A stretch of 37,688 bases of DNA, from NCBI GenBank assembly GCA_021324075.1, contig JAJPJW010000107.1, positions 1-37,688 of the forward strand. Direction: 5' to 3'. Positions 1 to 37,688 of this stretch are shown here, piece by piece (position 1 is the first letter of the stretch; each line of letters begins with the position of its first letter). The position numbers and the translations under genes were made by a program. The stretch is from Pseudomonadota bacterium (GTDB lineage Bacteria > Oederibacteriota > Muellerivitia > Muellerivitales > Muellerivitaceae). The notes under the pieces are model-generated. The model did no database searches. It was not told the DNA's origin and was given only the letters and a program-made list of their open reading frames with translations.

Positions 1-1
1 C

Positions 2-1432
2 CGGACACCCACCGCCACCAATACGCCGACCAACACCCCCACCAATACCCGCACCCTGACCCCCACTTCCACGGCCAGCTTCACCCCCACGGCCACCGCT
101 ACATTCACCGCTACCTTGACTCCCACGTCCACGCCGCCGGCGAATGTCACCATCCACAAGTCCGTCAACCCCACCAGCGTGCAGTCGGGCAACTCGCTGG
201 TTTACACCATCGAGGTGGACGTGACGGGCAATTCGATGAACGGCGCGGTAGTGACGGACATCCTGCCGGCCAATGTGACCTTCGTTTCATTTGGCACCAG
301 CCCCGCGGGGACGGCCACCAATTACACCCAGTCCCTCTCCCAATTGACCTGGACCCTGCCCCCGTCGCTGGCCCCCGGAGCCTACTTCCTGACCTACCAA
401 ACCCAGGTGAACAACTTCCTGGCGGGGGGAACGAGCATCATCAACAACGCCCAGCTGACCTTCACGGGCGGCGGGCCGCTGTCGACCAGCGCCGCGGCCA
501 CCGTGATCGGGGAATTCACGGTGAAGATCAACGTTTACAACGAGTCCGGCGAGGTGGTGAAGCAGATCTACGTCCAGCAGATGTCGCAGCCGTTGAACAA
601 CTTCTCGATCCAGTCCACACCCGTCATCACCAGCCTGCACGGGGCGAACGACGCGGTGACGGTGGTTTTCCAGGGGGTTCCGATCGCCGTCTGGGACGGC
701 TCGACCAATACAGGCGACCCCGCCACCAACGGCGCTTATTACATCAAGGTGGACAATATCGACAGCACGGGCGCCATCACCAGCACGACCCAGCAGGTGA
801 CGGTCAGCCGGTCGCTGGCTAAATCGACCATCCTTATCTACAACGAGGCAGGGGAGGAAGTGAAAAACCTGGTCACTTACTTCGACGACCCCGGGCAGGC
901 CCTCTCGGTTTCGAGCGTCCAGTTGTCCAATCCAGTAATCGCTCCCGGCTCCTCGGGTGGGTCCATCCCCAGCGTATTGACCATCACCTTGAACGCGGGC
1001 ACGTCCGTGGTTTGGGACGGGACGGGCAACAATGGGGCCTATGTCCAAAGCGGCCAATATTTCCTGGAAATCCACACCAACAACGGGAACGGCAGCCAAA
1101 CCACCGTCATCAAGCAGTTATCCGTGGACGGGCATTTGACCCAGTCGGGGCTGGGCGAGACCTGGGCTTTGCCCAACAAGGTCGGCCGCGGCTCGGGCCC
1201 GGTCACCTTCTATAACAACTCCTCCACCAACCTCACCCTGACGGTCAACTTTTACACCGTCGCCGGTGAATTAATCGCCCCGCCCATCACCGGGGACAAC
1301 GGAACCCACCCACCGACCGTCGGCGTCGGCCACCTGGCCAGCGGCCTTTACCTGGCGGTGGTGGAACTGCGCAACGCCACCAACGGCGGGCTTCTGGGAC
1401 GCCGGATCCTTAAGATCACCGTCATCCATTAG
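2..1432 (+). CDS. Secreted Thr-Pro-rich / DUF11 / FlgD-like repeat protein (3' part, 5'-truncated by window)
   Basis: The reading frame is open from the first bases of the window, so the N-terminus is missing; the in-frame TTG at 116 is not a credible start. About 40 residues of Thr-Pro-rich linker come first. A DUF11-type Ig-like repeat follows (starting VTIHKSVNPTSVQSG, with VVTDILPANVTF). Two FlgD-Ig-like units come next, each with a 'VYNESGEVVK / IYNEAGEEVK' strand and a 'VWDG..NGAY' turn. The C-terminal module is similar (FYTVAGELI ... SGLYLAVVEL) and ends in RRILKITVIH. Such proteins are normally exported and sit on the cell surface or are released. The last module has the general shape of C-terminal export or anchoring domains, but I see no diagnostic sorting signal. 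Function beyond a structural or adhesive role cannot be assigned. The stop is TAG at 1430. Confidence 0.8.
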   Translation, partial: RTPTATNTPTNTPTNTRTLTPTSTASFTPTATATFTATLTPTSTPPANVTIHKSVNPTSVQSGNSLVYTIEVDVTGNSMNGAVVTDILPANVTFVSFGTSPAGTATNYTQSLSQLTWTLPPSLAPGAYFLTYQTQVNNFLAGGTSIINNAQLTFTGGGPLSTSAAATVIGEFTVKINVYNESGEVVKQIYVQQMSQPLNNFSIQSTPVITSLHGANDAVTVVFQGVPIAVWDGSTNTGDPATNGAYYIKVDNIDSTGAITSTTQQVTVSRSLAKSTILIYNEAGEEVKNLVTYFDDPGQALSVSSVQLSNPVIAPGSSGGSIPSVLTITLNAGTSVVWDGTGNNGAYVQSGQYFLEIHTNNGNGSQTTVIKQLSVDGHLTQSGLGETWALPNKVGRGSGPVTFYNNSSTNLTLTVNFYTVAGELIAPPITGDNGTHPPTVGVGHLASGLYLAVVELRNATNGGLLGRRILKITVIH

Positions 1433-1550
1433 GCCTTCCAGGTTTTCCTTCCTTTTGTTTTTCCTTAAAATGAACAGGTAGGGGAGCCTGCCCGTGTCCT
1501 TCTGGCTTATTCTTCCCCGGTTTTGAATCCCCATGTGAATGGAGTTTTCG

Positions 1551-2576
1551 ATGGGTTCCAATCCAACCATCAAGGATGTGGCGAAGAAGGCGGGGGTTTC
1601 CATCACCACCGTTTCATTCGTCCTCAACCGTCGCTCGGATGTGGCCATCAGCGAGGAAGTCAAGAAACGCGTCCTTGCGGCGGCCCGTGAACTGGACTAC
1701 CACCCCAGCGCCATGGCGGCCGGCCTGGCGGGGCGGCGCACCCGGAACCTGGGCGTGGTCTTCTACCTGGAGGACAACGTCATCTCGAACCAGTTTTATT
1801 CCTTCGTTATCGAGGGCATGGTGAAGGAGGCGGTGGGGAAGAACTTCAACCTGCTTTTTTCCTACGTGGATTCGGCCTATGGCGGCTACCCCAGCCTGCC
1901 CCAGATCGTGCGCGAAAAAAACGTGGACGGGGTGCTTTTAGTCGGCCGCAGCGAACCGAAAATGGTGGCGGACATCCAAGAACGCCGCATTCCAGTGGTG
2001 GCCGTGGACAATTACCCGGAACTCCCGGGCGTCGACACGGTGCAGACGGACAACAAACAGGGGGGGATCCTGGCGGTGGACCACCTGATCCAGTTGGGCC
2101 ACAAGCAGATCGGCTTGTTAACCGCCCCCGGCGGCCGCCCCAGCCTGGAGGAACGCCAGGAAGGGTGGAAGGCGGCCCATGTCCGGAACAACCTGGCAGC
2201 CTCCAAGGATTTGGTTTTCCAGTGCCAGAACCTCACCTTTTACGAGGGCTACGCCGCGGCGAAGGAAATCCTCAAGAAGCAAAAGAAAACCACCGCCCTT
2301 TTTTGCGTGAACGATGAGATGGCCGCAGGCGTCCTGCGGGCGGCCCGCGAGGTGGGCCGCGATGTTCCCAGGGACTTGAGCGTCGTGGGTTTCGACAACA
2401 TCACCATGAGCAATTACACCGACCCGCCCCTGACCACCATTTCAGCCGCCAAGGAATACATGGGAAAAGTGGCGGTCGACCGGGTTTTGGAAATCCTGGA
2501 GAACCGGGAGCTGCACCCCAAGCGGCTGCAGGCCCCGGTGGAACTCATCGTGCGGCAATCCACGTCCAAACCCTAA
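1551..2576 (+). CDS. LacI-family transcriptional regulator
   Basis: This is a typical full-length LacI/GalR repressor of 341 aa. The N-terminal helix-turn-helix starts TIKDVAKKAGVSITTVSFVL. A hinge helix segment (YHPSAMAAGLA) follows, then a periplasmic-binding-protein-like effector domain with the family signature GHKQIGLLTAPGG and the C-terminal 'DLSVVGFDN ... PPLTTI' block. I start it at ATG 1551 because GGAG at 1541-1544 sits six bases upstream; an in-frame ATG at 1539 would add four residues and lacks a good ribosome site. The genes downstream on the same strand (DUF4912, GH57 branching enzyme, ROK kinase) suggest that it senses a sugar and controls alpha-glucan metabolism. That is inference from position, and no operator was identified. 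Confidence 0.92.
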   Translation: MGSNPTIKDVAKKAGVSITTVSFVLNRRSDVAISEEVKKRVLAAARELDYHPSAMAAGLAGRRTRNLGVVFYLEDNVISNQFYSFVIEGMVKEAVGKNFNLLFSYVDSAYGGYPSLPQIVREKNVDGVLLVGRSEPKMVADIQERRIPVVAVDNYPELPGVDTVQTDNKQGGILAVDHLIQLGHKQIGLLTAPGGRPSLEERQEGWKAAHVRNNLAASKDLVFQCQNLTFYEGYAAAKEILKKQKKTTALFCVNDEMAAGVLRAAREVGRDVPRDLSVVGFDNITMSNYTDPPLTTISAAKEYMGKVAVDRVLEILENRELHPKRLQAPVELIVRQSTSKP

Positions 2577-2727
2577 GGCCTACACGTTTACCCCGGTGCC
2601 CGCGGGCCGTTAACCGTTTTGAAATATACAAAAAAAGCCGGGAGTTGGTCCCATTCCTCCCTTGCCATTCGGGATTAAAAACAGGAAGATAAAAGCCCTT
2701 AAATCCCAGACCCGACGGGAGGACCCG

Positions 2728-3459
2728 ATGCCCCGGAAAAAGAAAGCCGAAACCGTTTCAACCGCTCCGAAGGCCGCCTCCAAATCCAAATCCGCCGCCA
2801 AACCGAAAACCGCTTCCAAGCCTGTCCGAGCCGCCGCCAAAAAGCCGGCCGCTCCCAAGGCCCCCCGCGCCGCAAAGTTTCCCCCCAAAGCCGCCTCCAA
2901 GGCCCCTGTTTCGGCCTGGAAAAAACCGGCCCGCCAGGGAGAGACCCAAATGGTGGCCTTTATCCGGGACCCCCACTGCATTTTCACTTATTGGGAGGTG
3001 ACCCCCCAAAGCGTCGAGGCCGTGAAGCAGCAGTTGATGGGCGAATACAAGGACAGCGCCATGGTACTGCGGGTTTTCCGAACGGGCCCGGACGGGCAGG
3101 CGGAACTGATCCAGGAAATCCGGGTGGAGCCGGGGGAAATGAACCGCTACGTCGAGTTGAAGGAAGGCGCCTCGGGCAGTTACTTCATCGAAATCGCCCA
3201 AAAGGCCGCCTCGGGCCGCATGGTCGTCTACGCCCGCTCCAACAAAGTCATGACCGGGACCTTCGCCGGCGGCGGAAACGGCGCCCCGGCTTCCTCCTCC
3301 CCCCAATGGGAAACCCCCGCGGGGCTTTTGGAATATTTCAATGAAGTGGAGGAAACCTCCGACTCCCTGGCCCTCCGGGGCCTTTCCTCCGCCGAAGCCC
3401 ACCGGAAAGGCCTGCTTCGCCGGCAGATGGGCCGCTATTCCGCCTCCCACATCGGTTGA
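2728..3459 (+). CDS. DUF4912 domain protein with Lys/Ala-rich N-terminal tail
   Basis: 243 aa. The first ~70 residues are low-complexity Lys/Ala/Pro (repeats of KAASK, KPAA type). A DUF4912 domain follows, recognised by 'FIRDPHCIFTYWEVTP' and the later 'GSYFIEIAQ' strand. DUF4912 proteins are frequently encoded next to GH57 (DUF1957) glucan-branching enzymes, and that is the case here: the stop is 45 bases before the GH57 start. The molecular role is not known. A glucan-binding or regulatory partner of the branching enzyme is a reasonable guess from context only. The start is ATG 2728, with GGGAGG at 2717-2722; an upstream in-frame start at 2662 would add 22 residues with no ribosome site. 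The basic tail resembles the tail of the DksA-like protein at 36646-37113, a composition shared by several proteins of this genome. Confidence 0.8.
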   Translation: MPRKKKAETVSTAPKAASKSKSAAKPKTASKPVRAAAKKPAAPKAPRAAKFPPKAASKAPVSAWKKPARQGETQMVAFIRDPHCIFTYWEVTPQSVEAVKQQLMGEYKDSAMVLRVFRTGPDGQAELIQEIRVEPGEMNRYVELKEGASGSYFIEIAQKAASGRMVVYARSNKVMTGTFAGGGNGAPASSSPQWETPAGLLEYFNEVEETSDSLALRGLSSAEAHRKGLLRRQMGRYSASHIG

Positions 3460-3504
3460 CGGCTTAAGCCTCCGCGTTCAACGCCCTTAACCAAGAAGGA
3501 ACCT

Positions 3505-5118
3505 TTGCCCGACCCCTCCAACCCCACTCCGACCGGAAAGATTTCCCTGGTCCTCCACTGCCACCTCCCTTTCGTCCGTCATCCCGAGCACGATCACTTT
3601 TTGGAAGAGAACTGGTATTACGAGGCCCTTTTCGAGACCTACCTGCCCCTCCTTTCCGCCTTTGAAGAATTGTCGCGCCGGCAGATCCCTTTCCGGATGA
3701 CCCTGTCGGTTTCCCCGACATTCCTTTCCATGTGCCTGGACCCCCTACTCCAAAGAAGGGCGGTCCGTTACGCGGATGAACTGCTCGGCCTGGCACGCAA
3801 GGAAGAAAAAAGGATCCAGTCCCATCCCGAATTCAAGCCGGTCCTTGCGATGTACCTGGAAAAACTGGAACGCTACCGCCGGGACTTGCTGGGAAAGTAC
3901 CATGGCAACGTGGCCGAAGGATTCAAGGCCTACCAGGCCTCAGGCCAGCTGGAACTCATTACCTGCGCGGCCACGCACGGCTTCCTGCCGCTTTTGGCTT
4001 TAAGGGAAGCGGCGGTGCGGGGACAGGTGGAGACCGCCCTCCGGTCGCACCGGGCTTTCTTCGGCAAAGAACCGGCGGGTTTCTGGCTTCCCGAATGCGG
4101 CTACCAGCCGGGATTGGACGGCCTTTTGGCCCATTACGGCCTCCGGTATTTTTTCGTCGAAAGCAACGGCCTGCTGGAGGCACAGCCCCGTCCCCGGTAC
4201 GGCACCTTCGCCCCCGTGCGATGCCCTTCGGGACTTTCGGCCTTCGGAAGGGACCTGGAAAGCTCCAAACAGGTCTGGAGTTCCAAGGAAGGCTATCCGG
4301 GAGACCCCGATTACCGCGAGTTTTACCGCGACGCGGGGTTCGACCTGACGGAAGGGGAATTGCACCCTTATCTGCAGCCTGAGGGCATTCGACGGTTCAC
4401 AGGGCTCAAGTACTATCGAGTGACCGGGCCGGGCAACCAGAAGGAACCCTATGACCCCCAGCGGGCCCGGCGAAAGGCCGAGGCCCATGCCGCCGACTTC
4501 CTGGCCAACCGCCGTAAGCAGGCGGGGACCGTTTCCCAGTGGATGGACCGCCCCCCCTTAATGACCTGCATGTACGATGCCGAGCTTTTCGGCCACTGGT
4601 GGTACGAAGGGCCCGATTTCCTCCAGTCGCTTTTTGAGCAGAACCACCGGCAGGGAGGAGGACTTTCCTTCACCACGCCATCGGCCTACCTGGAGGAATT
4701 CCCCGAAAACCAGCCCAGCCAGCCCGTTTTTTCCTCTTGGGGGCTGGGGGGCTACGCGGAGTTCTGGCTGAACGAAACCAACGACTGGCTTTATCCCCCC
4801 TTAAGCGGCGCTTGCGACGAAATGAGTTACCTGGCGGACCAATACGAGTGGGAAAAGGGCGCCTCCCAAAGGGCCATTTGCCAGGCCGCCCGGGAACTGC
4901 TTTTGGCGCAGGCCAGCGATTGGGCCTTCATGCTCAAGACCGGCAACCACAAGGCCTACGCCGAAAGGCGGTTCAAGACCCACCTGGCCCGGTTCCACAA
5001 GCTTTCCCAGCAGGTCCGTCGGCACAAGGTCGATGAAATTTTCCTTTCCGACTTGGAGGAAAAAGACAATCTTTTCCCCGGGATCGACCCGGGGGCCTAT
5101 AAAAGCCCTTCCAAATAA
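3505..5118 (+). CDS. Glycoside hydrolase family 57 (DUF1957) 1,4-alpha-glucan branching enzyme
   Basis: 537 aa, the normal length for GH57 branching enzymes. The N-terminal motif LHCHLPFVRHPEH supplies the family's active-site His residues (H18, H20). The predicted catalytic nucleophile is E197 in WLPECGY and the acid/base is D358 in YDAELFGHWW; both match the GH57 branching-enzyme signatures. The C-terminal third carries the DUF1957-type helical region with 'SSWGLGGYAEFWLNETNDW'. Expected reaction: transfer of an alpha-1,4-glucan segment to form alpha-1,6 branches in glycogen, in the cytoplasm. The start is TTG 3505 with AAGGA at 3496-3500; there is no in-frame ATG nearby. The gene follows the DUF4912 gene closely and precedes a ROK sugar kinase, consistent with a glycogen or maltodextrin operon. 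The key residues are all present, so it should be active. Confidence 0.9.
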   Translation: MPDPSNPTPTGKISLVLHCHLPFVRHPEHDHFLEENWYYEALFETYLPLLSAFEELSRRQIPFRMTLSVSPTFLSMCLDPLLQRRAVRYADELLGLARKEEKRIQSHPEFKPVLAMYLEKLERYRRDLLGKYHGNVAEGFKAYQASGQLELITCAATHGFLPLLALREAAVRGQVETALRSHRAFFGKEPAGFWLPECGYQPGLDGLLAHYGLRYFFVESNGLLEAQPRPRYGTFAPVRCPSGLSAFGRDLESSKQVWSSKEGYPGDPDYREFYRDAGFDLTEGELHPYLQPEGIRRFTGLKYYRVTGPGNQKEPYDPQRARRKAEAHAADFLANRRKQAGTVSQWMDRPPLMTCMYDAELFGHWWYEGPDFLQSLFEQNHRQGGGLSFTTPSAYLEEFPENQPSQPVFSSWGLGGYAEFWLNETNDWLYPPLSGACDEMSYLADQYEWEKGASQRAICQAARELLLAQASDWAFMLKTGNHKAYAERRFKTHLARFHKLSQQVRRHKVDEIFLSDLEEKDNLFPGIDPGAYKSPSK

Positions 5119-5247
5119 GCGGAAATCCCGCCCCTTTTTCCTGAATTTTTTTGCCTAAAGCACAGTCCCCCATTACAATAACGCCGCCCTGGGCCCCTTT
5201 GGGGCGGCCCTGGCCGCAGAGGCATTCCCATCAACAAGGAGAGGGTT

Positions 5248-6183
5248 TTGAAAACAGTCATCGGCGTGGATCTGGGCGGCACCAACATCGTGTCCGCCGT
5301 GGTGGACGAAAAGGGGAAAGTCCTGGGCAAGGACAAGCGCAAGACCCTGTCGTCCAAGGGGGCGAAAGGGGTCCTGGACCGCATCGTCGAAAGCATCCAT
5401 GCTGCCAGCCACAATAGCGGCCAACCCTGGGCCTCCCATCTGGCTGTGGGCATCGGGTCGCCGGGCCCGCTGGACCCCTTCAAGGGCGTGGTCATCTACA
5501 CCCCCAACCTGGGCTGGAAGAACGTGCCCATCGTGGCCATCCTGAAAAAGAAACTGGGCAAGAAGGTTTTCCTCGAGAACGACGCCAACCTGGCCGCCTT
5601 GGGTGAAAGCTGGATCGGGGCGGGAAAGGGCGAAAAAGTCGTCCTTTGCGTCACCCTGGGAACGGGTGTGGGCGGCGGCCTGATCGTGGACGGCAAGATC
5701 TTCCAGGGCGCTACCGGCGTGAGCAACCATATCGGCCATATCGTGGTGGACCCCAAGGGCCCCCCGGCGCCCTATGGCAACAGCGGCATCCTGGAACAAT
5801 ACGTCTCGGCAACGGGCATCGTGCGCCTAGCCAAACTGGCGGGCCTGAAGCCCCCGGCGGGAGCGCCCCTGGAGGCCCACAGCTTCCAATTGATGGCCGA
5901 GGCGGGCAACCGGAAGGCCTTGAAGGTCTATGAAGAGGCGGGCCGCATGCTGGGGGTGGGATTGACCACCTCCCTCCACCTTTTGAACCCCAGCGTGGTT
6001 ATTTTCAGCGGGGGCGTGGCCGGGGCAGGGGATTTACTGCTCAAGCCCATGATGAAGGAACTTCAAAAACGCAGTTTCAAATCCCATTTGAAGGGCTTGA
6101 AGTTCCGGATGGCCAAACTGGGGGACAACATGGGGGCGGTGGGCGCGGCGCGCCTGGCCTGGCAGTCCCTCAAAAAGGCCTGA
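5248..6183 (+). CDS. ROK-family sugar kinase (glucokinase-like) lacking the ROK zinc motif
   Basis: 311 aa. The phosphate-binding loop DLGGT (residues 8-12), the catalytic Asp in LENDAN (D112) and the second loop LGTGVGGGLIVDG (137-149) are intact. These identify an ASKHA-fold ROK kinase, most likely phosphorylating glucose with ATP or polyphosphate. The usual CxCGxxGCxE zinc-binding motif is replaced by PAPYGNSGILEQ (about 173-184); all three Cys are missing although the preceding His (H161/H164) remain. Several glucokinase branches, including polyphosphate glucokinases, also lack this motif, so this need not mean inactivity. The start is TTG 5248 with AAGGAGAGG just upstream. The context (GH57 branching enzyme, LacI regulator) fits feeding glucose from glucan breakdown into glycolysis. 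Confidence 0.88.
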   Translation: MKTVIGVDLGGTNIVSAVVDEKGKVLGKDKRKTLSSKGAKGVLDRIVESIHAASHNSGQPWASHLAVGIGSPGPLDPFKGVVIYTPNLGWKNVPIVAILKKKLGKKVFLENDANLAALGESWIGAGKGEKVVLCVTLGTGVGGGLIVDGKIFQGATGVSNHIGHIVVDPKGPPAPYGNSGILEQYVSATGIVRLAKLAGLKPPAGAPLEAHSFQLMAEAGNRKALKVYEEAGRMLGVGLTTSLHLLNPSVVIFSGGVAGAGDLLLKPMMKELQKRSFKSHLKGLKFRMAKLGDNMGAVGAARLAWQSLKKA

Positions 6184-6232
6184 AAAGCCCCCAAAAACAA
6201 GCCTCCCAGCCTTATTTTTCAGATAAAAAAAG

Positions 6233-6261
6233 TTGCACTCCCCAGGGTGTGTGCTTAGAAT
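6233..6261 (+). promoter_or_regulatory. Sigma70-like promoter for the 72-aa secreted protein
   Basis: TTGCAC (6233-6238), a 17-base spacer and TAGAAT (6256-6261). The expected start of transcription is near 6268, giving a structured leader of about 87 bases. Confidence 0.7.
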
Positions 6262-6270
6262 ACCGGCTTT

Positions 6271-6302
6271 CAACGGCCTGGCACTTGGGTGTCGGGCCGT
6301 TG
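6271..6302 (+). other. Leader hairpin in the 5' UTR
   Basis: CAACGGCC (6271-6278) pairs perfectly with GGCCGTTG (6295-6302). An inner GGCAC/GTGTC stem (one G-U) extends it. It lies just after the predicted transcription start and could stabilise the mRNA or control translation. Confidence 0.55.
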
Positions 6303-6312
6303 TTGTGTAGCG

Positions 6313-6334
6313 AAATAGTGGTCGACCACTATTT
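6313..6334. promoter_or_regulatory. 22-bp perfect palindrome before the ribosome site
   Basis: The half-site AAATAGTGGTC is followed directly by its reverse complement. It lies between the leader hairpin and the Shine-Dalgarno sequence TAAGGAGG (6341-6348). It may be a dimeric repressor operator or, in RNA, a tight hairpin next to the ribosome site. No other copy was noticed in the window. Confidence 0.55.
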
Positions 6335-6354
6335 TTACTTTAAGGAGGCTTTTA

Positions 6355-6573
6355 ATGAAGCGTTTTATCGTTGCTTTGATGGCCGTGATGTTCTTGGGCG
6401 CCACTGGCGTGGTTTTGGCGGATGAAGCTGCTGCCCCCGCTTCCACCCCGGCTGCTGCTCCTGCCAAGATGGAAAAGAAGTCCAAGAAGATGAAGAAGTC
6501 CAAGAAGGCCAAGAAGGCTGCTGCTGATGCCGCCGCTCCGGCCGCTGCCGCTGCTCCGGCTTCCGCCAAGTAA
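6355..6573 (+). CDS. Small secreted Lys/Ala-rich protein
   Basis: 72 aa. Residues 1-22 form a clear signal peptide (MKRFIVALMAVMFLGATGVVLA, given here as a range with its hydrophobic core at 4-21), with likely cleavage after LA before DEAAA. The mature ~50 residues are almost only Ala, Pro and Lys: an Ala/Pro block, a central Lys cluster (KKSKKMKKSKKAKK) and a second Ala/Pro block. There is no enzymatic motif. A strong Shine-Dalgarno (TAAGGAGG), a near-consensus promoter, two downstream hairpins and a terminator indicate a monocistronic, probably highly expressed gene. The cationic exported peptide could bind polyanions or envelope polymers; this is a guess from composition. No family is recognised. 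Confidence 0.8.
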   Translation: MKRFIVALMAVMFLGATGVVLADEAAAPASTPAAAPAKMEKKSKKMKKSKKAKKAAADAAAPAAAAAPASAK

Positions 6574-6595
6574 TAACGGCGTTAAGTCGAAAGTG

Positions 6596-6617
6596 GTTTC
6601 AGGTGTGAACCTGAAAC
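6596..6617 (+). other. 3' UTR hairpin with GTGA tetraloop
   Basis: GTTTCAGGT (6596-6604) pairs perfectly with ACCTGAAAC (6609-6617) around a GTGA loop of GNRA type. It lies 22 bases after the stop of the 72-aa gene and just before the terminator. Confidence 0.6.
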
Positions 6618-6625
6618 TCCACATC

Positions 6626-6660
6626 ATCGGGTGGACCGAAAGGCCCACCCGATTTTTTTT
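6626..6660 (+). terminator. Rho-independent terminator
   Basis: ATCGGGTGG and CCACCCGAT form a 9-bp GC-rich stem around ACCGAAAGGC-type loop bases, followed by eight T residues. It terminates the plus-strand small gene and separates it from the convergent ilvD. Confidence 0.88.
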
Positions 6661-6672
6661 GCCCAAAATCCC

Positions 6673-8355
6673 TTAGAACTCGTCGGTGACGGCGCCCTGG
6701 CTGGCCGAGGAGACCAGCTTGACGTATTTGCCCAGCACCCCCTTGGGGTAGGGGTTGGGGACGGGCTTCCACTTGGTTTTGCGCTTTTTCAATTCCGCAG
6801 CGCCCACGTGGAGTTCCAGCCGCTTCTTTTTCCCGTCGATGGTGATCTTGTCCCCGTCCTTGATGAGGCCGATGGGGCCGCCCACCTGGGCCTCGGGGGC
6901 GATATGGCCCACGACCAGCCCGTGGGTCCCGCCGGAAAACCGCCCGTCGGTGATCAGGCCGACCTTTTCCCCCAAGCCTTGTCCCACCAGCGCCGCGGTG
7001 ATGGCCAGCATTTCCCGCATTCCGGGCCCGCCCTTGGGGCCCTCATAGCGGATGACCACCACATCCCCCGCCTTGATCTTGCGCTTCTGGATGGCCTCAA
7101 AAGCCGCTTCCTCCCCGTTGAAAACCCTGGCCGGGCCGGTGTGGGTTACGACCTTTAACCCTGAGATTTTCGCCACCGCGCCCTCGGGTGCCAGGTTGCC
7201 CCGGAGGATCACCATGGGGGCGGTGGGGTAGAGGGGTTTCTCCAGCGGCGCGATGATGGGCTGGTTCTTGGACAAGGGTTGGGCCAGCTTCAAGTTTTCC
7301 TTCACCGTGCGGCCCGTTACGGTCAGGCAGTCCCCCTGCAGCAGCTTGGCATCCAAAAGCAGCTTCATGACGGCCGGGATGCCGCCGATGCGGTCCAGGT
7401 CCGCCGCCACGTACTTGCCGCTGGGCTTCAGGTCCGCCAAGTGGGGGACCTTCCTGCCGATGCGGTCGAAATCGTCGATGGTCAGCTTGACCCCGATGGA
7501 TTTGGCGATGGCGATCAAGTGCAAAACGACGTTGGTGGAGCCGCCCAGGGCGAAGGCCACCGTGATGGCGTTCTCGAAGGCCGGTTTGGTCATGATGTCC
7601 TTGGGGTGGATGCCCTTCTTAATCAGTTCCACCACCGCCTGGCCCGCCCGGTCGCAGACGAGGCGCTTGGGCTCGCCCACGGCGGGCTGGCAGGAATCGT
7701 GGGGAAGGGCCATGCCCATGGCCTCGATGGCCGAAGCCATGGTGTTGGCCGTGTACATGCCGCCGCAGGAACCGGGGCCGGGGATGGCGCATTTCTCGAT
7801 CTGCTCCAGCTTGTCATGGCCGATCTTGTTGGAACTGTACTGGCCCACGGCCTCGAAGACCGAGACGATGTCCAGGTCCTTGCCCTCGCATTTGCCGGGC
7901 AGGATGGTGCCGCCGTAGACGAAGATGGCGGGGATGTTGAGGCGCCCCATGGCCATCAGGCAGCCGGGCATGTTCTTGTCGCATCCGCCGATGGCCACCA
8001 GGCCGTCGAAGCGCTCGGCGTTGGAAACCACCTCGATGGAATCGGCGATGACTTCCCGGGAGACCAGGGAGAACTTCATGCCCTCGTGGCCCATGGCGAT
8101 GCCGTCGGAAACCGTGATGGTGCCGAAGATCTGGCCGAAGCCATCGGCCGAAATCACGCCCCGCTTCACCCGCTCGGCCAGCTCGTTCAGGTGGATGTTG
8201 CAGGGGGTCACTTCGCTCCAGGCCGAGGCCACGCCGATGATGGGCTTCTTGAAGTCCTCATCTTTGAATCCCACCGCGCGCAGCATGGCGCGGTTGGGGC
8301 TCCTTTTGTCCCCCTCGGTCATCATGGCGGAACGGCTGTTGAGCTTGGTCTTCAT
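6673..8355 (-). CDS. ilvD: Dihydroxy-acid dehydratase
   Basis: 560 aa, the normal length. IlvD converts 2,3-dihydroxy-isovalerate and 2,3-dihydroxy-3-methylvalerate to the 2-keto acids in valine, isoleucine and leucine synthesis, using an Fe-S cluster in the cytoplasm. The sequence contains the IlvD/Edd signatures '[20 protein letters not shown]' (first cluster Cys) and '[14 protein letters not shown]' (second), the upstream TPCNIH Cys, and C-terminal '[22 protein letters not shown]'. The start is ATG 8355, with an AAAGG-like ribosome site six bases before it. It lies 29 bases downstream of bcp on the same strand, so the two are probably co-transcribed. Confidence 0.97.
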
Positions 8356-8384
8356 GGCTTGCCTTTCGGTTGGGTTGGTGCTTC

Positions 8385-8825
8385 TTAAAGGACCTTCAAG
8401 ACTTCCAGGCTGTGGCCCTCGGGATTGACCTGGGGGAACAGTTTCTTGATTTTGCCCTCCTTGTCAATGACGGCGGTCACCCGGGCGCTGTTGCCCTTCT
8501 CGGGCCGGAAGGCGTCGTAGGCCTTGGAGACCGCCCCGCCCATGTCGGAAAGAAGCGGGAAGTTCAAGTGGAACTTCTCGGTGAAGGCCTTGTGGCTGTC
8601 GTTGTCGTCCACCGATACGCCCAGGACCACCGCGTCCTTGGCCGTGATCTGGGAGATGTCGTCCCGGAAGGAACAGGCTTCCTTGGTGCATCCCGGCGTG
8701 TCGTCCTTGGGGTAAAAGTAAAGGACCACGTTTTTCTTGCCCTTGTACTGGGAGAGCGAGACGGTGGAGCCGTCGGTGGCCTTCAGGGAAAAATCGGGAG
8801 CGGGTGAACCTTCTTGAAGCGGCAT
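8385..8825 (-). CDS. bcp: Thioredoxin-dependent peroxiredoxin (Bcp/PrxQ)
   Basis: 146 aa. It reduces hydrogen and alkyl peroxides using thioredoxin, in the cytoplasm. The motif [13 protein letters not shown] holds the peroxidatic Cys46 and, five residues on, the resolving Cys51, as in atypical 2-Cys PrxQ proteins. The thioredoxin-fold strands 'NVVLYFYPK' and 'VVLGVSVDD' are present. A strong Shine-Dalgarno (AGGAGGG, within plus-strand 8830-8836) precedes ATG 8825. It is the probable first gene of a bcp-ilvD unit; protecting the Fe-S enzyme IlvD from peroxide would be a sensible reason for the pairing, but that is inference. Confidence 0.95.
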
Positions 8826-8904
8826 GGGACCCTCCTAGGATCGAAATGAGAGGGCATTGTAGTGTCCCAGCCGGGCGGACTCAAGCGAGGCAGCACCGAA
8901 TTTG

Positions 8905-9000
8905 AACCACAGAGTACACGGAGGACACAGAGTAAGGCTCAGGGATTTCTTTGAAAAATACACGGGTTTAACTCTGTGTACTCTGTGACCTCTGTGGTTA
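8905..9000. repeat. Intergenic inverted repeat (CCACAGAG family)
   Basis: AACCACAGAG...ACACAGAGT (8905-8933) faces AACTCTGTGT...CTCTGTGGTT (about 8970-8999), forming an imperfect long stem around a ~35-base loop. It fills the gap between dapF and bcp. Elements with this core are common dispersed intergenic repeats in metagenome-derived bacteria. Confidence 0.75.
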
Positions 9001-9012
9001 AAGATGTTTTCG

Positions 9013-9915
9013 TTAGCTTTTTTTAGGGGCGGTTTTCTCGAGGAACTGCAGCAGTTCGCCGGTGACCGAGCCCAGGCAAATCTCCTCGACGGGGCCCCGC
9101 ATGGTCAGCTCGAAATCCTTGCTGACCTTCAGGAAAAGGTCGCCGCCGGGCATATGCAGGGTCAGGTCGCCGTCGGTCTTGCCGGTCTTCACGCAGACCG
9201 CCGCCACCGCGCAGGAGGAGGAGCCGGAGGCCAGGGTGTAGCCCGCACCCCTCTCCCAGATGCGGATGGAGACTTCCTTGCGGTTGTCGACCACCGCGAA
9301 CTGCACGTTGGTGCGGTTGGGGAAGAGGGGGTGTTTTTCCAGGAGGGGCCCGACCTCATGGGCCATTTTCTCGGCCTCGCCGATGTCCTTGGCGAAGACC
9401 ACGCAATGGGGGTTGCCCATGGAGACGCAGTTAATGGCCAGGCCCTCGCCGTCGGGCAGCAGGGGGATCTTCTTGTCCAGCACCTCGGCCTCGGTGTTGG
9501 GCACGTTGACGGGGATCTTGGCGGCTGAAAACTCCGCCTTGCCCATGTCCACGGTGACCGAGGGGGCCTTGCCCAGCATCACGTGCAGTTGGGCCTGCAC
9601 CGTGCCGCCGGCGGTTTCGATTTCGAAAAAGGTCTTCTCGGTATAGCCGTGCTCGAAGAGGAACTTGCAGAAGATGCGAAGGCCGTTGCCGCTCTTCTCG
9701 GCTTCGCTGCCGTCCGGGTTGTAGATGCGAAGTTTGGCCAGGGAAGATGCTGATTTCTCGATGGCCAGGATGCCGTCGGAGCCCACGCCGGTATTGCGGT
9801 TGCAGACGCGGATGATGTTCTGGGGGGTCAGCTCGAAGGACAGCGTCGCCGGGTCCATTACGAGATAGTCGTTGCCCAGTCCGTGGGACCGGACGAATTG
9901 GTTCTTGGAAAGCAT
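9013..9915 (-). CDS. dapF: Diaminopimelate-epimerase-family protein with Ser at both catalytic Cys positions
   Basis: 300 aa, full length, with the two-domain DapF fold signatures FVRSHGLGNDYLVMD, NTGVGSDGIL, MGNPHCVVF and RIWERGAGYTLASGSSSCA. Classical DapF uses two Cys as the acid/base pair, one in 'SEAEMCGNG' and one in 'TLACGTGAC'. Here both are Ser: S75 in DGSEAEKSGNGLR and S230 in TLASGSSSC. The only Cys left in the second motif (C235) aligns with a non-catalytic position. A coherent Ser/Ser subgroup of proteins annotated as DapF seems to exist, so this is unlikely to be a sequencing error, but a two-Cys LL/meso-DAP epimerase mechanism is not supported. The start is ATG 9915 with AAAGGGG seven bases upstream. 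It lies 12 bases after the DUF6438 gene, at the end of the glycan cluster. The symbol is given for the family, not for a proven activity. Confidence 0.85.
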   Translation of the reverse strand: MLSKNQFVRSHGLGNDYLVMDPATLSFELTPQNIIRVCNRNTGVGSDGILAIEKSASSLAKLRIYNPDGSEAEKSGNGLRIFCKFLFEHGYTEKTFFEIETAGGTVQAQLHVMLGKAPSVTVDMGKAEFSAAKIPVNVPNTEAEVLDKKIPLLPDGEGLAINCVSMGNPHCVVFAKDIGEAEKMAHEVGPLLEKHPLFPNRTNVQFAVVDNRKEVSIRIWERGAGYTLASGSSSCAVAAVCVKTGKTDGDLTLHMPGGDLFLKVSKDFELTMRGPVEEICLGSVTGELLQFLEKTAPKKS

Positions 9916-9927
9916 TGATTTACCCCT

Positions 9928-10386
9928 TTACGGTTTTTCCCACTTCGCCGACTTCAAAAGCTTTTCGATCGATTGTTCGATCGATCTTAGCTCAGGAGGA
10001 CCGGCATTGGCGTAATCCTCGACAATCTTCTTTTTCCCATCCATCACCACGGTGGTGTAAGCCGTATCCATGTCGGTTATGCCGCGGCGGTATTTATCCT
10101 TGAGACTCATAAAATCCGAGCTTGCGATTAACTTCAAGACCTGGCGCAAGGCTTTTGGGTCCACGGTGCCTTGGTGTTCTCCTTTGTGGCTTACGAATCG
10201 GTATCCGTTGTATTCAAATGTGCCGTCGTTTTTCACCAAAAAGCTGTAAACAGGGCATGTCCCATAACAGCCGGAATGGCTAATGCCGATCAGGCTGATC
10301 CGATGTTCCTTGGCCTCTAAATCGGTTGAAAGGAAGAAAGTGGCGATTAATAAAAGGGAATAAAAGGAACGCTTCATTTTTCTCAT
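9928..10386 (-). CDS. Secreted DUF6438-like protein
   Basis: 152 aa. Residues ~1-25 are a signal peptide (basic MRKMKR, then a hydrophobic stretch SLLLIATFFL). The mature part begins with the DUF6438 pattern 'ISLIGISHSGCYGTCPVYSF', followed by 'DGTFEYNGY' and 'DMDTAYTTVV'. The function of the family is unknown; the two Cys probably form a disulphide outside the cytoplasm. I place the start at ATG 10386 because it overlaps the TGA stop of the upstream YfhO-FkbM gene as ATGA, a translational-coupling arrangement; ATG 10377 is the next possibility. A longer ORF start at 10428 lies inside the neighbour and is rejected. Confidence 0.75.
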   Translation of the reverse strand: MRKMKRSFYSLLLIATFFLSTDLEAKEHRISLIGISHSGCYGTCPVYSFLVKNDGTFEYNGYRFVSHKGEHQGTVDPKALRQVLKLIASSDFMSLKDKYRRGITDMDTAYTTVVMDGKKKIVEDYANAGPPELRSIEQSIEKLLKSAKWEKP

Positions 10387-13300
10387 TTTACACAGAATAA
10401 ATTGGTGTAATCCTCGCTGCCGCCCCAAGGACGTTTCAACAGTTGGGCAGGTGTGACCGGCTTGACGGTCCCGTGTTTCTCGGAGATCTCCTGGAAACGG
10501 AATCCCAGGGCTTGAAGGTCCCTCAGGTATTTCTTCGGGTCGGCCCCGAAGGCCTTCAGGGAGCCGGGGGAGAACTCCGTCACCAGCTTCAGGCCCTTGT
10601 TCCTGCGGATCAGCCCCTTCATTCCCCCCAAAGCCGCGGCTTCCGCACCTTGGACGTCCATTTTAATGAAATGCACTTTCTTGTCCAATTTTTCGAAGAA
10701 CCGGTCGAGGGTGACCGTTTCGATTTCCACCGAGGGCCGCCCGTCCTTGGAATCATAAATGCGGTGGTCGCCTCGGTTGACCGGGTTGATATAGAGGCGG
10801 GCGGTGCCGGATTTGTTGGAAAGGGCCTTGTTGACCGCCGTGACATTGCCGTAGCCGTTGGCGGCGGTATTTTTCCCGAGCAGTTTGAAATTGGCGGAAT
10901 CGGGTTCGAAAGCGTAAACCCTGCCCTGGGGGCCCACGATGCGGGCGGCCAGCAGGGTGTAATAGCCGATATTGGCGCCCACATCGACGAAGGCCTGCCC
11001 GGGCTTCAAATGGTCCTTCAAAAGGGCCGTTTCCACCGGCTCATAGACCTGGTTGACGGCCAGCTGCAGGGTGTCCCTGTCGTCCAGCCACATCCGGTGG
11101 CCCTGCACCATCACGGACTTGGGCTTGAAGAGCTTGAAGAGGGTGCCGTAGGCCCAGCGGAGGACCTTGATGCGGCCCAGCCCGTGCCCGCCGATGGAAT
11201 AGTAAATATTTTGCAAGATGGCGAAGAAGTTGCGCCGCAGTAGGACCAGGAGTGCCGAGAGGGTGAGGACCAGCCAAAGGGCCAGGCCCACCCGGATGGG
11301 CGTCCACCAGGCGGGTTCGAATTTGAACTCCACTTCGTGATGGCCGGCGGTCAGGTAAAGCGAACGGAGCACCAGGTCCGCGGTGTGAAGGGGGGCGGAG
11401 TTCCCGTCCACCCATGCCCTCCAGCCGGGATACATGGTTTCGCAGAAGACCACCAGGCTGCCGCGGCCCAAGTCCACCGAGAAGCGCTGATGGCCGCTTT
11501 CCTCGTCCTCCAACCCGCAGTTCAAGGCTCGGGCGGCGGTTGGGGAGCTGGTGTCCCAATCCGTTGGGAGGTAATCGGGATAAAGGGCGGATTTCGACAG
11601 GTCGAAATCCGGTTTTTGAAGCTGGGCCAGTTGTTGGCCGCTGTCGGTGACGGATATCACGCTGGATGGGGCATAGGCGCAGGGCAGCGGCTGTTGCCTC
11701 CTATAAAGGAAATAGGGCGGATAGGATTCCTTCTTGAAGCCGGGCATAGGCCCGTGGTCGGTATGGGTCAGGACCCCGTCGACGGCCCCGAATTGCATCG
11801 CCACGGCCAGGGGCAGGCCGCCGATCTCCCTCTTGGCTTGGAGAACCAGGGGGTTATAGCCCCCGAAATTCTTGATTCCCAGGGCACAGGCGTCGTTTTG
11901 GGGATAGGCCAGGACATAATTCCGGCCATGGACCCGGATGGGATATCCCATTTCATCGGTCAGGAAAATCGCGCGGTTGGGGAGCAGGCTGCGTCCGGCT
12001 TCCACGGCTCCCATGGACCTTGTGGTGAAATCAAAGTTCGATGCGGAATCGGGCTGAAAGTCGTTCCAGCCATTGAGAAGGAGTGGAAATAGAAGACCGA
12101 GGGCCAGTAACAACCGAATGATGGGGGAAGGTCGGGAAAGCATCAGAAATCCCAAGAGACCCAAAACGAGGCCCGTTATCTCGAAGAAAAAATTGCCGCC
12201 ATGGTAGAAAATAAAGACAAAAAGGCCCGCAGCGTAATAGCCTGCGGGAGCTTTGCGCCAGACCGGGATTTTGGTTTGTCCCGCCTCTTTCAGCCATTGG
12301 TCCATGCCGAGGGCCGCGAGCACCGAGGCGGCAAGGACATAAAGATAAAGGAACCGATAGGGCACCCGAATCAAGGAAAGGCCCGGCAAGAGGCTGGAAA
12401 GCCAGTGGTGGACCGGCGTGAAACGACCGAAACAAAAGACCAGGACGATGAGCGAAAAGACCGAAAAGAAAAGCGCCAGCGACTTATCCTTCCGCCGCCA
12501 GGCGCCCCAAACTAAAAAGGGAAGCCAGATTCCCAGATAACCCCAATTGGCGGCCATGGGGAAGTCGGGGGCGTCCTTACCGGATTGGAGCGCTACGGCC
12601 ATATCGTCCCCTTCCTTTAATGTCATGCGGGGAAAGAGGAATTGGCCAAGAGTCGCCGGGTTCAGGGAAAGCTGGGCATTGGCTTTTTCCGTTTGGGCGT
12701 CGGGGTTTGCCCGGTCGCTCAACTTCGCGAATTCCATCGTCGGGATCAATTGGCCCAGTAGTGGCAAGGCTCCCCAAACCAGAAACGCGGCCAAAAGTAG
12801 AAAGGTTGAAAAGTTAAAAGGGGAAAAACTTTTTCGGCATTGGAGGCATCGGAAAAGGAAGTAGGCAAGACCTCCATAAAAAGCTCCTGCCGTGACTTGG
12901 AAGCTGCCGCAGAGGAAAAGCATCGCGAAGCAAAGTCCCGCCCAAAAGGCGTTTAGGGGCTTGGCGTCCTTGGCGAGGCCCTCTAGCGACAAGAAAAGCC
13001 AGGGCAGCCAGGCAAAGGCCGCCAGCACGGGTGGATGGATGATCTCCAGCCAGAAGAAGCCGGAAAGGGAAAAGAGAAGGGCCCCCGCCCGGCAGGCCTG
13101 CTTGGACAAGCCGAAGGACCTCAGCCACAGGTGCATCCCCACAGCCGCCCAGACCATATGGATAAAGAAAAAAACCGTCAGGCCCATGGGCACCGAAAAG
13201 GGAAGGGTCAGCCAGTTGAAGGGATAGAGCAGCATGTTCTGGGGGTCGGCGAAGAAGGGCGTTCCGCCCAGCAGGTAGGGGTTCCACAGGGGGAAATGGC

Positions 13301-13508
13301 CCTGGGCCAACTGGTCTTTCAGGAAGGCCCGCCAGGGGCCAAATTGGGCCAAGAGGTCGTTGTCGAAATAGGCCTGCCCTTGGAAGAGGCAGGGGAAAAA
13401 GGCGAGGATGGCCACCAGCAAATAAAGCCCTACTGAGGGCAGGATAGTCTCCCCCTTTGAAAAAGGGGGGGAGGGGGGTATTCGTTGTTGACGGGAGCGT
13501 GACGACAA
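10383..13508 (-). CDS. YfhO-type multi-pass membrane protein fused to an FkbM methyltransferase
   Basis: The ORF is 1041 aa. Residues ~27-780 are a YfhO-like polytopic membrane domain with the GT-C-like first loop 'GQAYFDNDLLAQFGPWR' and 'GHFPLWNPYLLGG'. Roughly a dozen membrane segments follow, then a large outer domain ending in 'CETMYPGWRAWVDG' and 'AGHHEVEFKFEPAWW', as in YfhO. After the last membrane segments, residues ~790-1041 form an FkbM-type SAM methyltransferase: VDVGANIGYYTLLAA near 841, 'VYAFEPDSANF', 'IKMDVQGAEAAALGG'. The gene is a paralogue of the next one, which lacks the methyltransferase. YfhO proteins are linked to glycosylation of envelope polymers such as lipoteichoic acid. 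The start is uncertain: the listed TTG has no ribosome site and residues ~10-20 are encoded by an intergenic repeat. The true start may be TTG near 13421. Confidence 0.82.
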   Translation of the reverse strand: MSSRSRQQRIPPSPPFSKGETILPSVGLYLLVAILAFFPCLFQGQAYFDNDLLAQFGPWRAFLKDQLAQGHFPLWNPYLLGGTPFFADPQNMLLYPFNWLTLPFSVPMGLTVFFFIHMVWAAVGMHLWLRSFGLSKQACRAGALLFSLSGFFWLEIIHPPVLAAFAWLPWLFLSLEGLAKDAKPLNAFWAGLCFAMLFLCGSFQVTAGAFYGGLAYFLFRCLQCRKSFSPFNFSTFLLLAAFLVWGALPLLGQLIPTMEFAKLSDRANPDAQTEKANAQLSLNPATLGQFLFPRMTLKEGDDMAVALQSGKDAPDFPMAANWGYLGIWLPFLVWGAWRRKDKSLALFFSVFSLIVLVFCFGRFTPVHHWLSSLLPGLSLIRVPYRFLYLYVLAASVLAALGMDQWLKEAGQTKIPVWRKAPAGYYAAGLFVFIFYHGGNFFFEITGLVLGLLGFLMLSRPSPIIRLLLALGLLFPLLLNGWNDFQPDSASNFDFTTRSMGAVEAGRSLLPNRAIFLTDEMGYPIRVHGRNYVLAYPQNDACALGIKNFGGYNPLVLQAKREIGGLPLAVAMQFGAVDGVLTHTDHGPMPGFKKESYPPYFLYRRQQPLPCAYAPSSVISVTDSGQQLAQLQKPDFDLSKSALYPDYLPTDWDTSSPTAARALNCGLEDEESGHQRFSVDLGRGSLVVFCETMYPGWRAWVDGNSAPLHTADLVLRSLYLTAGHHEVEFKFEPAWWTPIRVGLALWLVLTLSALLVLLRRNFFAILQNIYYSIGGHGLGRIKVLRWAYGTLFKLFKPKSVMVQGHRMWLDDRDTLQLAVNQVYEPVETALLKDHLKPGQAFVDVGANIGYYTLLAARIVGPQGRVYAFEPDSANFKLLGKNTAANGYGNVTAVNKALSNKSGTARLYINPVNRGDHRIYDSKDGRPSVEIETVTLDRFFEKLDKKVHFIKMDVQGAEAAALGGMKGLIRRNKGLKLVTEFSPGSLKAFGADPKKYLRDLQALGFRFQEISEKHGTVKPVTPAQLLKRPWGGSEDYTNLFCVK

Positions 13509-13547
13509 AGCTAACTCCCCCTTAATCCCCCTCTTTCAGAGGGGGAA
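13450..13547. repeat. Intergenic C/G-rich inverted repeat, copy 1
   Basis: CCCCCTTTGAAAAAGGGGG at one end and CCCCCTCTTTCAGAGGGGG at the other, each itself a hairpin, are joined by ~40 bases with GAGGGGGGTATT and GCTAACTCCCCC. It is homologous, in reverse orientation, to 21351-21436. Translated, it yields the spurious PPSPPFSKG peptide at the N-terminus of the neighbouring ORF. Confidence 0.85.
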
Positions 13548-13595
13548 ACATGTTCGAAATGGCAAAATTCTAAAGGTTGAGCAGTGAAGAAAGAA

Positions 13596-15869
13596 CTAAC
13601 CTTGCACGGTTTCAACCGGTTCCTTCCGCATCCACAAATAACCGCCGAAAGCCAGGGCGGAGAGGAGCCACAACAGGAATCCCGCCAGGAAGGGCTTGGC
13701 CCAGGAAGGCTGGTAGTTAAATTCCACCTGGTGGTCGCCCGCGGGTACGAAGACGGCGCGGTAGACGTGGTCGGCGGTGAAAAGGGATGTGGGCTTGCCG
13801 TCTAAAAGGGCCTTCCAGCCCGGATAAACGACCTCGGAAAAGACGGCCAGGCTGTTCTTATCCAATTTCACGTTGAAGACCTGGTGGTCCGGTTCGTCCC
13901 GGGTGAGGTCGTACTGCAATTGGGCTTTTTTGCCGTCCAACTGGGAAGTGACCGAGGCGGGCAGTGCTTCGGAAAGAACCGCCTGGTTGGCGGGGTCGAA
14001 AGACGGGCCCGCCATGGCCGCCAGTTGTTCGGTATCCCCGGAAACGACGTTCACCTGGGAAGGCGCGTTGACATAGGGCGGCGGGTCGGGCAGTTCGTAA
14101 AGGAAGAGGTTGCCGAAATTCTTGCGGATGAAATCCTTCGACTCGCCGTGATCCTGGCTGAAAAGCAGGCCCCGGACGGCCATAAGCTTCATGAAGGTGG
14201 GCAGGGGCATCTTGTTCAAGTCCGACACGCTTTTCAAGACGATGGGGTTGTAACCGTTGCTGGTGCGCAGGCCGAAATCCATCGGGTAGTCCATGGGGAA
14301 GACCCAATACATATTTCTCCCCTGTTTCTCCACGGGATAGGACATTCCCTCTTCGAAATAATAGCGGCAGGCCTTGGAATGCTCCTGGAGGTAATCGAAG
14401 GGGGCGAAATGGGTTTGCACGTCGTAATTGGAGGCCGGGCCCCAGCCGTAGCCGGCCCAGCCGCTCAAGAAGAGGGGCAGGATCAGGGCGGCCTGGAAGA
14501 TCCAGCGCCCCAGCTTCTTCCACGATTCGGTGTAGGCCCAAAGGGCGATCCCGGCCCCCCCGGCCAAGAGGGCGATCATTTCGCGCCAGGATTGGTCCGG
14601 GTTCAGGAAGGAAAAGAGCAACAGGACGCCCCCGTAGACCAGGCCCACCAGGGGCAGCCAACCGGCCCGGCCTTTTTCCTCCAGGGCCCGTTCCAGGGCC
14701 TGGTAGCCGAAGGCGGCCAGGAGGACGGCGCAAACCACGTAGAGGGCCACGAAGCGGAAGGGCGCTCGGCTGAGCTTGATGGTGGGCAGTACGGCGCAAA
14801 GGATGCGATGCAGGGGGAAATATTTCCCGAAGGCGGTGAGGACGGCAAAAAGAGCCAGACCGGCCAGCAAATAATGGAAGGCCTTGTCCTTGCGGCGGAA
14901 GGCCAGGGGAATGAGGAAAGGCACCCAGATGCCCAGGTAGCCGAAGACCCCCACGAAGGCGTTGTCCACGCTGGAAGGCTGCAGGCACCTTTCAATGTCC
15001 GTCCCCTGGGGCACGCCGATATCGGGGAAGAAGAACTGGTAAAGGCTTGCGGGCTGCATGGAGAACTGGGAATTGAAGTTGTCATAGCCCAGGCTTTCCT
15101 CGGTGCGGTTCGAAAGCTGGGAAAACTCGAAGGTGGGCACCATCTGGAAGATAAGGGGCAGTGCACCCCAAAGGCCGAATAAAAGGACGAGGGCCCATTG
15201 CTTCGCGCCGGCCGGGTTGGAAGGCCCCTCGCCGGCGGGCTTCGGCAAGAAGAGCCGGCCGAGGAAGTAAAAGAAACCCGAGTAATAGAACCAGCTGGTC
15301 ATCTGGAAGTTGCCGCAGGTGAAAAGGATGGCGGCCACCAGCCCGGCGGGAAAGGCGCGGGCCGGGGAAAGGTCCCGGCTCAACTTCTCCAAGGCCCACA
15401 TGAAGACGGGGAACCAGGCCAGGGCCGCCAGGATGGGGGGGTGGATCAGTTCCCACCAGAAGAAGCCCGAAAGGGCATAGGCCAGGCCGAAGAGGCGGCA
15501 GGCGTTCTCCGGCAGGCGCAGGGACTTGAGCCAGCCGTGCATCCCCACCGCCGCCAACACGAAGTGGAGGAAGTAAAAGACCCCGAGGCCGTAGGGGATG
15601 GGAAAGAGCAGAGTGGGGTAAAGCAGGGGATAGGCCATCATCAGGTTGGGATCGGCGAAGCAAGGCTGGCCGCCCAGGAAATAGGGGTTCCAAAGGGGGA
15701 AGTGGCCCTGGAGGGCCTGCATCTTGACGAAGGTGCGGAAATGGGCGTATTGGTGCAACAGGTCGTCGGCGAAATAGGCCTGGCCCAGCACCAGGCAGTG
15801 GAAGAAGGCGGTGAAGGCCGCGGCCGCGAAAAGGAACCAATGGGTCTTGGCCTTGAGGAATCCGATCAC
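13596..15869 (-). CDS. YfhO-family multi-pass membrane protein
   Basis: 757 aa. The N-terminal membrane segment is followed by the GT-C-like loop 'GQAYFADDLLHQY', then 'LQGHFPLWNPYFLGGQPCFADP' (shown in two overlapping parts in the family alignment). About a dozen hydrophobic segments follow, and an outer domain with 'FSEVVYPGWKALLDG' and 'AGDHQVEFNYQPSW' precedes the last helix. It is predicted to be an inner-membrane enzyme or flippase partner that adds sugars to an envelope polymer from a lipid-linked donor. GTG 15869 is chosen as the start: GGAGG lies five bases upstream and GTGA overlaps the stop of the GT2 gene. A longer ORF reaching 16481 only reads the GT2 gene out of frame. Residue pattern and length match the YfhO domain of the neighbouring fusion, so the pair arose by duplication. 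Confidence 0.88.
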   Translation of the reverse strand: MIGFLKAKTHWFLFAAAAFTAFFHCLVLGQAYFADDLLHQYAHFRTFVKMQALQGHFPLWNPYFLGGQPCFADPNLMMAYPLLYPTLLFPIPYGLGVFYFLHFVLAAVGMHGWLKSLRLPENACRLFGLAYALSGFFWWELIHPPILAALAWFPVFMWALEKLSRDLSPARAFPAGLVAAILFTCGNFQMTSWFYYSGFFYFLGRLFLPKPAGEGPSNPAGAKQWALVLLFGLWGALPLIFQMVPTFEFSQLSNRTEESLGYDNFNSQFSMQPASLYQFFFPDIGVPQGTDIERCLQPSSVDNAFVGVFGYLGIWVPFLIPLAFRRKDKAFHYLLAGLALFAVLTAFGKYFPLHRILCAVLPTIKLSRAPFRFVALYVVCAVLLAAFGYQALERALEEKGRAGWLPLVGLVYGGVLLLFSFLNPDQSWREMIALLAGGAGIALWAYTESWKKLGRWIFQAALILPLFLSGWAGYGWGPASNYDVQTHFAPFDYLQEHSKACRYYFEEGMSYPVEKQGRNMYWVFPMDYPMDFGLRTSNGYNPIVLKSVSDLNKMPLPTFMKLMAVRGLLFSQDHGESKDFIRKNFGNLFLYELPDPPPYVNAPSQVNVVSGDTEQLAAMAGPSFDPANQAVLSEALPASVTSQLDGKKAQLQYDLTRDEPDHQVFNVKLDKNSLAVFSEVVYPGWKALLDGKPTSLFTADHVYRAVFVPAGDHQVEFNYQPSWAKPFLAGFLLWLLSALAFGGYLWMRKEPVETVQG

Positions 15870-16900
15870 GATTGCCTCCCTAACTTGATTTCGGTGAAGC
15901 GGAACTTCGGACCCTTCAGGACCGCCTTGTAGAGGCGGATGGGCGGATTCTCCCTTTTCGGAATGGGGGTTGAAAGCCCCGCCAGGAGGCCGAGGCCGTA
16001 AAAGACCTGCCGGAGGAAAATCAAAAGCGGCACGGTGAAAAGATCCAGGGGGTTGCGGTGCCAGGAAATGGCCGAGACGCCGGTGCCCAGGGAAAGGGCC
16101 AGGAAGAGGTAGAAGGGGTAGCGCCAATAGGGTGAGGCGAGGAACATGGCGGCCCAGGAGGGGAGCGGGGTCGGTACCAACGATACCAAGAGGGAAAGGA
16201 CATAGAAGAGGAAGAAAGCCGGGATCAGGTGCACCAGGTCGGACAGGCAGGGATAGACCTTCATCTGCTGGGCCCGGCCCCGGCCGTAACGGAAGGCCTG
16301 GTAACAGAAATCCCCAAGGTTTTTGCGGCGGTGGCGGAAGACCGCCGCCCCGGGATCGTAGACCAGCCGGTACTGGGAATGCAGGAGGCGGTTCAAGAAC
16401 TCGTTCTCCTCGTTGGGGTAGAGGTCCTTGCGGAAGCCGCCCTCGGCCAGGAAGGTTTTGCGGCGCACCATCATGTTGCACAGGATCAGGTCCTTCTCGG
16501 TGGCTTCCTTGACCGACCCGATGGCCGCGTAGCGGTTGCGCACGCTAAAAGAACCCATCCAGGAGGCCAGCACGGCGCTGACGGTCTTTTCGAAAGAGGA
16601 AGCGTTGGGCGGGCATAGGTTGGGGCCACCGGCTACGGCGGTGCGGCCGTCCTCGAAGTGGGAAGCCAGGCTTTGGGGGTTGCCGGGGATGGCCAGGCTG
16701 TCGTCGTCCAGGAAATAAACCAGGGGGCTTTTGCTTTTCAAGACGCCCAGGTTGCGCTGCTGGGAGGGGTTGCGGCCCACGGCCACCAGCACCTCGGCGG
16801 GCCTGTCCTCCTTGGGCAATTGGGCCAAGGCCGTGAGACTGCGGATCTCCTTGTCGATCCGGTCTGAGGCGACGACGGCGGTGTAGGGCAGTGGTTTCAT
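15866..16900 (-). CDS. Membrane-associated family 2 glycosyltransferase
   Basis: 344 aa. The N-terminal GT-A domain includes 'AEVLVAVGRNPSQQRNLGV', the metal/nucleotide site 'VYFLDDDSLAIPG' (DxD type) and the acceptor-side 'FRKDLYPNEENEFLNRLLH', which contains the expected acidic residues. Three or four hydrophobic C-terminal segments (~235-320) anchor it in the membrane. It probably transfers a sugar from a nucleotide donor to a lipid carrier or polymer on the cytoplasmic face. Its stop overlaps the GTG start of the YfhO gene by four bases, so the two are coupled and likely act in one pathway. The start is ATG 16900, after a 300-base repeat-filled gap from the upstream membrane protein. Confidence 0.9.
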   Translation of the reverse strand: MKPLPYTAVVASDRIDKEIRSLTALAQLPKEDRPAEVLVAVGRNPSQQRNLGVLKSKSPLVYFLDDDSLAIPGNPQSLASHFEDGRTAVAGGPNLCPPNASSFEKTVSAVLASWMGSFSVRNRYAAIGSVKEATEKDLILCNMMVRRKTFLAEGGFRKDLYPNEENEFLNRLLHSQYRLVYDPGAAVFRHRRKNLGDFCYQAFRYGRGRAQQMKVYPCLSDLVHLIPAFFLFYVLSLLVSLVPTPLPSWAAMFLASPYWRYPFYLFLALSLGTGVSAISWHRNPLDLFTVPLLIFLRQVFYGLGLLAGLSTPIPKRENPPIRLYKAVLKGPKFRFTEIKLGRQS

Positions 16901-16920
16901 GGGTTTTAACTCTTTAATCT

Positions 16921-17200
16921 AAAGATAAGTCCAACGCGAAGACTCTAAGACGCAAAAGTAAAAAGCTGAAAATTCTTTGGCGAAGCAGAGATTAAATCTT
17001 GTTTTTAGCCACAGATTCATGGGATGCACAAGGATAAGGCGGTCAGAATCCCGGCGTAAGACCCAAACTTTTAAACTTATTTCTTTGGATTTTAATCCCA
17101 TTTATCCCATGCATCTGTGGCAAAAGTCTTTGCTTTGTGAAGTCGTGGTTTCGTTTAAAAACATGCATTTCTTGGCGTCTTTGCGTCTTGGCGTTAAACA
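16921..17200. repeat. Nested intergenic inverted repeats filling a 300-base gap
   Basis: The outer arms are 'AACGCGAAGACTCTAAGACG' (near 16933) and 'CTTGGCGTCTTTGCGTCTTG' (near 17171). The inner arms are 'AGCCACAGATTCATGGGATG' (17007) and 'ATCCCATGCATCTGTGGCA' (17103). The inner element belongs to the same family as 22764-22893. I see no gene here. The structure could pause or process the transcript between the UPF0104 and GT2 genes. Confidence 0.75.
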
Positions 17201-17201
17201 T

Positions 17202-18179
17202 TCATGTCTTTTTAGGCAGCGTGTCGCCCAGGCGCAGGGCGGCCGGAACGCCCACCAGGGCGGCGGCGATGGGTCCGGTCAAAAGGAAGAGCAGGCCCAG
17301 GGATACCAGCGAGGAATTGGAGGCGTATTCTGAAAAGAAGAGGATCAAGGCCCACTCCCGGAGTCCGAAGCCGAGGACGGAAATCGGGATGAATTCTATC
17401 ACAACGACCACGGGCAGAAGCAGGGCGAAGGGCCCGAAGGGGATGGGGAGGCCCAGGGAAAGGACGCAGAAATAGCCCCGCAGGATGACGATGGCCCAGG
17501 CCAAAATCGAAAGCAGGAAAGGCATGGCCACCCTTTGGGCGGGGTTGAACAACTCCTGAAGTTTCTCGTAGAAGGCCCCGCCGTGGGTGGAAAGCTGGGC
17601 CGCCAGCTTCTTGGGGGCCAGGCTCATGAGGACGGGCTTCACGATGGAGCGCATCCAACCCGGGTGCAGGAAAAGGCCCATGAGCAGGACCCCCAACAGG
17701 ATGCCCGAGAGGATGGCCGCCGCCGTGTCCTGCCGGGCGGTCATGGTGAAAAGGTCCAGGACGCCCACGCAGCCCAAGAGCCCCAGGGCTAGGAGGTCGT
17801 AAACCTTGTCGGCCACATGCACCGAAAAGGCCGCGGTCAGGGGCAGCTTGCCCCAGCGGGAGAGTCCCAGCACCCGCACGATGTCGCCGAGCTTGGAGGG
17901 GGTCAGGGTGGAAAGGGGCTGGCCCGAGAGGTAGACATCGGAGGCGTCCTTGAGGGAGATCTGGGCGCCCAGGCGCCTGACCAGCACCTGGAAGCGCAGG
18001 GCCTTGAAGGCGACCTCGGGGACGATGAAGACGAAGGAAAGCGCCAGCCAGCCCCATTGGACCTTCGCCAAGAGGTCCAGGCAGTCGTGGAGGCCGGCTT
18101 TTTTCAGGATCAAAGCGTAAAGGCCCAGGCCGAGGACAACGGCAAAGGGTTTGAGCCGCTTCACGGGGGCCAGGTCCAT
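17202..18179 (-). CDS. UPF0104 / lysylphosphatidylglycerol-synthase-type transmembrane protein
   Basis: 325 aa with about eight hydrophobic segments. The family pattern includes 'QWGWLALSFVFIVPEVAFKA', 'SKLGDIVRVLGLSR', 'DKVYDLLALGLLG' and, near the C-terminus, 'IPISVLGFGLREWALILFF'. Members are flippases or scaffold domains for lipid-linked substrates (the MprF flippase domain is the best known). The start ATG 18179 overlaps the TAA stop of the methyltransferase (TAATG). A longer ORF to 18440 only reads that gene in another frame. Context with GT2, YfhO and methyltransferase genes supports a role in handling lipid-linked sugars. The substrate is not deducible. Confidence 0.85.
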   Translation of the reverse strand: MDLAPVKRLKPFAVVLGLGLYALILKKAGLHDCLDLLAKVQWGWLALSFVFIVPEVAFKALRFQVLVRRLGAQISLKDASDVYLSGQPLSTLTPSKLGDIVRVLGLSRWGKLPLTAAFSVHVADKVYDLLALGLLGCVGVLDLFTMTARQDTAAAILSGILLGVLLMGLFLHPGWMRSIVKPVLMSLAPKKLAAQLSTHGGAFYEKLQELFNPAQRVAMPFLLSILAWAIVILRGYFCVLSLGLPIPFGPFALLLPVVVVIEFIPISVLGFGLREWALILFFSEYASNSSLVSLGLLFLLTGPIAAALVGVPAALRLGDTLPKKT

Positions 18180-18781
18180 TATTTGGTTTTCTTGGCGATG
18201 AGGAAGACCGCGATGCGGAAAAGGCCGAGGAGGCTCAGGAGCTTCCGGATCAGGTTCGTCAACCCGCCCTGGGGGATGTTGTAGAGGCTGGGGATAAAGA
18301 ACATGATGGGTTCGTCCGTTTCCAACAGCTGGACGGCGAAATCCTTGAAGAGCTCGGCGAAGCTGGCCTTGCTGTGGGGTCTCAGGTGCGTGGGGTCGTC
18401 CCAGAAGTTGGTGCCGATGGGAAGCAGGGTGCAGACCCAATTGGGGGCTTCGGCGAAGAAGAGGCCGCCTTTTTTCAGCACCCGGCCCATTTCGCGGACG
18501 GCCCCGTGGGGGCTGGGAAGGTGCTCGATCAGGTGGAAGCAGAGCACGGCGTCGAAGCTTTCGTTCTTGAACTTCAGCCGGTTCACGTCCCCCGAAACGA
18601 AGGCGGTTTCCCCGGGGACTTCCTTTTTATAAGAGGGATCGATGTCCAGGCAGGTGATCTGCAGGTCCGGACGCAGGAAAAGGGCGTAGCGGGAATTATG
18701 GCCCGTCCCACAGCCGGCGTCGAGGACCTTGGCCTTGGGCGGGAGGGAACGGAGGTGTTGTTCAAACTGGGCCCTGTTCAT
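18179..18781 (-). CDS. Class I SAM-dependent methyltransferase
   Basis: 200 aa. SAM-binding motif I is VLDAGCGTGHNSRY (residues ~19-32). An acidic motif follows (CLDIDPSYKK), then 'SFDAVLCFHLIEHLPSP' and 'VLKKGGLFFAEAPN', a Methyltransf_11 type seen in many polysaccharide clusters. The substrate is unknown. It is the first gene of the minus-strand envelope cluster and is divergent from the SRPBCC-GyrI gene; the 171-base gap should contain both promoters. There is no clear Shine-Dalgarno before ATG 18781. The C-terminus is hydrophobic and basic, possibly membrane-associated. Confidence 0.88.
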   Translation of the reverse strand: MNRAQFEQHLRSLPPKAKVLDAGCGTGHNSRYALFLRPDLQITCLDIDPSYKKEVPGETAFVSGDVNRLKFKNESFDAVLCFHLIEHLPSPHGAVREMGRVLKKGGLFFAEAPNWVCTLLPIGTNFWDDPTHLRPHSKASFAELFKDFAVQLLETDEPIMFFIPSLYNIPQGGLTNLIRKLLSLLGLFRIAVFLIAKKTK

Positions 18782-18952
18782 AGCGCCTGTGAGGATAGCA
18801 AAAAGAGGGGCTTTCTTCAGCCTTTTGATCGCTGGGGAAAGGCTTCGGAATCCAAGGGTAAACGCCGAAATTGTAAATTGTTCGCAGGGCGTTTGAATTG
18901 GGGCCCCGCCCTTTGCCAGAATGAGCCCTTACCACAACCGGGGAGGCGCGTC

Positions 18953-19987
18953 ATGGCGAAGACGAAACTGAAATCGCGGGTGAAGACCAATGGGAAGAAG
19001 ACGGCGGGTGAAAAGAAGGCGGCGGCCAAGCCCGCCCCGGATTTTACCTACTATATCCACATCGGCGCCGGCCCGGAGAAGGTCTGGGAAGCCCTGACGG
19101 ACAACCAGTTCATCCCCCTCTACTTTTTCGGGCATACCATCAAGGCCGATTGGAAATTGGGGGCCGAATTGCGATTCCACCGCCCCGACGGGTCCCCGGC
19201 CGATTACGGCAAGATCACCCGTTTCGAGCCGTCCAAGGTTTTGGCCTATACCTTCCAAATGCCGGGGGACAAGACGAAGCGCGCCAAGCCCACGGAAGTG
19301 GCCTTCGAGATCCTTCCCATGCTGGGCGGCGTGAAGCTGATGCTGACCCACACGAATTTGACGAATCTGGACACCGAGAAGAACCCCTTCACCCTGCGGG
19401 GCCTTAACAACGGCTGGCCCGCCATCGTTTCGAACCTCAAGAGCGTCCTGGAGACGGGCAAGAGCATCCTGGACATGTCCCAAATGGGCATGGACGGCAA
19501 CCTCCGGCTTCCCAAAAAGGACGGGGGCCATATGAGCCTGACCACCGAACCCCAGGAGGTGAAATGGCCGGCCACCCACTATGTCTTCGTCGAAAAGGTG
19601 GGGCCTTTCATGGAAACGGCCAAGGAGGCCTGGAACGCCCTGCATCCGGCCGTTCCCAAGATCGTGGAGAACAGCAAGATCACGGGTTATATGGCCCTCT
19701 ACAAGTTCAAGCCCGAAACCTACCGCGCCGGGGTGGCCGTGGCTTCCAAGCCCAAACACCTGCCCGAAGGCTTCTCTTACGAACTTTTCAAGGGCGGCAA
19801 CTACGCCAAATGGGTGCTGACCGGGCCCTATACGGACCTGCCCGAGGCCTGCGGCTACGTTTTCGACAAGTTCCTGCCGGAAAAGAAGATCCGGATGCGC
19901 AAGGGTTGGTGCATCGAGAACTACACCAACGACCCCCGGATAACGCCGGAAAAAGACCTGGTTACTGAGATATTAATTCCAGTCTAA
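18953..19987 (+). CDS. SRPBCC (AHSA1-like) domain fused to a GyrI-like effector-binding domain
   Basis: 344 aa. A Lys-rich N-terminal tail (1-27) comes first. An SRPBCC/AHSA1 (Activator of Hsp90 ATPase-like, CalC) domain from ~30 to 175 follows, with 'IGAGPEKVWEALTDNQFIP' and 'GWPAIVSNLKSVLETG'. A GyrI-like / AraC effector-binding domain from ~203 to the end contains 'THYVFVEKVGPFMETAKEAW' and 'GGNYAKWVLTGPYTDLPEA'. Both domains form hydrophobic small-molecule pockets. SRPBCC proteins commonly accompany DGPF proteins and ECF sigma factors, as here. ATG 18953 is chosen because GGGAGG lies at 18941-18946; the longer ORF from 18374 is antisense to the methyltransferase. A role in binding or sensing a small toxic compound is inferred. 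There is no DNA-binding domain. Confidence 0.85.
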   Translation: MAKTKLKSRVKTNGKKTAGEKKAAAKPAPDFTYYIHIGAGPEKVWEALTDNQFIPLYFFGHTIKADWKLGAELRFHRPDGSPADYGKITRFEPSKVLAYTFQMPGDKTKRAKPTEVAFEILPMLGGVKLMLTHTNLTNLDTEKNPFTLRGLNNGWPAIVSNLKSVLETGKSILDMSQMGMDGNLRLPKKDGGHMSLTTEPQEVKWPATHYVFVEKVGPFMETAKEAWNALHPAVPKIVENSKITGYMALYKFKPETYRAGVAVASKPKHLPEGFSYELFKGGNYAKWVLTGPYTDLPEACGYVFDKFLPEKKIRMRKGWCIENYTNDPRITPEKDLVTEILIPV

Positions 19988-20031
19988 GATTCGGGCCGTT
20001 ATTGTTCTTCCAAAAGGGTCTATGGCGACCT

Positions 20032-20059
20032 ATCCCCCGAAGCTTTAGCCTAGGGGGAT
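20032..20059 (+). other. Hairpin just upstream of the DGPF promoter
   Basis: ATCCCCC (20032-20038) pairs with GGGGGAT (20053-20059). It ends at the first base of the putative -35 element and is about 50 bases after the SRPBCC gene stop. There is no T-tract, so it is not a classical terminator. Confidence 0.4.
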
Positions 20060-20085
20060 GTCCGGGTTTGGCTTTGGCCTTCGTC
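20059..20085 (+). promoter_or_regulatory. Putative ECF-type promoter of the DGPF genes
   Basis: TGTCCG (20059-20064), 17 bases, then CGTC (20082-20085). The same pattern and spacing occur at 22923-22949 before the carboxymuconolactone-decarboxylase gene. The CGTC element ends 58 bases before the DGPF ATG. A leader hairpin, GAAGGC/GCCTTC (20095-20116), follows. ECF promoters typically combine a conserved -35 with a CGTC-like -10. Confidence 0.6.
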
Positions 20086-20143
20086 GTATGGTATGAAGGC
20101 TGCTGAACGGGCCTTCCATTATCAGGTTTAAAGGAGACGAGCC

Positions 20144-20503
20144 ATGGCTGATTTCGTATATCTGTTCTGGAACCAAAGGGAAGACGCGCAAAAGATGGCG
20201 CAGGCCACCGTCGAACAAAAAACAGCGATCACCCAACGCTGGAAGAACTGGTTGGAAGAGCTGGCCAAGAAAGGGCACGTGAAGGACGTGGGCGCGCCAC
20301 TGGAATTCACCGGCAACACGCTCCATGGCCCCAAAAAGCAGGTGACCGACGGCCCCCACCCGGAAGCCAAGGACGTCATCGGCGGGTTCAGCCTGATCAA
20401 GGCAAAGGACCTGGCCGAGGCCACCGAACTGGCCAAGGGCTGCCCCATCCTGGAACTGGGCGGCCGTTGCGAAGTGCGGCCCATCCGCCCCCTGGCGATG
20501 TGA
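20144..20503 (+). CDS. DGPF/YCII-domain protein 1
   Basis: 119 aa, the full length of a DGPF (PhnB/YCII-related) protein. It starts MADFVYLFWN, has a helix-rich middle (QRWKNWLEELAKKGHVKD) and the family motif VTDGPHPEAKDVIGGF, and ends EVRPIRPLAM. In this copy DGPF is DGPH. Family members are small dimeric alpha+beta-barrel-like proteins; their chemical role is not established, but they are the hallmark partners of ECF42 sigma factors. It is the first of three tandem paralogues (56- and 52-base gaps) upstream of an ECF42-like sigma gene, and it carries the putative ECF promoter. Confidence 0.9.
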   Translation: MADFVYLFWNQREDAQKMAQATVEQKTAITQRWKNWLEELAKKGHVKDVGAPLEFTGNTLHGPKKQVTDGPHPEAKDVIGGFSLIKAKDLAEATELAKGCPILELGGRCEVRPIRPLAM

Positions 20504-20559
20504 GCAAGCCTTTTTAACTTTAGGTTGCGCACCCTCTTTATCAATCAAGGAGAAACGAA

Positions 20560-20916
20560 ATGCCCGACTTCATGTATCTGCACAGGGGACAAGGCGGCCC
20601 GCCGCCCAAGGCGCAGCCCTCGCCGGAAGAGATGAAGCAAATGATGCAAAAGTTCATGGTTTGGATGGAAGCCATGAAAAAGGGCGGCCATCTCAAGGAC
20701 CCCGGAGCCCAGTTGGAGAGGAAGGGCAAGTTGGTCCATGGGGGGAATAAGGGGGTGACGGATGGCCCCTTCACCGAAGCCAAGGATGTGGTAGGGGGTT
20801 ACATGATCCTCACCGCCAAGGATATGGATGAGGCGGTGAGTCTTTTGAAGGACGCCCCTTTCCTGGGACCCGATGGATTGATCGAGGTCCGGCCCATCCG
20901 GCCCATGTCCATGTGA
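20560..20916 (+). CDS. DGPF/YCII-domain protein 2
   Basis: 118 aa. MPDFMYLHRG start, Met-rich helix (KQMMQKFMVWMEAMKKGGH), canonical motif VTDGPFTEAKDVVGGY, EVRPIRPMSM end. It is the copy with the intact DGPF signature. GGAGA precedes the start by about six bases (AAGGAGAAACGAA). No separate promoter was seen, so it is expected to be co-transcribed with the first copy. The divergence between copies is large (roughly half the residues differ), so they are old paralogues, perhaps with different ligands. Confidence 0.9.
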   Translation: MPDFMYLHRGQGGPPPKAQPSPEEMKQMMQKFMVWMEAMKKGGHLKDPGAQLERKGKLVHGGNKGVTDGPFTEAKDVVGGYMILTAKDMDEAVSLLKDAPFLGPDGLIEVRPIRPMSM

Positions 20917-20968
20917 TCCAAGCCGATAAACTTTTTTATTCACCGACCCAAAAACAAGGAGAAGCAAA

Positions 20969-21313
20969 ATGGCGAATTTTCTATACCTTTTCTGGAACAA
21001 ACAAGCAGGCTGGGCGCCCCAATCCCCCGAGGATATGGAGAGGCGCATGAAGAAGTGGATGGCCTGGATGGACAGCCTCAAGGCCTCCGGCCACTTCAAC
21101 GGTGCCGGCGAACGCCTGGAGGGTACGGGCAAGCTGGTCAAGGGCGCGGCCAAGGCCGTCACCGACGGGCCCTATGCCGAGGCCAAGGACAGCATCGGCG
21201 GCTATATCGTGGTGCAGGCCAAGGACATCCAGGAAGCCGTCGAGCTTTCCAAGGGCTGCCCGGTCCTGGAAGGGGACGGCATGGTCGAAGTGAGGCCCAT
21301 CGCGGCGATGTAG
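20969..21313 (+). CDS. DGPF/YCII-domain protein 3
   Basis: 114 aa. MANFLYLFWN start, WMAWMDSLKASGHFNGAG helix, VTDGPYAEAKDSIGGY motif, EVRPIAAM end. It shares its N-terminus with copy 1 and its centre with copy 2. AAGGAGAAG lies before the ATG. It is the last gene before a C/G-rich repeat and the sigma factor gene. The three copies in a row suggest homo- or hetero-oligomers or a set of related ligands; this is inference. Confidence 0.9.
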   Translation: MANFLYLFWNKQAGWAPQSPEDMERRMKKWMAWMDSLKASGHFNGAGERLEGTGKLVKGAAKAVTDGPYAEAKDSIGGYIVVQAKDIQEAVELSKGCPVLEGDGMVEVRPIAAM

Positions 21314-21350
21314 GACCCGCTAAGGATGGGAATAGGCACATGGTGCTTAT

Positions 21351-21436
21351 TCCCCCTCTGAAAGAGGGGGATGGAGGGGGAGTTAGCCTTGCTCCCAAAG
21401 CTAATACCCCCCTACCCCCCTTTTTCAAATGGGGGA
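21351..21436. repeat. Intergenic C/G-rich inverted repeat, copy 2
   Basis: CCCCCTCTGAAAGAGGGGG, then GGAGGGGGAGTTAGCC, ~20 bases, GCTAATACCCCCC and CCTTTTTCAAATGGGGG. It matches the reverse complement of 13450-13547, with the middle shortened. It lies between the third DGPF gene and the sigma factor gene, and may be transcribed as a double hairpin. Confidence 0.85.
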
Positions 21437-21483
21437 TATTCAAACTGAGCCACTACCGCAAATTGAAGTAAAGTAAACATCCT

Positions 21484-22743
21484 ATGACCCAAGAACTACC
21501 CCAGGTGATCGACCATCTTTTCCGGCGCGAGTCGGGGAAGATGGTCTCCTATTTAACGAGGATCTTTGGCCTGGGCCGCCTCAACATGGCCGAGGACGTG
21601 GTGCAGGACACCCTGATCAAGGCCATGGAAACCTGGCCCCTGCGCGGCCTGCCCGACAACCCCTCGGCCTGGCTCATGCGCGCCGCCCGCAACCGGGCCA
21701 TCGACCTCATCCGCCGCGACACCCATTTCAAGTTCGTCACGCCGGAGCTGACCCACCTTTTAAGGCTGCGCGAGGAGGAAGGGGAGGAGGGGCCCGTGCC
21801 CGCCAAGGAAATCCAGGACGACCAGCTGCGCATGATGTTTTCCTGCTGCCACCCGGAGCTTTCCCCCGACGCCCAGGTGACCCTCATCCTCAAGACCCTC
21901 TGCGGCTTCAGCGTTTCCGAGATCGCCCACGCTTTTTTCACCCAGGAAGACGCCGTGGAGAAAAAACTGGGCCGGGCCCGGAAGACCCTGAGGGAATCGG
22001 GCAGTTTTGTGGAACTGACGAACAACCTCGACATTCCCCAAAGGCTGGAGGCGGTTTACCAGACCCTCTACCTGCTCTTCAACGAAGGCTACCACGGCAG
22101 CCGGTCGGACCGGAAGGAACCGGAAGAGCTTTGTTACGAAGCCATGCGGTTGACCCTGCTCCTGGGCCAGCATTCCGAGGGCCAGAGGCCCAAGACCTTC
22201 GCCCTCCTGGCCCTCATGTGCCTGCACGCCGCCCGCCTGCCGGGGCGGCTGGCGGACGACGGCACCCTGATCCAACTGGAGTTCCAGGACCGTTCCAAAT
22301 GGGACCAGGCCCTTATCGGCAAGGGACTGGAATACCTGGAAAAAGCCTGGGCCGGGCAGCTGGTCAGCGAGTACCTGGTGGAAGCCAGCATCGCGGGCCT
22401 CCATTGCAGTGCCAAGACCTATGAGGAGACCGAGTGGGGGAAGATCCTGGAACTCTATAACCTGCTTTACCACCTCAAGCCCACGCCCGTGGTGGCCCTG
22501 AACCGCGCCATCGCCCTGGGCAAGGCCCGGGGTTTCGAGAAGGGTTTGGAAGCCTTGAAGGCCATTCCGGGGGCCGAAAAGCTCAAGGAATATCCCTTCT
22601 ATTCGGCGGCCCTGGGGGAATTCCACCTCTTGGCGGGCCAGCCCCAGGAGGCAAGGGCTCATTTTGCCGAGGCCGTGAAGCAGTCCAGGAACGAACCGGA
22701 AAAGGTCTTCTTCGAGCGCAAACTCAAATCCTGCCAGGATTAA
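21484..22743 (+). CDS. ECF42-type RNA polymerase sigma factor with long C-terminal extension
   Basis: 419 aa, far longer than a plain ECF sigma factor. Region 2 (~7-75) includes 'MAEDVVQDTLIKAMETWPLR' and 'SAWLMRAARNRAIDLIRRD'. Region 4 (~115-165) includes 'QVTLILKTLCGFSVSEIAHA' and 'VEKKLGRARKTL'. The remaining ~250 residues form the DUF6596/TPR-like helical domain ('LYLLFNEGYHGSRSD', 'VVALNRAIALGKARG') typical of group ECF42. ECF42 genes are nearly always linked to DGPF genes, and three lie immediately upstream; ECF42 has no classical anti-sigma factor and the extension is thought to control activity. The start is ATG 21484 with only a weak ribosome site. It probably directs the two TGTCCG-N17-CGTC promoters described here. 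Confidence 0.93.
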   Translation: MTQELPQVIDHLFRRESGKMVSYLTRIFGLGRLNMAEDVVQDTLIKAMETWPLRGLPDNPSAWLMRAARNRAIDLIRRDTHFKFVTPELTHLLRLREEEGEEGPVPAKEIQDDQLRMMFSCCHPELSPDAQVTLILKTLCGFSVSEIAHAFFTQEDAVEKKLGRARKTLRESGSFVELTNNLDIPQRLEAVYQTLYLLFNEGYHGSRSDRKEPEELCYEAMRLTLLLGQHSEGQRPKTFALLALMCLHAARLPGRLADDGTLIQLEFQDRSKWDQALIGKGLEYLEKAWAGQLVSEYLVEASIAGLHCSAKTYEETEWGKILELYNLLYHLKPTPVVALNRAIALGKARGFEKGLEALKAIPGAEKLKEYPFYSAALGEFHLLAGQPQEARAHFAEAVKQSRNEPEKVFFERKLKSCQD

Positions 22744-22763
22744 GCCGATCCAAGCAACGGCAA

Positions 22764-22893
22764 TTTGGCCACAGATGCAAGGGATACATGGGATGGATAA
22801 GCCCAAGCCTCAAACAAACCGTTGGGGAAAAAGACGAAAAAATTAGGACTCTTTTTGAGTATCTGTGTTCATCCCATGCATCTGTGGCCAAAT
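22764..22893. repeat. Intergenic inverted repeat (CCACAGATGCA family)
   Basis: TTTGGCCACAGATGCAAGGG at the left faces CCCATGCATCTGTGGCCAAA at the right, around ~90 bases. It is related to the inner element at 17003-17125 and more loosely to 8905-9000. It separates the sigma gene from the promoter at 22923. Confidence 0.8.
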
Positions 22894-22922
22894 AGTTGTT
22901 GTCGTTTCCGATGTTTTTCCCC

Positions 22923-22949
22923 TGTCCGGATTTCTTCTCATTGTGCGTC
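22923..22949 (+). promoter_or_regulatory. Putative ECF-type promoter of the carboxymuconolactone-decarboxylase gene
   Basis: TGTCCG (22923-22928), 17 bases, then CGTC (22946-22949). The consensus with 20059-20085 extends to TGTCCGG and CGTCRTAT. CGTC ends 55 bases before the ATG, close to the spacing at the first DGPF gene. Confidence 0.6.
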
Positions 22950-22961
22950 ATATTATTAGAA

Positions 22962-22978
22962 GGGCCCTTTAAGGGCCC
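22962..22978 (+). other. Leader palindrome after the putative ECF promoter
   Basis: GGGCCCTT and AAGGGCCC flank a single T, forming a very GC-rich near-perfect palindrome just after the expected transcription start and 20 bases before GGAGG. It may be an mRNA hairpin or an operator. Confidence 0.5.
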
Positions 22979-23004
22979 AAACCGCGAAGTTTAGGAGGAA
23001 TACC

Positions 23005-23583
23005 ATGGAAACATTAGTCAAAGACGAGCCGTTTTTGGCCCCCATCGAGGAGCCGACGGACCCGCAGATGAAGCAAACCTACGACTTTTTCCTGAAGACC
23101 TACGGCAAGGTCATCACACCCGTGAAGGTCTTCCAGGCCAGGATGCCGACGGCTTTCGGCCAATTCTCGGGGATGATCTCCCAGTTGGACCGGATGCTGG
23201 AGCTTCCCGCTGAAACCGTCCTGCTGGTGCGCGAACGGGTGGCCCAATTGAACATCTGTCTTTTCTGCATGGACATCGGCCGGGCAGGGGTCGTCCAAGC
23301 GTCGATGAACGAAGCCAAGTTCGACGCCCTGAATGACTACGCCGCCAGCCCGCTTTTCAACGAGGGCGAGAAGGCCGTTTTGGACTACGTCACGGACCTG
23401 ACCCGGGATAAGAAAGTAAACCCGGAGACCTTCGCGCGGATGCGGGAGCATTATTCGGAGCGCCAAATCTGCGAAATCGTCTATCTGGTGGCCAGCGAGC
23501 ACGTCTACAATATGACGAATATCGGCCTCAACATCCATTCGGACATGCTTTGCGACATTACGAAGAAGAAAAAGGCGGACTAA
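23005..23583 (+). CDS. Carboxymuconolactone-decarboxylase-family (AhpD-like) protein
   Basis: 192 aa. The CMD/AhpD core is 'VRERVAQLNICLFCMDIGRAG', with a redox CxxC (C85, C88) in the position used by AhpD-type peroxidase partners. 'EKAVLDYVTDLTRDKKVNPE' and 'IVYLVASEHVYNMTNIGLN' give the second helical half. It is predicted to be a cytoplasmic thiol redox enzyme acting on peroxides or quinone-like compounds. The start is ATG 23005 with GGAGG seven bases upstream. It is the first gene of an apparent operon with the FMN reductase 27 bases downstream and carries a promoter of the same type as the DGPF genes. The usual His/Glu proton-relay residues cannot be confirmed without an alignment. Confidence 0.88.
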   Translation: METLVKDEPFLAPIEEPTDPQMKQTYDFFLKTYGKVITPVKVFQARMPTAFGQFSGMISQLDRMLELPAETVLLVRERVAQLNICLFCMDIGRAGVVQASMNEAKFDALNDYAASPLFNEGEKAVLDYVTDLTRDKKVNPETFARMREHYSERQICEIVYLVASEHVYNMTNIGLNIHSDMLCDITKKKKAD

Positions 23584-23610
23584 ACCGCCTGAAAAAGGAA
23601 AGGACCGGCC

Positions 23611-24225
23611 ATGGTCAAGATCGAAGTGCTGGTGGGGAGCACCCGGCCGAACAGGTTCAGCGACAAGCCCGCGGTTTATCTTTGCGAGGAGTTGAAAAAG
23701 GAAGAGGGCGTGGAAGCCGAACTGGTGGACCTGAAGGACTGGGAGCTCCCCTTTTTCAACGAGCCGGTCTCTCCCATCGCCGCGAAGGGGGAATACAAGA
23801 ACCCCTTGGTGAAAAAATGGGCGGAAAAGATTTCCGAGGCCGACGGCTTCGTGATCGTCACGCCGGAATACAACCACGGCTATCCCGGGGTCCTCAAGAA
23901 CGCGTTGGACTGGATCTACTTCCCTTGGAACCAGAAGCCGGTGGGTTTTGTCAGCCACGGCGGGGCGGGCGGGTCGAGGGCGATCGAGCAGCTTCGGCAG
24001 GTCGCCATCGCCCTCCAAATGCACCCCATCCAAAGCGCGGTCAGCATCCCCCAGGAGATCGTCCGGGGCGTCATACAGAACAAAAATCCGGACCAGCCCC
24101 TTTCCGAAACCTTCCGGCCGCTCCGGGAGGGGCGGATGGACATGGTCGGGAGGTTCTTCACGGAATTGTTGAAGCTGGCGGTGGTCCTGAAGGCCGGTCG
24201 GAGTGAGCCGGCGTCCAAAGGTTAA
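23611..24225 (+). CDS. NAD(P)H-dependent FMN reductase
   Basis: 204 aa, flavodoxin-like fold. The FMN phosphate loop is GSTRPNRFSDK (residues 9-19). 'PEYNHGYPGVLKNALDWIY' is the family signature for flavin and nicotinamide contacts, and 'KPVGFVSHGGAGGSRA' is the third motif. It would reduce FMN, quinones, azo or nitro compounds with NAD(P)H in the cytoplasm. It follows the CMD-like gene by 27 bases on the same strand, with AAAGGA-like bases before ATG 23611. Together they look like a redox detoxification pair. The substrate is not deducible. Confidence 0.92.
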   Translation: MVKIEVLVGSTRPNRFSDKPAVYLCEELKKEEGVEAELVDLKDWELPFFNEPVSPIAAKGEYKNPLVKKWAEKISEADGFVIVTPEYNHGYPGVLKNALDWIYFPWNQKPVGFVSHGGAGGSRAIEQLRQVAIALQMHPIQSAVSIPQEIVRGVIQNKNPDQPLSETFRPLREGRMDMVGRFFTELLKLAVVLKAGRSEPASKG

Positions 24226-24283
24226 GCCGCAGGTCCAACGAAGCAGGATGGAAATCCCGGGTTGTTACTGGCAGAATAAATCC

Positions 24284-24865
24284 ATGCTCCATAAATCCGG
24301 ACTCGAAATCCTTTCCTTCAAGACCCCCAAGGACTGGGAGAAATGGCTTTCCAAGAACCATGGTTCCTCCAAGGGCCTTTGGCTGAAGATCTTCAAGAAA
24401 GACTCGGGGCAATCTTCCGTTACCTATGCGGAGGCCTTGGACGGGGCCCTTTGCTACGGTTGGATCGACGGCCAGAAAGACCGCTTCGATGATAGCGCCT
24501 GGCTCCAGAGATTCTCGCCCCGGAGGCCCCAAAGCCCCTGGTCCAAGATCAATACGGGCCATGTGAAACGGTTGATGAAGGAAGGCCGGATGAAACCGGC
24601 CGGGTTGAAGCAGGTGGAAGCGGCCAAGAAGGACGGCCGATGGGGGAAGGCGGCCCCCTCTCCCAGCGCCGCCGAATATCCGGCGGATTTTCTGAAAGAA
24701 GTCGGTAAAGACAAGAAGGCCAAGGCTTTTTTGGAAACACTCGATAGGACCAACCGTTACTCCATCATCTATCGGCTCCACGGCGCTAAAAAGCCTGAGA
24801 CGCGGCAGAAACGTTTGAGACAGTTCGTGGAGATACTCTCCAAGGGCCAAAAGCTTCATCCCTAG
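24284..24865 (+). CDS. YdeI/OmpD-associated-family protein
   Basis: About 193 aa from ATG 24284. The N-terminal block is 'LEILSFKTPKDWEKWLSKNH'. The conserved core 'YAEALDGALCYGWIDGQKD' is followed by 'WLQRFSPRRPQSPWSKIN'. A C-terminal helical segment ends the protein ('NRYSIIYRLHGAKKPETRQK'). The family (YdeI, sometimes described as bacteriocin-protection or OmpD-associated) is often found next to SRPBCC and DGPF genes, but its biochemical function is not established. Alternative starts are ATG 24248 and GTG 24203, the latter overlapping the FMN reductase; none has a convincing ribosome site. I prefer 24284 because homologous similarity begins just after it. Confidence 0.82.
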   Translation: MLHKSGLEILSFKTPKDWEKWLSKNHGSSKGLWLKIFKKDSGQSSVTYAEALDGALCYGWIDGQKDRFDDSAWLQRFSPRRPQSPWSKINTGHVKRLMKEGRMKPAGLKQVEAAKKDGRWGKAAPSPSAAEYPADFLKEVGKDKKAKAFLETLDRTNRYSIIYRLHGAKKPETRQKRLRQFVEILSKGQKLHP

Positions 24866-24871
24866 ATAGAT

Positions 24872-24999
24872 TGTCATTGCGAGGAGGCGCCCCAATCGGG
24901 GCGGTTGCCGACGCGGCAATCTCAGGTTTTTAAGGCTTCAACAACCTGGGATTCCCACGTCGCAAACCGAGCCTATCGGCTCTGCTCCTCGGAATGACA
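24872..24999. repeat. TGTCATTGCGAGG-type intergenic element, copy 1
   Basis: The inverted termini are TGTCATTGCGAGGAG and CTCCTCGGAATGACA, with 'GCGGCAATCTC' inside. This core is a widespread dispersed intergenic repeat of bacteria. It is followed by ~70 bases of unassigned sequence and then copy 2; together they fill the 407-base gap 24866-25272, in which I see no gene. Confidence 0.85.
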
Positions 25000-25070
25000 G
25001 ATTGGTTACTGCTCCGTAACTCCTTGCCGACCTGTGCTGAAAGACTTAATGATAGGGCTGTGAAGTAAGC

Positions 25071-25246
25071 TGTCATTGCGAGGAATTTCGGTGTTAGAGG
25101 TGACGAAGCAATCCAATGCAATCCAAAAACTGCAGTTTGTTGAATGTTATGGATTGTCCTTGGCCAATGGCCAAGGATGGTTGGCCTGAACTCCAGGCCA
25201 ACTACCGCAAGCTTGTCGGTCAAGAGATGACCTCCTCGCAATGACA
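25071..25246. repeat. TGTCATTGCGAGG-type intergenic element, copy 2
   Basis: The termini are TGTCATTGCGAGGA and TCCTCGCAATGACA, with 'GACGAAGCAATCC' inside. The middle carries two further perfect hairpins: TCCTTGGCCA/TGGCCAAGGA (25157-25177) and TTGGCCTG/CAGGCCAA (25181-25201). It ends 26 bases before the pirin start. Confidence 0.85.
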
Positions 25247-25272
25247 TCTGGGTTCTTCTTAAGGAGACAGCC

Positions 25273-26310
25273 ATGAAAGCCAAAGCGGGTGAAATAGAAG
25301 GTGCGGTGAAGAAGATCAAAAACCTGGGGTTCCCCTGGGAAACAGCCGATCCCTTTCTCTTTTGCGTTTACCACGTCGACAACTACCCGGCGGGCAACGA
25401 CCAATTGGGCCCCAAGGCTTCCCTCAAGGGCCGCAATATCGGCAACGACTTCGAGGGTATTGATGGTTGGCGCATGTACCACGGGGATAGGGTTCCGGGA
25501 TTCCCCCAGCACCCTCACCGGGGCTTTGAGACCGTCACGGTTGTCAGCAAGGGCATCATCGACCATTCGGATTCGCTGGGTGCCACGGCCCGTTTCGGCC
25601 ATGGCGATACCCAATGGCTCACGGCAGGTAAGGGCATCAACCACGCGGAAATGTTTCCCTTGTTGAACCCGGACGCCTCCAACCCGACCGAGTTTTTCCA
25701 GATCTGGCTTAACCTGCCCAAGGCAGGCAAGATGGTTGCGCCTTATTTTTCCATGCAATGGGGGGAAAAGATCCCCAAAGTCACGGCCGCCGACCAGGCG
25801 GGCCGGAAGACCGAAGTCACTCTCAGCGCCGGGCAATTGGGGGATGTGAAAGCCCTGCCCCCGCCGCCCGATTCCTGGGCCGCCAAGCCCGAAAGCGACC
25901 TGGCCATTTGGACCATCAAGATGGACCCCCAGGCCCGGTGGGTTTTGCCGAGGGCCAAGAAGGGAACGAACCGCACCCTTTATTTCTTTAAAGGGGAATC
26001 CATCATGATCGCGGGCGTGACGGTGAAGGTGAAGCAGGGCGTGGAGCTGGAACCGGATGTGGATGTGTTGTTGGAGAACGGCGATTCGGAGGGGGAATTA
26101 CTGCTTCTGCAAGGCCGCCCCATCGGCGAACCGGTGGCCCAGTATGGGCCCTTTGTGATGAATACGATGGGGGAAATCCAGCAGGCTTTTGAGGACTACC
26201 AACGGACACAATTCGGCGGCTGGCCTTGGAAGTCGGATGATCCGGTGCATTCGCGCGGGGAGGGCCGCTTCGCCAAGCACGCCGACGGCAAGATCGAGCA
26301 GCCGAAATAA
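25273..26310 (+). CDS. Pirin-family protein
   Basis: 345 aa. A cupin fold is indicated by the pirin motif 'FPQHPHRGFETVTVVSKG', whose two His are the first metal ligands, and 'GDTQWLTAGKGINHAEMFP', which gives the third His and the Glu. Both are intact, so a metal (usually iron) should bind. Some pirins are quercetinases or redox regulators; the function here is open. The C-terminal tail 'GGWPWKSDDPVHSRGEGRFA' is typical of longer bacterial pirins. AAGGAGA lies eight bases before ATG 25273. The marR gene follows 57 bases downstream. A damaged copy of the last ~97 bases lies at 28351-28444. Confidence 0.93.
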   Translation: MKAKAGEIEGAVKKIKNLGFPWETADPFLFCVYHVDNYPAGNDQLGPKASLKGRNIGNDFEGIDGWRMYHGDRVPGFPQHPHRGFETVTVVSKGIIDHSDSLGATARFGHGDTQWLTAGKGINHAEMFPLLNPDASNPTEFFQIWLNLPKAGKMVAPYFSMQWGEKIPKVTAADQAGRKTEVTLSAGQLGDVKALPPPPDSWAAKPESDLAIWTIKMDPQARWVLPRAKKGTNRTLYFFKGESIMIAGVTVKVKQGVELEPDVDVLLENGDSEGELLLLQGRPIGEPVAQYGPFVMNTMGEIQQAFEDYQRTQFGGWPWKSDDPVHSRGEGRFAKHADGKIEQPK

Positions 26311-26331
26311 AGTACAAATTGTCGGCCCGGC

Positions 26332-26364
26332 TTGACAATCCCGGCAGATACATGTATATACATG
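26332..26364 (+). promoter_or_regulatory. marR promoter with overlapping palindromic operator
   Basis: TTGACA (26332-26337), a 17-base spacer and TATATA (26355-26360). The perfect palindrome CATGTATATACATG (26351-26364) covers the -10 box. A 16-base stretch including it recurs at 26836-26851. This is a good candidate for MarR autorepression. Confidence 0.75.
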
Positions 26365-26367
26365 AAT

Positions 26368-26820
26368 ATGGCGAAATACTCATCCGCTGAAAACCTCCTG
26401 CCGACCCTCCCCTGCGCATGCGCCAGCCTGCGGCGCGCGGCCCGGGCCGTCACACGGCTTTATGACAAGGAACTTTCCGGCACGGGCCTGGAGTTGGCCC
26501 AATACACCCTCATGATGGCGCTCGAATCAGCGGAAGAATTGAACCAGGCCAAACTGGCCGGGGTTTTGCTGTTGGACCAAACCACCCTCACCCGTACCCT
26601 GGCCGGACTTTTGAAGAAGGGGCTGGTCGAGGCCCGTCCCGGCGAGGACCGGCGGGAAAGGCATTTCCGGTTGAGCGCCCTGGGCCGCCGCAAATACAAG
26701 GAAGTACTCCCCCTTTGGGAAAAGGCCCAATCGCGACTTGAAAAAACCCTCCCCACCCGTGTTTGGGACCAGATGACCGGACTGCTCGATGAGGTGGCAA
26801 AAGCCGCGGCGAAGGTTTGA
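26368..26820 (+). CDS. MarR-family transcriptional regulator (likely leaderless)
   Basis: 150 aa from ATG 26368 (ATG 26362 is in frame two codons earlier). The N-terminus is PTLPCACASLRRAARAVTRL; the two Cys (C16, C18) resemble those of redox-sensing MarR/DUF24-like members with CxC near helix 1. The winged-helix region contains 'NQAKLAGVLLLDQTTLTRTL' and the wing 'RPGEDRRERHFRLSALGRRK'. The predicted transcription start is at about 26367, so the mRNA would begin at the start codon with no Shine-Dalgarno. The palindrome at its promoter and before the next gene indicates that it represses both. The ligand or oxidant sensed is unknown. Confidence 0.88.
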   Translation: MAKYSSAENLLPTLPCACASLRRAARAVTRLYDKELSGTGLELAQYTLMMALESAEELNQAKLAGVLLLDQTTLTRTLAGLLKKGLVEARPGEDRRERHFRLSALGRRKYKEVLPLWEKAQSRLEKTLPTRVWDQMTGLLDEVAKAAAKV

Positions 26821-26835
26821 TTTTTTTTGCCTTAA

Positions 26836-26852
26836 ATACATGTATATACATC
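26836..26852 (+). promoter_or_regulatory. Second MarR operator copy before the QueG-SCP2 gene
   Basis: ATACATGTATATACAT (26836-26851) is identical to 26348-26363; only the last palindrome base differs (C for G). It lies 19 bases before the ATG at 26871, with AAGGAGAAGG between. Both sites are AT-rich islands in GC-rich sequence. Confidence 0.75.
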
Positions 26853-26870
26853 TTTTAAAGGAGAAGGCTT

Positions 26871-28223
26871 ATGGCGAAATGGGAAACCCATCCGACCGTG
26901 CAGCGTTTTTACGAAAAGGCAGGCAGTCCAGCCAAACCCCCGGTTTCCCCGCCCCTGGACGCGGACTGGCTGAAGGAGGCCTGCCGGGAAGCCGGGGCGG
27001 ATGATGTGGGCTTTGTGGAACTGGGCCGGCCCGAAATGGCGGATCAAAAAAAGGAAGCCCTGGCTTTTTTCCCGCCAGCCAAGACCCTGATCAGCCTGGT
27101 TTTCAGGATGAACCGGGAAAACATCCGCACTCCCGCCCGGTCCGTGGCCAACATGGAATTCCACCACCAAACGGATGAGACGAACGATGCCGCCCGCCGG
27201 ATCGTGGGGATATTGGAAGGCCGGGGAGTGCGGGCCATCAACGCCGGGGGCGCGGGCTTCCCCATGGAAGCGGACCGCTGGGGGGCGGGCAAACTATGGG
27301 TCCTGTCCCACAAGCCGGTGGCGGTCCAGGCGGGCCTTGGGAAAATGGGCATCCACCGCAACGTCATCCATCCCCGTTTCGGCAATTTCATCGTCTTGGC
27401 GACAATCGCCATGGAAGCGGAAGTCACCCGCTATGACCGTCCCCTGGATTACAACCCCTGCCTGGAATGCAAGCTCTGCGTTTCCGCCTGTCCCACGGGC
27501 GCCATCGGCGCGGACGGCCATTTCGATTTCGCCGCCTGTTACACCCACAACTATCGGGAATTCATGGGAGGGTTCAACGATTGGGTCGAGAAGGTGACCG
27601 AAAGCAAAAGCCCCTTGGATTACCGGAAAAAAGTCACTCCGACCGAGACGGTCTCCCTGTGGCAAAGCCTATCCTACGGCGCCAACTATAAGGCGGCCTA
27701 TTGCATGGCCGTCTGCCCGGCGGGGGAGGAGGTCATCTCCCCCTTCTTGACCGGCCGGAAGGAGTTCCTCCAGGAGGTCGTCAAGCCGCTCCAGGAAAAG
27801 AAGGAAATTATTTACGTGGTTCCGGGTTCGGACGCGGAAGGTTACGTGAAGCGCCGTTTCCCGCATAAGACGGTCAAGAAAGTCGCAAACGGCCTGTCGG
27901 GCCAATATTCGATCAAGGCTTTTTTGGCCGGCATTCCCGTCGTTTTCCAAAGGGGGGCCTCCAAGGGCCTGGAAGCGGTATACCACTTCACCTTTACGGG
28001 AAAGGAGGAAGCCAAAGCCACGGTCATCATCCGCAACCAGACCCTTCAGGTGTTGGAGGGCCACCAGGAAAAAGCGGACTTGGGGGTGGTCGCCGACAGC
28101 GAAACCTGGCTTGGTTTTTTGAGAAAGGAAGCCAATCTGGTTTGGGCTTTGCTCAGGGGAAAAGTGAGGATCAAAGGTTCGCCCCGCCTGTTGCTGGCCT
28201 TTGGAAAGTGCTTCCCGTCTTAA
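26871..28223 (+). CDS. QueG-like 4Fe-4S protein fused to a C-terminal SCP2 domain
   Basis: 450 aa. Residues ~30-290 resemble epoxyqueuosine reductase QueG and the reductive-dehalogenase ferredoxin class: 'LGKMGIHRNVIHPRFGNFIVL' (shown in part, about 156-176), then CLECKLCVSACPTG, a full 4Fe-4S motif (C197, C200, C203, C207). The second cluster is incomplete in the usual pattern: only C223, C278 and C282 (CMAVCP) are seen. Residues ~345-448 look like an SCP2 sterol-carrier domain ('GLEAVYHFTFTGKEEAKATV', 'RIKGSPRLLLAFGKCF'). True QueG lacks SCP2, so this is not a tRNA-modification housekeeping gene; a redox enzyme acting on a lipophilic substrate is more likely. AAGGAGAAGG precedes ATG 26871. 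A MarR operator lies upstream. Confidence 0.85.
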   Translation: MAKWETHPTVQRFYEKAGSPAKPPVSPPLDADWLKEACREAGADDVGFVELGRPEMADQKKEALAFFPPAKTLISLVFRMNRENIRTPARSVANMEFHHQTDETNDAARRIVGILEGRGVRAINAGGAGFPMEADRWGAGKLWVLSHKPVAVQAGLGKMGIHRNVIHPRFGNFIVLATIAMEAEVTRYDRPLDYNPCLECKLCVSACPTGAIGADGHFDFAACYTHNYREFMGGFNDWVEKVTESKSPLDYRKKVTPTETVSLWQSLSYGANYKAAYCMAVCPAGEEVISPFLTGRKEFLQEVVKPLQEKKEIIYVVPGSDAEGYVKRRFPHKTVKKVANGLSGQYSIKAFLAGIPVVFQRGASKGLEAVYHFTFTGKEEAKATVIIRNQTLQVLEGHQEKADLGVVADSETWLGFLRKEANLVWALLRGKVRIKGSPRLLLAFGKCFPS

Positions 28224-28350
28224 AATCAGCTGGCATAAGACCTAGTTTGACGAAAGAGAGCTTCCGAAAGCATTGGCTCGTAAGAGTGAAAGTAAATGAT
28301 AAACCGAGATCTATAGTGGGAGGTCGAGGTTTGTCGTTGCATCCACTTCA

Positions 28351-28444
28351 GCGGCTGGTTCTGGAAGTCGGATGATCCGGTCCATTCTCGGGGCGAGGCC
28401 GCTTCGCCAAACACGCCGACGGCAAGGTTGAGCGCCCCCAATAA
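28351..28444 (+). pseudogene. Degraded copy of the pirin 3' end
   Basis: The sequence from GCGGCTGGTTCTGGAAGTCG through 'CACGCCGACGGCAAGGTTGAG' to TAA closely matches the last ~97 bases of the pirin gene (26215-26310). One base lost within GGGGCGAGGCC shifts the frame. The similarity continues into the following bases (GTACTGAATTTGACAATTAT versus GTACAAATTGTCGG...TTGACAAT), so a piece spanning the pirin end and the marR promoter was duplicated downstream. The rest of the 297-base gap 28224-28520 shows no gene. Confidence 0.85.
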
Positions 28445-28453
28445 GTACTGAAT

Positions 28454-28482
28454 TTGACAATTATCGGGGCCAGCGGTATTGT
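28454..28482 (+). promoter_or_regulatory. Sigma70-like promoter, apparently derived from the marR promoter copy
   Basis: TTGACA (28454-28459), 17 bases, then TATTGT (28477-28482). The -35 and the following AAT match the marR promoter; the CATGTATATACATG operator is absent. It is positioned to drive the gene at 28521. Confidence 0.55.
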
Positions 28483-28520
28483 TTTATTCAATTACAGCAG
28501 TGATTATTTAAGGAAGTCCT

Positions 28521-29132
28521 ATGAAGCGAATCTTTGTTTTCCTCATCCTGGCCGCGCCCCTTTTGATGGCTCCATTGGCTTGCAACCAGCCGATCTCCGT
28601 TCCCCCATCGGCTCCAGCACCGCCTCCAGCTACCCCAACGGCCACCATCACTCCCGGCTGCCAAACCTCAGGGTTAAACCTCCTGAGCGGTTCGGGGTCA
28701 CTTGGCGCTCCAATTGTTTATTCGTTAACACCGGTCCCCACGACAACGCCGACTTGGTCTTGGTCCGGTATCCTGCCCCCGCATCCTGCCGGCATTGCCT
28801 TGCTCCAGACCGCCGCAGATTGGGCCAATTATGTATCGGGTTCCTATACGCCGACGGGGTCTTTCCCCATACCCTTCAATCCCACCACCCAGGCCATGGT
28901 GGTGGTCGGCACCGGAGGTTACTGCTCGGACAGTTACAATTTATCGGTTTGCAACAACGGAGTTCAAATCACCGTCCAGGTGGATGATCATCAAGCCTGC
29001 TGTGGAACTTACCCTGTGATACCAGGGGTTTACAGTATTACGGGCTTCGAAGCGGTGATTGTGGATAGGCTTGGTTTGCCCGTGACGGTGAACCAGACCT
29101 TCTATCCTTGGACCGGCCCACTATGCCTGTAA
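28521..29132 (+). CDS. Secreted protein or lipoprotein of unknown function
   Basis: 203 aa. MKRIFVFLILAAPLLMAPLAC is an export signal given here only by its ends (M1 to C21); the Cys is at a lipobox-like place but P at -3 makes lipidation uncertain. A Pro/Thr linker (SAPAPPPATPTATITP) follows. The globular part contains 'LLQTAADWANYVSGSY', 'QAMVVVGTGGYCSDSYNLSV', 'DDHQACCGTYPVIPGVYSI' and six or more Cys likely paired outside the cytoplasm. The arrangement faintly recalls PrcB-type domains, but this is not secure. AAGGA precedes ATG 28521. It has a private promoter and is followed by a convergent gene. Confidence 0.75.
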   Translation: MKRIFVFLILAAPLLMAPLACNQPISVPPSAPAPPPATPTATITPGCQTSGLNLLSGSGSLGAPIVYSLTPVPTTTPTWSWSGILPPHPAGIALLQTAADWANYVSGSYTPTGSFPIPFNPTTQAMVVVGTGGYCSDSYNLSVCNNGVQITVQVDDHQACCGTYPVIPGVYSITGFEAVIVDRLGLPVTVNQTFYPWTGPLCL

Positions 29133-29197
29133 GGGAATCCACCCCTTTTTGATTTAACACTTCATTTCGCGAAGCGGCCCCATTGGACGGCATGAGA

Positions 29198-29599
29198 TCA
29201 ATGCCCGTCGAAGTGGTGGTCGTCGTGGTCGTGACCGTGATCATGGTCCCGGCCGTCATCATGCCTATCCTCGTGCCAATGTCCCGGGGGATATTTCGCC
29301 CGGTGGTCATCGTAATGGGACCAGGGCCTGTCCCGATCCGAATGCACCATCACGTGATGGTGCAGGTGGTGAAACCGTGGCGGCAGATGCCGGACCCGGA
29401 CCCAGTTGCCGCCGTCCAAGTAGAAATACATGTGGGCCCCGTAATCGTAATAGACCCCATCATCAGGATAGTACCAGTAGCCGTAGGCCGGCGCCGGCGC
29501 GCCAATACCGACCCCAATCGACACTTGACCGAACCCCCGGGCCGCCGTCAGATAAGCGAGGGGGATAAACAAACCCAACAAAAGCAAGGAACGTTTCAT
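29198..29599 (-). CDS. Secreted His/Asp-rich protein
   Basis: 133 aa from ATG 29599, chosen because AGGAGG (plus 29603-29608) lies directly upstream; a longer ORF to 29782 has no ribosome site. Residues 1-~24 are a signal peptide (MKRSLLLLGLFIPLAYL). A Tyr/Gly-rich segment (APAYGYWYYPDDGVYYDYG) follows, then 'YLDGGNWVRVRHLPP'. The last ~26 residues are almost entirely His, Asp, Gly and Arg, a probable metal (zinc, nickel or copper) binding tail. Similar small YxxD/His-rich exported proteins occur in several Gram-negative groups without known function. Confidence 0.8.
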   Translation of the reverse strand: MKRSLLLLGLFIPLAYLTAARGFGQVSIGVGIGAPAPAYGYWYYPDDGVYYDYGAHMYFYLDGGNWVRVRHLPPRFHHLHHHVMVHSDRDRPWSHYDDHRAKYPPGHWHEDRHDDGRDHDHGHDHDDHHFDGH

Positions 29600-29864
29600 A
29601 GGTTCCTCCTTTAATGGGATCGAAGGTGGAAGGGTCGATGCCCGGGCCTCCGGTCCTGAGTGAACGGCAAGGATGGACGCGGTAGTTATATCCGCAGTCC
29701 TTATCTTTATCCTCGATCTTGGTTTCTTAAAAAAACAACCCGGGTACCGCATTTTTAGGGGGAATTTTGCTGCGCCAAGCATGGGGACGGATTGAGCGGT
29801 CTTAAGTTAGAACCATCTAAAGTGGAAAATGTAGGTCGGGCCCCTTTGTTTTCAAAAGATATTT

Positions 29865-30614
29865 TTAATTATTAAGACCCCAGAGTTTCGAAGCCATCTG
29901 TGAAATTAGGTTCTTAACGTTGTTATTGTCGTCTTCTAGTGCGCACAATTCGATTAATGTATTCTCGTTATATCGTGTCGTTCTACCTGGCGCATTTAAA
30001 AATCTGGCTAAAGCTTGAAATAGTTGTTTTCCTCTAATATTTAATTCATAGTTTGCCATTATTTCATTGATTGTATTGAGTCTTGGTTCTGAATATCGAT
30101 GTCTCTGCCGATAAGTTTGACATATATCTTGAATATTGAAATCACAAATTTCGTTTATGTGGCTTTCGCAAGTTGTTAACTGACCACTTCGATGTATTTC
30201 CAATTGAAAGGCGAACCACCTTCCGATTATTCCAATTAATCTTTCGAACGAGGACAATTCCTGCGGAGTTAAGAGCCTCATAACATCGGAATTTGAGAAA
30301 AGATCGTTTTCGATACAGTAACCTTGTGTAAATATTATTTCGGAAAATTGCGGCGGTATTGGTTCAAACCGCCACATGTCTTTATCGGCCAGAAAGATTA
30401 CTTTCTTGTCATCAAATTCATGTCTTCTTAAGTAAATATCCAACAATGATGGCTTCCCCGAAGTTGGTAAGATTGATACATAAAATCTAAATTGCTTTTG
30501 CCATTTTTTGACTATCAGGACATCGAAAGGGCCTTCGACAAGAATTGTGGGTAAATCGGAATGTTTTATAGCACTTATTAATTCATCAACTGTGTAAATA
30601 TCATTTTGAGGCAT
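29865..30614 (-). CDS. DUF4435/Toprim-like effector, PARIS AriB-like
   Basis: 249 aa. The DUF4435 fold is shown by 'TILVEGPFDVLIVKKWQ' (Toprim-type Glu27 and Asp31), 'VIFLADKDMW' (DxD-like D77, D79) and 'GYCIENDLFSN' (E102, D104). In the PARIS anti-phage system the second protein, AriB, is a DUF4435 Toprim nuclease held by the ATPase AriA and released when a phage anti-restriction protein is sensed; it then attacks host translation (tRNA). Here the gene starts one base after the ATPase stop (TGATATG), so the two are coupled. The sequence is strongly AT-rich compared with both flanks. Length is near that of known AriB proteins. Alternative: a different ATPase-DUF4435 pair with another trigger. 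Confidence 0.8.
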   Translation of the reverse strand: MPQNDIYTVDELISAIKHSDLPTILVEGPFDVLIVKKWQKQFRFYVSILPTSGKPSLLDIYLRRHEFDDKKVIFLADKDMWRFEPIPPQFSEIIFTQGYCIENDLFSNSDVMRLLTPQELSSFERLIGIIGRWFAFQLEIHRSGQLTTCESHINEICDFNIQDICQTYRQRHRYSEPRLNTINEIMANYELNIRGKQLFQALARFLNAPGRTTRYNENTLIELCALEDDNNNVKNLISQMASKLWGLNN

Positions 30615-30615
30615 A

Positions 30616-31692
30616 TCAGCCCCTATCAGAACTGATTTGAAATTCTTTGTCTGGATATTGAGAGTAAATAAATGGGGAATGGGTTGAGATTATGTATTGG
30701 TTTGAATTTGATTTTAAAAGTATATCGAAAAGAGATCTTTGCCAATCGACATGCAAACTTAATTCGGGCTCGTCGATAAATATCGGACAATTACTATAAA
30801 AACTTCCATAACACAAAAAGCTCAGCATCTGTTTTTCGCCGGACGATAGACGGTCAGAGTTAATTGCGTTTTTATCATCGCCAAAGATTACGCTTTCAGA
30901 AAACTTGACGCCTTTATATTTGAAAACTTCAGTCACCAGAGAAAACATTTGCAAAAAAGGCTCTCTGATGATGTCTCGCACTTCGTTGTAATTTTCAATT
31001 TTGCTTTTTATTTTGGAAATAATTTTTTTAGGAGTGTCTTTATCTTCTTCAATGAGTTTAATAATAAAAGAAAAATATTCCTGCGACTTCTCATCGGTGC
31101 TCTCTGAAATTTTTGCGAGAGTTTGAAATGTGTATTCTTTAATGTCGTCCGTAGAGATGGAGGAGATGAATTTGTGATCGTAAACACTTAATCGATCTGC
31201 GAATTCTTTCATGGAATTTCGTAATCCATCATAAACTTTACTGCGACTTCTTAGGCGATATCTTGTCGATTCCTTTTCAGCGAAACTACCTTCGATGCGT
31301 CTAAATGATGGAAAAAAAATTGAACTTTTTATTTTTTCGACGACGAGTTGATTCATTTCGTCAACAGTGTCGTCTTCTTTAGAAGGATCAAAATCCTTTT
31401 GCTTCGATTCATTAGCTTCATTGGCGGTGAACGAAATTTGAGATTTTTTCCTTCCGTCCAAAATATGATTTTTAATCGATAATTTATATTCATCTGTTTC
31501 TAGCAAAACGTCCTCAAAGTCCACTTCGGAAATAGCAAATTCAATATTTCCACTTATTAAATACCAAATCATTTTTAGCAGGTTTGTTTTCCCTGATCCG
31601 TTTTTACCTGTGAAAATATTTAAGTCTTTATGGAATTCAATTTCTTTCGTTAGTGAACCATTTAAATTAGTCACTGAAATTTTTTTAATCAT
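30616..31692 (-). CDS. ABC/OLD-type ATPase, PARIS AriA-like
   Basis: 358 aa. The Walker A is GKNGSGKTN (29-37), the ABC signature LSSGEKQ (282-288), the Walker B CPIFIDEPE (302-310) and the switch His is in STHSPF (H338); all are intact. The long charged middle (95-240) looks like a helical insertion or coiled coil, as in AAA_15/AAA_21 defence ATPases. Paired with a DUF4435 protein downstream, this is the AriA/AriB architecture, in which AriA forms a cage that stores AriB and senses phage proteins. The start is ATG 31692 with AGGA nine bases upstream. The strong AT bias of the gene and its upstream region indicates horizontal acquisition. Retron- and Septu-type ATPases share these motifs, so assignment rests on the partner gene. 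Confidence 0.82.
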   Translation of the reverse strand: MIKKISVTNLNGSLTKEIEFHKDLNIFTGKNGSGKTNLLKMIWYLISGNIEFAISEVDFEDVLLETDEYKLSIKNHILDGRKKSQISFTANEANESKQKDFDPSKEDDTVDEMNQLVVEKIKSSIFFPSFRRIEGSFAEKESTRYRLRSRSKVYDGLRNSMKEFADRLSVYDHKFISSISTDDIKEYTFQTLAKISESTDEKSQEYFSFIIKLIEEDKDTPKKIISKIKSKIENYNEVRDIIREPFLQMFSLVTEVFKYKGVKFSESVIFGDDKNAINSDRLSSGEKQMLSFLCYGSFYSNCPIFIDEPELSLHVDWQRSLFDILLKSNSNQYIISTHSPFIYSQYPDKEFQISSDRG

Positions 31693-31731
31693 TTTTTATC
31701 CTGATGAAAAAGATTTTTTTATTTTGTATTC

Positions 31732-31761
31732 ATATTAAAAAGGAAATTCTATGACTGTTAA
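31732..31761 (-). promoter_or_regulatory. Possible promoter of the ATPase/Toprim cassette
   Basis: On the minus strand: TTAACA, 18 bases, then TAATAT, about 40 bases before the ATPase start. The region 31693-31944 is very AT-rich, so chance matches are likely. I see no gene in it; one plus-strand ORF over it runs antisense into the next gene. Confidence 0.3.
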
Positions 31762-31944
31762 AAATCACTCATTTAGGATACTTAATTAAGGTGTTTTTGC
31801 TGTAAAAAATATTAGCCGTCCATATAGTGCCCATGTTTTGCCATCATGGCCATAAAAAAATATTCGGGCTGGGAGGACATGTATTTGGATGGGGTGCTAT
31901 TGGAAATGAAAGCGTCGTCTACAAAGAGCTGAGGAAAAAACGCT

Positions 31945-32607
31945 TCAGCTTCCGGCGTCTAACCGATACTTCGCAAAGGCCTGCTGGGCGGCATCGTTCG
32001 AGGAATCCCGGATGTCCTGCCAGCGTTGCATGTGGTTGGAGTAGCTCAAATCCCTCAAGACCATCTCGGTGTGGGTATCGTCGAAATGCCATTCCTTCAA
32101 AGTGACGTCATTGCCCAGGGGTTCGGGGGCGCCGTTGGTGTTCTTGTTCCAGCGGCGGTATTGGTGGGCCCAATCCGTAACCGGAATCGTGCTGGCGCTG
32201 TCTCCATCCCAGGTAGCCGAAATAAAGTAAAGCTTGCTGTTGGGCAGGTAAAACAAGAGGTCCACTGAGGTGGCGCCGGTCACGCCGGCGGCCGCGTCCA
32301 GGGTCACGATCTTGAAATCGGGGTCGTTGTTGAAGGCCCGCATTTTCTTCTTGGCGGTGGGGAAGCGCTGGAGAATATCGTCCAGGCTCATGCCCAGGCT
32401 CAAACCCGCGGTCTCACGGGGAAGGGGGATCTTGGGGCCGGCGAAGAACTGCTTGAAAACCCCGGTGCTCCAGATGGCGCAAAGGATCAGGAGGGCAAAG
32501 ATGAAACCGATGGCCTTCCCCTTCCACTGTCCAGGAGTGGGGATGGCGGCTGCTTTCGGTTTTTGGGCGGCTTCAGTGGCTGGCGGCTGTTTGCGGCGTG
32601 GTGGCAT
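31945..32607 (-). CDS. Single-pass membrane protein of unknown function
   Basis: 220 aa. A Pro/Lys/Ala-rich N-terminal tail (1-30) is followed by one transmembrane segment (about 33-52, 'AIGFIFALLILCAIWSTGVF'). The ~165-residue outer domain contains 'LSLGMSLDDILQRFPTAKKK' and 'VDLLFYLPNSKLYFISATWD'. The 'GMS..DI...FP' stretch resembles a motif in exported proteins that track a value or ligand, but no family is recognised. The start overlaps the end of the radical SAM gene by 35 bases, suggesting coupled translation; there is no Shine-Dalgarno. Base composition is like the host, so the AT-rich cassette ends between 31700 and 31945. Confidence 0.78.
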   Translation of the reverse strand: MPPRRKQPPATEAAQKPKAAAIPTPGQWKGKAIGFIFALLILCAIWSTGVFKQFFAGPKIPLPRETAGLSLGMSLDDILQRFPTAKKKMRAFNNDPDFKIVTLDAAAGVTGATSVDLLFYLPNSKLYFISATWDGDSASTIPVTDWAHQYRRWNKNTNGAPEPLGNDVTLKEWHFDDTHTEMVLRDLSYSNHMQRWQDIRDSSNDAAQQAFAKYRLDAGS

Positions 32608-34111
32608 TGGTGGTCGCGTTCTCCGGTATAGGTTCCGAATAATCCTGCACGTGGCCCAGCAAAGACCTCAAACCCCTCCACAACAAGTCGAATTCCCGGA
32701 AGTGACGGATCGTAATCAACTGCCGGAACATGAACGACGGGGTTTTCATCAGCGCCCAGGTTTTGCGGGTCCAGGGGGCTGGGTTCACGTTGGTCTTCAG
32801 GATCGGGTGGCTCATATCGTAACGTTCATAGTCTTCCTTGCCGATTAACAGCCAGCCCTTGTTGGTGGCTTCGCGCCACAGGGGCGAACCGGGGTAGGCG
32901 ATGACGACCGAAGCCTGCATGCAGTCGCCGAAGCGGACCTTATAGTTAAGAAGCTCCTTGGTGACCTCGTAGGTCTTGGTCATGTCTTCTTCGGTTTCCC
33001 AGGGATAGCCGAACATGGTGGTCAAGAGCACCACCAGGCCGCGGTCCTTGGCCATCTTCACGCCGTTGCTGATCAGATCGACGGTTTCGCATTTGGCCAG
33101 GTGCTTGATGGAATAATCCGAGCCCGATTCCAGGCCGATCTTAAGCAGGCGCCAGCCGCATTTCACCAACAGGTCCACCACTTCCACGCTCAGGGTGTCC
33201 GCGCGGCAGTTGGAGGAAAACTGGAAGCGTCCCAGGAGTTTGCGGGCCTGCAGTTCCTTATAGAACTCCTTGAGCCATTCGATGTTGTAGATGGGGCCGG
33301 ATTCGTTGTCGTCGAAGAATTCCCAGACGCCGTGCTTCTCGATGCATTCCTGCATTTCGGCGGCTACGTTGCCGGGGGAGCGCAGGCGGGCGGTCTTGCC
33401 CCAGAGGGCGTGCTGCCAGATGCAGAAGGTGCAGACCCCCACGCTGTTGGGGGAGGCGTCGGAGGCGCCGCAGCCCCGGCCGGTCAGGATATAGGCCGTG
33501 GGACGGAGGAGGTAGGCTTCGCCATAGTCGAGGAAACGGGTCAGTTCGCGGTCGATAAAGGGAAGGGAATCCAGGGCGTCGGTCAGCTTATGGGGGCCGG
33601 TGGTGGCCACCTTGCCGCTTTCGTCGCGGTACCAGACGCCGGGACCGAGGGGTTCCTTGCCCGCGAGGAACTGCACGATGTTGCGGCCCACGATGTCGTA
33701 GTCGCCGCCGGTGATGACGTAGTCGACCTTCGAGTTCTCGACGGATTCGCCGGGGAAATAGGAAACATGGTCGCCCATGAGGACCACTTTGACCTGGGGA
33801 TAACGGGTCTTAAGCTCCTCGACGTATTTCCAGTGGCGCTTGACCACGGGGGCCTTGGTTTCCAGGAAGATGACTTCGGGTTTGAAGGCGTCCAGTTGGG
33901 CGTCAAACTCCTCGTCCGACATGCGGCGGTTGATGCCGTCCAGCCAAAGCACTTCATGGCCCAGGTGTTTCAGGTTGGTGGCCAAGTGGCCGGGCACCAG
34001 GGGGAAGATGCGCACTTCCAGCGACTTGGAGAACTTCAAGTGGCGGTTCTGGGTTAACAAGGGGAAAGCCCCATCCTTGCGGAAGGGGGGGTAAAGAACG
34101 GCGGCTCTCAT
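32573..34111 (-). CDS. B12-binding-type radical SAM protein with unusual CX12CX2C motif
   Basis: 512 aa. The N-terminal ~180 residues look like a cobalamin-binding (B12-binding) Rossmann domain ('HLGHEVLWLDGINRRM', 'VVLMGDHVSYFPGESV', 'VDYVITGGDYD'). The radical SAM domain follows with 'YILTGRGCGASDASPNSVGV' leading into CTFC: Cys214, Cys227, Cys230. The usual motif is CX3CX2C; here the first spacing is 12. 'FQFSSNCRADTLS', 'LLKIGLESGSD' and 'LVVLLTTMFGYPWETEEDM' are standard later motifs. Such proteins typically methylate or rearrange lipids, peptides or antibiotics; the substrate is unknown. GAGG lies six bases before ATG 34111. It is downstream of the sugar-nucleotide decarboxylase gene on the same strand. 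Confidence 0.85.
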   Translation of the reverse strand: MRAAVLYPPFRKDGAFPLLTQNRHLKFSKSLEVRIFPLVPGHLATNLKHLGHEVLWLDGINRRMSDEEFDAQLDAFKPEVIFLETKAPVVKRHWKYVEELKTRYPQVKVVLMGDHVSYFPGESVENSKVDYVITGGDYDIVGRNIVQFLAGKEPLGPGVWYRDESGKVATTGPHKLTDALDSLPFIDRELTRFLDYGEAYLLRPTAYILTGRGCGASDASPNSVGVCTFCIWQHALWGKTARLRSPGNVAAEMQECIEKHGVWEFFDDNESGPIYNIEWLKEFYKELQARKLLGRFQFSSNCRADTLSVEVVDLLVKCGWRLLKIGLESGSDYSIKHLAKCETVDLISNGVKMAKDRGLVVLLTTMFGYPWETEEDMTKTYEVTKELLNYKVRFGDCMQASVVIAYPGSPLWREATNKGWLLIGKEDYERYDMSHPILKTNVNPAPWTRKTWALMKTPSFMFRQLITIRHFREFDLLWRGLRSLLGHVQDYSEPIPENATTNATTPQTAASH

Positions 34112-34202
34112 GAAAACCTCGCTTGGATTCGTTGGATAAGGAGTGACCTAAAATACGAAAAAACCGGCAAAAAACCAACCCTTTATATAGACGCCCTGCG
34201 CT

Positions 34203-35204
34203 TCATATTCTACCGCGATAGTATTCGATTGTGTATTGGAGGCCATCCTTTAAAGAGACTTTGGGCTCCCATTTGAGGACCTTTTTGGCCTTGGAAATGT
34301 TGGGTTTGCGCTTGATAGGGTCGTCCTGGGGCAGGGGTTTCTTGACGATCTTGGCGCCTGGTTTGCCGCATAGTTCTTTCACTGTCTGGGCGAATTTGAG
34401 GATGGTGGTTTCCTGCGGGTTGCCCAGGTTGAAGACCTCGCCCGCCGTACGGGGGGTGGAAATGGCGGCCCAGAGGCCCCTTACCAGGTCGGACACATAA
34501 CAAAAGCTGCGGGTCTGGGAGCCGTCGCCGTAAACCGTCAGGTCGTCGCCGTGCAGGGCCTGGGTGATGAGGTTGGAAACCACCCGTCCGTCGTTCTCGT
34601 TGAGCCGCGGCCCGTAGGTATTGAAGATGCGCACCAGCCGGGCGTTCGTCTTGTACTTGTGCACGTATTCATAGATCAGGGCTTCACCCAGGCGCTTGGA
34701 CTCGTCGTAACAGGACCGGGGCCCGAAGGAATTCACGTTGCCCCAGTAGCTCTCCACCTGGGGATGGACGTGGGGGTTGCCGTAGACCTCGGAGGTGGAG
34801 GCGAAAAGGAAGGCCGCACCCTTGCGCTTGCAGTACTCCAGCAGGCGATAGGTGCCGATGGAGTTGGTGAGGATCGTCTCGATGGAGTTCTTCATATAAC
34901 CCACGGGCGAGGCGGGGGAGGCCAGGTGGAAGACGTAGTCGGCCTTGGGCAAAAAGCGCGGGAAGCCGCGGGTGACGTCCCGGAGGAAACGGGGCAGGGC
35001 CAAAAAGCGCGGCAGTCCCTTGATGACGTCCTGGTTGATGAAGCGGAACTGGGAATGCCGCCGAAGATGGTTGATGTTTTCCAGTTTGCCGGTGATGAGG
35101 TTATCCACGCAGACCACGTGGTGGCCCTGGGAAACAAGGAAGTCGCAAAGATGGGAACCCACGAAACCGGCGCCGCCGGTGACCAGCGAATGGATGCGTT
35201 TCAT
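34203..35204 (-). CDS. UDP-glucuronate decarboxylase-like SDR with internal repeat insertion
   Basis: 333 aa. The NAD-binding motif VTGGAGFVGSHL (8-19) and the catalytic YDESK (Y166, K170) lie in the UXS-specific context 'SYWGNVNSFGPRSCYDESKR' (shown as one motif). 'LVRIFNTYGPRLNENDGRVV' and 'TVYGDGSQTRSFCYVSDLV' are further family blocks. The enzyme normally converts UDP-glucuronate to UDP-xylose in the cytoplasm, a precursor for envelope glycans such as those expected from the YfhO/GT2 cluster. Between residues ~62 and 87 there is an extra Arg/Phe/Leu-rich segment with PRFL three times (65, 71, 82), absent from ordinary UXS proteins. The start ATG 35204 has a weak GAGG-type ribosome site. 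Confidence 0.88.
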   Translation of the reverse strand: MKRIHSLVTGGAGFVGSHLCDFLVSQGHHVVCVDNLITGKLENINHLRRHSQFRFINQDVIKGLPRFLALPRFLRDVTRGFPRFLPKADYVFHLASPASPVGYMKNSIETILTNSIGTYRLLEYCKRKGAAFLFASTSEVYGNPHVHPQVESYWGNVNSFGPRSCYDESKRLGEALIYEYVHKYKTNARLVRIFNTYGPRLNENDGRVVSNLITQALHGDDLTVYGDGSQTRSFCYVSDLVRGLWAAISTPRTAGEVFNLGNPQETTILKFAQTVKELCGKPGAKIVKKPLPQDDPIKRKPNISKAKKVLKWEPKVSLKDGLQYTIEYYRGRI

Positions 35205-35305
35205 GAAACCTCGAGGATAAAGGCTAGGCCGCGAAGCAGGAGTTTAGCACAGACGGAGAGGGGCCTGCCAGCTTCTCGTCGCGGCCGGAGGCGAAGGCCG
35301 AAAAA

Positions 35306-36472
35306 TTAACGGATTGGAAACCCGCCGCCATAGGGATTATTGTCCGGGGGCGTGGGGGTGAAAGTGGGCTCTTCGGGCGTGAAGGTGGGTTCGGCCGAGG
35401 GGTTCTTGAAAGGTTTCAGGCGGAGCACGGCATTGTTCTGGACGTCGGTCACGTAAAGCCGGTTTTGGGGGTCGCAGGCGATGCCCCGGAAACGGGGGGA
35501 GTAGTTGGTATTGAGGATTTCGTCCTTGGCCCGCCATTCGCCCAGGAACTCGAAGCTCCCGTTCTTGCTGTTGTAGAAAATCACCCGGCCGCTGGCGCCG
35601 TCGGCGATGGCCGCCATGCCCGAAGGGGTGATCGCCACGGCGGCGGGCTCCTTGAAAACGTAGGGCCCGTCCTCGCCGTACCAGCCCTGGGCGGTCACGG
35701 GGATGCCGCCGTTGTTGTAGACCTCCACGCGGAAATTGCCCGTGTCGGCCACGACGGCCTGGTCGATATGGTTCAAGGCCAGCCCCAGGGGCACGTTCAT
35801 GACGGCGGCCAGGGTATTGGCCGAAGCGTCGGTGCCGAAGGAGCCCCAGGTGGAATTGAAGACCCCTAGGTTGCTGAAGATCTGCACGCGGGAGTTGCCC
35901 GAATCCATCACCCAGATATTGCCGTAGTGGTCCTCGGCCAGGGCGTGGGGGAGGGAGAACTGGCCGTTGCCCGGTCCCTGGCTGCCCCAGGTGGTGACGA
36001 CCATGCCGTTCACATCCAGCACCACGATGCGCGCGTTGAGGCTGTCCGAAACGTAAACCTGCTTGTTGGGATAGACGAAGATGCCGGTGGGGTGGTTGAA
36101 CTGGGGGGGATTGCGCCAGTCGGCGCGGGTGCCGAAGGTGCCGTAGGTCGTCACGGGCTCCCCGTCGGCGGTCCAGACCACGACCCGGTTGTTGCCTGTG
36201 TCGGCGATGTAAAGGCGGCCGTCGGGCCCCACGGCGATGGCCTCGGGGAAGTTCAACTGGTTCGGATCCGTACCCTTGGAACCCCACATGGCATCGAAGC
36301 TATAAAGCTTGGGACCGGTGTAGACGTAGGGCGTCGGGGTGGGGGTAGGGGTGTCGGTGGGGACCTCGGTGGGTGTGGGGGTGAAATGGTGGTGTTTGGC
36401 CCCCCAAACGTGGGAAGGGTTCACCATAGCGATAAGGAGGAGACTATATAAGGAGAGTCGCAGGAAGGTCAT
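35306..36472 (-). CDS. Secreted NHL-repeat beta-propeller protein
   Basis: 388 aa. The signal peptide (~1-24, MTFLRLSLYSLLLIAMV...) is followed by a His/Thr-Pro linker (HHHFTPTPTEVPTDTPTPT) and NHL repeats. Typical blades are 'LNFPEAIAVGPDGRLYIADT', 'HPTGIFVYPNKQVYVSDS' and 'SLPHALAEDHYGNIWVMDS', about six in total, which would form one propeller. A second Pro/Thr linker ends the protein (EEPTFTPTPPDN). The Thr-Pro linkers resemble those of the protein at the start of the window. It is predicted to be extracellular or periplasmic; the ligand is unknown. There is no Shine-Dalgarno before ATG 36472. Confidence 0.87.
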   Translation of the reverse strand: MTFLRLSLYSLLLIAMVNPSHVWGAKHHHFTPTPTEVPTDTPTPTPTPYVYTGPKLYSFDAMWGSKGTDPNQLNFPEAIAVGPDGRLYIADTGNNRVVVWTADGEPVTTYGTFGTRADWRNPPQFNHPTGIFVYPNKQVYVSDSLNARIVVLDVNGMVVTTWGSQGPGNGQFSLPHALAEDHYGNIWVMDSGNSRVQIFSNLGVFNSTWGSFGTDASANTLAAVMNVPLGLALNHIDQAVVADTGNFRVEVYNNGGIPVTAQGWYGEDGPYVFKEPAAVAITPSGMAAIADGASGRVIFYNSKNGSFEFLGEWRAKDEILNTNYSPRFRGIACDPQNRLYVTDVQNNAVLRLKPFKNPSAEPTFTPEEPTFTPTPPDNNPYGGGFPIR

Positions 36473-36560
36473 GTGACAATGCTATCGGCCCCGGAAGACG
36501 GGGTCAAGTTAAGAGGAGGTTTGTTTTCGGCGGTTGGGGAGGAAACTGATGACTTTTGGG

Positions 36561-36643
36561 TGTCATTGCGAGGTTCATACGTCCCCAATTTTCTTTATAC
36601 ACTCTTGAAAATTGGGGATTCCTTCGTCGTTTGAATTGTTTCG
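36561..36643. repeat. TGTCATTGCGAGG-type element with internal hairpin
   Basis: TGTCATTGCGAGG (36561-36573) is the same core as at 24872 and 25071. CCCCAATTTTC (36583-36593) and GAAAATTGGGG (36607-36617) form a perfect 11-bp stem. 'GATTCCTTCGTCG' follows, as in related elements. It lies just after the DksA-like gene on the minus strand. Confidence 0.75.
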
Positions 36644-36645
36644 AC

Positions 36646-37113
36646 TCAGGAGCCTTCAAACCGCGCTTGGCAGCTGATGCACTTGGTGGCCCAGGGAATG
36701 GCTTTCAGGCGGGTCATGGGGATGGACTTCTCGCAAACTTCGCAGATGCCGTAGATGCCCACTTCAATGCGGGTGATGGCCCTCTCGATGCGCTCCAACT
36801 CGACGCGGTCGTTTTCCATGAGGGTAACGGAAAGATGTTGGTTCAATTCCCCCGAGCCGTGGTCGGCCATGTCGCCGGGCATGTTCTGGTTGTCGGCGAT
36901 CTCTTCGCGCAGGTCCTGCTCCAGGTGGTTCACCTGGCCGGTGATCTCGTTGCGGCGGTGTTGGAGTTTTTCCAGCAGGGGTTGGAAAGCGGGGTCGATG
37001 CGCTTTTTCTTCGGGGCTGCCTTGGCGATCATCACGGGTTTGGCGGATTTGGGTGCGGCTTTCTTGGTCTTGACGGCGGTGGCCTTTTTCACGGGTTTCT
37101 TCTTGGGAGCCAT
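36646..37113 (-). CDS. DksA/TraR-family C4 zinc-finger protein
   Basis: 155 aa. A Lys/Ala-rich N-terminal tail (1-~38) precedes a DksA-like coiled coil ('KLQHRRNEITGQVNHLEQDL') and the zinc finger CEVCEKSIPMTRLKAIPWAT followed by KCISC (CX2C...CX2C, all four Cys present). 'MADHGSGELNQ' sits at the coiled-coil tip. Members bind RNA polymerase in the secondary channel and adjust transcription with or without ppGpp. The start is ATG 37113, five bases after GGAGG; a start at 37125 adds four residues with no ribosome site. The basic tail resembles that of the DUF4912 protein. Confidence 0.9.
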   Translation of the reverse strand: MAPKKKPVKKATAVKTKKAAPKSAKPVMIAKAAPKKKRIDPAFQPLLEKLQHRRNEITGQVNHLEQDLREEIADNQNMPGDMADHGSGELNQHLSVTLMENDRVELERIERAITRIEVGIYGICEVCEKSIPMTRLKAIPWATKCISCQARFEGS

Positions 37114-37328
37114 AGGTTCCTCCAAAAAATAATCGGGTTGTTCGGAACGGGATGCCCGTCCAGGGCGTTGAAAAGGATAGAAGATTATAAGAGGCCTTAA
37201 AAACTGTCAAGAATAAAGGGTGCGTTTTTGCCCGTAAACAGGCGGTGAAATGCCCCTGTCCGCTCCTTTGGAATCGTCCTATACTTTAGCCTGCCTTGCC
37301 GGTCATTTATCCGTGGAAGGGGTATTTC

Positions 37329-37688
37329 ATGGGCGCCATCGCGCTGGTTGTTCTGCTTTTCATCGCCGGAATCGCTCTTCTTCTCGTCCTTTATTTGGTT
37401 TCGGTCTATAACCAGATGGTCCGCTACCGGGTGGAAGTGGACAATTCCTGGAGCCAGATCGACGTGCAATTGAAGCGCCGGCATGACCTGATCCCCAACC
37501 TGGTGGAGACGGTCAAGGGTGTCATGGATTTTGAGAAGAACACGCTCACCCAGGTCATGCAGGCGAGGGCCGCGGCCATGGGCGCCACCAACGTGAACGA
37601 TCGCCTGAAGGCCGAAAACGACATCACCAGCGGGCTGGGCCGCCTGCTGGCGGTCTGGGAAAACTATCCCGCCCTCAAATCCAACGAA
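37329..37688 (+). CDS. lemA: LemA-family protein (5' part, cut by window end)
   Basis: 120 codons are open to the end of the window with no stop. One N-terminal membrane segment ('ALVVLLFIAGIALLLVLYLV', residues 4-23) is followed by the LemA signature 'YNQMVRYRVEVDNSWSQIDV', 'LKRRHDLIPNLVETVKGVMD' and 'LLAVWENYPALKSNE'. LemA proteins are membrane-anchored with a helical cytoplasmic or periplasmic domain of uncertain function. AAGGGG lies about eight bases before ATG 37329. The gene is divergent from the DksA-like gene. Confidence 0.93.
   Translation, partial: MGAIALVVLLFIAGIALLLVLYLVSVYNQMVRYRVEVDNSWSQIDVQLKRRHDLIPNLVETVKGVMDFEKNTLTQVMQARAAAMGATNVNDRLKAENDITSGLGRLLAVWENYPALKSNE

Follow-up and report, generated by a model that had tools for sequence, protein, structure and literature searches.

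Two TGTCCGG promoter patterns before YCII/DGPF genes and a CMD/AhpD-like gene are very probably promoters of the linked ECF42-type sigma factor

Introduction

Which genes does an ECF42-type sigma factor serve when its own gene lies between two copies of one promoter-like pattern? The question is raised by the window analyzed here, a stretch of 37,688 nucleotides from contig JAJPJW010000107.1. ECF42 sigma factors are widespread, although little is understood of the signal they respond to or of their physiology, and the targets described are DGPF proteins of unknown function. They carry a C-terminal TPR/DUF6596 extension of about 200 residues, on which their activity depends. In Streptomyces venezuelae the ECF42 consensus is TGTCGA at -35 and CGA/TC at -10. 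The -10 sequence CGTC is common to several ECF groups. An earlier note on the window proposed that the two patterns are promoters of the linked ECF42 factor and that they tie DGPF genes to a redox gene pair.

Results

The pattern TGTCCG-N17-CGTC has two exact matches in the window, both on the forward strand, at positions 20059-20085 (promoter 1) and 22923-22949 (promoter 2). The CGTC ends 58 nt before the ATG at 20144 in the first case and 55 nt before the ATG at 23005 in the second, and all of the coordinates and distances given in the earlier note were exact. Both sites have a -35 of TGTCCGG and a -10 of CGTC; with flanks they read CGTCGTATG (the extended form at 20059) and CGTCATATT (at 22923). 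Shuffled windows contained a mean of 0.10 copies of the pattern, and none of 100 shuffles had two or more.

Promoter 1 is upstream of three forward-strand genes encoding YCII/DGPF proteins (20144-20503, 20560-20916, and 20969-21313; PF03795, E values of 9e-15, 7e-16, and 6e-16, respectively), which lie directly upstream of the sigma factor gene (21484-22743, forward strand) as in ECF42 neighborhoods. The sigma factor matches PF04542 (sigma2) and PF08281 (sigma4) above their cut-offs, the ECF architecture that lacks sigma3, and its extension matches PF20239 (DUF6596) with an E value of 1.4e-32 plus, weakly and below its cut-off, TPR_14. These Pfam matches confirmed the three DGPF genes and the ECF42 gene that had been placed between the sites from the letters of the DNA. 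The sigma4 recognition helix is QEDAVEKKLGRARK, and alignment and tree assign the protein to an 'EK' clade. Compared with the ECF42 consensus, the window -10 and spacing agree whereas the last two -35 bases differ (TGTCCG). The third YCII gene and the sigma gene are separated by a 170-bp gap containing a dispersed repeat and thus read-through from the YCII genes into the sigma gene is uncertain.

Promoter 2 is upstream of a forward-strand gene (23005-23583) encoding a CMD/AhpD-superfamily protein with a CxxC motif (CLFC). A Pfam search of the product gave no match at 0.001, NF053654 scored 81.7 bits (below its cut-off), and PF02627 reached 16 bits, also below cut-off, in a relative from locus L179. 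Superfamily membership is indicated by the fold of its CMD-family PDB relatives (2o4d and 7xw1, E about 1e-8) and by the CxxC; in the orthologue alignment CLFC is present in most sequences and C-x-F-C in all. An NADPH-dependent FMN reductase gene (23611-24225, forward strand; PF03358, E 2.5e-42) starts 27 nt after the CMD gene and is presumed from this adjacency to be cotranscribed with it. This linkage was seen in the window genome only, the next ORF after CMD in a congener (G002, below) being pirin-like. Hence, of the DGPF genes and redox pair put forward as one regulon, the DGPF and CMD genes stood, and the FMN reductase joins them by operon adjacency only.

In what follows G000 denotes the window genome, G002 a genome of the same genus (FCPU426), G005 one of the same family, and G006 a further family member. 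A search of the eight nearest relatives gave close orthologues of the window sigma factor in two, G002 (82%) and G005 (77%). The G002 contig of 4944 bp, listed in the genome-collection scan under candidate division FCPU426 bacterium JOPF088, carries TGTCCGGGTTTTGGGAACCCCTTCGTCGTATGG upstream of the YCII-sigma genes and TGTCCGGATTCCATCTTCTAGTCCGTCGTATGA upstream of the CMD gene. G002 and the window agree at just 9-10 of the 16 spacer positions, and both sites are retained, one at YCII and one at CMD. In G005 a TGTCCGG site lies upstream of a DoxX-like gene, and the YCII site reads TGTCGGG.

A scan of the genome collection using three orthologues of the window-type sigma factor as queries gave 80 loci from Acidobacteria, Gemmatimonadetes, Eremiobacterota, Myxococcota, Bacteroidetes, and others. 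TGTCCG-Nk-CGTC had 57 matches in these loci at k=17 and 0-11 at each other k from 8 to 26, and TGTCGA-N17-CG[TA]C had two. The motif was upstream of YCII genes in about 40 of the 80 loci and also preceded glyoxalase-like, SDR, DoxX, and RibD_C genes in related loci. CMD/AhpD-like genes were found behind TGTCC...CGTC in FCPU426 (L172), ANGP1 (L179 and L180), and Acidobacteria (L175), and behind TGTCCCG in Dadabacteria (L213); in a Bacteroidetes locus (L239) the CMD and YCII sites both read TGTCCAA. The exact motif was absent from several related loci, such as L178 and L177, the latter having a CMD-type gene. Since the motif precedes CMD/AhpD-like genes in several phyla, such genes appear to be a recurrent target of the window-sigma clade. 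Given that this pair is found again in a related species and in distant phyla, both window sites are very probably promoters of the linked ECF42 factor; retention in the congener and the spacing of 17 in the 80 loci bear out what the earlier note had proposed.

The leaders of these genes are predicted to fold. RNA folding placed a hairpin at 20095-20116 (forward strand; -10.6 kcal/mol, z -1.4), just downstream of the presumed start at promoter 1, with similar ones in the G002 and G005 leaders, and another at 22962-22978 (forward strand; GGGCCCTT/AAGGGCCC, -14.3 kcal/mol, z -3.6) at promoter 2, the G002 counterpart of which is differently spelled (-17.4 kcal/mol, z -4.5). A predicted hairpin began no more than a few bases from the presumed start in 10/10 ECF42-type leaders (those of the window, G002, G005, and the G000 TGTCGA sites) and was absent from three ECF41-type leaders and a doubtful GNAT site. 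The effect was weaker in a wider set of 29 leaders of at least 44 nt (32 shorter leaders were left out), where mean z was -1.3 versus -0.3 upstream.

The window genome encodes other sigma factors of related type. The gene for a second ECF42 factor (the paralogue), on contig C167, follows three YCII genes and one RibD_C gene, and the locus is preceded by TGTCGA-N17-CGTC. The two systems are alike in having three YCII genes with an ECF42 gene, the N17 spacing, the CGTC -10, and a leader hairpin after the start, whereas the paralogue differs in its -35 (TGTCGA), in its sigma4 helix (ATLAQRIVRAKK), and in sequence, the two proteins being about 36% identical. Two further C167 TGTCGA sites are found before a DUF4287 gene and a DoxX gene, and one on contig C87 before another YCII gene; these three genes are the candidate targets of the paralogue. 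A SigJ-like ECF41 factor is encoded on contig C53 behind TGTCACA-N16-CGTC. One genome therefore contains three -35 variants (TGTCCGG, TGTCGA, and TGTCACA) with one common -10. Among these three related sigma factors with their three -35 elements, TGTCCGG pairs with that of the window.

A helix count, for which 50 further ECF42 loci were added, divided the family in two. Where window positions 159-160 are EK, TGTC was followed by CG in 44 cases and never by GA; where they are AQ, it was followed by GA in 26 and never by CG. Strains of Chitinophaga, Bradyrhizobium, Sorangium, and Pyxidicoccus were among the loci of the EK clade. Residue 160 alone divided the sites without exception (K/R with CG 47, Q with GA 27). 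Judged by these sequences, the window -35 is that of a separate ECF42 clade (TGTCCGG) rather than the canonical TGTCGA. When the tree was computed with the helix left out, the -35 switched a single time, and thus causation at the level of residues is only a hypothesis; the idea that K160 alone sets the -35 was set aside as not demonstrable, as one change on the tree suffices. These data bear on the possibility that the C167 paralogue reads both window promoters, or that the paralogues cross-talk fully. Although the paralogue is of the same family as the window factor and shares its -10 and 17-base spacing, its own locus and candidate targets carry TGTCGA, and the AQ and EK loci divide completely in the counts given above, which makes this reading very improbable.

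The ECF41 factor merits the same scrutiny. ECF41 targets are CMD, oxidoreductase, and epimerase genes behind TGTCACA-n16-CGTC (PMC3426412). In Rhodobacter sphaeroides and Bacillus licheniformis the CMD targets have CxxC, and ECF41 resembles the window factor in its CGTC -10 and fused C-terminal regulatory domain (PMC3426412). The CMD promoter of the window might thus belong to the genome's ECF41, its likeness to the DGPF promoter being a common ECF signature. Moreover, G006, which lacks a window-type ECF42, has a CMD orthologue (63% identical) divergent from an ECF41 sigma gene, with TGTCACA-N16-CGTC facing both ways. However, the window CMD site is TGTCCGG and not TGTCACA, it stays TGTCCGG in G002, and in other loci ECF42 operons include CMD genes preceded by this motif. 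Since the ECF41-type sites of this genome are spelled TGTCACA and precede the ECF41 gene and a DoxX_2 gene, we rejected ECF41 as the regulator of the window CMD gene and consider this reading highly improbable. The window sigma factor is not itself an ECF41, because its extension is DUF6596/TPR rather than the SnoaL-like C-terminal domain, its -35 is TGTCCGG, and it has DGPF neighbors, which ECF41 lacks. In G000 and G002 the CMD gene adjoins ECF42 and has a TGTCCGG site. The position of the G006 orthologue beside ECF41 with ECF41-type promoters suggests that the CMD gene underwent a change of regulator between ECF41 and ECF42.

The specificity of the motif was assessed by pattern searches of the 3.57-Mb genome in which the surroundings of matches were fetched and ORFs were scored by codon usage. 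TGTCCG-N17-CGTC matched nine times: the two window sites, three that lie outside ORFs or at an ORF edge, and four within ORFs, which were rejected as sites. Because of those four, ten bases are not enough for full specificity. A 14-base form, TGTCCGG-N16-CGTCGTA, was written from the family sites. At 0-1 mismatch it found only the two window sites in the whole genome, the 20059 site being the sole exact match and the 22923 site, with one mismatch, the second best; hence the equal frequency in coding sequence that had been raised as an objection was not seen for this extended motif. At up to two mismatches there were 16 matches in the whole genome versus 32 for a backwards control and thus no broad regulon was found. 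The looser TGTC-N19-CGTC had 42 matches genome-wide. Those lying 38-60 nt before a well-supported start were TGTCGA sites (4/5 upstream of genes, 50-59 nt from starts), TGTCACA sites (2/2 upstream of genes, 38-50 nt from starts), and the window TGTCCGG sites, whereas 23/26 matches with other -35 letters were inside ORFs. With the two window sites ranking as the best 14-base matches, the G002 conservation, the spacing peak in the 80 loci, and no shuffle with two copies, a chance match of the two window patterns has a negligible probability despite the nine 10-base matches and the four inside ORFs.

Three matches of the 10-base pattern beyond the window require comment. That at C25:11619 lies inside a palindrome and is accompanied by a Fur-box-like sequence and by a gene start 129 nt downstream. 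We rejected the match at C53:37726. It lies 46 nt ahead of a GNAT gene, but part of it falls within the end of another ORF, and its leader lacks a hairpin. The match at C167:7728 precedes an ABC-transporter operon, the start of which is 155-215 nt away, and is kept in G002 and G005. TGTCCGG-N16-CGTC was present at this operon in 3/3 genomes with a window-type ECF42 (G000, G002, and G005), and it was not found at the operon in G001 or G003, two members of the family without that factor. The C167:7728 site is a probable third site of the window ECF42. The regulon is small, and beyond the window only the site at the ABC-transporter operon is backed by comparison between genomes.

Discussion

Taken as a whole, the best explanation is that the window ECF42 reads both promoters, a reading to which we give a probability of about 0.88. 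RNA polymerase carrying this factor would bind and read both sites. Transcripts from promoter 1 would cover the three YCII/DGPF genes and probably read through into the sigma gene, which would give positive autoregulation. Promoter 2 would drive the gene for the CMD/AhpD-like CxxC protein and, to judge from its adjacent position, that for the FMN reductase. The sigma4 helix of the clade would read TGTCCGG in place of TGTCGA with the same CGTC -10 and the same 17-base spacing, and the -35 difference should separate the window regulon from those that ECF41 and the canonical ECF42 paralogue control. Activation may proceed by some signal through the C-terminal TPR/DUF6596 domain.

The window factor shares its C-terminal DUF6596/TPR region and YCII/DGPF neighbor with the ECF42 factors of S. 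venezuelae (Sven_0747/4377/7131), Pseudomonas putida (ECF-10), and Sinorhizobium meliloti (RpoE10). As in the ECF42 group generally, no anti-sigma gene was recognized nearby and the promoter is bipartite (TGTC...CGTC) with the same spacing. The -35 differs, being TGTCCGG rather than TGTCGA (S. venezuelae) or TGTCGG (S. meliloti). Note that the RpoE10 sites, TGTCGG-N17-CGTC, also depart from the TGTCGA consensus (PMC6180224). The CMD/AhpD-like target sets the window factor apart from the ECF42 systems described in the literature searched, in which no report of such a target was found; the main ECF42 literature lay outside that search, and an earlier description of the TGTCCGG clade is possible.

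A broader proposal, which we advance tentatively and at somewhat less than even odds, is that ECF42 comprises two large clades with separate -35 codes set by the helix (E159-K160 versus A-Q), that FCPU426 cells run both as insulated DGPF regulons, and that the CMD/AhpD-like gene moved between ECF41 and ECF42 control by promoter change. The split between TGTCCGG and TGTCGA, with its matching helix difference, offers a specific hypothesis for the insulation of related sigma factors within one cell, and the CMD orthologues, with ECF41 beside one and ECF42 beside others, illustrate on a small scale how a regulator may have been replaced. As to physiology, the AhpD-like CxxC target together with the DoxX, glyoxalase-like, and SDR genes behind the motif points to a role for the window ECF42 that may lie in oxidative or electrophile stress.

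The source genome carries a second, canonical ECF42 locus on another contig (L062, contig C167, 3158-6468, reverse strand), where genes for ECF42, a RibD_C protein and three YCII proteins are found with TGTCGA-N17-CGTC in front. Additional TGTCGA sites in the same genome precede DUF4287, DoxX and, on contig C87, YCII genes.

Hairpins are predicted in the 5' leaders of the window at 20095-20116 and 22962-22978, with counterparts in the loci L132, L133 and L062. Across the family, all ten ECF42-type sites examined have a predicted hairpin immediately past the presumed transcription start, and no such leader hairpin was predicted at three ECF41-type sites examined.

Shortly before promoter 1 (20059-20085) ends an ORF (18374-19987) in which an AHSA1 (SRPBCC) domain is fused to a GyrI-like/Cass2 effector-binding domain; no exact TGTCCG-N17-CGTC was found upstream of this ORF within the window. 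Between the sigma gene (21484-22743) and promoter 2 lies a large inverted repeat (22755-22901; 31-nt arms, 87% complementary) that includes CCACAGATGCA/TGCATCTGTGG. A segment at 21340-21460, lying between the third YCII gene and the sigma gene, carries the 18-mer CCCCTCTGAAAGAGGGGG, which was found again on contigs C53 and C98 of the same genome and is therefore a dispersed repeat.

Two CMD-like relatives, at L145 (genome G092) and L146 (genome G008), have a single in-frame TGA within the matched region. This codon may specify selenocysteine, as the name of a related NCBIfam model includes (seleno)protein. At 2076-3681 of L157 in G006, a family member lacking the window-type ECF42, the CMD orthologue lies beside a divergent ECF41 sigma gene, and ECF41-type TGTCACA-N16-CGTC sites are directed at both genes.

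Follow-up and report, generated by a model that had tools for sequence, protein, structure and literature searches.

Organization of the marR Locus

The window, a 37,688-nt stretch of bacterial DNA (contig JAJPJW010000107.1), carries a marR gene (26368–26820, + strand), whose proposed start is leaderless. It lies between a pirin gene (25273–26310) and a gene for a QueG-like Fe-S protein with a C-terminal SCP2 domain (QueG-SCP2; 26871–28223, + strand), which is its probable target and whose relatives also adjoin marR genes. The marR promoter was found where the first-pass annotation had put it, with the −35 box TTGACA at 26332–26337 and the −10 box TATATA at 26355–26360 (both + strand), separated by a 17-nt spacer. 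The −10 box matches the consensus at only four of six positions and lacks the final T, which is why a generic promoter scan did not list this promoter. The −10 box is covered by operator 1, the 14-bp palindrome CATGTATATACATG (26351–26364), with the core TGTATATACA at 26353–26362. As had also been claimed, an identical 16-nt copy precedes the QueG-SCP2 gene, with coordinates that proved right: ATACATGTATATACAT is present at 26348–26363 and again at 26836–26851, the latter constituting operator 2 (core at 26841–26850). A run of eight T residues (26821–26828, + strand) directly follows the marR stop codon and ends 12 nt before the core of operator 2, which itself begins 23 nt past the first base of the stop codon. 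The Shine-Dalgarno sequence of the downstream gene, AAAGGAG, is at 26857–26863 (+ strand).

These features are confirmed as first observed, and comparative data support the regulatory interpretation given to them from sequence. The operator core, with at most one mismatch, was found in the 190 nt preceding the homologous region in 34 of 57 MarR loci (shuffle mean 0.13, maximum 2), within 150 nt past the stop codon in 27 of 57 (shuffle mean 0.10, maximum 2), and inside the gene in none of the 57, although these loci are mutually related and do not represent 57 independent cases. Two of them, L050 and L061, had entered the set through the site itself; without them the counts are 32/55 upstream and 26/55 after the stop.

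Right behind the QueG-SCP2 gene, at 28344–28448, stands a second copy of the pirin gene's 3′ end (26209–26310), 83–85% identical to it. Only these two copies exist in the whole genome, and marR and QueG-SCP2 are thus flanked by direct repeats. A promoter-like site, TTGACA-17-TATTGT, lies 3′ of the second copy. Elsewhere in the window, an ATPase and DUF4435-like gene pair (29865–31692, − strand) is a candidate anti-phage system; PADLOC comparison matched PARIS AriA with E = 5e-27 and AriB weakly (E = 1.8e-6), the DUF4435 match being below the Pfam cut-off.

Sequence Context of the Two Operators

The two operators differ in context, one being part of a promoter and the other following a phased T-run and lacking a −35 box. 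Both sites are present in 27 loci (26 if L050 is excluded). Among these, a TTGACA-like box with at most one mismatch, starting 17–24 nt before the site, was found at operator 1 in 17 loci and at operator 2 in none, whereas a T-run, defined as at least six T in the eight positions −19 to −12, was found at operator 1 in none and at operator 2 in 18, compared with the 0.35 predicted from local composition. A wider search for TTGACA-like hexamers (−45 to −10) returned 23/27 for operator 1 and 7/27 for operator 2, the latter equal to the level of shuffled sequences (6.0). The best −35-like hexamer of operator 2 in the window is at −24, with two mismatches. Runs of at least five T, present in 15 of 30 operator-2 loci, reach to within 11.1 ± 1.0 nt of the core and begin 5.0 ± 3.7 nt from the stop codon; the T-run is centred some 15 nt ahead of the operator core. 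The T-run accompanies operator-2 sites at most 30 nt from the stop codon (17/21), and rarely those farther away (1/6). Seven of the nine sites away from MarR genes, inspected on both strands, had neither a −35 box nor a T-run (0/14).

Several simple explanations of the second site were discarded. The T-run is not part of the MarR recognition site, as it is absent at operator 1, and a sigma-70 promoter at operator 2 is not supported, as none of the 27 loci has a −35 box (at most one mismatch) at normal spacing. An intrinsic terminator behind marR was also rejected: hairpins before the T-run are not consistent across loci (mean z −0.47, 3/27 below −2, window z −1.0), and a + strand scan lists no terminator there.

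Given the missing −35 box, repression at operator 2 probably acts on polymerase arriving from marR, rather than on a second standard promoter. RNA polymerase that has transcribed marR would come to a halt on the T-run, some 15 bp short of the repressor-occupied site. We tentatively suggest that operator 2 and its phased T-run might form a repressor-gated terminator, in which MarR, bound behind its own gene, would hold polymerase over the weak rU:dA hybrid so that the transcript ends. Nearly as likely is that operator 2 covers a second, unusual promoter of the QueG-SCP2 gene, with the T-run taking the role of a degenerate −35 box or of an activating element and TATATA/TATACA, inside the operator, that of the −10 box, in which case both sites would block initiation. 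The constant distance between T-run and operator fits such a promoter, as does the location of the Shine-Dalgarno sequence after operator 2. So does locus L033, a single case in which marR is divergent and no readthrough is possible, and in which TTGACA, and no T-run, is present upstream of the shared site on the QueG side. However, the same loci that have a TTGACA-like box at operator 1 (17/27) have none at operator 2, the wider search does not exceed the shuffles there, and the T-run ends at about −11, nearer to the −10 box than TTGACA boxes are. Between these two readings of nearly equal likelihood, we lean toward the roadblock.

The MarR Protein and Its Signal

The product of marR belongs to the MarR family (PF01047, 41.4 bits; cut-off 24.6), and falls short of the OhrR equivalog cut-off (NF052638, 41.3 bits versus 200). 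It groups in the tree with two acidobacterial MarRs (unstarred support 93/74). The nearest solved MarR by sequence is 4fx0/4fx4 (E = 1.5e-14), treated as MosR in PMC5823404, where experiments are cited in which an oxidant frees MosR from DNA, and where a Cys10–Cys12 disulphide is named. The N-terminal CxC motif of the window MarR corresponds to C16/C18, a numbering that the first-pass annotation had right when ATG 26368 is taken as residue 1. The motif is present in 48 of 67 aligned MarRs; the first Cys is kept in all 67 and the second is absent from 19. Its presence does not follow that of the operator, as CxC was found in 26/39 MarRs with a site of at most one mismatch and in 17/22 MarRs with at least three mismatches to the core, the latter 22 being counted among the same 67. 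No single residue of the HTH or wing that separates site-bearing from other MarRs was found in this alignment. The 22 MarRs with at least three mismatches, which count against the proposed circuit, include both same-family genes, L008 and L009.

By likeness to MosR, C16/C18 may sense redox conditions. The circuit could also operate as described with a small ligand as the signal instead of oxidation, a possibility only somewhat short of an even chance: most MarR members respond to ligands according to PMC5823404, the second Cys is missing in a number of relatives, and CxC does not follow the operator. The invariance of the first Cys argues against a ligand, as does the reported release of oxidised MosR, the nearest solved relative, from DNA, with a Cys10–Cys12 disulphide (PMC5823404).

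The Start Codon of marR

The first-pass annotation had described marR as leaderless. The lack of a Shine-Dalgarno sequence was borne out (score 2/6), but two in-frame ATGs are present, at 26362 and 26368, and only the second suits this description, since the −10 box ends at 26360 and transcription is predicted to start at about 26367. ATG 26368 is one base from the predicted +1 (offset 1). Phylogenetic footprinting backs the leaderless reading, in that the same geometry recurs with diverged relatives of this MarR. Among 24 loci with a core of at most two mismatches lying 18–23 nt behind a TTGACA-like hexamer (at most one mismatch), an in-frame start at −1 to +3 of the predicted +1 was found in 15 (14/22 without L050 and L061), with Shine-Dalgarno scores of 1–2 of 6. 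A leader with a Shine-Dalgarno sequence was found in seven loci, this variant being mostly confined to one alphaproteobacterial set, and neither type in two. Counts at other offsets averaged 1.6/24, with a largest value of 6, and the other two frames gave 0 and 2. These data indicate that a leaderless MarR gene under the TGTATATACA operator, as predicted from promoter geometry, is a recurrent arrangement.

It is unlikely that the marR mRNA is instead leadered, or read through from upstream, for example from the pirin gene, with the leaderless geometry being incidental. ATG 26368 lies 57 nt past the end of the pirin gene (26310), the scan lists no terminator in this interval, and 7/24 relatives do have a leader and a Shine-Dalgarno sequence; nonetheless, 15/24 relatives have their start at the predicted +1, all 15 with Shine-Dalgarno scores of at most 2/6. 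A different promoter register was seen at L032, L038, L066, L072, and L084, where the operator lies 11–12 or 32–34 nt behind TTGACA. L038, from the culturable relative Herpetosiphon aurantiacus, is of the leadered type.

QueG-SCP2 and the Distribution of the Operator

The downstream protein has Pfam SCP2 and Fer4 matches, and scores far under the cut-offs of both QueG (NCBIfam equivalog TIGR00276, 50.1 bits versus 200) and reductive dehalogenase (34.5 bits versus 160). Its likeness to these enzymes spans about 80–90 residues of the Fe-S region, and it differs from them by the extra SCP2 domain; a separate QueG-like gene is present in the same genome (G000:C135). Seven Cys are invariant across 17 aligned QueG-SCP2 sequences, and the predicted structure is of low confidence (mean pLDDT 66.9, pTM 0.45). 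Within the window's phylum, one genome of 45 was found to encode QueG-SCP2 (E ≤ 1e-30); the corresponding counts are 3 of 350 for the Herpetosiphon phylum and 13 of 385 for the class that includes L033 (both E ≤ 1e-60). The marR/QueG-SCP2 pair recurs in Acidobacteriota, Chloroflexota, Pseudomonadota, and Planctomycetota, and has likely spread by horizontal transfer.

Genome contigs searched with the MarR protein yielded no relative, but the QueG-SCP2 query gave 21 loci, 13 of them with an adjoining MarR gene; among the eight others, L044 and L047 start at the match itself, leaving their upstream side outside view. The core was present within two mismatches upstream of marR in all 13 loci with a MarR neighbour, and at L033, where marR is divergent, it lies in the region between both genes. 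By comparison, all 12 QueG-SCP2 loci whose fetched stretch contains no MarR gene, two near-identical plasmids included, were without a core, the best upstream matches having 3–5 mismatches. In four alphaproteobacterial loci (L100, L102, L103, and L104), the MarR gene follows QueG-SCP2 and is not preceded by a core, and the best core matches upstream of QueG-SCP2 there have 4, 2, 4, and 3 mismatches, respectively. At L102, this best match is a variant palindrome, TGCATATGCA, some 59 nt ahead of the region matching QueG-SCP2. The core is also found at MarR genes whose next gene does not match QueG-SCP2 (e.g., L050, L067, L072, L075, and L090). Among the 10 plasmid MarR records examined of 39, the exact core was upstream of MarR in three, from Sinorhizobium, Ensifer, and the archaeon Natrinema, and a core with at most one mismatch in two more. 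The archaeal record, from a plasmid of the haloarchaeon Natrinema zhouii (L118), has the exact sequence GTGTATATACAC at 1774–1785, before its MarR gene.

Within the 3.57-Mb genome, the 14-mer ACATGTATATACAT occurs exactly at two places only, operators 1 and 2. At most two mismatches gave three forward and three reverse places, resembling the reversed-pattern control (3 and 1), and the case for rarity therefore depends on the exact copies. The window itself has three operator matches with at most three mismatches, compared with 0.17 expected. The next best operator match of the genome lies within an inverted repeat at L003 (1498–1537; G000:C136), whose perfectly matching 16-bp arms, TATACATGTTTATACA / TGTATAAACATGTATA, are separated by 8 nt; the repeat precedes an AAA_16 ATPase gene. 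In Herpetosiphon, RTGTATATACAY occurs just twice in the genome, both times in the marR module; additional operator-like sites are present in other genomes, and the four sites of Dictyobacter (G046) are below its reversed control (5).

The Phd antitoxin domain of Enterococcus faecalis Phd-Doc, an unrelated regulator, is reported to bind the same 10-mer (PMC13034048), and the binder is consequently not identifiable from the site alone. It is nevertheless very improbable that some other regulator binds TGTATATACA while the adjoining MarR has different targets, for although that Phd domain and the sites away from MarR genes (those of G046 not exceeding the control) would permit it, the site accompanies the MarR gene across phyla, stands at the start of MarR genes that have no QueG-SCP2 neighbour, and is absent upstream of all 12 QueG-SCP2 genes without MarR in the stretch.

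Proposed Mechanism and Comparison with Known Systems

We propose, with a probability of roughly 75%, that marR and QueG-SCP2 constitute a self-regulated two-gene unit, in which MarR would act at operators 1 and 2 and be released by oxidation or another signal. At operator 1, a MarR dimer bound to TGTATATACA would cover the −10 box and shut off the leaderless marR promoter, probably by blocking initiation, and MarR bound to the identical operator 2 between the genes would shut off QueG-SCP2. MarR would leave both operators when its N-terminal C16/C18 pair is oxidised, in the way reported for MosR, or in response to a different signal. Autoregulation through both sites, proposed in the first-pass annotation, gains support from footprinting, but the "simple circuit" described there undersells the arrangement, as the contexts of the two sites differ. 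If operator 2 is a gated terminator, an oxidant that releases MarR would open the leaderless promoter and the readthrough gate together.

MarR autoregulation, leaderless MarR genes, Cys-based sensing, and repressor roadblocks are already known. As far as literature searches show, the TGTATATACA code for these MarRs, its association with QueG-SCP2, and a T-run at fixed distance from operator 2 are new; judged by titles and abstract openings, the matches listed contained no description of this MarR/operator pair. The proposed operator TGTATATACA, extended to approximately ATAnRTGTATATACAYnTAT, would apply to a broad group of MosR-like MarR regulators, whose own promoters and neighbouring targets would thereby become readable from sequence. 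The loci also amount to a naturally occurring collection of genes, spread over several phyla, that are controlled by an operator and apparently lack a leader.

The crtR gene of C. glutamicum and forZ of S. formicae are likewise MarR genes reported to be leaderless, with a MarR site near the promoter (PMC5401885, PMC12421854). They differ from the window marR in having other palindromes and divergent target genes, and in neither was the operator shown to cover the −10 box of the gene that is leaderless. MosR (Rv1049) of Mycobacterium tuberculosis shares with the window MarR the CxC at the start of helix 1, and its gene also adjoins an oxidoreductase-like gene, a MosR target according to PMC5823404, but the neighbour differs, being QueG-SCP2 in the window. 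SydR is described as a redox MarR as well (PMC11633110), but with another palindrome.

Bacterial roadblocks, in which a repressor (LacI, PurR, CcpA, CodY, or ArsR) within a transcription unit stops elongation, are described in PMC10310618, the available text of which makes no mention of T-runs set at a fixed distance from an operator for this purpose. That a T-run stands some 15 bp ahead of operator 2, and none at the matching site in the promoter, raises the question of whether bacteria have dedicated repressor-dependent terminators or incidental roadblocks only. Another parallel may be offered by the roadblock terminators of Pol I (Reb1/Nsi1), in which a T-rich element is located about 15 bp before the bound protein (PMC12366685), a distance similar to that of the T-run centre from the operator 2 core. 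According to the same source, an RNA hairpin is also needed, and a Pol I complex roadblocked on the T-rich sequence alone stays intact, whereas hairpins at operator 2 are not consistent. The proposed blocker at operator 2 differs further in being a releasable bacterial repressor, and the gated terminator, if true, would be a switchable bacterial counterpart of the Pol I roadblock terminators, present in this MarR group across several phyla.
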